Positions 1 through 40,354 of a DNA stretch of 40,354 nt are shown here, in pieces. Source of the DNA: an uncultured Pseudomonadota bacterium (lineage in GTDB: Bacteria; Myxococcota_A; UBA796; SXON01). Under the pieces are notes generated by a model, which made no database searches, was not told the origin of the DNA, and worked only from the letters and a program-made list of their open reading frames with translations. The stretch is taken from the NCBI GenBank assembly GCA_903844155.1, contig CAIMSU010000089.1:1-40354 (forward strand). Direction: 5' to 3'. Numbering within the stretch: position 1 is the first letter of the stretch; each line of letters starts with the position of its first letter. Both the position numbers and the translations under genes were made by a program.

Positions 1-38
1 CCCGGCAAGGGCCGAAGTCGACGGAGCCCGCCCACGGA

Positions 39-101
39 GGTCGGCCGCAAAGGCCGACCGTGAGTGGGGCGCCGGGCAGGCGCTCCCCTCAGAAAAGACG
101 G
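39..101. other. Adjacent strong hairpins of unknown nature in the first 191 bases
   Basis: An 8-bp perfect stem, GGTCGGCC (39-46) with GGCCGACC (52-59), closes a 5-nt GCAAA loop. A second, imperfect stem-loop follows at about 61-101, where TGAG plus a GC-rich arm faces GGCGCTCCCCTCA. I see no coding frame in bases 1-191. The structure could be the 3' part of an RNA gene that begins outside the window, a terminator for an upstream gene, or a leader of the phosphatase gene at 192. I could not match it to RNase P RNA, tmRNA, SRP RNA or a known riboswitch. Confidence 0.35.
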
Positions 102-191
102 TAAGGCTTCGATCTGAACGTGATCGGCCGAGGGTCGTCACACCCAGTTTCGTATTAGACTCCCCGCTCACCGAACAGGATCGCCCCTCCT

Positions 192-1766
192 ATGGCTAGC
201 GGCCTCCGCTCCCGTCCCCCGACCTTCTCCCCTGGAATGAACCTCTCCGACTATTACAAGGTCGAAGCGCTCATTCGTCTGGCCGAGGGGCGGATGTACT
301 ACGTCGTGAACGACAACCGGCCGGACCGCCGCACGCGGCGCTGCTGGGAGTGCGGGCATGAGGACAACCCGGCGGTGCAGCTCAATTGCAGCGAGTGCTC
401 TGCGTCGTTGGCCACGCGTCGGTTCCTGCTGTCCACGCGCTGGGATCGCGAGCGATTTGACGCCTACCTGAACTTTTTTCAGAAGCAGCTCCAGCACCCG
501 GCGCTCCTCTCGCCGTGCGACGTCTTTCCGTACCCGGAGGAGAACCCCTCGCTCATGTGTTCGGTGGTGCCCTTCGTGAACGAGGCGTTGATGCTCGATG
601 AAGCGGCGCCGTTGCCCATCGAGCGGGTGGTCGCGTTCGCGCAGCGCGCGGCGGGCACCATCGGTTTCCTGGCGTTCAACGGTGTCAAGCTCGGTTGGTT
701 GCATCGTTCCAACTTCGCGATCCGTCCGGGCGGCGAGTTCGTGATGTTCGACCCCGAGGTGGCCGCCGTCCAGCCCAATCCGCTGTCGGCCGAGGAGTAC
801 GCGCCGACGATGCGGGAGCTCGGCGAGATCCTTCGTCGGTACACCCCGCTTGAGGAGCGCGCCTGGCAGGCGCTGTTCCTCTCGATGGAAGGCGGCGAGT
901 TCGCCACCACGGCCGAGTTCGGGCAGGCGCTCCAGCAGGAAGCCCACCGCCACAAGCGCCAGCGCCTCACCCGGCATGCGGGAATGACGGACGTTGGGCT
1001 TCTACGCTCCTTGAACGAGGACAATTGGGGCTGGTCGCGGTTGACGGAGGGGGTCGAGATCTTCGTCGTGGCGGACGGGATGGGCGGGCATGACTCGGGT
1101 GAGGTCGCGTCGCAGATGGCGGTCGAGACCCTCGTGAGCGTCGCCAAGGATCGCGTGGACGTCACGCCGCGCCCGAGCGTATCGGTCATCGAGAACATCC
1201 TGGACGAGGCGTTCCAGGAGGCCAACAACACGATCAAGGCGAGCGCCGAGCTGCGCGGCAACGACATGGGGACCACGTTGGTCACGTGCATGGTCGTCGA
1301 CGATCAGATCGCCCTCTGCGCGAATGTCGGCGATTCCCGCGGCTATCTGGTCCGGAACGGGACGCTCCACCAAATCACGCGCGACCACTCGCTCGTCGCC
1401 CGCATGGTCGAGCAGAACCGCATCACCGCGGAGGAAGCGCGCAACCACCCGCACTCCAACATCCTGCTGCGCACCGTCGGGACCGAGCGCAACGTGGACA
1501 TCGACATCTTCCAGGTCGAGCTGGAGGAGGGCGACCGCATCGTGCTCTGCTCGGACGGCCTGTGGGGCGAGGTCGATGATGCGGAGATCGAGCAGATCTG
1601 CACGTCGTCGGACGACAATCGCGCCATCAGCCGGCAGTTGGTCCGTGCCGCGCACATGGGCGGCGGCAAGGACAACATCACCGTGCTGGTCATCAACGTG
1701 CCGGGAGTGGGGGTTGCCACGGCCGCGCCGGAGCGGACGATCGAGAGCGTGACGCGGTCAGGCTGA
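192..1766 (+). CDS. Pseudokinase-zinc ribbon-PP2C family Ser/Thr phosphatase
   Basis: This is a cytoplasmic protein phosphatase of the PP2C (PPM) family, which removes phosphate from Ser/Thr using two metal ions. The C-terminal PP2C domain spans about residues 262-508. It carries the metal-binding DGMGG motif at D295, then GTTLV, NVGDSRGY, a CSDGLWGEV motif and GGKDNITVL near the end. The N-terminal 230 residues look like a degenerate protein kinase: LHRSN (H171-R172-S173) sits where HRD belongs, and FDPE (D187-P188-E189) where DFG belongs. A zinc ribbon (C51, C54, C66, C69) is inserted early in that domain. There is no signal peptide or membrane helix. ATG 192 is used; ATG 237 (M16) is an alternative. 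It probably opposes Ser/Thr kinases such as the three in this window, but no pairing is shown. The stop lies 4 bp from the convergent hutI stop. Confidence 0.92.
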   Translation: MASGLRSRPPTFSPGMNLSDYYKVEALIRLAEGRMYYVVNDNRPDRRTRRCWECGHEDNPAVQLNCSECSASLATRRFLLSTRWDRERFDAYLNFFQKQLQHPALLSPCDVFPYPEENPSLMCSVVPFVNEALMLDEAAPLPIERVVAFAQRAAGTIGFLAFNGVKLGWLHRSNFAIRPGGEFVMFDPEVAAVQPNPLSAEEYAPTMRELGEILRRYTPLEERAWQALFLSMEGGEFATTAEFGQALQQEAHRHKRQRLTRHAGMTDVGLLRSLNEDNWGWSRLTEGVEIFVVADGMGGHDSGEVASQMAVETLVSVAKDRVDVTPRPSVSVIENILDEAFQEANNTIKASAELRGNDMGTTLVTCMVVDDQIALCANVGDSRGYLVRNGTLHQITRDHSLVARMVEQNRITAEEARNHPHSNILLRTVGTERNVDIDIFQVELEEGDRIVLCSDGLWGEVDDAEIEQICTSSDDNRAISRQLVRAAHMGGGKDNITVLVINVPGVGVATAAPERTIESVTRSG

Positions 1767-1770
1767 AAGC

Positions 1771-3021
1771 CTAGATCACGCGCACGCCGCCCTTCCAGAC
1801 CTGCTCTGCCGGTCGCCCGCCAAGATACTGAAGCAGCACCTCCACGTTCGGCGGTTCCCCGGGCGGTGGGAAAAAGAGCGCAATGTCCGCGGCAGATCCC
1901 GGTCCGAGCCAGCCGAGGTCGCGGCGTCCGAGCGCGAGTGCGGCGTTGCGGGTGATGCCCGTGAGCGCCTCCTCGGCGGTCAACCCCATCGTCAGGCACG
2001 CGAGCGTGGCGGCGGTCCACAGGTTGGTGACGGGCGAGGAACCTGGGTTGAAGTCGGTGGCGACGGCCATCGGAACGCCGGCGGTGCGGAGCGCGGCGAC
2101 AGGCGGGGGCGTGTCGCGCAGGTAGAGCATCGCGCCGGGAAGCAGGACGGCGACGGTGCCCGCGGCGGCCATCGCGGCGATCCCGTTTGCGTCGATGCGC
2201 TCGAGATGATCGGCGGACAACGCACCATGTCGTGCGGCGAGGGCAGCGGCACCGGTGTGTGCGACCTGCTCCGCGTGGACGTGGATGTCGAGGCCGAGCG
2301 CCTTCGCGCGGGTGAGGATGGCGTCGGTCTCGGCGAGACTGAACGCGCCGGTGTCGCAGTAGACGTCGACGGCGGTGACGAGCGGCGCGAGGGACGGCAG
2401 GTTCACGGTGAGCAATTCCTGGAAGTACGCGGCGCGATCGGCGCCCTGGTCGCGCCCGCGCGGGAAAACGTGGGCAAGGAACGTCGTGAGCACCTCCACC
2501 GGCCCGGCGCTCGCGCGTGCGGCCTCCAACATCCGGCGTTCGGTCTTGAGATCCAGGCCGTAGCCGCTCTTGATCTCCACCGTCGTCACGCCGCGTGCGA
2601 GCATGTCGTCCAGCCGCGCGGTCGTCAGCACGGTCAGCTCGTCCACCGTCGCCATGCGTGTGGCGTGCACGGTGGTGTGAATACCGCCTCCAACCTCCAG
2701 AATTGACGTGTATGTGTCTGTTGCCCCCGTCAGGCTCACGCGCCGCACAAAATCGCCGACGCGCGTGCCCGCGAACGTGGTGTGCGTGTGGCAATCGACC
2801 AGTCCGGGCATGGCGATGAGCCCGTCCGCCTCGACCGTCTCGACAGCGTCATCGCCCCCATCTGTGTCGTCGTCGGCGCCGATCTCCACGATCCGGCTGC
2901 CCTGGAGCAACAACGAGACGTCGTGGTGGACGCGCCGGCCGTCCCAGAGGCGCGCGATCCCGCGGATCCGGGTCAACGGGAGGGCTTCCCGGTCCCGGGC
3001 GCGGCGCTTAGGGTTGGACAC
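1771..3021 (-). CDS. hutI: Imidazolonepropionase
   Basis: The enzyme hydrolyses 4-imidazolone-5-propanoate to N-formimino-L-glutamate, the third step of histidine degradation. It is an amidohydrolase of 416 residues, the usual length. Family marks are DCHTHTTFAGTR (metal ligands H78 and H80), EIKSGYGLD, the VDVYCDTGAF segment, HVHAEQ, SADHLE and ATDFNPGS, which holds the metal-binding Asp. The start is GTG at 3021, giving MSNPKRR; only 11 bp separate it from the divergent selenoprotein ATG. No other hut gene (hutH, hutU, hutG) is in the window, so the rest of the pathway must lie elsewhere. Family assignment is very secure. Confidence 0.96.
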   Translation of the reverse strand: MSNPKRRARDREALPLTRIRGIARLWDGRRVHHDVSLLLQGSRIVEIGADDDTDGGDDAVETVEADGLIAMPGLVDCHTHTTFAGTRVGDFVRRVSLTGATDTYTSILEVGGGIHTTVHATRMATVDELTVLTTARLDDMLARGVTTVEIKSGYGLDLKTERRMLEAARASAGPVEVLTTFLAHVFPRGRDQGADRAAYFQELLTVNLPSLAPLVTAVDVYCDTGAFSLAETDAILTRAKALGLDIHVHAEQVAHTGAAALAARHGALSADHLERIDANGIAAMAAAGTVAVLLPGAMLYLRDTPPPVAALRTAGVPMAVATDFNPGSSPVTNLWTAATLACLTMGLTAEEALTGITRNAALALGRRDLGWLGPGSAADIALFFPPPGEPPNVEVLLQYLGGRPAEQVWKGGVRVI

Positions 3022-3032
3022 GAGGTGTGCTC

Positions 3033-3317
3033 ATGCCCACGAACCTATCCACCACTTCTCTCCCCGACGCCCCCGGCCGCGCCGTCTCGATCACCTACTG
3101 CACGAGCTGAGGCTACCTCCCGCGCGCCACCCGGGTGGTGGACGTGCTGCGGGAGGAGGTCGGAGTGGCTGCGACGCTGATCAAGGGACAAGGCGGTATT
3201 TTCGAAGTGCGGGTCGGCGACCGTGTCGTCGCGAAGAAGACCTTCGACGGCTTTCCGAGCGAGGATGAGATCGTCCTCGCGGTGGCTTCCTCGCTCGGCC
3301 CCCGGGCTGACGGTTAG
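3033..3317 (+). CDS. SelW/Rdx-family selenoprotein with an in-frame UGA (Sec) codon
   Basis: A small thioredoxin-fold redox protein of the Rdx (SelT/SelW/SelH) family, 94 residues. Reading from ATG 3033 through TGA 3108-3110 gives ITYCTSUGYLPRATRVVDVL, which is the family's CxxU redox motif (C23, U26) followed by the expected helix. The frame then stays open to TAG at 3315-3317, with a family-like strand and turn (GIFEVRVGDRVV, then FDGFPSEDEIV). A GAGG Shine-Dalgarno (3022-3025) lies 7 nt before ATG 3033. A hairpin just after the TGA fits a bacterial SECIS element. A caller that stops at TGA reports only a truncated 60-residue ORF from ATG 3135, which lacks the active site. The alternative, a nonsense mutation, is unlikely because TGA falls exactly at the Sec position. 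The substrate is unknown, and selA/selB/selC are not in the window. Confidence 0.88.
3113..3159 (+). promoter_or_regulatory. Candidate bacterial SECIS element (Sec insertion hairpin)
   Basis: The hairpin starts 5 nt after the in-frame TGA. The outer stem is CCTCCCGC (3116-3123) with GCGGGAGG (3149-3156), 8 bp and perfect. An upper stem CCAC (3127-3130) with GTGG (3138-3141) leaves a 7-nt apical loop, CCGGGTG, containing GGT, about 20 nt after the TGA. That distance and an exposed G/GU loop fit the known bacterial SECIS pattern bound by SelB. The pairing is seen directly; the function is inference. Confidence 0.7.
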
Positions 3318-3326
3318 TCCCGCTCG

Positions 3327-3692
3327 ATGGCCTGGACGCTCACGGTCGACACGTCCTGGCCGCCTCCGGACGCGGTGACGCGCCTGGCGCTGGACGTGGA
3401 CCCGCGCCGCCGCACGCTGCACCTCGGCCCGCAGGTCGTCGGCACGGGCTGCCTGGAGATCCAATCCGGGGCGATCGCCCGCAGCTTCTACGCCTGCGCG
3501 GAAGAGGATCTCGCCGCCGCTTCGGAGTGGCTCGCCGGCGATGAGGCCGGTGCGCTCCTGGACGCGATCGAAGCCGGGTTTCGCTGCGACCTGCTGTGGT
3601 CGGGCGACCCCGTGGTCACCTGGAGCGATTCGGCGTGGGAGGCAGGGGCCGCGCTGGTCGCAGGTGTGGGCGCGCGGATCGGCCCCGACTGA
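3327..3692 (+). CDS. Hypothetical protein downstream of the selenoprotein
   Basis: A 121-residue soluble protein with no signal peptide or membrane helix and no family I recognise. It starts 9 bp after the selenoprotein stop, so the two are probably co-transcribed. The Shine-Dalgarno before ATG 3327 is weak. The protein has four widely spaced cysteines, several Trp residues and alternating hydrophobic stretches (RRRTLHLGPQVVG, then CDLLWSGDPVVTWSD), suggesting a small alpha/beta fold. The gene ends 15 bp from the convergent exported-protein gene. Codon use matches the neighbours. Confidence 0.7.
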   Translation: MAWTLTVDTSWPPPDAVTRLALDVDPRRRTLHLGPQVVGTGCLEIQSGAIARSFYACAEEDLAAASEWLAGDEAGALLDAIEAGFRCDLLWSGDPVVTWSDSAWEAGAALVAGVGARIGPD

Positions 3693-3707
3693 GCCGACGG
3701 ACGGGAC

Positions 3708-4241
3708 CTACGGCAAAAAGAACCGTCCACCGATGACAAAGTCAAAGCCGCCGCGCCACCGGTTCAGCTTCTCGCCGAGCCCCGGCGCGAGCCCGATGCT
3801 TGGGGCGGCTTCCAGGAAACCCTCGATCGGAACGGCGGTGTGGTAAAAACACATCCCGACTGGAACGCGCAGGGCGATGGCCGACGGCGCGTAGATGCTC
3901 GTCGAGACGCCGAGGCGCAGGCGTGGGCCAACGCCGACGTAGAACGGGAAGGAGAAGTCCTGGATGTCCGGCGCGTGCAGGGTCGTGAGCGTGTAGAGAA
4001 CGTCCGCGCCCGCAGCCATGGTGCCGGAGGTGAAGTCCCACCCGAACTGCCCCTGGCCCCAAACGCCCTCGAGGTGCGGCTTCCACGCCACCGAAAGCGC
4101 GATGGGCAGGCCGAGCATCGCGCCGATGCCGATGCCGTCCGGCGAACGGGCGAGGGTGTTGTGCTCGACCGGGCGGTCAGCGGCGGCGCCGGTGTTGCCC
4201 GCGCGGGCGGCCGGGAGGAGGAGGATGAGGGCGGTGAGCAC
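3708..4241 (-). CDS. Small exported, barrel-like hypothetical protein
   Basis: A 177-residue protein with a hydrophobic start (MLTALILLLPAARAG) that reads as a signal peptide, probably cleaved after ARA. The mature part has alternating beta-rich segments with Gly and aromatic residues (GIGAMLGLPIAL, FPFYVGVGPRLRLGV, FDFVIGGRFFLP) and ends in an aromatic/hydrophobic C-terminus, as in outer-membrane beta-barrels. The start is GTG 4241, 18 bp after the TPR gene stop, so it is likely the last gene of the 6505-to-3708 operon. No specific family is recognised. Confidence 0.75.
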   Translation of the reverse strand: MLTALILLLPAARAGNTGAAADRPVEHNTLARSPDGIGIGAMLGLPIALSVAWKPHLEGVWGQGQFGWDFTSGTMAAGADVLYTLTTLHAPDIQDFSFPFYVGVGPRLRLGVSTSIYAPSAIALRVPVGMCFYHTAVPIEGFLEAAPSIGLAPGLGEKLNRWRGGFDFVIGGRFFLP

Positions 4242-4259
4242 GATTCCAGATAACCTTGA

Positions 4260-4922
4260 TCAGGGACCGTTTTCGAACTGCTGGAGAACGTCGTCCCCCT
4301 GGTAGACCGTGATGAGGCGGTGCAGGATGGGCCCGAGCGTGGGGTCGCGGAAGGTTGCCAGCCACGAGGGGTCGGCCGCGAGGTCACGGAATGAAAATCC
4401 AGCTCGCAAGGCCGATGTGAGCTCCCGCTCAAAGGTGTCCGCCTCGTTCGCGCGCCGGGCGACGTCGGCGAGGCGAAAGTGGCCGGGCCAGCCATCCGGG
4501 GCGAGGCGGACGACGGTTTCGAACTCGCGCTTTGCGGCGTCGGCGTTGCCGCGGTTGAGCTCGATCTCGCCGCGGTCGTAGTGGGCCGCGACCATCGCGG
4601 GGTCTTCCGCGATCGCCCGGTCAAGGTTGGCGAGCGCGCTGGTCTCGTCGCCAGCGAGCCGCCACCCAAGCCCAAGTTCGTAGGCCAATTTTGCGTCGTC
4701 CACGGCGCGACCGGGGCCGCCGCCGAGTGTCCGTCGCCACCGATCCGCAAAGTCCTCCGCGGAGACCATGTTCGCGCGGGCACCGTCGGCCGAGTCGGCC
4801 GGGAGCTGGGCGCGGCGGGCGATCTCATCGGCGGCGGCCTGGGCTTGCTCGCTTCGGTAGTCGGGTGGCGGGATCTCGGCGCGGGCAACGGCAAGCCAGG
4901 AGAGCAGGAAGCACCCGGTCAT
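4260..4922 (-). CDS. Exported TPR protein
   Basis: A 220-residue protein with an N-terminal hydrophobic segment (MTGCFLLSWLAVARAE), so probably secreted to the periplasm. Residues about 75-160 form tetratricopeptide-like helical pairs (AYELGLGWRLAGDETSALA, then AHYDRGEIELNRGNADAAKR, then GHFRLADVARRANEADTF), a protein-binding scaffold. ATG 4922 overlaps the TGA of the preceding cytochrome gene as ATGA, which indicates translational coupling. The open frame continues upstream for more than 1 kb, but that part is a shadow of the cytochrome gene. It probably supports the UshA-like cytochrome, but no function is visible. Confidence 0.82.
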   Translation of the reverse strand: MTGCFLLSWLAVARAEIPPPDYRSEQAQAAADEIARRAQLPADSADGARANMVSAEDFADRWRRTLGGGPGRAVDDAKLAYELGLGWRLAGDETSALANLDRAIAEDPAMVAAHYDRGEIELNRGNADAAKREFETVVRLAPDGWPGHFRLADVARRANEADTFERELTSALRAGFSFRDLAADPSWLATFRDPTLGPILHRLITVYQGDDVLQQFENGP

Positions 4923-6505
4923 TGCTTGCCGCTCGGCGGCGTGACCACATGCACGCCCTGACCCGCCATCTGGTTCACGCAGGACACCCGGCGGTGGTAG
5001 GTTGCGTAGTCGAATTGCGGGGAATTTGCGGGGTCGTGGCAGGTGAGGCACGTCGCTTCGGTCACTGGCTGGCCTTTCTGGTTGTGCGGGTCCGCGATGT
5101 GCGCGGACATCGGGCCGTGGCAGTCCTCGCACTGCACCGCCTTCCAGGTTTGCATGTTCACGTCGTCCGTCGAGGCGTTTCCGCCGGGCTCGCCCCAGCC
5201 GGTGGAGTGGCAGGCAACGCATTCTGGGTTCTTGTTGCCGCCGCGGGGGATCAGCGCGAGCCAGGCCTTCGCGTGCGGCGTCTCTGCCCACGCCGCAAGG
5301 TAGTCGTCGTGGCAGCCGGTGCAGCCGCCAGCAGCGACGTACCGCAGCGGCGCGTTGACCTTGCTGCGCGCGTTCGCCGTGCCGACCAGGCTGTCGTCGA
5401 ACGCTTTCACGGCCTTGGCTGCCGCATCGTCGGGCGCCTCCAGGTCCGACCCGAGCGGGCGGTCGCGCACCAGCGCAAGGTTTCGGCCCGCGGCGTCCGG
5501 CGCCACGGCCGCCCACGCGTCCACCACCCGCTGTGCCTCCGCGGGCTTCGCGTTGCCTTCCTGGCGCGGCAGGCGCTCCATGGCCTCGTCCCAGGCCTCC
5601 CATTTGGCGCCCTCCGGGCCCGTCAAAAGCTCCGCCGGCCCCGGCGTCGTCCCGATGGCGAGGCGGACCACGCTGACAAAACGCCCCCGGTCCGGCGTCT
5701 CGATAACCGGCGCCCCGGACGTCACCCTGGGGGGATCGAGATCGCCGCCCCGCGTCGCCAGCACGAGCGCGAGCCCAGGGACGCCCTCGGCGATCCGGGT
5801 GTTTGTGGCCGTGTCGGCGTTGGAGAGGGCGACCCACGCGTCCGGGCTCGGCGAGACGGCGGCCATCGCCCGCTTCACGACGTCCACCACCCCAGCGTCC
5901 ACGGAGTGCCCCGGCATGGCGCCGCTCACGCCCACCACGCCGAGTCGCACGCCCCCGCGCTCGATCACGGTGGCGTGCGGGAGCTCGTCCACATTCGTCC
6001 CCACCGCGCGCTCCCACCCCTTTCCGTCTGCGGGGCGCAGGGCCAGATCCGTCGGCGAGGGGCACCAGACGTCCAGCCCGACCTCGACTCCGAGCGACAG
6101 CATCGTTTTTGCCCGCAGCTCCTGGTCGGCGACCTTCGCCCCTCGCGCGCCCTTCGTCAGCATGTCTCCGGCGTCCAGCACGATGACGGGGTCGCCCTCG
6201 GCGCGCAGCCGTTGGAGGTAGCGCTCCCGTCGCTCAAAGCCGCCGTAGGGGACTGTCGGGCAGCCGCACACGTCCAACTCCCCGCGTACTTCGCCGGTCC
6301 AGGCGATGGTGACGCGCTTTTCGGGCACGACCGGGCCTGGAGGGACGAGCTCCCCGTTCGGGCGCCGGGGCGCCAGCGTCGGGAGGGTGTTGGAGGACTG
6401 AGGGCTGGCCTGGCCGCTGCACCCCGCGCCGAAAGCCGCGGCAAGCAGCCACACGGCGGGCGTCGGCAGGCAGCGGATCGAGGCGAGTGCGCGCACCTCG
6501 TGCAT
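4919..6505 (-). CDS. UshA-like / tetraheme cytochrome c lipoprotein
   Basis: A 528-residue exported lipoprotein: the signal peptide ends in a lipobox with C29 (FGAGCSG). Residues about 63-360 resemble the UshA/5'-nucleotidase metallophosphoesterase fold, but with a CGC motif at C80-G-C82 followed by GGFERR. The C-terminal part has four CxxCH heme-binding motifs at about residues 395, 429, 459 and 486, as in the cytochrome c-554 fold. The whole matches the group I know as UshA-like (seleno)proteins, in which Sec can occupy the Cys motif; here the motif is Cys only. A redox role in the periplasm is likely, and the substrate is unknown. ATG 6505 starts the operon with the TPR and barrel-like genes. 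The opposite gene starts 109 bp away. Confidence 0.85.
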   Translation of the reverse strand: MHEVRALASIRCLPTPAVWLLAAAFGAGCSGQASPQSSNTLPTLAPRRPNGELVPPGPVVPEKRVTIAWTGEVRGELDVCGCPTVPYGGFERRERYLQRLRAEGDPVIVLDAGDMLTKGARGAKVADQELRAKTMLSLGVEVGLDVWCPSPTDLALRPADGKGWERAVGTNVDELPHATVIERGGVRLGVVGVSGAMPGHSVDAGVVDVVKRAMAAVSPSPDAWVALSNADTATNTRIAEGVPGLALVLATRGGDLDPPRVTSGAPVIETPDRGRFVSVVRLAIGTTPGPAELLTGPEGAKWEAWDEAMERLPRQEGNAKPAEAQRVVDAWAAVAPDAAGRNLALVRDRPLGSDLEAPDDAAAKAVKAFDDSLVGTANARSKVNAPLRYVAAGGCTGCHDDYLAAWAETPHAKAWLALIPRGGNKNPECVACHSTGWGEPGGNASTDDVNMQTWKAVQCEDCHGPMSAHIADPHNQKGQPVTEATCLTCHDPANSPQFDYATYHRRVSCVNQMAGQGVHVVTPPSGKQ

Positions 6506-6614
6506 GTATCCCTGTCACGTTCCCGTGAATCCGGCGGATGGTCCCGGCGCCGGACTTGGAGGAATCGGGACTCCGGGGCACACTGGCGCGGTTCGCCATC
6601 CGAACGGAGCTTCG

Positions 6615-9425
6615 ATGTCCCTGGTCATGATCTCGCTCGTCCTTCCCTCATTGGCCCTTCGCGCCGTCGTTCCGGCCGCCATGGCTTTTGCGCCCTCGGA
6701 CTCGGCTGGCAGCGCGCCGAACCGCATCGAACGCCCGCATCTGCAGGAGCAGCTCGCCCTTCGGCACCAGCCGGCCTGGGAGGAGTTCACGGCGGGCGAC
6801 GGCGCCGGCTGGGAGGCGACGTGGGACGAGATCGAGCGCACGCCGGAGCGTGCCATGGGCCCCGGGATCCCGATGGACGACGTGTCGTCCAAGGCCGGCG
6901 TCGAGGCGTCGCTCCGCACATTCTTCGCGAAGAACCCGGATCTTCTGGGTGTTCCGGCGAGCCAGCTCGTGCTGCGAAAGGCGGGGTATTCGTCGGCGAC
7001 GGACATGTGGTACGTCGATTTTGACCGGGTCGTCTCCGGCGCACCGATCTGGCGTGCAGGCGTGACCGCGCGCGTGCGGCACGGCGAGCTGGTCATGTTC
7101 GGCATCGAAACGTACCCATCCGTCACCAGCCTCCCGAAGCCGACCGTCTCGACGGAGGACGCCGAGGCGACGGCCCAGCTCGAAGGCCCCGCCGCGATGG
7201 CCGACCACACCAACGTCTCCGCCTCCCTGGTCGCCCTGCCCTGGGATCGCGATGGCGGCGTGGATGTGCGCCTTTGCTGGGAGGTTCACAGTCACACCGA
7301 CGAGCCCGTCGGCGACTGGGTCACCCACGTGGACGCGCTCACCGGGGAGCGCCTGAACACCTACAACACGGTCTCCTTTTTCGACGGGACGATCCAGGGC
7401 TACCACGACACCCGGACCGTCGATGGCAGCTACACAACCTCGGCGTACCCCCTCGAGAAGTTCACGGGCGCCGACGGCAGCACCGTCTACGCCGACGAAA
7501 GCGGGAACATGACCCTCTCGGACGCGACGACCTGGACGACCGCGCTCTCCGGCTCCTACGTGACCATCCGGAACCTGGCCGGCTCTGCTGCGAGCATGTC
7601 CGTCACGGCGGATTCGCAGACCTGGTCGACGACGGAGGAGGAGACGCAGGCCCAGATCGACGCCTACAAGTTCATCCACGACGTGCGGACCTGGGGGCTG
7701 GCCATCGACGCCACCAACGGCATGTCCACGACAGCGCTGGTCACGAAGGTCAACACGTCGAGCACCTGCAATTCCTACTACGACGGCGCTGTGAACCTCT
7801 ACCAGGCGGGGGACGGCTGCAACAACACCGCCCGCATCGGCGACGTCGTGTACCACGAGTGGGGCCACGGCTTTCACTACTACGCGTTGCAGGCCGGCAC
7901 CTACGATGGGGACATCTCCGAGGGCATCGCGGACACCGTCTCCACGTTGCAGACGCACGACTCGCAGATCGGGCCCTACTTCTACACCACCGGCGGCGCC
8001 GTTCGCGACGTGTCCGTCGACAAGGTCTACCCGGACGACTGGGACGGAGAAGTGCACGACGATGGCCAGATCTTCGGCAGCGCCGTATGGGATCTCTGGG
8101 ACGATCTGGACGCCACCTACGGCGAGACCCGCGCGGACTCCGGGAACGCGTGGTTCACCGCCAGCACCTTGCTCGCCAACGCCATCAAGGCCGGCCCGAC
8201 CATCCCCGAGGCCTACGACGAGTACGTCCTCGCCGACGACGACAACAACGACGCGAGCGACGGCACGCCACACCTCTGCGAGATCATCGACGCCTTCGGC
8301 CGCCACGGGCTCGGCCCGGGCGCGAGCGGTGGGGCGGTCATCGGCATCGATCACACCGCCGTCGGAAACCAGGCCGCCAACCACCCGATCGCGTTCACCG
8401 GCTCGGTCGTGAACCTCGCACCCGGCTGCACCGACTTCACCCTCGCGAGCGCGACCGTGCACTATTCCGTCGATGACGGCGCGACCTGGCAGCTCGGCGC
8501 CGCGACCCTCTCCGGCGACGCGTTCACGGCGAACCTCCCCGGCTTTCCCGGCGATACCATCGTCCTCTACTACGTCTCCGCCAAGGCCTCGGACGGCACC
8601 GAGGTCACGCTCCCCGCTGGCGGCGACATCGCCCCCTACACCTTCTACGTTGGCGGACTTCGTCAGGTCTATTGCGAGACTTTTGACAGCAGCGATGGCG
8701 GCTACACGCACGCGCTGCTCGCGGGGCGCGATCAGGACGGCGCGGACGACTGGATGTACGACCAGCCGCAGGGCCTCTCCGGCGACCCGACCCAGCCCTA
8801 CACGGGCCGCAAAATCTGGGGGAACGACCTTGGCGGCGGGAACTTCAACGGCGCCTACCAGTCGAGCATCGAAAACCGGCTCTCGTCGCCCTCGATCGAC
8901 GTCGGCGCCGACACGCAGCTCATCCTCCAGTACCGGCGCTGGCTCTCCGTCGAGGACAGCTACTACGATCAGGCGCAGATCTACGCGAACGACACCTCGG
9001 TTTGGAAGAACCACGGCACAAACCGGAACGTCGGCGATGAGCAGACCGAGGACGCTGAGTGGATGCTCCACACCGTCCGGCTCTCCGACGTCGCCAACCC
9101 GCTCGTCCTCGGCTGGGACCTGACCAGCGACGGCGGGTTGGAGTTTGGCGGCTGGAACATCGACGACGTTTGCGTCTACGCGTACGACTCGACCGTCGAC
9201 ACCGGCGGCGACAGCGGCGCCGACAGCGGCGTGCCGACGACGGACAGCGGCTCGGGTGACTCGGGGTCGAATGGCGGCGACAACAGCGGAAACCCGAACG
9301 ACACCGGCAACGGCAAGATCAACGTTGGCGGCGGGTGTGGGTGCGCGACGGCGCCGGACGGTGGGGGTATGGCTCTCGCCCTCGCGGGGGCCGCGATTGT
9401 CCTCGGCAAGCGCCGCAAGACCTGA
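6615..9425 (+). CDS. Secreted gluzincin metalloprotease with MYXO-CTERM tail
   Basis: A 936-residue exported zinc peptidase. The signal peptide lies within residues 1-25. Residues about 60-270 look like an FTP/PepSY-type propeptide. The zinc site is HEWGH at 414-418 with the third ligand probably E436 (SEGIAD), as in M36/M4-like gluzincins. Beta-sandwich modules follow, then a stalk rich in Asp, Ser, Thr and Gly (about 858-905). The C-terminus has GCGC, a hydrophobic helix and KRRK, the MYXO-CTERM layout that leads to sorting at the surface in Myxococcota. ATG 6615 is chosen because GGAG (6606-6609) precedes it and the signal peptide begins there; the frame is open further upstream to 6504. 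The exact peptidase family is less certain than the zinc site. Confidence 0.88.
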   Translation: MSLVMISLVLPSLALRAVVPAAMAFAPSDSAGSAPNRIERPHLQEQLALRHQPAWEEFTAGDGAGWEATWDEIERTPERAMGPGIPMDDVSSKAGVEASLRTFFAKNPDLLGVPASQLVLRKAGYSSATDMWYVDFDRVVSGAPIWRAGVTARVRHGELVMFGIETYPSVTSLPKPTVSTEDAEATAQLEGPAAMADHTNVSASLVALPWDRDGGVDVRLCWEVHSHTDEPVGDWVTHVDALTGERLNTYNTVSFFDGTIQGYHDTRTVDGSYTTSAYPLEKFTGADGSTVYADESGNMTLSDATTWTTALSGSYVTIRNLAGSAASMSVTADSQTWSTTEEETQAQIDAYKFIHDVRTWGLAIDATNGMSTTALVTKVNTSSTCNSYYDGAVNLYQAGDGCNNTARIGDVVYHEWGHGFHYYALQAGTYDGDISEGIADTVSTLQTHDSQIGPYFYTTGGAVRDVSVDKVYPDDWDGEVHDDGQIFGSAVWDLWDDLDATYGETRADSGNAWFTASTLLANAIKAGPTIPEAYDEYVLADDDNNDASDGTPHLCEIIDAFGRHGLGPGASGGAVIGIDHTAVGNQAANHPIAFTGSVVNLAPGCTDFTLASATVHYSVDDGATWQLGAATLSGDAFTANLPGFPGDTIVLYYVSAKASDGTEVTLPAGGDIAPYTFYVGGLRQVYCETFDSSDGGYTHALLAGRDQDGADDWMYDQPQGLSGDPTQPYTGRKIWGNDLGGGNFNGAYQSSIENRLSSPSIDVGADTQLILQYRRWLSVEDSYYDQAQIYANDTSVWKNHGTNRNVGDEQTEDAEWMLHTVRLSDVANPLVLGWDLTSDGGLEFGGWNIDDVCVYAYDSTVDTGGDSGADSGVPTTDSGSGDSGSNGGDNSGNPNDTGNGKINVGGGCGCATAPDGGGMALALAGAAIVLGKRRKT

Positions 9426-9446
9426 ACCGGGGGTTACAGCGAAACG

Positions 9447-11267
9447 TTGTCCTCTGCCCGCCGCTACCGTTTCGGTGAACTCCTCGGGGAGGGCGGTTTT
9501 GGCGTGGTCTACAAGGCGGCGATGCTCGGGGCGGATGGGTTCGAGAAGCCCGTCGCCATCAAGCTTTTGCGGCTGAGCGGCGGGGACGGCCGGCTGGCTG
9601 AGGAGGCCCAGCAGCGTTTTCGCGATGAGGCGCGGCTGCTTGGCCTCCTGCGGCACCGCGCGATCGTGCAGGTGGATGGGCTGGTGCGGATCAACGGACA
9701 TCAGGCCGTGGTGATGGAGTACCTGGAGGGGGTCTCGCTGCGGGCGCTGGTCAAGCGGGCGCCCGTTCCGGAGCGGCCGGCGCTGGAGATCGTGGCCGAG
9801 GTGGCCGCGGCGTTGGAGGCCGCGTGGCATCGACCGGGGCCGGCGGGCAAGCCGCTGAACGTCTGTCACCGCGATCTCAAGCCGGCGAACCTGCAATTGT
9901 CGACGGACGGCGAGCTGAAGGTGCTCGATTTCGGCATCGCGCGGGCGGACTTCCAGTCGCGCGAGGCCGAGACGCGCTCGCTGGCGATGGGCAGCGTCGA
10001 GTACATGTCCCCAAAGCGCCTGGATTTTGACGACGACGGCTCCGCGGGTGACGTCTACTCGCTCGGCTGCGTGCTGTACGAGATGCTCGTCGGCGAGGCG
10101 TTCGGCCGGACCAGCGCGAACCCCAAGAGCCACGCCGCGCGCTTTGAGGCCAACATCGGCAAGGCTCCGGAGTCCTGCCGCGAGATGATCGCGAAGATGC
10201 TGGCGTTTGACCCGACCGAGCGCCCGGGCGCGCGCGAGATCGAAAAACGCTGCCTGGAGCTGGCGAGAACACAGCCGCTCTCGCTGCGCGACTGGGCCGC
10301 GGACGCCGTCCCCGCTTGTGTGTCGACCGCCACGCCAGCGACGGGAAGTTGGACCGGCAAGCTGCTCGCAGAGGACGGGGACGTCGTGGTTCCCCCGCCA
10401 CCGCCCGAGGCTCGGCCGCGTTTTGTGGTCGGCGGTGGCACCGGGGTGATGCCAACGGTGCAGGCGGATCGCGCCGAGGTGGCCCGGGCGTTGGCCGTCG
10501 CGGACGTGCCGCCGCCTGCAGCGTCTGGAACGGTGGGCGCAGGCTCGGGGCCACTCGCAAAAACGCCGGGTTCGGGGCCGATCAGCGCGGCCGTCCGGTC
10601 GGGGCCGATCACCGGTTCGGTTGGCGGTCGGACGGGCACGGTCAGCCGGCGGACGGGACCGGTGACAGGGGCGCGAAAAGAGGGTGCGGGGACGGCCGCG
10701 AAGGCGGGCGCCGCAGCGATGGGCGTGCTCGGAATTGGGAGCATCGCCGCCGGTTGCATCGGGCTCGTCGTCGTCGTGGTGATGGTGGTCCGCGGATTCA
10801 GGGGCGACGAAGTCGCCGGGCCCACACCGGATGCTGCTGTGGCGGAAGTCGCCGCGCCCCAGATCCCCCCGTCCGTCGCGGCGCCGCCCGTCCCCGCTGA
10901 GGCCGTGCCCGCGCCCGTCGCTGCGCCCGTCCTCGTCCCGACCCCCGCTCCCGTCCAGACGGTAGTTGTCGCGCCTGTCGCCCCGCCGAAGGCCGACCCG
11001 CCCCGCGCAAAACCCGCCTCCAAGCCGGCTGCGCCGCCCGCGCTCGACCCCGGGACTTCGGCCACTATCGAGCTCTCCGGCAACGCTGAGGCCGTCCACT
11101 TCCGGGCCGGAGACACCAACTTCGCGCTCCCCCTCGTCCCCGCTGGCGTCTACACCGTGCTCGCCACGTTCGACGGCAAGGAGGTCGACGCTGGCCAGGT
11201 CACGGTCGGGCAGGGGGAGAAGGTGACGTTGAAGTGCAAGAAGGCGTTCTTGCGGTGTACGCGCTGA
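9447..11267 (+). CDS. Transmembrane Ser/Thr protein kinase 1
   Basis: A 606-residue eukaryote-like kinase of the Pkn type. The N-terminal catalytic domain has the Gly loop GEGGFG (14-19), VAIK with K39, HRDLKPAN (H141, D143) and DFG (161-163). A low-complexity linker precedes one transmembrane helix at about 424-450. Outside lie an Ala/Pro/Val-rich stretch and a short C-terminal beta domain ending in CKKAFLRC, resembling a PEGA-type module. The start is TTG 9447: the Gly loop lies only 13 residues in, so no later start is possible. The C-terminal domain is shared in kind with kinase 3 and, more loosely, kinase 2. It follows the metalloprotease gene by 21 bp. All key catalytic residues are present, so it should be active. 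Confidence 0.93.
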   Translation: MSSARRYRFGELLGEGGFGVVYKAAMLGADGFEKPVAIKLLRLSGGDGRLAEEAQQRFRDEARLLGLLRHRAIVQVDGLVRINGHQAVVMEYLEGVSLRALVKRAPVPERPALEIVAEVAAALEAAWHRPGPAGKPLNVCHRDLKPANLQLSTDGELKVLDFGIARADFQSREAETRSLAMGSVEYMSPKRLDFDDDGSAGDVYSLGCVLYEMLVGEAFGRTSANPKSHAARFEANIGKAPESCREMIAKMLAFDPTERPGAREIEKRCLELARTQPLSLRDWAADAVPACVSTATPATGSWTGKLLAEDGDVVVPPPPPEARPRFVVGGGTGVMPTVQADRAEVARALAVADVPPPAASGTVGAGSGPLAKTPGSGPISAAVRSGPITGSVGGRTGTVSRRTGPVTGARKEGAGTAAKAGAAAMGVLGIGSIAAGCIGLVVVVVMVVRGFRGDEVAGPTPDAAVAEVAAPQIPPSVAAPPVPAEAVPAPVAAPVLVPTPAPVQTVVVAPVAPPKADPPRAKPASKPAAPPALDPGTSATIELSGNAEAVHFRAGDTNFALPLVPAGVYTVLATFDGKEVDAGQVTVGQGEKVTLKCKKAFLRCTR

Positions 11268-11268
11268 A

Positions 11269-11281
11269 GGGGCTACGCCCC
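11269..11281. terminator. Short hairpin between two convergent genes
   Basis: GGGGC (11269-11273), a TAC loop and GCCCC (11277-11281) form a perfect 5-bp stem just after the kinase 1 stop and across the esterase stop. It could terminate transcription from both sides, but there is no T-tract on either strand, so this is tentative. Confidence 0.35.
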
Positions 11282-12286
11282 CAAGACCCTCGACAGCCAC
11301 GGTAGCGACACGTCCATCCGGTAGTCCACGTCCGAGTGGTTGTCGTGGAACGACTCGTAGACATGGGCGATGCCCTGCCGGTCGAGCGACTCGTGGATGA
11401 GCTGCGTGCCCCAGTGGATGTTGTACTGGTCCTCGTCGCCGCAGTCCAGATACCAGCCGCGAAGGCTGCGGATCGCGTCGCCGTGCTTGTCGACCATGCG
11501 CGCGGTGTCCCAGGCGAGCCAGTTGGCCCAACGGTCCTCGCGCAGGCGGCCGGAGCGGTCAAAAGGGAGCTGAAAGCCGGCGGGTGCTGACGGGTCGGGG
11601 TCGTAGTGGGCAGCCATGCCCATCGTCATCAGCACGTCGACGTCGGAGCTGGAGAGCTTCTCGCTGGCATGGAGCGCGGTGAGCAGGCGGACAGGGTCGA
11701 AGTCGTGGGCGCGCAGGCGGTTCATCAAGCGCGGCATGACCGGTAGAAAGAGCCATTCCCAGTAGGCGTCGCCCGAGTGGGAGGCGATGGCGTTCCAGAC
11801 GTCCGGGCGCAGCATTCCGTGCACCATGGCGCCGTAGCCGCCGGAGGACTTGCCGAACACGCCGCGCGCTTGGGGACGGACCGAGAAGTTCGACTCGACG
11901 AACGGCACGATCTCGTCGCAGAGGTAGTCCATGTACCGGCCCGTGCCGGTCGAGTTGATGTACTGGTTGCCGCCAAACGCCGTGAAGCAATCGGGAAACG
12001 CCACGATCATCGGGCCGATCTTGCCCTCTGCGAGCAACCGGTCCATGCGCTCGGGCACGTTCTGGCCGAACGGCTTCCAGTTCGTGTGGGACGCACCGCT
12101 GCCCGTGTACCCGATCAGGTCGACCAGCAGCGGATAGTTGGTCGAAACGGAGGGCGAATAGCCGGGCGGCGTGTAGACGAGGACGTCGCGTTCGGTCGGA
12201 TCGCCGGGCCGGTTGCCGACGAGGACGTCCGAGCGATGACGGAGGCGGTGGATCTGGCCGCGGGGGCCTTCAAAGCGCTTGAGCAT
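11273..12286 (-). CDS. Alpha/beta-hydrolase esterase (esterase D / enterochelin esterase-like)
   Basis: A 337-residue cytoplasmic serine hydrolase of the putative-esterase (enterochelin esterase / S-formylglutathione hydrolase-like) group. The nucleophile elbow GKSSGGYG puts the catalytic Ser at S147. The acid is probably in DCGDEDQYN (about 281-289), and the His in HDNHSDVDYR near the C-terminus. The strand-turn pattern YPLLVDLIGYTGSG is the usual oxyanion-hole region. There is no signal peptide. ATG 12286 lies 3 bp after the stop of the preceding gene, so it is the last gene of the ArsA operon. The substrate cannot be read from the sequence. Confidence 0.88.
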   Translation of the reverse strand: MLKRFEGPRGQIHRLRHRSDVLVGNRPGDPTERDVLVYTPPGYSPSVSTNYPLLVDLIGYTGSGASHTNWKPFGQNVPERMDRLLAEGKIGPMIVAFPDCFTAFGGNQYINSTGTGRYMDYLCDEIVPFVESNFSVRPQARGVFGKSSGGYGAMVHGMLRPDVWNAIASHSGDAYWEWLFLPVMPRLMNRLRAHDFDPVRLLTALHASEKLSSSDVDVLMTMGMAAHYDPDPSAPAGFQLPFDRSGRLREDRWANWLAWDTARMVDKHGDAIRSLRGWYLDCGDEDQYNIHWGTQLIHESLDRQGIAHVYESFHDNHSDVDYRMDVSLPWLSRVLGA

Positions 12287-12289
12287 GGG

Positions 12290-13105
12290 TCAGGGGGCCT
12301 CGTTGGGTTCGTCGTCTTCGAGGGCATCGTCGGCGAGGTCGTCCAGCTCGGCGCGAAACTTGATGTTCGCACCGGTCTCGGGCGCGTAGAGCGGCACGAC
12401 GACGTCGAGGATGTCGACAGCCCGTTCGAGCAGATCGAACTCGGTTTCGCCCGTGTCTTCCTGGCAGGCCTGGACGAGCGCATCGGTGTACCGAACGCCC
12501 AGATCGAGCCGGTGTAGCCGTCCTGCGGCGTCCTCGCCCAGCTCCGCCCAGAGGTCCGCGAGGCTCTCGATCGCGGCCCATGGCTCCGCGGAGTCCGTGG
12601 AGACCTCCGCCTGCTCGATCACGTACTCCACCTCCTCGTTCGGGAGGAGGCCGGTCAGCCAGCGCAACCAGAGCACGCTCGCCGCGGCTCGGACGAAATC
12701 CCGCTCGTGCGGAGACTTCGGGGAGTCAAACGCCGCGATCCACTCGTCCGCGATCACGAACGCGCTCTCCGTGACCAGCCCGCGCTCCGCGAACGTCTTC
12801 GCGTCCGTCCCGATGCCGTGCGCTTCCAGGCCGATGAGCAGCTCGTCCGTCGTCGTCGCGTCCGCCCGAGCGATGGTCCAGAGGTCCTGCGTTTGGGGCC
12901 AATGTGTCTTGAGGTGCTCGGCAAACTCAAACGCGGCGTACATGCGAATCCGGGTGCGGCGCGCCAGCCCTTCGACGCCCTCCGTCAGCGGCTTCCAGCG
13001 GTCCAACGCCGAAGGCTCGTTACGGCGCTTCTCCAGCTTCTTCTTCCGCTTGTTCGCCTTCTCGTGCTTCTTTTGGGCGCGCGCCGCAGCGCTCTTCTTG
13101 GCCAT
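12290..13105 (-). CDS. Lys-rich hypothetical protein of the ArsA operon
   Basis: A 271-residue soluble protein. The first 35 residues are a strongly basic, Lys/Arg-rich helix (MAKKSAAARAQKKHEKANKR and on), typical of an RNA- or ribosome-contacting tail. The remainder is predicted helical, with several Trp residues and a very acidic C-terminus (DDLADDALEDDEPNEAP). I recognise no family. ATG 13105 is preceded by GGGAG 5 nt upstream, which decides this start over upstream in-frame ATGs. It sits 47 bp downstream of the zinc-ribbon gene and 3 bp before the esterase, so it is part of the operon. Confidence 0.8.
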   Translation of the reverse strand: MAKKSAAARAQKKHEKANKRKKKLEKRRNEPSALDRWKPLTEGVEGLARRTRIRMYAAFEFAEHLKTHWPQTQDLWTIARADATTTDELLIGLEAHGIGTDAKTFAERGLVTESAFVIADEWIAAFDSPKSPHERDFVRAAASVLWLRWLTGLLPNEEVEYVIEQAEVSTDSAEPWAAIESLADLWAELGEDAAGRLHRLDLGVRYTDALVQACQEDTGETEFDLLERAVDILDVVVPLYAPETGANIKFRAELDDLADDALEDDEPNEAP

Positions 13106-13152
13106 TGAGACTCCCGGGAGAAGGGTAGCGTGTCGTCGCGCGTCCGGCCTCT

Positions 13153-14601
13153 TCAGACCCGCTGCGCCTGCCGCTTCGCTTTCTCGGTGTAGAGCCGCGC
13201 CACCCGGGTGTGCTCCTCCCATGCTGGCCACGCGGACTTGCCGTCGGCGCCAACGCTGCAGAGCCGCTCCTCGACGACCTCCGCCTCGGCGTGAGCTTTC
13301 ACGAGGTGGTCGAGGATGCCGGCGAACGCCCGTCGCGCCGAGGAGGGGTCGTGTCCCGGCAGACCCTCCGTCCGCGTCGTCCCCTCGACCAGCCGGAAGA
13401 TGGCGTTCTCCGTGTGTAGATCCAGGATCCGGACCCGACGGTCCACGCCCGCGCCCACGGCCGTCAGCCGCTTCCGCAGCCAGCGGTTCTCCGACGGTGC
13501 CTCGCGGGTCGTCCTCGTCTCCACCTCGCCGGGAACGATGACCAGGACACGGTCGATCGCGGCAGCCACGCCGCCACCCATCGGCTCGGCCAGCCAGATC
13601 GTCTCGTCCGTCACCACCCAGTCGCTCTCCGATGCGCCCCCAACGTCGCCCTGGCGTCCGCTCTTGCCAAGCACCCCCATCGCCTGGGGCACCGCGAGCA
13701 GCTCCTCCCGCGAGATGGCGATCTGGTCAAAGGTCGGGCGGCGGCCGAGGTTCGGCGAGTCGCCCCGCAACGCGACGCGAGGCCATTTGCCCTGGCTCAG
13801 CATCCGCGCTGTGGCCTGATCCACGCCCACGGACATGCCGATCTCCTCGGGGTCACCGTACGGCGGCAGGACCAGCAACCAGGCCTGTCGGATGGGGGGG
13901 AGCCCCGGAGGCGTGGCTGGGAGCGACGAGTACGCGATCGCGAGGGCGTCCTCGGCTTCCATCAGCGTCTCCAGCAAACCGGCGGGGTCGTCGGTGAGGA
14001 GGACGGCGCGCTGGGCGGCGCGGACGAGGCGGTCGGTCCACGGGAGGAGGGGGGCGGAGCGAACGACGGGTGTCGACGTCGGCTGGGGGAGGACCGGCTG
14101 GATCCCGCCTCGCAAGGGGTGATCACCCGTGTGGGACTCGCGCGGCGCGCGGCGGTCGGCGAAGGGAAGGTCCCGGGTCGCCCCGGGCATGCGCCGGTCG
14201 GGCATCGGCTGGTCGCCGGGCGGAAGCGAGGTTCGCGGAGGTAATGTCGGCGTCCGACTTGGGGGGAAGGATCCGTCGCCCACCCAGGAGTCCGTGGGCT
14301 TGCGGCGCTCGGGGAAGGCGAGATCGCGGGTGCCACCGGGGCGCCGACGGTCTTCGGCAGGCGGCTCCGGGCGTGGAACCTCGCTGGAGTCCGGATCCCG
14401 CGCCTGCGACAAGGCTGCGCGCAGCTTGTCGGTCTGGCCGCCGCGCATCGCGTCGCGCACGAGATCGTCGAGGTTGTCGGGGCCGCGTCGGGCGGGCTCG
14501 GCGGGCCGCGCGGTCGGGTTCGGCATCACCGCGCCGCAGTACAGGCAGGTGGTGCGGAAAGCGGCGTTGGGCCGCGTGCAGCGGGGACACGGTTCACTCA
14601 C
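13153..14601 (-). CDS. Zinc-ribbon protein of unknown function, ArsA operon
   Basis: A 482-residue soluble protein. The N-terminus is a zinc ribbon with CPRC and CLYCG pairs (C5, C8 and about C18, C21). Residues about 65-180 are low-complexity, Pro/Arg-rich and contain near-repeats (GGTRDLAFPERR and GATRDLPFADRR). The C-terminal 300 residues form an alpha/beta domain I do not recognise, with well-ordered hydrophobic strands (QAWLLVLPPYGDP, RVLVIVPGEVE, RVRILDLH). The start is GTG 14601, which overlaps the ArsA stop as GTGA, a sign of translational coupling. Larger in-frame extensions upstream are shadows. The close link with two ATPases suggests a partner or regulator, which is inference only. 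Confidence 0.85.
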   Translation of the reverse strand: MSEPCPRCTRPNAAFRTTCLYCGAVMPNPTARPAEPARRGPDNLDDLVRDAMRGGQTDKLRAALSQARDPDSSEVPRPEPPAEDRRRPGGTRDLAFPERRKPTDSWVGDGSFPPSRTPTLPPRTSLPPGDQPMPDRRMPGATRDLPFADRRAPRESHTGDHPLRGGIQPVLPQPTSTPVVRSAPLLPWTDRLVRAAQRAVLLTDDPAGLLETLMEAEDALAIAYSSLPATPPGLPPIRQAWLLVLPPYGDPEEIGMSVGVDQATARMLSQGKWPRVALRGDSPNLGRRPTFDQIAISREELLAVPQAMGVLGKSGRQGDVGGASESDWVVTDETIWLAEPMGGGVAAAIDRVLVIVPGEVETRTTREAPSENRWLRKRLTAVGAGVDRRVRILDLHTENAIFRLVEGTTRTEGLPGHDPSSARRAFAGILDHLVKAHAEAEVVEERLCSVGADGKSAWPAWEEHTRVARLYTEKAKRQAQRV

Positions 14602-15698
14602 GAGGTTCCTCCGAGGCCGGTGCCCCACTCGGGGACGACCGCCCCGACGTAGCCCGAAATCCGGATGATGCCGCCAAGATCGTGCACGGCGCTGCCCAGA
14701 TCCGGGATGCGCCAGACCGGCGCGGTCGTTCCGCGAACGAGCTCGGCGATGTTGGCCTCCTGCACCTCCACGCGCGCGCGCTGGCGCTCGGGGAGGGCAG
14801 TCAGCTCGGCGACGGACTCGGCCCATCCGGCCAGGCCGGGGTCGGGGCCGAACGAGGGCGCACCTGGGTTGGGCGGGGCGACGAGGCAACGGTTCACGAG
14901 AAAGCCAGCAAGCGGCTGGCGATGTGTTCGAAGCTGCTCGACAAAGAGCCGCGCCTCGGCGCGGGCCGCGGGTGCGGGCGTCGTGACGAGGAGGAACTTC
15001 GTCGAGGGCGCAGAGAGCAGCGTCCGGACCTCGATCGAGCGCTCCCGGAAGCCGTCCCAGAGGGCCTGGAAAGCCGTGAAGAACTCGGCGATGTCCGCGA
15101 TCGTCGAGTTGCCGACCATGCGTTCCAGAACACTCGCCAGGACCTCGCTCCCGCGCTCGAGCATGCGCCAGCCGCCGCGCGAGGCGGGGAGCACGATCCA
15201 CCGCATGACGCCTTCGTCCATCAAATTCGCCATGCGGTCCGGCGCGGCCAGGAAGTCCAGCGCGTGGTGGGTCGGCGGCGTGTCCAGCACGACACAGTCC
15301 CAGTGGTCCTCGCGCGCGAGCTCATAGAGCCGCTCCATCGCCATGTATTCCTGGGAGCCGGCGAGGTTGGCGGAGGCGTGCTGGTAGATGTGGTTCTTGT
15401 AGATCCGGTCGCGGGCTTCGGGCGTTGGCGCAAACCGGGAGACGACGCGGTCAAACGTCTCCTTGGGATCCAGCATCAGCGCATGCAAGCTCCCTTTTGC
15501 TTCCAGCTCCGGTGGCAGCAGGACCGGGCTCGGCTCGTTGCCGACGCGCACGCCCAACGCGTCCGCGAGCCGCCTGGCCGGATCGATGGTCAGGACGACC
15601 ACGCGGGCGCCCGCCCGGGCCTGCGCGAGCGCAAGACCTGCCGACGACGTGGTTTTTCCCACGCCGCCAGCGCCGCAGCAGATGTAGACGGGCGTCAT
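14598..15698 (-). CDS. ArsA/Get3-like ATPase with altered Walker A (subunit 1)
   Basis: A 366-residue P-loop ATPase of the ArsA/GET3/MinD class. The P-loop at residues 9-17 is GAGGVGKTT: the catalytic P-loop Lys (K15) is present, but the signature first Lys of the deviant Walker A (GKGGVGKT) is Ala (A10). Switch-type motifs follow (LTIDPARRLADALG and LDTPPTHHALDF). Class members bind and release membrane proteins or drive oxyanion export. ATG 15698 overlaps the stop of the second ArsA gene as ATGA, and its own stop overlaps the next start as GTGA. The tight pairing suggests a heterodimer in which the partner supplies the missing Lys. It could serve targeting of tail-anchored or lipidated proteins, but the cargo is unknown. 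Confidence 0.92.
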   Translation of the reverse strand: MTPVYICCGAGGVGKTTSSAGLALAQARAGARVVVLTIDPARRLADALGVRVGNEPSPVLLPPELEAKGSLHALMLDPKETFDRVVSRFAPTPEARDRIYKNHIYQHASANLAGSQEYMAMERLYELAREDHWDCVVLDTPPTHHALDFLAAPDRMANLMDEGVMRWIVLPASRGGWRMLERGSEVLASVLERMVGNSTIADIAEFFTAFQALWDGFRERSIEVRTLLSAPSTKFLLVTTPAPAARAEARLFVEQLRTHRQPLAGFLVNRCLVAPPNPGAPSFGPDPGLAGWAESVAELTALPERQRARVEVQEANIAELVRGTTAPVWRIPDLGSAVHDLGGIIRISGYVGAVVPEWGTGLGGTS

Positions 15699-16660
15699 CG
15701 GGTGGCCTCTGCCTCGCCACCGAGGGCGTCGGCGAGGCGGTCGAGCTGGGTCGGGCCGAGGACGGGGGCGTCGACGTCGGGGAGATCGAGCACCGGTGGG
15801 CCAAGGCGGGCGAGGCTGGCGCGGGCGTGATCCTGGGCGTTCACGCGGCGAAGGAGCGCGTCTGCCAGCGCGAGGGCGTCCATCCCCGCGGGGTTCGCCC
15901 CTGCGGCCAGGGCCGGTCGGAGGGACGGATAGGTCGGGGGGAGGCGACCTGCCTCCACGGCGTTCAGGACCACACAGGCGACCTGCGCCTGAAAATTGCC
16001 GAGACGGCCGTACAATTCGGTTGTCTCGCTCACCGGCAGCTCCTCCGGCAGTGAGACGAGGACGATCGCGGTCCGCGCTGGGTCTTCGATGAGCGCGGCG
16101 ACATCCCGCGCGTTGTCGTGGAAGGGGCCGGCGCGCGTCAGTCGCATCATCCCCCGCGGCGCCGTGAGCATGCTGATGCCGTGGCCGGTCGCGGGAGCAT
16201 CGATCACCAGCAGATCCCAGGCGCGTCGCCGCCCGACAAGGCCCGCAGGCCGCTCGCGTTCGAGGTCGAACACCTTGCCGAGCTGGACGAGGTCGTGCAG
16301 TCCGGGGACCGCGTCGATGAACGGCGCCATCACCCGGTTTCGGAACACCATCTCGTAGAGCTTGCGAAAGCGCAGCATACGAAGCAGGTATTCTTCGATG
16401 GCGGCCTCGGGCCTTATCGACATTGAGTACAGGTCCGGCGCGAGCTGGGTGACGGCATAGCCCCCGGAAGTAAGGCCGAAGCGACCGCACACGTTGTCCG
16501 CGCCGCTGGTCTCGCACACGAGCGTCCGCATGCCGCGGCGGGCAGCGAGGACGCCGAGCGCGAGGCTCACCGAGGTCTTGCCGACGCCGCCTTTGCCGGT
16601 CACGACAAGCACGCGCCGAGCGAGCAGCGCGTCGACGGCGGAACCCGGGGGCAGCGGCAT
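15695..16660 (-). CDS. ArsA/Get3-like ATPase with canonical deviant Walker A (subunit 2)
   Basis: A 321-residue P-loop ATPase, first gene of the operon. The P-loop is GKGGVGKTS (22-30) with both the intradimer Lys (K23) and the phosphate-binding Lys (K28). LLVIDAPATGHG is the switch II region, and VLVSLPEELPVSETTELY matches the ArsA/Get3 fold. I chose ATG 16660; the frame is open to a TTG at 16720, which would add 20 residues, but that would overlap the divergent sulfatase-fold gene's start. It is translationally coupled to its paralogue (ATGA). Together the two genes look like a fixed two-subunit ATPase. There is no arsenic-resistance gene nearby, so arsenite export is unlikely. Confidence 0.9.
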   Translation of the reverse strand: MPLPPGSAVDALLARRVLVVTGKGGVGKTSVSLALGVLAARRGMRTLVCETSGADNVCGRFGLTSGGYAVTQLAPDLYSMSIRPEAAIEEYLLRMLRFRKLYEMVFRNRVMAPFIDAVPGLHDLVQLGKVFDLERERPAGLVGRRRAWDLLVIDAPATGHGISMLTAPRGMMRLTRAGPFHDNARDVAALIEDPARTAIVLVSLPEELPVSETTELYGRLGNFQAQVACVVLNAVEAGRLPPTYPSLRPALAAGANPAGMDALALADALLRRVNAQDHARASLARLGPPVLDLPDVDAPVLGPTQLDRLADALGGEAEATR

Positions 16661-16719
16661 CCGGCGGGGTATCAAGACGGCGGGTCGTGCGCTCACCGCC
16701 GGGATACCCCGGACCTTCA

Positions 16720-19326
16720 ATGTTCCTAGTCGCCCTCGCGCTGCTCCCCCTCGCGTGCACCCGCGAGCCCCCGCCGAGGCCGCCGATGCCCGCCGGACCG
16801 AAGCCAGCCGCGGGGATGGAGGCGGCAGGACCGAAGCCCTGGCGCGCCCTCGATCACCTCGCGGACGCCACGATCACGCTGCCCGGCGCTCTCGACGGTA
16901 CCTCCGTTGCCCCGGCCGGTACGGACGCGGCGGCGGACCAGACCGGGATCATGCCGCTGACCGAGAAGTGGGTGGACACCGGCCAGTCCTGGGGCCGGAT
17001 GCACATCTGGTCGCATCCGCTGCCGTTCGCCTGTGACATGCCGCGCCCGAACTACGCGCCGCTGGGAGCGCGGCTCTACCACAAGGGCCTGGAGCTGCCG
17101 TTCGTCGGCGGGCTCACCAGCCCGGGGCGTGGCGGCTGGTACGTGGAAGACAACAAGGTGCTGCTCATCTCGCTCGAGAACCCGACGAGCTGGACGGACA
17201 AGCCGGAGCTGCGCGTCACCGAGCTGGCCGAAACGCTCAAGCGCCGCGTCTTCGTCGGCTCCGGGCTGACACCGGCCGCGTTCGTGGCGATGACGACGAC
17301 GATTGGCCCCGTCACCCGACCGGGCCTCCTCGTCCCTGCCCCGGGGCGCGTCGAGTACACCATCACCGTGCCGCCAGGAGCGCGCCTGGACGTCGGCGCC
17401 AGCCTCCTCGCCCACCCCTTGCTTGGGACGAAGGCGGGGAACGGCGCCATCGCGCGGGTCGAGGTGGACGGGAAGTCCGTGTGGAAGGCCAATGTTTCGC
17501 CGGGCGACGGCTTCGCGGACGCCACGGCCGACCTCTCCGCGTTTGCCGGCAAGGAGGTCAAGCTCGCGTTCGTGAGCGACCCCGACGGGAACGCCGATTA
17601 CGACTCGGTTTTCTTCAGCACCCCGGTCATCAGCGCGCCCGCACCGGCGCCGTCGATCGGACCCCGCCACATCGTCGTCGTCGGCATCGACACGCTGCGC
17701 TGGGACGCGATGAGCCTGAACGGGCAGACGGTCGACGGGCGCAAGACGTCGCCGGAATTCGACGCCTGGGCGCAATCCGCCGTGGTCTTCGACGACGCCT
17801 GGGGCCCCGCTCCTCGCACGCGTCCAAGCTTTCGAACCGCGTTGACCGGCCGGTACCCCTACGCGGCCATCTCGTCGCCGACCATCGCGGAGCTCCTCGC
17901 ACCGGCCGGGTTCCGGACGGCCGGCTTCGTCGCCAACGTCCATCTCGTCCCCCGCTTCCGCTTCAACGACGGTTTTGAGCATTGGTACTACGAGAACGGT
18001 GCGCGGGCCGAGGACGAGGTGAGCCGCGCGCTCAGTTGGCTCGGCGACCATCAGGACGAGGACACCTACACCTTCGTCCACTTCATGGACCCCCATACCT
18101 ACTACAACGCGCCCGAGCCCTACGGCAGCCGGTTCACCGAGGGCCTGACCTCCCGCGTCGTGCCCGAGCTGTTCGACCGCTGGCAGATCATCCAGCTCAT
18201 GCACCGCAAGAAGCTGGAGGACAGCGACAAGCGTCTCATCCGGGGTCGCTACGATGGCGAGGTGGCGTACCTGTCCCACAGCCTGGCGACCCTGTTCGAC
18301 GGCATCGACGCGCTGCACGGCCGCAGCGTCACGCTCGTTCATTCGGACCACGGCGAGGAATTCTGGGACCACGGCGGGTACGAGCACAACCACAGCCTGT
18401 ACAGCGAGCTTGTCCACACGCTGCTCGTCATCCGTCCGCCCGGCGGCTGGGGCGGCGGGCCGCACCACGTCACCACGACGGTCGGGCTCATCGACATCGT
18501 GCCGACGCTCCTCGATCTCGTGGGTGTGAAACCGACCGTGACGCTCGACGGCCAGTCGTTGCGCCCCTTCGTGGACGTCGGTGGCGACGAGAAAAAGCTG
18601 GCCACCGACCTGAAGGAGCGACCGCTCGCGCTCGGCCACCTGATGTTCGACAAGGAGCGCTGGGGCGTGGTCTTTGAGGACTGGAAGTACATCCTCCAGA
18701 CCCAGAGCGGTGTGGAGGAGCTCTACGACCTCACAAAAGACCCGAAGGAGCTGACAAACCTCGCAGGCCCGAACAGCGACGCGCCGCCCGGACGTCTGGA
18801 CGCGATGCGCCACGCGCTCACGGTGGCAACGGGCTGGCCGTTGGTGCCGGTCTGGCGCGTGAGCCTGCACGGCGCTTTGGGTACGTTCCGGGTGGATTTT
18901 GCGCTGAACGGCGGAGCGGGGGTGGCCGCTGCGGGCGTGATCGACCCGGAGGCCGGCGAGGTCACACGCGCGAACCTCGAGTGGGGCGAAAAGCCGAAGC
19001 TGCTGCCCGAGGACGTCGGCGACCTGCGGGCGGATGGAATCGGCTGGATCTTCCGGCCGATGCGTGCGGCGGGACAGAGCCTCTGGTTCGAGTGTCCCGG
19101 GCCGTGCCCGGACGGCACGATCACAGCGTCCAACGAGGCGACCGCGGAGCTGACAGAGGGAGAGATCGACGTTGGCGGCATGAAGTTGGACGCCTCCCGC
19201 GGCTGGATGCTGCGGCCGACGGAGACCGAAGCCCAGGCGCTCGCCGCCATCCCGGCGACGGGGGGGGCGGGCAGCAGCGAGGAGATGGAGCAGCTCAAGC
19301 TCCTCGGCTATGTGGCGCCGGACTGA
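16720..19326 (+). CDS. Sulfatase-fold (alkaline phosphatase superfamily) lipoprotein with Thr nucleophile
   Basis: An 868-residue lipoprotein: the signal peptide MFLVALALLPLAC ends in a lipobox. Residues about 320-690 hold the sulfatase/alkaline phosphatase fold, with a metal-binding Asp at about D324 (GIDTLRWDAM), DHGEEFWDHGG at about 543 and the sulfatase C-terminal region. At the nucleophile, where FGly-type sulfatases have CxPSR or SxPSR, this protein has TRPSF (T367). It therefore cannot form formylglycine and more likely acts as a phosphodiesterase or phospho-transferase, as in Thr-nucleophile members. The N-terminal 320 residues form a beta-rich module. ATG 16720 is preferred because the signal peptide begins there; the frame is open from 16687. 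It is followed by the helical-repeat gene 2 bp after its stop. Confidence 0.9.
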   Translation: MFLVALALLPLACTREPPPRPPMPAGPKPAAGMEAAGPKPWRALDHLADATITLPGALDGTSVAPAGTDAAADQTGIMPLTEKWVDTGQSWGRMHIWSHPLPFACDMPRPNYAPLGARLYHKGLELPFVGGLTSPGRGGWYVEDNKVLLISLENPTSWTDKPELRVTELAETLKRRVFVGSGLTPAAFVAMTTTIGPVTRPGLLVPAPGRVEYTITVPPGARLDVGASLLAHPLLGTKAGNGAIARVEVDGKSVWKANVSPGDGFADATADLSAFAGKEVKLAFVSDPDGNADYDSVFFSTPVISAPAPAPSIGPRHIVVVGIDTLRWDAMSLNGQTVDGRKTSPEFDAWAQSAVVFDDAWGPAPRTRPSFRTALTGRYPYAAISSPTIAELLAPAGFRTAGFVANVHLVPRFRFNDGFEHWYYENGARAEDEVSRALSWLGDHQDEDTYTFVHFMDPHTYYNAPEPYGSRFTEGLTSRVVPELFDRWQIIQLMHRKKLEDSDKRLIRGRYDGEVAYLSHSLATLFDGIDALHGRSVTLVHSDHGEEFWDHGGYEHNHSLYSELVHTLLVIRPPGGWGGGPHHVTTTVGLIDIVPTLLDLVGVKPTVTLDGQSLRPFVDVGGDEKKLATDLKERPLALGHLMFDKERWGVVFEDWKYILQTQSGVEELYDLTKDPKELTNLAGPNSDAPPGRLDAMRHALTVATGWPLVPVWRVSLHGALGTFRVDFALNGGAGVAAAGVIDPEAGEVTRANLEWGEKPKLLPEDVGDLRADGIGWIFRPMRAAGQSLWFECPGPCPDGTITASNEATAELTEGEIDVGGMKLDASRGWMLRPTETEAQALAAIPATGGAGSSEEMEQLKLLGYVAPD

Positions 19327-19328
19327 GC

Positions 19329-20423
19329 ATGGGAAAAGCATGGCGAGAAGCCGAGCAGTTTGAGTCCGTGCGGGACTGGCCACACGCCGCCGCAGCGTTC
19401 ATGGACATCGCGACCCGCGCGTGGGCGAAGGGCGACCTCGTCCGCACGCGGGACGCCGCCGCTCGGGCAGGCGATGCGGCGAGACGGGAGGATATACCAG
19501 CCTTTGCGGCGAAGGCGCTGAAGCTTGCGTGGGACGCTGGGAGGCGCGGTCCGATGGACGCGGCCCTGCTCGCAGCGGTGATGCTGGACGCTGGCGAGGC
19601 GGACGTGGCGCTCGATCTCGTCGCCGGCGTGGATGCGGGCGGGGACGTCGGGGCGCAGGCCGTGGTCATCGACGTGCGGCTCGGGCTCGAGCTTTCGCTG
19701 GGGCTGACGGACGCGGCGCGCGACGACATCGAGGCGCTCGACGCGCTGGACCTGCCGGGTGCCGCGGTCTCGCGGGTGTACCGGCAGGCGCAGCTTGACC
19801 GGCTGGATGGTGAACTCACGCGGGCGGACATGGGTTTTGCGTCAGCAGTGACGGCGCTTGGGGATGGGCCGGCGATGGCCGGACCTCGGGCGGCGGCGCT
19901 CGGGGAGCGAGGCGAGCTTGCGCTTTTGTGCGCGGCGCTCGGAGGGGGGGAGGCTGTGAACGCAGTTCCACACTTTGTGGCCGCGGAAGCCGGTTGGCGG
20001 TCGGCCGGTCGCGCCGGTCCGGCGTTGCGGGCGCAAGCGTGGGCGCTGCGGGCGCGGGCGCTTGCGGGCGAGGAGGTGCTCGCCGCGCCGATCCTGGGAT
20101 GGGCGCGCGATGCTGAGGAGCGGGGACTGCCGTTGTTGGCGGCGGAGCTGGCTGTGTCGTGGGCGATCGCGGCGGGTGATGCCGGCGGGCTCGACGCGAT
20201 CGTGGAAAAGCTCGCCCGGACGCCGCTGGCGCGCGGGCGGGTGCGGGTGATCCAGGCGGAGCTCGGCGCGCGGGCTGACCTGGACGCGGCCCTGGACGAG
20301 CTGCAGCCGGACGCCCCGTGGTTCGCACGCGGGCTTCGCGCGCTGGCGCTTCGGGAGGCCTCGGCGGGGATGCTGGCCGAGGCGGAGGGCCGGATTCGAG
20401 CGTTCTTCCTGGACGGGGCCTGA
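19329..20423 (+). CDS. Ala-rich helical-repeat hypothetical protein
   Basis: A 364-residue soluble protein, very rich in Ala, Leu and Gly, almost wholly alpha-helical. Helix pairs of about 30-40 residues recur (AAAFMDIATRAWAKGDLVRT, then AKALKLAWDAGRRGPMDAAL and so on), as in TPR-type scaffolds, but the TPR consensus is weak. There is no signal peptide, no membrane helix and no catalytic motif. ATG 19329 lies 2 bp after the stop of the sulfatase-fold gene, so they are probably one transcription unit. It is probably a protein-interaction module; the partner is unknown. Confidence 0.78.
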   Translation: MGKAWREAEQFESVRDWPHAAAAFMDIATRAWAKGDLVRTRDAAARAGDAARREDIPAFAAKALKLAWDAGRRGPMDAALLAAVMLDAGEADVALDLVAGVDAGGDVGAQAVVIDVRLGLELSLGLTDAARDDIEALDALDLPGAAVSRVYRQAQLDRLDGELTRADMGFASAVTALGDGPAMAGPRAAALGERGELALLCAALGGGEAVNAVPHFVAAEAGWRSAGRAGPALRAQAWALRARALAGEEVLAAPILGWARDAEERGLPLLAAELAVSWAIAAGDAGGLDAIVEKLARTPLARGRVRVIQAELGARADLDAALDELQPDAPWFARGLRALALREASAGMLAEAEGRIRAFFLDGA

Positions 20424-20427
20424 CCGC

Positions 20428-20464
20428 GACGACGTATCAAAAGTGACGTCGTCGGAATTGATAC
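20428..20464. promoter_or_regulatory. Two overlapping inverted repeats upstream of kinase 2
   Basis: GACGACGT (20428-20435) pairs with ACGTCGTC (20446-20453), 8 bp. GTATCAA (20434-20440) pairs with TTGATAC (20458-20464), 7 bp. The arms interleave, so on RNA they could form alternative hairpins or a pseudoknot, and on DNA two operator dyads. They lie between the helical-repeat gene stop and the kinase start. There is no T-tract, so a plain terminator is not favoured. Confidence 0.45.
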
Positions 20465-20491
20465 ATCGGGGGTGAGGCGGCGCGTTGGTCG

Positions 20492-22714
20492 TTGCCGGAG
20501 CGGCCAGATGCGCGTAGGATCCAACGATTCAAGTTGTCTCTGAAGATCCGCCAGTACGAAGTCCTCCACGAGCTTGGCGCGGGGCACTTCGGCCATGTGA
20601 GCCTGTGCTACGGCGAAACGCCCGCTCGCGGCGTTCATCCGGCAAAGTCCCGCCTGGTCGCCATCAAGCAGTTGAACAACGCGCGGGACGCGGAGTCGCT
20701 GCGGCTCCTCCTGTTGGAATTCGCCCTGCTCGATCAGGTGAAGCACCGCAGCGTCGTCCGGGTTTTCGAGTATCTGGAGGAAGAATCAGCGGTAGTCATG
20801 GAGTACGTGCACGGCGTGACGCTGCGGCAGGTGCTGGACGGCTGCGCGAAGAAGCGGGAACAGGTCTTCACGGAGGCCGCGGTCGAGATCGGCTGCGAGA
20901 TCGCGGATGCGCTGTACCAGGCAAACACCACGCCGGCGGACAACGGCGAGTCGTTGCGGCTCGTTCACCGGGATTTGAAGCCCGAGAACATCATGTTGAC
21001 GCCGGCGGGCGAGGTGAAGATCCTCGACTTCGGGCTGGCGAGGGTCGAAAACGCGGAGTTCGTGCGCGAGGACCGGTCGCGGGTGCGAGGCACGCCCGTC
21101 TACATGGCGCCCGAGCAGGCCCGGGCGGAGGAGATCGACCATCGTACAGACCTCTTTGCGCTGGGGCTCATCCTGTACGAGCTCCTGATGGCAAAGCCGG
21201 CGTACCGGGTGCCGACGGACTCGCCCGACCCGCTGGTCACGATCTACGCGGCGATCGAGAACGGCCTGCTCGGCGAGCCCGTCAAGGAGCTGGAGGCCAA
21301 GCTCCCGGGATTGGGCAGCATCGTGACGCGTTTGCTGCAGGCCCGGCCGCGAAACCGTTACCAGACAGGACACGATCTGCTTGTCGATCTGCGGCGTCAG
21401 CTCTACAAGGATCGTGGCGCCTACCTCAAGGAATTCTGCACGTTCTACTTTGGCAGCGTCTCTCCGCTCGCCGACCCGCCTGACCCCCGCGCCCCCGGCG
21501 GTTTGAATAAGGGCCTTCCCATGTCCAACGTCCCTCGCAAGACCATCGAAGAGCGGCTCAAGGAGTCGCTCGAAAAGGAAGCGGAGCCGGTCGGCAAGAG
21601 CCCGGTGCCGGTGCGCCGGGTCGCGCGTGCGCCCGACGCAGACCTGGAGCCGCCGCCTCGCGAGCCCGCCATCTCGGCCGGTCCTCCGCGCCTGACGCCC
21701 AAGATCGTCCCCCGGTCCGCGTCCGCGGCAGCGAAGGCGGACGACGAGGTCATCGTTCCTCCTTCAGTCAAGAAAGCGCCGTTGCCAGCGGCAAAGAAGC
21801 CCTCCGGGGCGCGGAGTGCAGACGAGAGTGGCATGCTGCGCATGGTCCCGGTGAATGAGAACGCGGACGAGCGGGAGGTGCAGGGAGACCACAGCGCGAC
21901 TGCCTTCTTCGCGATCCCGGCGCCAAAGTCCGAACGGCCGAAGAACACGCCGGCGCCCTCAACCCCGTCGATGCAACCGCCTGCGGGGGGGCCGAGGCCG
22001 TTCACGCCTGCGCAGTCGATGATGCCGGCGCAGAGCATGAACCAGCCGGCGCAGAGTATGCACCAGCCCGCCCAGAGCGTGATGGGCGGCGGGATCCAGG
22101 GCCCCGTGAGCGGCTACGGGAGCGGGCAGACCCCCTTCCAGGCCGCCGGGCCTCAGCAGACCCCCGCCGCGAACGCCGAATCGCGCGTCCAGTCCTGGCG
22201 CGTGTACGCGATCGTCCTGGCCGTCGTGGCCCTCGCAGGGGCGTTCCTGATCAGCGTTGTCGGCATCGGCGCCTGGAAGTACAGCCAGACCAAGGACACG
22301 CCAACCGAGACCGTCGCCGTCGCAGCGCCCACTCCTCCGCCTCCGAAGCGCCACAACCAGGACACGGCCACGCCAAAACAGCAGGCCGCGCCCAAGGCGC
22401 CGACCGCGAAGCCACACACCTCGGGCGGGACGACCGGCGTAGCAGCGGCGCCTGTGGCGCCGAAGTCCGACAAGGGCACGGTCAGCGTGACGTTTGCTTC
22501 GTCTCCCGCGCCGCTGCAGATTGAAGTCCGTTGCAGCGACGGGTTTGCCGGTCGCGCTGCGATCGGCGGTGGTGCAGCGAGCGTGGCGAACGTGCCGACC
22601 GCAGCGGACTGCAAGATGTTCCCGAAGGGCGGCGTGACCGCGACGCCCTACCCGGTGAAGGGCGGCAGCCACTACACCTGTTCGATCACCGGCACGACCA
22701 CGAGCTGCAAGTAG
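20492..22714 (+). CDS. Transmembrane Ser/Thr protein kinase 2
   Basis: A 740-residue eukaryote-like Ser/Thr kinase. The catalytic domain has a Gly loop (GAGHFG, 29-34), VAIK with K59, HRDLKPEN (H159, D161), DFGLARV and GTPVYMAPEQ. A low-complexity Pro/Ser/Lys-rich linker follows, with PAQSM repeats at about residues 508-530, then one transmembrane helix at about 570-592. The outer part is Thr/Pro/Lys-rich and ends in a small beta domain with three cysteines (EVRCSDGF, ADCKM, HYTCSITG). The start is uncertain: TTG 20492 is used, TTG 20534 is possible, and no in-frame ATG precedes the Gly loop. All catalytic residues are present. The ligand of the outer domain is unknown. Confidence 0.91.
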   Translation: MPERPDARRIQRFKLSLKIRQYEVLHELGAGHFGHVSLCYGETPARGVHPAKSRLVAIKQLNNARDAESLRLLLLEFALLDQVKHRSVVRVFEYLEEESAVVMEYVHGVTLRQVLDGCAKKREQVFTEAAVEIGCEIADALYQANTTPADNGESLRLVHRDLKPENIMLTPAGEVKILDFGLARVENAEFVREDRSRVRGTPVYMAPEQARAEEIDHRTDLFALGLILYELLMAKPAYRVPTDSPDPLVTIYAAIENGLLGEPVKELEAKLPGLGSIVTRLLQARPRNRYQTGHDLLVDLRRQLYKDRGAYLKEFCTFYFGSVSPLADPPDPRAPGGLNKGLPMSNVPRKTIEERLKESLEKEAEPVGKSPVPVRRVARAPDADLEPPPREPAISAGPPRLTPKIVPRSASAAAKADDEVIVPPSVKKAPLPAAKKPSGARSADESGMLRMVPVNENADEREVQGDHSATAFFAIPAPKSERPKNTPAPSTPSMQPPAGGPRPFTPAQSMMPAQSMNQPAQSMHQPAQSVMGGGIQGPVSGYGSGQTPFQAAGPQQTPAANAESRVQSWRVYAIVLAVVALAGAFLISVVGIGAWKYSQTKDTPTETVAVAAPTPPPPKRHNQDTATPKQQAAPKAPTAKPHTSGGTTGVAAAPVAPKSDKGTVSVTFASSPAPLQIEVRCSDGFAGRAAIGGGAASVANVPTAADCKMFPKGGVTATPYPVKGGSHYTCSITGTTTSCK

Positions 22715-22785
22715 GCGCAGGGGCAGGCGAAAGTGTGCCTGGGCTGTCCTGACGGGGCGGTGACCCCGGCGCCACGTTACTCTCC

Positions 22786-22812
22786 GGGAATCCGGGTTTG
22801 CGCCCGGTTCCC
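22786..22812 (+). promoter_or_regulatory. Strong hairpin in the leader of the gene at 22837
   Basis: GGGAA (22786-22790) and CCGGG (22792-22796) pair with CCCGG (22803-22807) and TTCCC (22808-22812), with one bulged T and a 6-nt loop TTTGCG. It stands 24 nt before the start codon. It could end the kinase 2 transcript or form part of the next leader; there is no T-tract. Confidence 0.4.
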
Positions 22813-22836
22813 CTGCTGTTCGTTGGAGAGTGTGCG

Positions 22837-24744
22837 ATGAGCTGGTTTTTTGCGCTCTGGCTGGGCCTGATCGGCGTCTTCGGCACCGCGCACGCGGACG
22901 ATCCGACGAAGACGGTCACCGACTCGCTCAAGAGCAAGAAGGCCGCGGACGCGCAGAAGGAGATGACGGACGCCGAAAAAGAGGCGGACAAGAAGAAAAA
23001 GGAGAAGATCGCCCGCGTGGTCGTACTGAAGTGGAACGGCGTGAAGGCGACGGACTACACGGACATCACCGTCCAGCGCATCGTCCGCTCCGTGATCGCC
23101 CGGCCGGACGCCCAGTTCTACCCGGACGTGGACCTCTACCAGAACGGCCGCAAGGTGCGCGACAAGACGGTCGTCCCCGCAATGCAGCCCGCGACCGTCC
23201 CCATGCAGAACGTCACGCGCGTTCGCAGCGCGATCGACGAGATCTCCGCCGTCCCCTGGAACCAGCTCCAGCCCGACCAGTGGGGCCTCAAGGCCGGCGA
23301 GCTTCGCGATCTCGTCGAGCAGGTCTGGTTCGTCGACCGTGTCGAGCTGCGTGAGCCGTTGTTCCTGCTTTACGCGCAGATCGGCCGTGCCGCAGACAAC
23401 CAGAACCAGAACGTCCCGCCCTTCTACGAGCAGATCGGCGCGCAGGCCGTGAACTACTACTACTTCCTCGCCGCGACCCTGGCTTTTCAGGACCCGGCGC
23501 TGATGAACAAGCTCACCGACCAGGAGCTGAACGCCAACATCGGCTTCATCCTCCAGCAGCTCCAGCAGGGCGCCTACCCGACCTTGAAGATCGACTTCAC
23601 CGAGCAGGGCGTCGATTTCAACGCCGACGACTTCAACAAGACCTACGACGTCTACCTGAACGGCATCGTCACCGCTCCGTCGGACCAGGGCCAGATGGAG
23701 ATCTTCATGGGTAGAACCGACATCTACCTCAAGCGGAAGGACTCGGGCCACGGCCTTTCGGAGCGCCTCGAAGTCACCAAGTTGGAGGACAAGATCTACT
23801 TCGTTCGCGACACCGCGCGGAAGAAGATGGGCATCTCCTTCATCGAACAGCTCTTCCTGCACCCCAACGAGTGTACCCCCGCCCTTGACGGCGACATCCT
23901 CAACTATCTGGCGATCTACGCCAAGATACACGAGAAGGCCGAGATCTACATCGCCGTGCCGGAGGACGGCAACCCCAACAAGACCAAGGTCTGGCGCTAC
24001 GATCGGCCCAGCGCCACGCTGCAGCTCGTTGGCGGCGGCGATGACGGCTTTCCGATACGCTTTGCGCTCGTCGGCTCCGTCGGCATCATGTACAACGGAG
24101 TGACCACGCCGAAGGCCCCGAACTTCACCGGCGCGGTGACGGGGGAGGACCCGACGACCTACGATCCGCTGGCCGACGCCAAGGCCCAGGGGCTCTCTGC
24201 GGTCACGCTCTCGAGCGCCTACGTCCCCGTGGATTTCCAGCTTCGCGGCCATTATAACCGATTGATGATGAACATCGGCGTTGAGCCGGGCATCAACACC
24301 AGCTCGAACTTCAGCGAGAAGTACTGGCTGGATGGGAACGTGAACGGCGAGGCGATCAATCCCGCTGGCGCCGGCTCCGTCCAGGGGAACGCCAACGGCC
24401 CGGTTGTGCTGAACACCCGCACCATCAACCGCAACGTCTACGCCGGCGCGAACGCGGTGCTCGGACGCGACGCCGGAATGGGCTTCGGACCGTACATCGG
24501 CGCCCGGGTCGGCTGGGACAACCTGCCCCATTGTCTGCAGACGACGGCGGACGTCGGGATCACCCTCGCCGCGCCCATCCTCAAGCCCAAGCCGAACGGG
24601 CGAGTCAAGCCGCTGGTCGACATCAACGGCCGCGCCGGGTTGATGTGGCCGTTCGCCAACTCGATCTGGCACACCTCGACGAAGCTGGGGGTCAACGCCC
24701 TCCCCGTCTTCGGGTTGACGGCCGGCGCTGGCCTGACGTTCTGA
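22837..24744 (+). CDS. Exported barrel-like hypothetical protein
   Basis: A 635-residue exported protein. The signal peptide (MSWFFALWLGLIGVFGTAHA) is followed by a highly charged Lys/Asp/Glu stretch at about 22-62, probably a coiled coil or linker. The middle contains helical and beta segments without a known family. The last 250 residues have alternating hydrophobic strands with Gly and aromatic residues ending in LTF, as in outer-membrane barrels. GGAGAG (22825-22830) precedes ATG 22837, which decides the start. The next gene follows after 3 bp. It probably is an outer-membrane protein, but no function is visible. Confidence 0.82.
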   Translation: MSWFFALWLGLIGVFGTAHADDPTKTVTDSLKSKKAADAQKEMTDAEKEADKKKKEKIARVVVLKWNGVKATDYTDITVQRIVRSVIARPDAQFYPDVDLYQNGRKVRDKTVVPAMQPATVPMQNVTRVRSAIDEISAVPWNQLQPDQWGLKAGELRDLVEQVWFVDRVELREPLFLLYAQIGRAADNQNQNVPPFYEQIGAQAVNYYYFLAATLAFQDPALMNKLTDQELNANIGFILQQLQQGAYPTLKIDFTEQGVDFNADDFNKTYDVYLNGIVTAPSDQGQMEIFMGRTDIYLKRKDSGHGLSERLEVTKLEDKIYFVRDTARKKMGISFIEQLFLHPNECTPALDGDILNYLAIYAKIHEKAEIYIAVPEDGNPNKTKVWRYDRPSATLQLVGGGDDGFPIRFALVGSVGIMYNGVTTPKAPNFTGAVTGEDPTTYDPLADAKAQGLSAVTLSSAYVPVDFQLRGHYNRLMMNIGVEPGINTSSNFSEKYWLDGNVNGEAINPAGAGSVQGNANGPVVLNTRTINRNVYAGANAVLGRDAGMGFGPYIGARVGWDNLPHCLQTTADVGITLAAPILKPKPNGRVKPLVDINGRAGLMWPFANSIWHTSTKLGVNALPVFGLTAGAGLTF

Positions 24745-24747
24745 CGA

Positions 24748-26271
24748 ATGCTCGCCTTCGCCCTATCCACGGTCTGGTTGCGCGCGCTGTTGCCGAACGC
24801 CGCAGCGGCCGATGACAACGCCCCGCTCGCCCCAGCCGTCATCGTGTGGACGGAGGGCCAGGTCCCGTCTGCGGAGGTGCAGGGCAAGGTCGCGCTGCTG
24901 ACCGCGGGCGGCCAGCAGGTGGCGTGGGGCGACATCGCCTATGCCCCCGGCGATCGCACCCAGGCCGACCGCATGCGGATCGACGCGATCCAGACCGCGG
25001 AGGACGCCGGGCGGAAGCACTGGGACGAGTTTGACGTGGAGTTGGGGATCGCCCAGGCGCTTCGCACGACCATCGACGCGGTGGATCTGGTCACGGACGA
25101 CAACGACCGGAACGCGCTCGTGCACGCGCTCGCGCTTGAGAGTACGGCCGTCATGCGCTCGTTCCCGGTGTCGAACTTCGCGACGGTCGACACTGCGGCG
25201 CCTTTTCGCGAGGTGATCGGGGACATGGTCGCCTCGCACCCGATGGTGGACCTCGTCGCCCTCGACCCGGACCACGCCTGGACGCGCGAGGAGCTGGGCG
25301 ACGGGCAGATCCTCGCCCGGATCCAGGCGTACCAGGCGGCCGTGAAGGCGCTGCCCCCAGGCACGATCCACTTCGACGCCGCGCCGCCTGGCGCATCACT
25401 TCTGGTGGACGGGCGACCGCTCGCAGCCGGGACAGCAGACGCCACCGTGGTCCCCGGGCACCACTACGTTGCCGTGCTCGCGGGGGGAAAAGTCTCCGGT
25501 CGCGGCGAGTTTGAGGTCAGCAGCGGGGCGACGATCGAGGTGCCAGCGCTGGTGACCGCGCCGCAGCTCGCGGACGCAAAGGCCGCCACGCTCTCCGGAA
25601 AGCTGGACGGCCTCTCGCCCGACTTCGCGAAGGCGCTGACGGCCATCCCGCTCGTGGACGGAAAGGTGCCCCGGGTCTACCTCGCCAGCGTGGACGACAA
25701 GGGCCATGGGCACGTTGTCCCCTGGTCGCCGGGCGCGACGCTCATCCGCCCGAAGCCCGTCTCGGTGATGCTCTGTGGCGATGTTGGCGGGGGCTTTCTC
25801 AACTCCCCAGCGTTCGCCCAGCAGGCCGGCGCCATCCGGATGTCGCCCCAGTTCGGGCCGCAGCTCTCCGGCCAATTCGGCGTCTACAACGTGTTCCTGA
25901 ACGCGGGCGGCACGGTTGACATCACGCCCGGGTACCGGTTTGCGTCCGGCGGCACGCTGCACACCCCGAACCTCATCCCCGCCGGCGTCCGGGCCTGGGG
26001 CGGGCTTGGGCTCTACCTCCCCCGACCCACCCGCGGCGTGCCGCTCCTGAGCGTCGGCGTGAATTACGGCGCGTTCTTCCCCGGCTCTACCGGCTTCGGC
26101 GGCAGCCTGACCTTCGGCGCGCCGGTGTCCGACGGCAAGACCTGGGTGCGCTTCTCGTTGGACGGCTTCCGTTCGGTTGAGATGCCCGCCTGGACGGACG
26201 CGCTCGGCATCCCCGCCGGAAGCGTCAGCTACGCTGGCGCGTTCCGGATCGGGTTCGGGCGGCTTTTCTGA
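24748..26271 (+). CDS. Exported barrel-like protein with PEGA-type segment
   Basis: A 507-residue exported protein. The N-terminus is hydrophobic, with probable cleavage near NAAAA. A PEGA-like strand pair lies at about residues 208-250 (HFDAAPPGASLLVDGRPLA, then GHHYVAVLAGGKVSGRGEF). The last 180 residues are Gly/Phe-rich strands (VSVMLCGDVGGGF, LLSVGVNYGAFF) ending in FRIGFGRLF, an aromatic C-terminus usual for barrels. It starts 3 bp after the preceding stop, so the two are co-transcribed and may be co-assembled. No specific family. Confidence 0.82.
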   Translation: MLAFALSTVWLRALLPNAAAADDNAPLAPAVIVWTEGQVPSAEVQGKVALLTAGGQQVAWGDIAYAPGDRTQADRMRIDAIQTAEDAGRKHWDEFDVELGIAQALRTTIDAVDLVTDDNDRNALVHALALESTAVMRSFPVSNFATVDTAAPFREVIGDMVASHPMVDLVALDPDHAWTREELGDGQILARIQAYQAAVKALPPGTIHFDAAPPGASLLVDGRPLAAGTADATVVPGHHYVAVLAGGKVSGRGEFEVSSGATIEVPALVTAPQLADAKAATLSGKLDGLSPDFAKALTAIPLVDGKVPRVYLASVDDKGHGHVVPWSPGATLIRPKPVSVMLCGDVGGGFLNSPAFAQQAGAIRMSPQFGPQLSGQFGVYNVFLNAGGTVDITPGYRFASGGTLHTPNLIPAGVRAWGGLGLYLPRPTRGVPLLSVGVNYGAFFPGSTGFGGSLTFGAPVSDGKTWVRFSLDGFRSVEMPAWTDALGIPAGSVSYAGAFRIGFGRLF

Positions 26272-26322
26272 TCGACGCGCGATTGACCTTTCCGGGGTAG
26301 ACCCGGCGCCTGTGGAGTCCCC

Positions 26323-27636
26323 ATGTCCAACTTCGCCTCACCCCTGCGCTTCATCGGTCTTACCGCCCTCCTCGTCGCCCTCGCCCCCGACGCCGCACAC
26401 GCGACGGCCGGCCCCACGCTCACCGCCGTCCCCGCGTGGGCCTGGAAGAAGGGCGAGACGACGAAATGGCACCTTGAAACAGACATCTATACGCCGAGGG
26501 GCTTGAACGTCGGCAGCGTCTCCCCAAAGGGGGTCTTCGACCAGGCGCGAACGAGGAAGACCCACATCGTGGTCGACACCGCTTGCGTTGAGTCTCCGGA
26601 CGGGAAGAACGCTGTGCTGGACTGCACCTTCGGGTACGTCGGGTTCTCGGGCGATGAGCTCGTTGCGCCGAACGACGACAAGCTGCCGGGGATCTTTCGG
26701 CAGTGGATGGAAGACCTCGCGCCCGCGAAGGTCGAGATCGTCCAGGCGCCGAACGGCCGCATCAAGAGCTTCGATCTGCAAGGCACCAAGCGGATCAACA
26801 CCGACTCCGGGCAGGTCGTCGAGCTGGAGCGCATGATGCTGCAGCGCGTCTTCTCCGCGATGGAGCTGCCGCTTCCCGCCGCCACGGACGACTACAAACG
26901 TGGTTGGAAGCAGACATCCGACTCGTTCGTCATGGTGCTGCCAACCAGCGCGGGCACGGGCGGTGCCTACGAGCTCGACAGCACCGCGGGCCCCGTCTCG
27001 GACAACCTGCTGCCAATCACGACCGTCGGCCTCGGCAAGCTCTCCGCCGGTGGCGCCCTGGACTCCAGCACCGGGTACAACATCGACGACGTCACGCTCT
27101 CCAGCCAGGCCGAGTTTGACCTCTCGCTCGGCCTCATCGTCTGGCGCGGCTACACGCTCGACGGCCGGCTGACCGTGAACAGCCAGGACACCGGGACGAA
27201 CGTGGATTTCTACCAGGTCAGCGCGCTCCAGAAGGTCGACGAGTTCCTCCCGAACGGCGCCGCCCCGCTCAACATCATGGCCGCCCGCGCGCCCAAACGC
27301 GACCTTCCTCCTCCTGAGTTGACCGCCGGCCTCGCCTTGACGCCCTTCGCCTCTCTCGGCATGCAGCCCCTCTACATCCCGGACATGCCGCTCGCCGGCC
27401 AGCAGCTCGGCCTGCCGACGAACTCCCTCAAGGCGCGCGTGGAGGTGGACGCGACCGGCAAGGTCACCGCCGCCAACGTCTACGCTGGCTACGAGGCGCT
27501 CGCGCTCGCGTGCGAGATGGCGCTCAAGGGCGCGACCTTCACGCGGACAGGCGCTGCTTATGGCGTGGACGTGGAGGTTGAATTCCGGGCCGCGCCCGTT
27601 GCGGCACCCGCGGCCACCCCGGGAGCGAAGCAATGA
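26323..27636 (+). CDS. Exported hypothetical protein with TonB-like C-terminal segment
   Basis: A 437-residue protein with a signal peptide (residues 1-28, ending AHA-T). The body is beta-rich with no known family. Residues about 362-424 (ARVEVDATGKVTAANV and on to VDVEVEF) resemble the alpha/beta TonB C-terminal fold, though this is based on pattern only. GGAG (26314-26317) precedes ATG 26323. The stop overlaps the ATG of the ferredoxin gene as ATGA, a strong sign of translational coupling. This links an exported protein to a cytoplasmic electron carrier, which is unusual. Confidence 0.82.
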   Translation: MSNFASPLRFIGLTALLVALAPDAAHATAGPTLTAVPAWAWKKGETTKWHLETDIYTPRGLNVGSVSPKGVFDQARTRKTHIVVDTACVESPDGKNAVLDCTFGYVGFSGDELVAPNDDKLPGIFRQWMEDLAPAKVEIVQAPNGRIKSFDLQGTKRINTDSGQVVELERMMLQRVFSAMELPLPAATDDYKRGWKQTSDSFVMVLPTSAGTGGAYELDSTAGPVSDNLLPITTVGLGKLSAGGALDSSTGYNIDDVTLSSQAEFDLSLGLIVWRGYTLDGRLTVNSQDTGTNVDFYQVSALQKVDEFLPNGAAPLNIMAARAPKRDLPPPELTAGLALTPFASLGMQPLYIPDMPLAGQQLGLPTNSLKARVEVDATGKVTAANVYAGYEALALACEMALKGATFTRTGAAYGVDVEVEFRAAPVAAPAATPGAKQ

Positions 27637-27941
27637 GCAGGGTTTTCCGGATCCGCCTGCACCAGCCCGAGCAGGGGCTGGACGTCGAAGTGCCCTGCCG
27701 CGAGGACCAGACCATCCTCGAGGCCGCCGAGGGCAAGGGGCTCGGCTTGCCCTACTCGTGTCGGAGCGCCGCCTGCGGCACCTGCGCCGGGAAAGTGCTC
27801 TCCGGCGAGGTGCTCCTGGAGGAGCAGTTCGTGCTTGGCGAAGAGGATCTCGCGCGCGGCTTCACTTGCCTGTGCTCGGCTTATCCGCGTTCCGACTGCG
27901 TCATCCTCACGCACCAGCGCGAGAACGTCGAGGGCGTTTAG
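27633..27941 (+). CDS. Plant-type [2Fe-2S] ferredoxin
   Basis: A 102-residue electron-transfer protein of the plant-type ferredoxin family. The cluster ligands are C43, C48, C51 in CRSAACGTC and C81 in CSAYP, with an extra C79 nearby. Length and order of elements match the family (EVPCREDQTILEAAE at the start and DCVILTHQ at the end). There is no signal peptide. ATG 27633 overlaps the stop of the preceding gene. Its redox partner is not in the window. The UshA-like cytochrome is a periplasmic c-type protein, so direct coupling is unlikely. Confidence 0.94.
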   Translation: MSRVFRIRLHQPEQGLDVEVPCREDQTILEAAEGKGLGLPYSCRSAACGTCAGKVLSGEVLLEEQFVLGEEDLARGFTCLCSAYPRSDCVILTHQRENVEGV

Positions 27942-27959
27942 AGTCCACGATCGGCGCGG

Positions 27960-28054
27960 GGCGTTCGGCATCCTTTGGGCGGCTCGCTCAGACCGGGCCG
28001 CTCCAGATCCCACATGGAACGCCGCTTTACTCCCTCACCGTTCGCCGAACGCCA
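27960..28054 (+). ncRNA. Candidate structured RNA closed by a 10-bp stem
   Basis: GGCGTTCGGC (27960-27969) and GCCGAACGCC (28045-28054) are perfect reverse complements 75 nt apart. Inside, GCGGC and GCCGC can form an inner helix. The region starts 18 nt after the ferredoxin stop and is a free-standing non-coding stretch. It may be a transcribed RNA, a terminator-like structure or part of a repeat. No known RNA family is recognised. Confidence 0.35.
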
Positions 28055-28085
28055 CCGTGGCCATCCCCGCCAGTCCACGTCCCGT

Positions 28086-28114
28086 GTGACAGGCCTCATC
28101 CCGCAATTCGTATC
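28086..28114 (-). repeat. 29-nt repeat, half-copy a
   Basis: On the minus strand it reads GATACGAATTGCGGGATGAG and onward to GTCAC. It belongs with copies at 29526-29554 (minus), 29560-29588 (plus) and 29930-29958 (plus). The similarity to the last copy extends about 30 more bases, to 28147 here and 29897 there. Confidence 0.7.
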
Positions 28115-28301
28115 CTCGCGTGGTGAATCACACGCTGTGAATCGCAAGAGTCGGCGCCCGGCTCACGAGCGCCCGCACTGACCCCGAGCGCCGCCGCTTG
28201 CGTCCCGTCCCCCGCACAGATAGACGTCCGCTCCCGAGTCGGCCGTGCTGAGCGACCGACGGTGGCAGCATCCCGCCTGTCGCCAAACCCTGGAGAGCCT
28301 C

Positions 28302-28499
28302 GTGTCCGAACCCCGCCTCAAGATCGAAGAAGTCGCCGACTACAAGGATCCTTCGCGCCTCAAGCGCTTCCTCACGGAGCGCGGCAAGGTCCTTCCCCGG
28401 CGCATCACCGGGCTCTCGGCCAAGCAGCAGCGCAGCGTCGCCCTCGCGATCAAGCGGGCGCGTCACCTCGCGCTGCTCCCGTACGTCAACCGCGAGTAG
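28302..28499 (+). CDS. rpsR: 30S ribosomal protein S18
   Basis: A 65-residue ribosomal protein of the small subunit platform, where S18 pairs with S6. Family marks are [20 protein letters not shown], then [23 protein letters not shown]; these match bacterial S18 over its full conserved core. The start is GTG 28302 with GGAG (28292-28295) upstream. The N-terminus is short and carries no zinc-binding Cys. The usual neighbours rpsF, ssb and rplI are absent, so this is a stand-alone gene and may be a second copy. The repeat family a-d lies on both sides. Family assignment is very secure; whether it is the only copy is not known. Confidence 0.95.
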
Positions 28500-28531
28500 C
28501 GGGTGCGCCTGAGGGCGCTCACGAAGGGCCG

Positions 28532-28825
28532 ATGTCCGTGCGGGCGTCGGCTTTTTGTCGTGTGCGGCGCGGGCGGTCGGGGAAGCTGACGTTGTTCCAT
28601 TGCATCGGGGCGGCGGCGTTTGGAGGCGGGGTTGTGGTGGGTGCGTGCGCCTGGCACGACCATGGCGCGGCCGCGGGCATTGCGTTCGCTGTGGCTACAG
28701 CGGTGCTCGGCGCGCCGTTGCTGCTGCTGTTCGCGTTCCTGATGTTCCTGAAGGACGACCTGGTCCGCTGGTTGATGAAGCGACTGTGGTCCCGGCCGTC
28801 GGATGGTCCGCCCGACCGCGGGTGA
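28532..28825 (+). CDS. Small hypothetical membrane protein
   Basis: A 97-residue protein with a basic N-terminus and two hydrophobic segments at about residues 23-41 and 47-71 (LTLFHCIGAAAFGGGVVVGAC and GIAFAVATAVLGAPLLLLFAF), followed by a charged helix (KDDLVRWLMKRLW). It looks like a two-helix inner-membrane protein. A GAAGGGC stretch precedes ATG 28532. It follows rpsR after 32 bp, so it may share its transcript. I recognise no family. Real gene status is moderately supported by length and helix pattern. Confidence 0.55.
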   Translation: MSVRASAFCRVRRGRSGKLTLFHCIGAAAFGGGVVVGACAWHDHGAAAGIAFAVATAVLGAPLLLLFAFLMFLKDDLVRWLMKRLWSRPSDGPPDRG

Positions 28826-28971
28826 GCCGAGCGCGGAAGATTCCCACCGGCCCGGTCGAGGGAGACCGCCCAGCGCGCCCATTCCGACCCGTAATCCGCC
28901 TGCGTCGCCGTCGGCAGCCGGCCGTGTCACGGCACGAGACTTGCACTCGGCCTCGGCAATCTGGAGCCTCC

Positions 28972-29529
28972 GTGACCTTCCTTCGCCCCCTCCTCGCCGC
29001 CACTGTCCTCTCCCTCACCGCCTGTTCCGGCAAGGGCAGCGACTCCGTCGTCCTCGGCGACACCGGCAACGCCGTCGCCGGCACGTCGGATTTGTCAGGG
29101 ACCTACGGCACCGCCGCCATCGTCCCCATTCAGGCCGCCTACTGGATCGGCACCCCCGGGAACCCCGGCGAGTCCAACGGTGGGCCTTTCCTCTACCTTT
29201 TCGGCGGGCCCATCACCTGCAACGACCTCTCGCAGGGCGCCGGCTGGCTCACGTCCATCACCCCCGGCACGCAGGTTTTTGAGATGATTGTCGGGTCGAC
29301 GACCACGAACACCGCCGTCCCCGTTGGCGATCCCGGCTCAAACGGTGTCGAGATCAACAACAACGTCGCAGGTCAGGACGCCGAGAACACCGCCAACGCC
29401 GGCAGCGTCACGCTCACGACCTACACCGCCGACACCGAAGTCGATGGCACCGTCGACGCGACCTTTGACTCCGGCAGCGCTTCTGGCAGCTTCCAGGCCA
29501 TCTACTGCGCGACCGGGAATGAGCTGTGA
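28972..29529 (+). CDS. Lipoprotein of unknown function
   Basis: A 185-residue exported lipoprotein. The N-terminus reads MTFLRPLLAATVLSLTAC with the lipobox Cys at position 18. The mature part is rich in Gly, Thr, Asn and Asp, with beta-type strands, and has a pair of Cys at the middle and end (PITCNDL and AIYCATG) that may form a disulfide. The start is GTG 28972 with GGAG (28962-28965) upstream; longer in-frame starts give no signal peptide. The stop codon lies inside the left arm of the palindrome at 29526-29588. No family is recognised. Confidence 0.8.
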   Translation: MTFLRPLLAATVLSLTACSGKGSDSVVLGDTGNAVAGTSDLSGTYGTAAIVPIQAAYWIGTPGNPGESNGGPFLYLFGGPITCNDLSQGAGWLTSITPGTQVFEMIVGSTTTNTAVPVGDPGSNGVEINNNVAGQDAENTANAGSVTLTTYTADTEVDGTVDATFDSGSASGSFQAIYCATGNEL

Positions 29530-29588
29530 CAATGCTCATCCCGTAATTCGTATCACGCTGATATGAAATGCGGGATGAGGATTGTCAC
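29526..29588. repeat. 63-nt imperfect palindrome made of two repeat half-copies (b and c)
   Basis: The left arm (29526-29555) and right arm (29559-29588) are reverse complements at 26 of 30 positions, with two of the other four being G-T wobbles, around a 3-nt centre. Each arm is a copy of the 29-nt repeat. On RNA this makes a long hairpin that begins at the stop codon of the lipoprotein gene, so it could also act as a terminator. The layout resembles REP/BIME-type or MITE-like elements. Confidence 0.75.
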
Positions 29589-29632
29589 GGGCGTGGCTGG
29601 ACGCGCGTGGGCGCAGGCCGAGCGACAGGAGA

Positions 29633-29860
29633 AGAATTTACCGCCAGGGAAGAACTTCAGGAACGCGAAGTTCGCCAAGGAGAACCAAGGAAATGCAGGG
29701 GCAGCGCGGTGGCGGGCCGGGACGGCGGGGGGCGGCGAGCGGCCTGGACTTTCCCTGCCTCTCCCTCCTTCCTTGGCGGCTTGGCGGCTTGGCGGTTGAA
29801 CTCTCTTTCTTCCTCCGTCTCTTCCCTTGGCGCGCTTGGCGACCTTGGCGGTTCAACCCC
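29633..29860. repeat. CTTGGCG / CGCCAAG repeat cluster
   Basis: The left part has CCGCCAGGGAAG, CGCCAAGGAG and CCAAGG. The right part has the opposite orientation: CCTTGGCGGCTTGGCGGCTT then GGCGGTTGAA (29771-29800), and again CCCTTGGCGCGCTTGGCGAC ending in GGCGGTTCAA (29824-29856). Thus two tandem blocks on one side face a related block on the other. Similar ACCGCCAAGG-type intergenic sequence is common in environmental bacterial genomes; I know no function for it. Confidence 0.65.
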
Positions 29861-29929
29861 TCTCCGATGTCTAGCCGTATAGCCGGGCGGACGTTGTTAC
29901 GATTCACCGCGTGTATTTCATCACGAGCG

Positions 29930-29958
29930 GATACGAATTACGGGATGAACATCGTACC
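29930..29958 (+). repeat. 29-nt repeat, half-copy d
   Basis: Reads GATACGAATTACGGGATGAA and on to GTACC on the plus strand, in inverted orientation relative to copy a (28086-28114). Upstream similarity to copy a extends back to about 29897 (CGATTCACCGCGTGT against CGATTCACAGCGTGT on the copy a minus strand). Confidence 0.7.
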
Positions 29959-30056
29959 GATCAGAAGCAGCCCCTCAACGCTTTTAGCTGGTTGACCGAG
30001 GTGATCACGTCCTGCTCATGCTTCGCCCGTCCCGTCGTCGACCTCGTCCCTCCAGC

Positions 30057-31280
30057 CTACCCCCAGCTCGCCATCTCGGCCTGAAGGCCCTGGTCGAGGG
30101 CATCCAGGAACTTCTCGGTCGTGAGCCAGGGCGCGTTCGGTCCGATGAGGATCGCGAGGTCCTTCGTCATCTTGCCGGCCTCGACGGTCTCGACGCAGAC
30201 CTTTTCGAGCGCGTCCGCGAACTTCACGACGTCGGGCGTGCCGTCAAACTGGCCGCGGTATTTGAGCCCCTGCGTCCACGCGAAGATCGACGCGATCGGG
30301 TTTGTGGACGTCGGACGCCCCTTCTGGTGCTCGCGGTAGTGTCGGGTGACGGTGCCGTGCGCGGCCTCGGCCTCGACGGTCTTGCCGTCGGGCGTCAGGA
30401 GCACGGAGGTCATCAGGCCGAGGCTGCCAAAGCCCTGCGCGACGGTGTCGCTCTGCACGTCGCCGTCGTAGTTCTTGCAGGCCCACACGAACCCGCCGTC
30501 CCACTTGAGCGCGCTGGCGACCATGTCGTCGATCAGCCGGTGCTCGTAGACGATGCCCTTCGCGGCGAATTGCGCGGCGAATTCCTCGTCGTACACCTTC
30601 TGGAACAGGTCCTTGAAGCGGCCGTCGTAGCGCTTGAGGATGGTGTTCTTGGTCGACAGGTAGAGCGGCCAGCCGCGGGACAGCGCGTAGGTCATCGACG
30701 AGCGCGCGAAGCCGAGGATGGACTCGTCGAGGTTGTACATGCCCATCGCCACGCCGGATTCGGGGAAATCGAAAACCTTGTAGTTGGTGGGCGCGCCGCC
30801 GTCTTTGGGCGTGAACGTCATCGTCAGGGTTCCCGGCCCCGGAACGAGAAAATCCGTCGCCCGGTACTGGTCGCCAAACGCGTGACGGCCAATCACGATC
30901 GGCCGCGTCCAGCCCGGGACGAGCCGCGGCACGTTCTTGCAGATGATCGGCTCGCGAAAAATCGTCCCGCCGATGATGTTGCGGATGGTGCCGTTTGGCG
31001 ACTTCCACATCTCCTTCAGGCCGAATTCCTTGACGCGCGCCTCGTCCGGCGTGATCGTCGCGCACTTCACGGCCACGCCGTACTTCTTCGTCGCCTCGGC
31101 GGACTCGACGGTCACGCGGTCGTTGGTCGCGTCGCGGTGCTCGATGCCGAGGTCGAAGTAGGCGAGCTCGATGTCCAGGTACGGCAGGATCAGCTTGTCC
31201 TTGATGAACTGCCAGATGATCCGCGTCATCTCATCGCCGTCCATGTCCACGACGGGGGTCTTGACTTTGATCTTGCTCAT
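30057..31280 (-). CDS. icd: NADP-dependent isocitrate dehydrogenase
   Basis: A TCA-cycle enzyme converting isocitrate to 2-oxoglutarate and CO2, with NADPH formed. At 407 residues it matches the dimeric, eukaryote-like NADP-IDH group. Family marks are [11 protein letters not shown] near the start, [20 protein letters not shown] (substrate-binding Ser/Asn/Arg), [27 protein letters not shown] with catalytic Tyr/Asp neighbours, and [15 protein letters not shown] (NADP binding). ATG 31280 is preceded by AGGAG and is the conserved start; the frame is open upstream, but that part shadows the divergent gene. It is a single gene with the next one divergent 108 bp away. Confidence 0.96.
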
Positions 31281-31388
31281 GGTGCGGCTCCTGCTTGGGG
31301 TCTGGGGTGTGGAAAGGGGGCGGGTTCTAACCGGGACGAGGGGGTTTTGCTTGCCTTCGGGCGCATCGTTCCCGGCTATGGTGCCCAA

Positions 31389-32030
31389 ATGCTGCCGCTC
31401 CTGCTCCTCGCCCTCTCCCCGGCGCATGCCGACTCCTTCCTCACCAGCGTGGACTTCGCGCGCACGAGCGTCACGCCGCTGCCGACCGCCGGCCCCTGCG
31501 ACGCCGAGGTGCGAGCGCTCGGCCCCGACCCCGACGCCTTGGACCACGCGGCGGTCCTTGGCGCCTGCCACGGCTACGACTCGAACACGCTCCTCGCGAT
31601 GTCCGTCTCGCACCTCCCGCCCGGCGCGCTTCGCGACCTCGACAGCGGCTTCGTCGCCACCTACGAGGCGACCTACGAGACGGGCGCGGCGGCCAAGTCG
31701 CTCGGTACAAAGGGGGCAAGCTCGGTCGCGCTCGCGATGAAGGAGCGCCCGGCAGACGCGCGCGTGTGGCTGGTCGCCGCGCTCGTCCTGGCGCAGAACG
31801 ACCTTTTCGTCCAGGAGGGGAGCTGGACCGCAAAAACGGCCGAGTCGCGCCGGGTGGTCAGCATCGTCCAGCACGCGGCTCAGTTGAATCGGGCAGCGCC
31901 AACGCCGGATTTTCAGCCGTCGTTGGACGCAGCGGTCGACTACTTCGGGGAGTACAGCGTCTACGCGGAGCTGACGGCGCTGCATTCGCAGCCGGCGTCC
32001 GTCCAGGCCCCGCCTATTCCCCGGGAATAA
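31389..32030 (+). CDS. Exported hypothetical protein
   Basis: A 213-residue protein with a short signal peptide ([14 protein letters not shown]) cleaved before DSF. The mature part is mostly helical, with a possible disulfide between two Cys (GPCDAEV and GACHGYD) and a run of Ala-rich helices ([19 protein letters not shown]). No family is recognised. It is divergent from icd and ends 21 bp from the convergent CpxP-like gene. Real gene status is supported by the signal peptide and codon pattern. Confidence 0.75.
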
Positions 32031-32045
32031 CGGGGCGATTCGCCC
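32015..32045. terminator. Two small palindromes between convergent genes
   Basis: TATTCCC (32015-32021) with GGGAATA (32023-32029) overlaps the end of the upstream gene, and GGGCG (32033-32037) with CGCCC (32041-32045) follows. They lie between two converging genes and may terminate both transcripts. T-tracts are missing, so confidence is low. Confidence 0.3.
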
Positions 32046-32051
32046 GACGGC

Positions 32052-32606
32052 CTACTTGTCGTCGTCGTCGTGGCCGTGGTGGCCGTGGCCCTCGTGCTCT
32101 TCCTTGTCGTCGTCGTCGCCGTGCTCGCCGTCGTGCCCTTCCTTGTCGTCGTCGTCGCCTTTGTCGCCATCGTCGCCCTTGTCGCCGTGCTCCTCATCAC
32201 AGTCCTCGCAGTGGTGCTCGCGCATCGCGGTCCACTGATCGGGCGTGAGCACCTTGCGCATTGCGATCATCTCGTCGATCTTGCTCTTGAGCAATTCGGC
32301 CTTCGCGGCGTTCACGCCGTCCTCGGCCTTGGTGACGGCACCCTCGTCGAGCGTGGCTGCCTCCATGTCGTGCTTGAGCTCCATCTTCGCGGCTTCGACG
32401 CGCGCCTTGATCAGGACCTGGGCTTGATCGGCGCGGAAGTCGATCTCCTCCATCTGGGCCTTCTGCGCGTCGGTGGGCTCGGTGGACGCGGGTTTTGCGG
32501 CGGTGGTGGTCTTCGCGGCAGCCGGCTTGTCAGCCGCAAAGGCGGGCTGGGCGAGGGTGGTCAGGAGGGCGATGGTGCAGACGGGGGTCAAAAAGCGAAG
32601 GGACAT
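32052..32606 (-). CDS. CpxP/ZraP-like periplasmic protein with Asp/His-rich tail
   Basis: A 184-residue periplasmic protein. The signal peptide (MSLRFLTPVCTIALLTTLAQ, cleavage at AFA) is followed by an Ala/Lys/Pro linker and a helical-hairpin domain at about 45-127 with the LTxxQ-type motif LTPDQW. These are features of the CpxP/Spy/ZraP/CnrX group of metal-sensing or chaperone proteins. The tail is extremely rich in Asp, His, Glu and Gly, with a CEDC pair, and would bind divalent metals. GGAG precedes ATG 32606. A paralogue lies immediately upstream on the same strand, 49 bp away. A role in metal buffering is inference. Confidence 0.85.
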   Translation of the reverse strand: MSLRFLTPVCTIALLTTLAQPAFAADKPAAAKTTTAAKPASTEPTDAQKAQMEEIDFRADQAQVLIKARVEAAKMELKHDMEAATLDEGAVTKAEDGVNAAKAELLKSKIDEMIAMRKVLTPDQWTAMREHHCEDCDEEHGDKGDDGDKGDDDDKEGHDGEHGDDDDKEEHEGHGHHGHDDDDK

Positions 32607-32655
32607 GGAGACTCCAGGGTGGGGTGCGGACGGCGCCCATGCAAGACTCGGGCCG

Positions 32656-33219
32656 TTACTGGTCGTCGCGCCAGCGGGTGTCGTCGGTGTCCCCGGCTTC
32701 GTCCGCGGGGGTTTCGGCGTGGTGGGCCTTCTTTTTGGCAACCGGGGCCGCTCCGCAGTCGGCCGTCGGGGCAGCCGGAGGCGCGGGCGGGGCACCCGGG
32801 CGGTCGTCGTGGCCGTGTTCGCCCGCCTCGTCGCCGTCGTCATCATGCCAGAGCGCCCCGGCCTTGGCCCACTGCTCCGCGGTCAGCACCTTGTGCAACG
32901 CGATGAGCTGGTCGACGCGGTTGGTGTGCAGCTCGGCCTCGGCGGCGTTCGCCGCGTCGACGGCCTTGTGGATCGCGGCCTCGTCCAACGTGGCGGCCAT
33001 CAGATCATGCCGGGCGTCGAGTCGGGCGGCCTCCAGGCGGGCTTGGACGGGGATCCGCGCGCTCTGGGCGGCGTAGTCGATGCTCTCGACCTGCGCGGCC
33101 TGGTCCGCGGTCAGACCGAGCTTTTCGGCCAGGTCGGGGGGAGCCCCGCCGGCCCAGGCTGGGGGAGCGTGGAGTGCGGTGGCGAGGATGAGGGCAGAAA
33201 AACTCAGAGTGGTACGCAT
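32656..33219 (-). CDS. CpxP/ZraP-like periplasmic protein (paralogue)
   Basis: A 187-residue periplasmic protein with a signal peptide (residues 1-23, ending in AWA). The domain at about 28-125 aligns with its downstream neighbour: LTADQAAQVESIDYAAQSAR, then MAATLDEAAIHKAVDAANAA and LHKVLTAEQW. The tail is also His/Asp/Glu-rich but shorter and contains Pro/Ala and KKKAHHAE. Both genes probably form a two-gene unit, with this one first. Loss of sequence identity only in the tails suggests that the two bind metals or partners differently. No sensor kinase or efflux pump is adjacent. Confidence 0.85.
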   Translation of the reverse strand: MRTTLSFSALILATALHAPPAWAGGAPPDLAEKLGLTADQAAQVESIDYAAQSARIPVQARLEAARLDARHDLMAATLDEAAIHKAVDAANAAEAELHTNRVDQLIALHKVLTAEQWAKAGALWHDDDGDEAGEHGHDDRPGAPPAPPAAPTADCGAAPVAKKKAHHAETPADEAGDTDDTRWRDDQ

Positions 33220-33280
33220 GCCGCGCGTCTATCACAAAACTGCCGGCGTTGGCGCCCGATGGGAGCGCCTCGCTCGTCCG

Positions 33281-34846
33281 TTACTTCACCTGACACCGCC
33301 CAAAGGTCGCGCTGCACTTGACCGTCGTCGTCGCGCCAGCGGTCACGTGGATGCCGTCGACCTCGATGACCGAGCCGTTCGTCAGCGTGACTTGCGCGGT
33401 GTAGGCGCCGGGTGGGATGTTTCCTGGCTTCGAGGCCGGCCCCGAGAGCGTGCATCCCTGCACGTCGCCCGAGACGACCAGCGAGCCGAGCGAGGCGGGG
33501 TCGACAGTCGGCTTCACGTCCGCTGGCGCCGGCTTGGTGGCGGTTGCGTGCGGTGTGGCGGGGTGAGCGGTGACGGGCGCGGCAGCCGGGGTGGGCGAGG
33601 GGGCGACTGGCGGGACGGGAGAGGGGGCGGCCGACGGCGCCGGCGACGGCGCGGGCGATGGGACGGTCGACGGAGTGACGGCGGGGGTTGGCGGCACGCT
33701 CGGGGCGGCCACCGGAGCGGGCGAGGGGGCTGGCGCGGCGATGAGCGCCGCCGCATCGGGTGATGCCTGCGCAGGAGGAGGCGGGTGCCCGTTGCTCGTC
33801 GCGTAAAGGGCGGTACCGGCCGCGCCAAGCGCAGCGACGGTGACCGCGACGACGAGCACGATCGCGCACACGGCCAGCGCCCACCCGTAGCCCCGCCGAC
33901 GTGGGGTGGAGCTGGAGCTGCGCTCCGTCAGCAGGCTGCCCGAGCGGTCGTCCGGCGTGCGTTTCTGCCGCGCCTTGTCCGCGATGGCGCGCTCGGCCCA
34001 GTCCTCCAGCGTCTCGCCCTCGATGAGGGCGCGAACCTCCGCAAACGTTCGCGCGCACTCCCGCGCAGCCGGTCGCGACGCGGGGTCCTCCGCGAGCATG
34101 CGTGCGAGCTGGACCTTCAGCGTGGGGTGCACCTTGCCCAGCCAGATCCACTGGTCGGCCCATTTTCGGCCCGGCGGCTGACGGTCCGCGTCCATCGCCG
34201 ATTTTCCTGGCGGAACGCCCGTCAACATTTCAAAGAGCGTCACGCCCAGCGCGTAGACGTCGCCCGCCGGCGTGTCGGTCCCGTGGTAGCGCTCCGGGGC
34301 GAGGTAGGTCGGCGTCCCAAAAACGCTCGCGGTCGCGTCGGCCTCTCGCGCGTCGAATTCCGCCCGGGCAACGCCAAAGTCCAGCAGCTTCACCTCGCCA
34401 GACGGCGTGACGCGGATGTTGGACGGCTTGATGTCGCGATGCAGCAGGTGCAGGGGCCGGCCCTCCGGCCCCGGCTGGTTCCAGGCCGTATGCAGCGCGT
34501 TGGCGATCTCCTCGCTGATCGCCAGCGCCGCGCGCACCGGGATCGGCCCGTCTGCCAGCAACGCCGCAACGTCCGCCCCGTCGACGAATTCCATCACGAC
34601 GGACCAGACACCGTCGAGCTCCACGAGGTCGTCCAGCCGCACGATCGCGCGGTGACGCACCATCGCGAGCATCTGCGCCTCGTCGCGCAGCCGGCTGACG
34701 AGGTCGGGCCCGGCCCGCTCCGGGTGCGGGACCTTGATCGCCACGGTTCGCGTGATCCCGCCGCCCACCGACTCGGCCAGGAACACGGCACCGAACGCGC
34801 CTTCTCCCAGACGTTCGATCACCCGGTAGCTTCTGGCGGTATCCAT
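33281..34846 (-). CDS. Transmembrane Ser/Thr protein kinase 3
   Basis: A 521-residue eukaryote-like kinase. The Gly loop is GEGAFG (14-19), with VAIK (K38), HRDIKPSN (H136, D138) and DFGVAR (156-161). A transmembrane helix lies at about 321-348. The outer part is a long Pro/Ala/Ser stretch, then a short beta domain ending GATTTVKCSATFGRCQVK, close in design to kinase 1 (VTLKCKKAFLRCTR). The kinase domains are also close (WNQPGPEGRPLHLLHRDIKP against WHRPGPAGKPLNVCHRDLKP). ATG 34846 is the real start; an in-frame extension to 34945 gives only low-complexity residues. It follows the TPR gene by 50 bp, so it may be co-transcribed. Confidence 0.93.
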   Translation of the reverse strand: MDTARSYRVIERLGEGAFGAVFLAESVGGGITRTVAIKVPHPERAGPDLVSRLRDEAQMLAMVRHRAIVRLDDLVELDGVWSVVMEFVDGADVAALLADGPIPVRAALAISEEIANALHTAWNQPGPEGRPLHLLHRDIKPSNIRVTPSGEVKLLDFGVARAEFDAREADATASVFGTPTYLAPERYHGTDTPAGDVYALGVTLFEMLTGVPPGKSAMDADRQPPGRKWADQWIWLGKVHPTLKVQLARMLAEDPASRPAARECARTFAEVRALIEGETLEDWAERAIADKARQKRTPDDRSGSLLTERSSSSTPRRRGYGWALAVCAIVLVVAVTVAALGAAGTALYATSNGHPPPPAQASPDAAALIAAPAPSPAPVAAPSVPPTPAVTPSTVPSPAPSPAPSAAPSPVPPVAPSPTPAAAPVTAHPATPHATATKPAPADVKPTVDPASLGSLVVSGDVQGCTLSGPASKPGNIPPGAYTAQVTLTNGSVIEVDGIHVTAGATTTVKCSATFGRCQVK

Positions 34847-34896
34847 CGTCCGACAGCATAGCCGGCTTTCGGCCGCGGTTGCCGCCGCTGACCCTG

Positions 34897-36519
34897 CTAC
34901 TTCTTGACGTCGCCCTGCACGGTCTGTCGCAGGCTGGCCGGGCACTCGGGCGTCGTGGTCACCTTGTAATAGCCGACCTCGTCGGCCCAGACCTCGCCCT
35001 CGTAGGGCCAGGTCACGTACGCGCGCTTCACGCGATCGTCGCGCTCTGCGGTGCGCGCCACGTCGGGCATCTTGCCGATCGTCGCGGCCTCTTCGTAGAG
35101 CTTCGTCTTCATCGACATGATGTCGATGGTGAAGATCTGCGAGTCGTTGAGCATGCCCGTGAGCTCATCCTGCTGCGCCTGCAGACGATCGCGGATGCGC
35201 GTGCCCTCGGCCGTCACCAGCTCGTCGCGCCGGGCTTTGACCGCGGTCTTCGCCCAGTCGGCGAAGGGGTTGGCCGAGACGTCCTTGAGCCGCTTCAGCT
35301 CGTCGTTGGCGCTCTCGACGGCCTTGACGCTGTCGCCAAAACGCTCCTCGGTCGCATACGGGTTCCAGAACATCGCCGGGAGATCGCCGGGATCGCCCTG
35401 CTCGCGGTACTTGCGCGCCGCCTCGAAGTTCTCCTCGGGGGTGTGCCCGTTCCAGGCCTTGAGCTTGTCGTCCAGCTTGCCGTACTTCGCGCGGAACACG
35501 CCGATCTGGTCGTTCGCCTCGGGGAACTTGCAGATCAGGAACATCGAGTAGATGCGGAGGAGGTCGGCCTCCGGGTAGTAGTAGTTCTTGAAGAACGGCG
35601 TATCGAGCGACAAAAGCAGCCCGAGCGTGCCGTTGAAGTCGTCGATGCGGAAGTGCGACCACGCGCGCTCGAACTGCGCCTCCGGCCAGAACTCGCTGCC
35701 ACGGCTGACGGTGGCAAAAGCCTGGATGGCACGGGGGTAGTTGCCCGACGCGTAGTAGCTGCGGCCGGTGTTCAGCTTCAGCATCTCGCCAAAGCGCGCC
35801 GCCTCGGCGCCCTTGTCGTCCTTCCCGGCCTTTCCGGCGGCCTCAAAGCTGGTCAGCGCGGATTCGGGCTTGGACTGCGCGTTCAGCACGATGCCTTCCA
35901 GCATCTTCGCCTTGGGGAACAGCGGGTCGCCCTGCTTCACCATCTTCAAAAGGCCGAGCGAGAGGCCGTAGCTCTGCTGCCGATAGGCCTCACGGGCTGC
36001 GTAATACCCCATCTGCCCGCGCACATCTTCGGTACGAGCAATGCCGACATTTTTCGAGAACGGGCCCTGAAGCACCGCGAGGTCCCCGACCTTGTCTGCC
36101 GTCTCGATGGCGCTCGGGACCCGTCGGCCCACCTGCTCCGCATCCCACTCCTGCGCGTCCAGGAACGACTGCCGCCAGGCCAGCGTCGCGGCGTAGGGCA
36201 GGTCCAGTTCCTTGAGCAGATCGCCCAGCTTCGCGAAGGACTCGGCGAGAAAAGGCGCCTTCGTCGGGTCGTTGATGAGGGTGACGAGCGCATCGGCCGC
36301 TCGCGCCTTCTGCCCGGAGGCGAGCTGGCTGTCGTAGTCCGCGAATGCGGCGTCGTGCGTCTTCTGGTCGGGCGCACCGGGCACAACGGGCGCAGCTGGC
36401 GCCTCGACGGCCGGGGGCGGGTGCGCCTCCTTCGTCTTGGCCGCGAACGCCGGGCCTGCGCTCAGCGCCGTCAACGCGACGAGTACGAGCCCGCCGCGAT
36501 CCCATTGGGATCCTCGCAT
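34897..36519 (-). CDS. Periplasmic TPR protein (GltC-like by context)
   Basis: A 540-residue exported protein. The signal peptide ends near AFA (residue 27), then a Pro/Ala-rich linker and helical repeats of the TPR type over most of the protein (for example YAATLAWRQSFLDAQEW, and GRSYYASGNYPRAIQAFATV). The C-terminus (YEGEVWADEVGYYKVTTTPEC) resembles a conserved ending I associate with myxobacterial envelope TPR proteins, without certainty. ATG 36519 shares its A with the stop of the barrel gene (TGATG); a GTG at 36522 is the alternative. The coupling with an outer-membrane barrel gene is like gltB-gltC of Myxococcus, whose product works in gliding. This is inference from layout. Confidence 0.8.
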   Translation of the reverse strand: MRGSQWDRGGLVLVALTALSAGPAFAAKTKEAHPPPAVEAPAAPVVPGAPDQKTHDAAFADYDSQLASGQKARAADALVTLINDPTKAPFLAESFAKLGDLLKELDLPYAATLAWRQSFLDAQEWDAEQVGRRVPSAIETADKVGDLAVLQGPFSKNVGIARTEDVRGQMGYYAAREAYRQQSYGLSLGLLKMVKQGDPLFPKAKMLEGIVLNAQSKPESALTSFEAAGKAGKDDKGAEAARFGEMLKLNTGRSYYASGNYPRAIQAFATVSRGSEFWPEAQFERAWSHFRIDDFNGTLGLLLSLDTPFFKNYYYPEADLLRIYSMFLICKFPEANDQIGVFRAKYGKLDDKLKAWNGHTPEENFEAARKYREQGDPGDLPAMFWNPYATEERFGDSVKAVESANDELKRLKDVSANPFADWAKTAVKARRDELVTAEGTRIRDRLQAQQDELTGMLNDSQIFTIDIMSMKTKLYEEAATIGKMPDVARTAERDDRVKRAYVTWPYEGEVWADEVGYYKVTTTPECPASLRQTVQGDVKK

Positions 36520-37226
36520 CACTTCTTTCCGCCCGAGAACGTGCCGATGCCGACGATGATGCCGGCGTTCTGCTTGAACCCCTCGGTGTTCGACTGCTTG
36601 CGATGCTCAAGCATCAGGTCGTCCCGCAATTCGGTTCGTAGCGCGAGGGTTTTTCCGAGCCAGATCTGCGTGCCGATGCCGAGGCCGAGGGTCGGGGCGA
36701 TGGCGATGTCGGCGGCCGGGAGCACGGATTGCTCCAGCGTCGCCCCTCCGCACGCCAGGCCGTACCAGTCATTGTGGACGATCTTGTTCCCGAAGTTCAT
36801 CTTCGCGTAGATGGGGGAGTAGTGGACGCCCACCTGCGCGTCGGCAAGGTAGCGATACGCCTCGACCGCCACGCCGTAGTCCGCGCCGGCGAGGTACTTG
36901 TACGTCGTCGTCTCCAGCCCATAGCCGCCGCCAACGTGCGCTTCGAGGCCGAGCGTCTCGGAGAGAAAGCTGGTGCCGGTGAGCTGAAGCTTTGGCGCGA
37001 ACGTGAAGGTGTCCCACGGCAGGGCGCCGATCGCCAGCCCCAGCTCCAGCGTGTGCTCCTTGGAGTACAACCGGCGTTGGACCACCTTGATGTCCGAGTT
37101 CTTGATGATGCCGATGTCGACGGTCTCGGGCTTCTTGGCCGTCGACGCGGCGTCTGCCGCCTGCGCGCGCGGAATGAAGGGGACGAGGGCGTGACGGGCG
37201 AGGAGGGTGGCAGCGAGGAGAAGCAT
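36519..37226 (-). CDS. Outer-membrane beta-barrel protein (TIGR04565-like)
   Basis: A 235-residue outer-membrane protein with a signal peptide (cleavage near AQA, residue 23). The mature protein has eight or so alternating strands with Gly/Tyr/Phe periodicity (HTLELGLAIGALPWDTFTF, LGLEAHVGGGYGLETTTY), ending in GIIVGIGTFSGGKK. The early VVQRRLYSKEHTLELGL segment matches the myxobacterial outer-membrane barrel family I know as TIGR04565. The gene overlaps the TPR gene. In Myxococcus, related barrels (GltA, GltB) anchor the gliding machinery. A function here is not shown. Confidence 0.82.
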   Translation of the reverse strand: MLLLAATLLARHALVPFIPRAQAADAASTAKKPETVDIGIIKNSDIKVVQRRLYSKEHTLELGLAIGALPWDTFTFAPKLQLTGTSFLSETLGLEAHVGGGYGLETTTYKYLAGADYGVAVEAYRYLADAQVGVHYSPIYAKMNFGNKIVHNDWYGLACGGATLEQSVLPAADIAIAPTLGLGIGTQIWLGKTLALRTELRDDLMLEHRKQSNTEGFKQNAGIIVGIGTFSGGKK

Positions 37227-37297
37227 GGCGGAGACGCTCCGAGCGGGGACGAGCGGGACGAGGCTCCAGAGGAGCGACGAGAGGGGGCGGCGTGCGT

Positions 37298-38683
37298 TCA
37301 GAACCCGGAGGGCAGCTCGCGGGGAAAGCCGCCGATCGGCCGGTAGTAGATGCGGACCGCGGCGTTGTACTGCGGGATCGCGGTACCCCAGAACTCCACG
37401 GCGTTGTACGCCGCTTCGTAGGTCCAGCCATCACCCCAGACGGCGTCGTTTGTCAGGACCGACCCGCTCTGGAGGATCGAGGCGGGGACGGACTGGCCGT
37501 CCACGTAGACGTCGATGGTCGAGACGTCCGGCACCTGCTGGAGCGGGAACATCGTCTGCAGGTTCTGGAGCAGGCTGCCGATCTGCTGGAGCGACGTGCC
37601 AAAGTCCGAGGGCGCGCACGCCGCGTCCGGACCCTGGGTGAGGTCGACATACTCGCCGAACGTGGCGGCGACCACGTTCTGGTAGCGCTCGATCGCCCAG
37701 GGCTGCGCGCCACCGAGGCAGTCGCCGCTGGACTGATCGTCGTACCAGGGACCGATGACGGCCACACGCGTCGGGTTGGCGAACGACTCGTAGGCGTCCG
37801 TGTAGACGCCGCCGTCGAAGTCGCCCGTCGCCTGCCGGTAGGAGCTGTCCCCCTCGTCCGTGATGATGACGACGATCGTGTTGGCGTCCGCCCGCAGGAA
37901 TCCGGTGCCGCTCGCGTCGCCCGCACCGCCGGTCAGCACGGTCGGCTTCGGGGTGCTGCTACCCTGGGGATCGGCGTAGTTGTAACAGGCGTCCGGCGGG
38001 GAGTCCGACGCCCGGCACATCGCCAGGAGCCCGCCTTCGAGGCCCATTTCGTTGCCGGACCCGCAGTGTCCCTTCCAGTTGTCCTTGCCGCACAGGCAGT
38101 CGAGGTACTCGCTCGACACGATGCCGAGCGGGTCCGGGTCCGAGCCGTCCGTTGGGCAGACGAAGGTGTTGTCCGAGGGAACGCTGGTGCTGTCAAAACA
38201 GGTGGCGCCGCAGAGCGTGTTGCGCTGGAACTCGATCTTGGCGTTCGGGTCGTCGCGCGTGATGACCGCGGGCGTGTCCGCCGCCGCGCCCTGCCCGCTC
38301 ACAAACGTGCCTTCGTCGCCCGGCGCCAGGTTGTTCGGGTCGTTGGGCTGGACCGTCGTCGTCGTCAACCCGATCTGGTAGTCGATGAACAGCGAATCGC
38401 CCGAGGTCTCGCGGATGTAGTTGGCGACGGCATCCCCGAGGGTGTTGTGCGCCGTCGTGGCGCCGGTCGACGAGGTCAGCTCGTCGATGAACGAATTGAA
38501 GTTCAGCGCGAAGTTCGTCGCGTTATCCTGCGTCGAGCTCGAATTGTCGAGCACGAAGAGAATGTCCGCCTTGTTGCTGAAGTTCGCTTGTTGGAAGCCG
38601 GTGACGCGGAACATCGCGTAGCTGTTGCAACCGACGAGCCCGGTCGCGGCGGCCAGGAGCAGCCAGGGGGAGAATGCGCGCAT
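37298..38683 (-). CDS. VWA-domain lipoprotein (CglB-like by features)
   Basis: A 461-residue lipoprotein: the lipobox ends in C19 (GLVGC). A von Willebrand A domain follows, with the MIDAS metal-site motif DxSxS at D46-N-S48-S-S50 in ILFVLDNSSST, and a long insert with many Cys residues (about 158-223) that likely form disulfides. A second acidic segment (IVVIITDEGDSS) is a VWA strand-loop. MIDAS domains bind a ligand via a metal ion. The layout (lipobox, VWA, Cys-rich) is like Myxococcus CglB, a surface adhesin for gliding. It lies 71 bp upstream of the barrel gene on the same strand, in agreement with that idea. Sequence identity to CglB cannot be measured here. Confidence 0.85.
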   Translation of the reverse strand: MRAFSPWLLLAAATGLVGCNSYAMFRVTGFQQANFSNKADILFVLDNSSSTQDNATNFALNFNSFIDELTSSTGATTAHNTLGDAVANYIRETSGDSLFIDYQIGLTTTTVQPNDPNNLAPGDEGTFVSGQGAAADTPAVITRDDPNAKIEFQRNTLCGATCFDSTSVPSDNTFVCPTDGSDPDPLGIVSSEYLDCLCGKDNWKGHCGSGNEMGLEGGLLAMCRASDSPPDACYNYADPQGSSTPKPTVLTGGAGDASGTGFLRADANTIVVIITDEGDSSYRQATGDFDGGVYTDAYESFANPTRVAVIGPWYDDQSSGDCLGGAQPWAIERYQNVVAATFGEYVDLTQGPDAACAPSDFGTSLQQIGSLLQNLQTMFPLQQVPDVSTIDVYVDGQSVPASILQSGSVLTNDAVWGDGWTYEAAYNAVEFWGTAIPQYNAAVRIYYRPIGGFPRELPSGF

Positions 38684-38755
38684 GGGGACAGTGTACCTCG
38701 AACGACAGGCGATGCTCGTGGCGGTGGCGGCCGCGACGACGGCGGCCGCGCGGGC

Positions 38756-40156
38756 TCACATCTTCTTGACCAACGAGTTGATCGTGTTGAAGGTCGTGGT
38801 GACCTGGTGCTGGATGCGCAGGCCGTGCTTCTGGTGGAACTTCACCAGATCGGACCAGATCGACGTGATCTCGGAGCGGACCTGGTCGTACGCGTGCGCG
38901 TCGATCAGGTCGCGCAGGCGGGCGACGGCGGGCGGAAGCTCAGACTCCCCGTAGCGCTCGGCGATCTTGCCGACGGCGTCCACAAGCTGGTCGTGGAGGG
39001 GGTGGGCGACGGGCGTGGCGTTCGGGGTCGGCTCGTCCGGCTCGATCGGCTCCGGCTCGATCTCCTCGGCCTCGACGGGCGCGACCACGACGATGCGTTC
39101 CCGGGGGGTGGTGGTGGTGCCCGGCGAGAGCGTGGCCGTGCCGGTATCGGCTGGCTCGGCGGCCGGGGCGACCGCTTCGGGCGGCGCGACCACGGGCGGG
39201 GCTGTCGGCGCCGGGGCGGGCGGTGCGACGGCCACCGGCGGAGCGGGCTGCACCACTACCGGGGGGGCGACAGGCGGGGCGACGGGTGGGGCAGCCGGCG
39301 CGGGCCGCCCGGTCGGTGCCGGCCCCGTCCACGGCTCGTCGGGGGCGGTGAGGCCGCGGTCGCGAAGATAACTTGATGGATCGCCGAACATGTCCGCGTA
39401 GTCCGCGAGGCGCAGGCAGCCCTTGATGGCGTTGGTCCCGAGGTCGTTCTGGCTCTCGATGATGGTGGCCCGACCGGCCGTCCGGGCGTCGAAGGATACC
39501 TCCGGGGCGATCATCGCGTCGATCTGGATCCGTCCTGCGCCGATCCGGATGGTGTTTCGGGCCTGCAGCCCGCGCGCGGTCGTCGCCTCGCCCGTGAAGG
39601 CGATGTCGCCCGCCCGCACCGTGCCGACCTGCACTGCGCCGCCGACGGTCACCATCCCCGCCGCCTGCAGGAGGTCCGAGTTCAATGCGCCCCGCACGCT
39701 CACGCTCCCGGAGACCTCCGCACGGGTCGCCCGGAGTCCGCCGAGCACCGAAAGATCGCCGCGCACGTTCATTTCCTGCGCGCTGACATCGCCGCCTGCC
39801 GAAAGGCCCCCGCCCGCGTCCACGCGCGTGGCCACCAGGGCACCGCCGAGCGAGACGTCCCCGCCTGCCGTCAGCGTCCCCACGGTCGCCGCGCCGGTGG
39901 CGCTCATCGCCTGACCGGCCTCCACGGAGTCGGCCGTCAACACCCCGTTCACGCGTACCGAGCCGGCGGCCGAGATGGACCCCGCGGTGATCGTGCCGTG
40001 CAGCTCAACGTCGCCCTCGCGCGACACCACGCGGGAGATCGGCCGCCCGAAGGTCGTGTGCAGCACCACATCCCCCGCGTTCTCGATGATGAGGCCGGCA
40101 TCGCTCACCTGGAAGGTGACGGCGGCGGGGATGATGAAGGGCTGGGGCTTGTCCAT
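38756..40156 (-). CDS. Bactofilin-like beta-helix protein with C-terminal helical domain
   Basis: A 466-residue protein without a signal peptide. Residues about 15-235 contain regularly spaced short hydrophobic repeats with Gly (VRVNGVLTADSVEAGQ, DVSLGGALVATRVDAGG, SVSVRGALNSDLLQAAG), a right-handed beta-helix as in bactofilin-type polymer-forming proteins. A Pro/Ala-rich linker (about 270-385) follows, then a helical C-terminal domain (HPLHDQLVDAVGKIAERY and on). Bactofilins form polar scaffolds inside the cell. It starts the minus-strand run that also holds the VWA, barrel and TPR genes. This is an extended, fusion-like form compared with the usual short bactofilin. Confidence 0.82.
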   Translation of the reverse strand: MDKPQPFIIPAAVTFQVSDAGLIIENAGDVVLHTTFGRPISRVVSREGDVELHGTITAGSISAAGSVRVNGVLTADSVEAGQAMSATGAATVGTLTAGGDVSLGGALVATRVDAGGGLSAGGDVSAQEMNVRGDLSVLGGLRATRAEVSGSVSVRGALNSDLLQAAGMVTVGGAVQVGTVRAGDIAFTGEATTARGLQARNTIRIGAGRIQIDAMIAPEVSFDARTAGRATIIESQNDLGTNAIKGCLRLADYADMFGDPSSYLRDRGLTAPDEPWTGPAPTGRPAPAAPPVAPPVAPPVVVQPAPPVAVAPPAPAPTAPPVVAPPEAVAPAAEPADTGTATLSPGTTTTPRERIVVVAPVEAEEIEPEPIEPDEPTPNATPVAHPLHDQLVDAVGKIAERYGESELPPAVARLRDLIDAHAYDQVRSEITSIWSDLVKFHQKHGLRIQHQVTTTFNTINSLVKKM

Positions 40157-40215
40157 TTCCTGTCCTCAACGTTGCGCGAGGCAGTAACCCGGCAGGTCCT
40201 GCGGTGGCTCGGGTT

Positions 40216-40301
40216 GCGGGGGGCCAATCCGTGCGCTCGGCAAACATGGCGTCTGTATCCACCTGAAATCGCGTGGATGGCTGGTCGGATTGGCCCCCCG
40301 C
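40216..40301. other. 16-bp perfect inverted repeat with nested hairpin
   Basis: GCGGGGGGCCAATCCG (40216-40231) and its reverse complement (40286-40301) enclose 54 nt. Inside, ATCCAC (40257-40262) and GTGGAT (40273-40278) form a nested stem. The structure is too long and regular for chance and lies upstream of the bactofilin-like gene (start 40156). It could be a small RNA, a repeat element or a promoter-region dyad. No gene is seen in 40157-40354. Confidence 0.55.
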
Positions 40302-40354
40302 GCGGCGTTCCCCGCACGTTCGGTGCCGGCTGCCGTCTTCGGCGGCTGGCGGCG

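Follow-up and report, generated by a model that had tools for sequence, protein, structure and literature searches.

Bacterial SelW-like selenoproteins have been known since 2005-2006, from the Sargasso Sea data set (PMC1088965) and from bacterial genomes (PMC1794560), and reviews list them as Rdx proteins with a CxxU motif (PMC9312934; PMC13188914). In ocean metagenomes they are reported to be one of the two selenoprotein families with the highest abundance (PMC9312934), and according to the 2006 survey Cys homologues of SelW-like proteins are very rare or absent in organisms that use Sec (PMC1794560). NCBIfam already models the family (TIGR02174, NF041051), and the remark in the initial annotation of this locus that prokaryotic SelW-like selenoproteins are known agrees with the two original reports (PMC1088965; PMC1794560). 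Our literature search on the selenoproteomes of myxobacteria-like groups returned nothing. Here we describe a gene in a 40,354-nt stretch of DNA, hereafter the window, which almost certainly encodes a bacterial SelW-like (Rdx family) selenoprotein with Sec26 at an internal TGA. Direct support for this reading comes from family membership, the predicted fold, conservation of the TGA, covariation and synonymous constraint in the SECIS element, and a complete Sec machinery in the host genome. The features of the locus are as follows.

3022-3026, plus strand: Shine-Dalgarno sequence GAGGT, 6 nt before ATG 3033, with a homologous GGAG in same-genus loci
3033-3317, plus strand: selW/rdx-like gene for a predicted selenoprotein of 94 residues with Sec26 (Rdx and TIGR02174 matches, 42 TGA homologues, AF2 model)
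3108-3110, plus strand: TGA codon, predicted Sec of the CxxU motif C23-T-S-U26 (TGA in 42/42 homologues of the order)
3116-3156, plus strand: predicted bacterial SECIS, an 8-bp lower stem (3116-3123/3149-3156) plus apical hairpin (minimum free energy (MFE), synonymous recoding, pairing in the family)
3127-3141, plus strand: apical hairpin of the predicted SECIS, a 5-bp stem (3127-3131/3137-3141) with pentaloop CGGGT (3132-3136), the stem being kept in homologues
3315-3317, plus strand: TAG stop of the selW frame

Translation of 3033-3317 on the plus strand with TGA read as U gives the protein MPTNLSTTSLPDAPGRAVSITYCTSUGYLPRATRVVDVLREEVGVAATLIKGQGGIFEVRVGDRVVAKKTFDGFPSEDEIVLAVASSLGPRADG, followed by the stop. 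The initial annotation had proposed that reading through TGA 3108-3110 joins C23 and U26 to an Rdx body, and that a good Shine-Dalgarno sequence precedes ATG 3033; the translation reproduces the first, with the same coordinates and residues, and the GAGGT bears out the second. It had also pointed to a 60-residue remnant from an ATG at 3135, of which the length to the stop is right, but codon 3135-3137 is GTG (Val35) and not ATG. Relatives have M at the place homologous to our start codon (same-genus locus L022 reads GGAGTGCTC-ATG, the window copy GAGGTGTGCTC-ATG). Their N-termini are about 10-17 residues shorter, such that the N-terminal 10-17 residues of the window protein have no counterpart, which counts against the reading.

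Residues 18-84 match Pfam Rdx (PF10262) with E 1.2e-12 and 48.3 bits, above the gathering score of 22.6, and NCBIfam TIGR02174 (CXXU_selWTH) scores 43.6 bits against a cut-off of 34.2. By E-value the best NCBIfam match is NF041051 (SelTWH_Campy, SelT/SelW/SelH family (seleno)protein; 1.4e-18), yet with 66.9 bits, scored with Cys for Sec, against a cut-off of 88 the window protein lies outside that equivalog. The alignment with Rdx/SelW families that had been suggested as a check shows that both sides of the TGA match the Rdx and SelWTH models. An AlphaFold (AF2) model built on a 42-sequence alignment has a b-a-b-b-b-a topology with a mean pLDDT of 81, and places the CxxU motif (C23..U26) between strand 1 (E18-23) and the first helix (H29-42). 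Searched against the PDB with Foldseek, the model gave 22 matches at E <= 0.001, all of them Rdx/SelW-like or the relative MIEN1, and a sequence search found the same Rdx/SelW-like group. Matched entries include 2fa8, 2obk, 3dex, 2p0g and mouse SelW (2npb). The bacterial Rdx structures from Streptomyces (3dex), Agrobacterium (2fa8), Pseudomonas (2obk/2oka) and Vibrio (2p0g) share the fold, with TM-scores to the target of 0.79-0.87, and in Rdx proteins of known structure, mouse SelW included, the motif sits at the same position as in the window protein. In contrast, sequence identity is only 19-35%, and the bacterial Rdx structures found by sequence search carry CxxC where the window protein has CxxU.

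We sampled homologues from 63 genomes of the same order, of which 42 hold one Rdx gene in single copy. A family search that is independent of the window protein recovered the same 42 genes, and every match contains a single TGA. In the codon alignment this TGA occupies the catalytic position in 42/42; no Cys-form or TGA-free Rdx gene was found among the 42 Rdx genes of these 63 genomes. Together with the Rdx E-value (1.2e-12) and the TIGR02174 score above cut-off, this conservation indicates that the match is not due to chance. I20, Y22 and C23 are invariant upstream of the TGA in the 42 homologues, as are Y28, A32, L49, G52, K69, F74 and P75 after it. A lack of conservation of the upstream frame had been named beforehand as evidence that would overturn the proposal; instead, V-x-I-x-Y-C-x-x-U is kept.

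These data bear on two other readings of the locus. The gene could be an Rdx gene of the Cys type that was disrupted by a nonsense change, or by a sequencing or assembly error, from TGC/TGT to TGA, as the single in-frame stop and the many Cys members of the family, some in the same phylum, might suggest; however, the same TGA recurs in 42 independent assemblies of the order with no Cys or other stop at the codon, and both the body and the upstream frame are conserved. Alternatively, translation could begin at GTG 3135, leaving the upstream frame untranslated and yielding a product of 60 residues that lacks the active site. Such a start could be called by standard gene-finding software that ends genes at TGA, but I20, Y22 and C23 are invariant upstream of the TGA, and Shine-Dalgarno sequences precede both ATG 3033 and the homologous ATGs. 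Because the TGA and its flanking residues are conserved, we regard a pseudogene, a sequencing error and a start at GTG 3135 as excluded in practice, and hold the broken Cys gene to be extremely improbable.

Outside this set, four Cys homologues (L054-L057) carry a TGT or TGC codon at the TGA position; their source records are titled Cyanobacteriota, Obscuribacter or uncultured bacterium. Across 286 genomes of the phylum, Rdx matches comprise stop-free copies, mostly the highest-scoring, and lower-scoring TGA copies. Several of these genomes (e.g. G260, G221, G147 and G288) have a stop-free, Cys-type Rdx gene alongside one of the TGA type, so the two types probably represent distinct subfamilies, rather than one having recently replaced the other. 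Metagenome-assembled records titled Bifidobacterium breve (CALQBK020000010.1, L051) and Klebsiella pneumoniae (CAMASI010000005.1, L053) hold the same selW; they appear to correspond to genomes G032 and G023 of the order, respectively, and their titles look mislabelled.

The 50 nt from the TGA onwards fold as a hairpin in nearly all TGA homologues. Numbered from the T of TGA, nt 20-24 pair with nt 30-34 in its apical core, giving a 5-bp stem capped by a 5-nt loop. This pentaloop follows xG[G/U]xx in 42/42 sequences, its second base being G and its third G or T. The full apical stem is present in 37/42 homologues, compared with 7.3 +- 2.5 expected from the protein and none of 2000 simulations in which codons were redrawn synonymously from the same genes, a null that controls for protein sequence and codon bias; one non-standard pair in the five-pair stem of the remaining 5/42 sequences counts against the element. 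Within the window's own family the 8-bp lower stem retains 158/160 pairs (110.9 +- 4.9 expected), whereas in other families it is not kept (76/176 pairs, 70.9 expected). Both stems contain double changes, among them C-G to U-A at 13/45 and, at 22/32, G-C or A-U. At -28.1 kcal/mol, the MFE of the window copy is reached by 10/3000 synonymous recodings. A shuffle test on the SECIS alone is weak (z -1.8) because the region is GC-rich, which makes the synonymous-codon null the useful control.

The published bSECIS model specifies an apical loop of 3-9 nt, an upper stem of 4-16 bp, a G in the first two loop positions followed by G/U, a distance of 16-37 nt from the UGA and an MFE <= -7.5 (PMC13188914). 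The window hairpin falls within these limits: its loop has 5 nt with G in the second position, its apical stem has 5 bp, the loop lies 21 nt from the UGA, and the MFE is -28.1 kcal/mol. An Rfam scan of the 40,354-nt window gave no match. This predicted SECIS, which is absent from the initial annotation, completes the case for a selenoprotein. Selection on the element beyond the protein also argues against a broken Cys gene, and the location of codon 3135-3137 inside the apical hairpin against a start at GTG 3135, for which we see next to no chance.

The host genome (8.13 Mb, 95.6% complete) holds a full set of Sec genes: selA on contig C96; selB on C301, encoding a 610-aa protein with the SelB beta-barrel and C-terminal winged helices (SelB-wing_2/3); an ordinary selD on C317; a second selD on C341 (L012, G000:C341:140132-143103, 334-2508), encoding 724 aa fused behind an N-terminal pyridine-nucleotide-oxidoreductase-like domain; and a tRNA-Sec gene (selC, anticodon TCA) on C109. 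A tRNA search of the 40,354-nt window itself found none. The joint absence of selB and selC, the other observation said in advance to speak against the proposal, therefore did not occur. SelB is encoded (E <= 1e-60) in 35 of the 42 genomes that carry the TGA gene; the other seven include four with tRNA-Sec and full SelA, one with full SelA and one with a SelA fragment at a contig end, bringing to 41/42 those with SelB, tRNA-Sec or at least partial SelA. G009 (77% complete) has the TGA gene but none of SelB, tRNA-Sec and SelA was found in it, which counts against the link. Conversely, Rdx is missing from four genomes in which SelB, tRNA-Sec and SelA are all absent; two of these genomes are 97-98% complete. 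The resulting association between marker and gene (41/58 versus 1/5, Fisher p 0.039) is significant but modest.

Read-through of the UGA by a near-cognate tRNA, e.g. for Trp or Cys, would be compatible with the sequence alone. Yet tRNA-Sec, SelA, SelB and SelD are all present, the hairpin has bSECIS features, and TGA is a normal stop elsewhere, because the SelW homologues L040, L041 and L067 end in it; we thus consider near-cognate decoding very unlikely. On the favoured reading as a Sec-encoding gene, the ribosome would start at ATG 3033 and the SECIS hairpin just 3' of UGA 3108 would recruit SelB-GTP with Sec-tRNA-Sec. Insertion of selenocysteine at residue 26 would then yield a 94-residue thioredoxin-like (b-a-b-b-b-a) protein whose C-x-x-U redox motif lies in the loop that follows strand 1. 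By analogy with its family, the product is most likely a small cytosolic thiol/selenol oxidoreductase cycling between selenolate/thiol and selenenylsulfide, and family and motif together suggest redox activity. In the order, Rdx is kept only in the Sec form and an order-wide SECIS is strongly selected, which might reflect a lineage-specific role in which Cys cannot substitute, although we think this unlikely.

The gene order PP2C phosphatase, hutI (minus strand), selW (plus), DUF3996-like (minus) is kept in the genus, and the neighbours give no clue to the substrate of selW. A 121-aa ORF at 3327-3689 (plus strand), 9 bp after selW, was considered as an operon partner; because it has no family match and no other locus searched contains it, not even in the same genus, it says nothing about function. 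The starts of hutI (GTG 3021, minus strand) and selW (ATG 3033) stand back to back with 11 bp between them, so either the hutI start is wrong, in line with a TIGR01224 match from residue 33 onward only, or the promoters lie inside the opposite gene.

A codon-composition scan of the window for more read-through TGA genes picked up ordinary gene ends with a new start after them and antisense frames, but nothing else; its thresholds miss selW too, so another short gene of this kind is possible. The 528-aa protein at 4919-6505 (minus strand) resembles NCBIfam NF041198 ('UshA-like (seleno)protein PCGU') with E 1.2e-51, a score below the cut-off, and has multihaem cytochrome c motifs at its C-terminal end. 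Inspection by eye shows CGC and not TGA at the apparent PCGU motif, which suggests a Cys-type member of a different selenoprotein family.

Finally, the finding is correct and ordinary, in that both family and mechanism are known, and our understanding of selenocysteine coding is unchanged, because the 2006 survey had already noted the scarcity of Cys homologues of SelW-like proteins (PMC1794560). It adds one more uncultured bacterial group predicted to make a SelW-like selenoprotein, and flags a gene that annotation would otherwise miss or shorten; that default gene calling misses selW, as had been expected, is plausible. The 42-sequence set, with its TGA, SECIS and flanks, could train or test selenoprotein gene finders. 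Compared with known bacterial SelW-like selenoproteins (PF10262), the window copy differs in its short N-terminal extension and in its SECIS, which is specific to the order and has a GC-rich stem of 5 bp and a mostly CGGGY loop. Like them, it combines the Rdx family with C-x-x-U at the same place and a SECIS directly 3' of the UGA with a guanosine loop, and in both the Sec form is dominant in Sec-using organisms.
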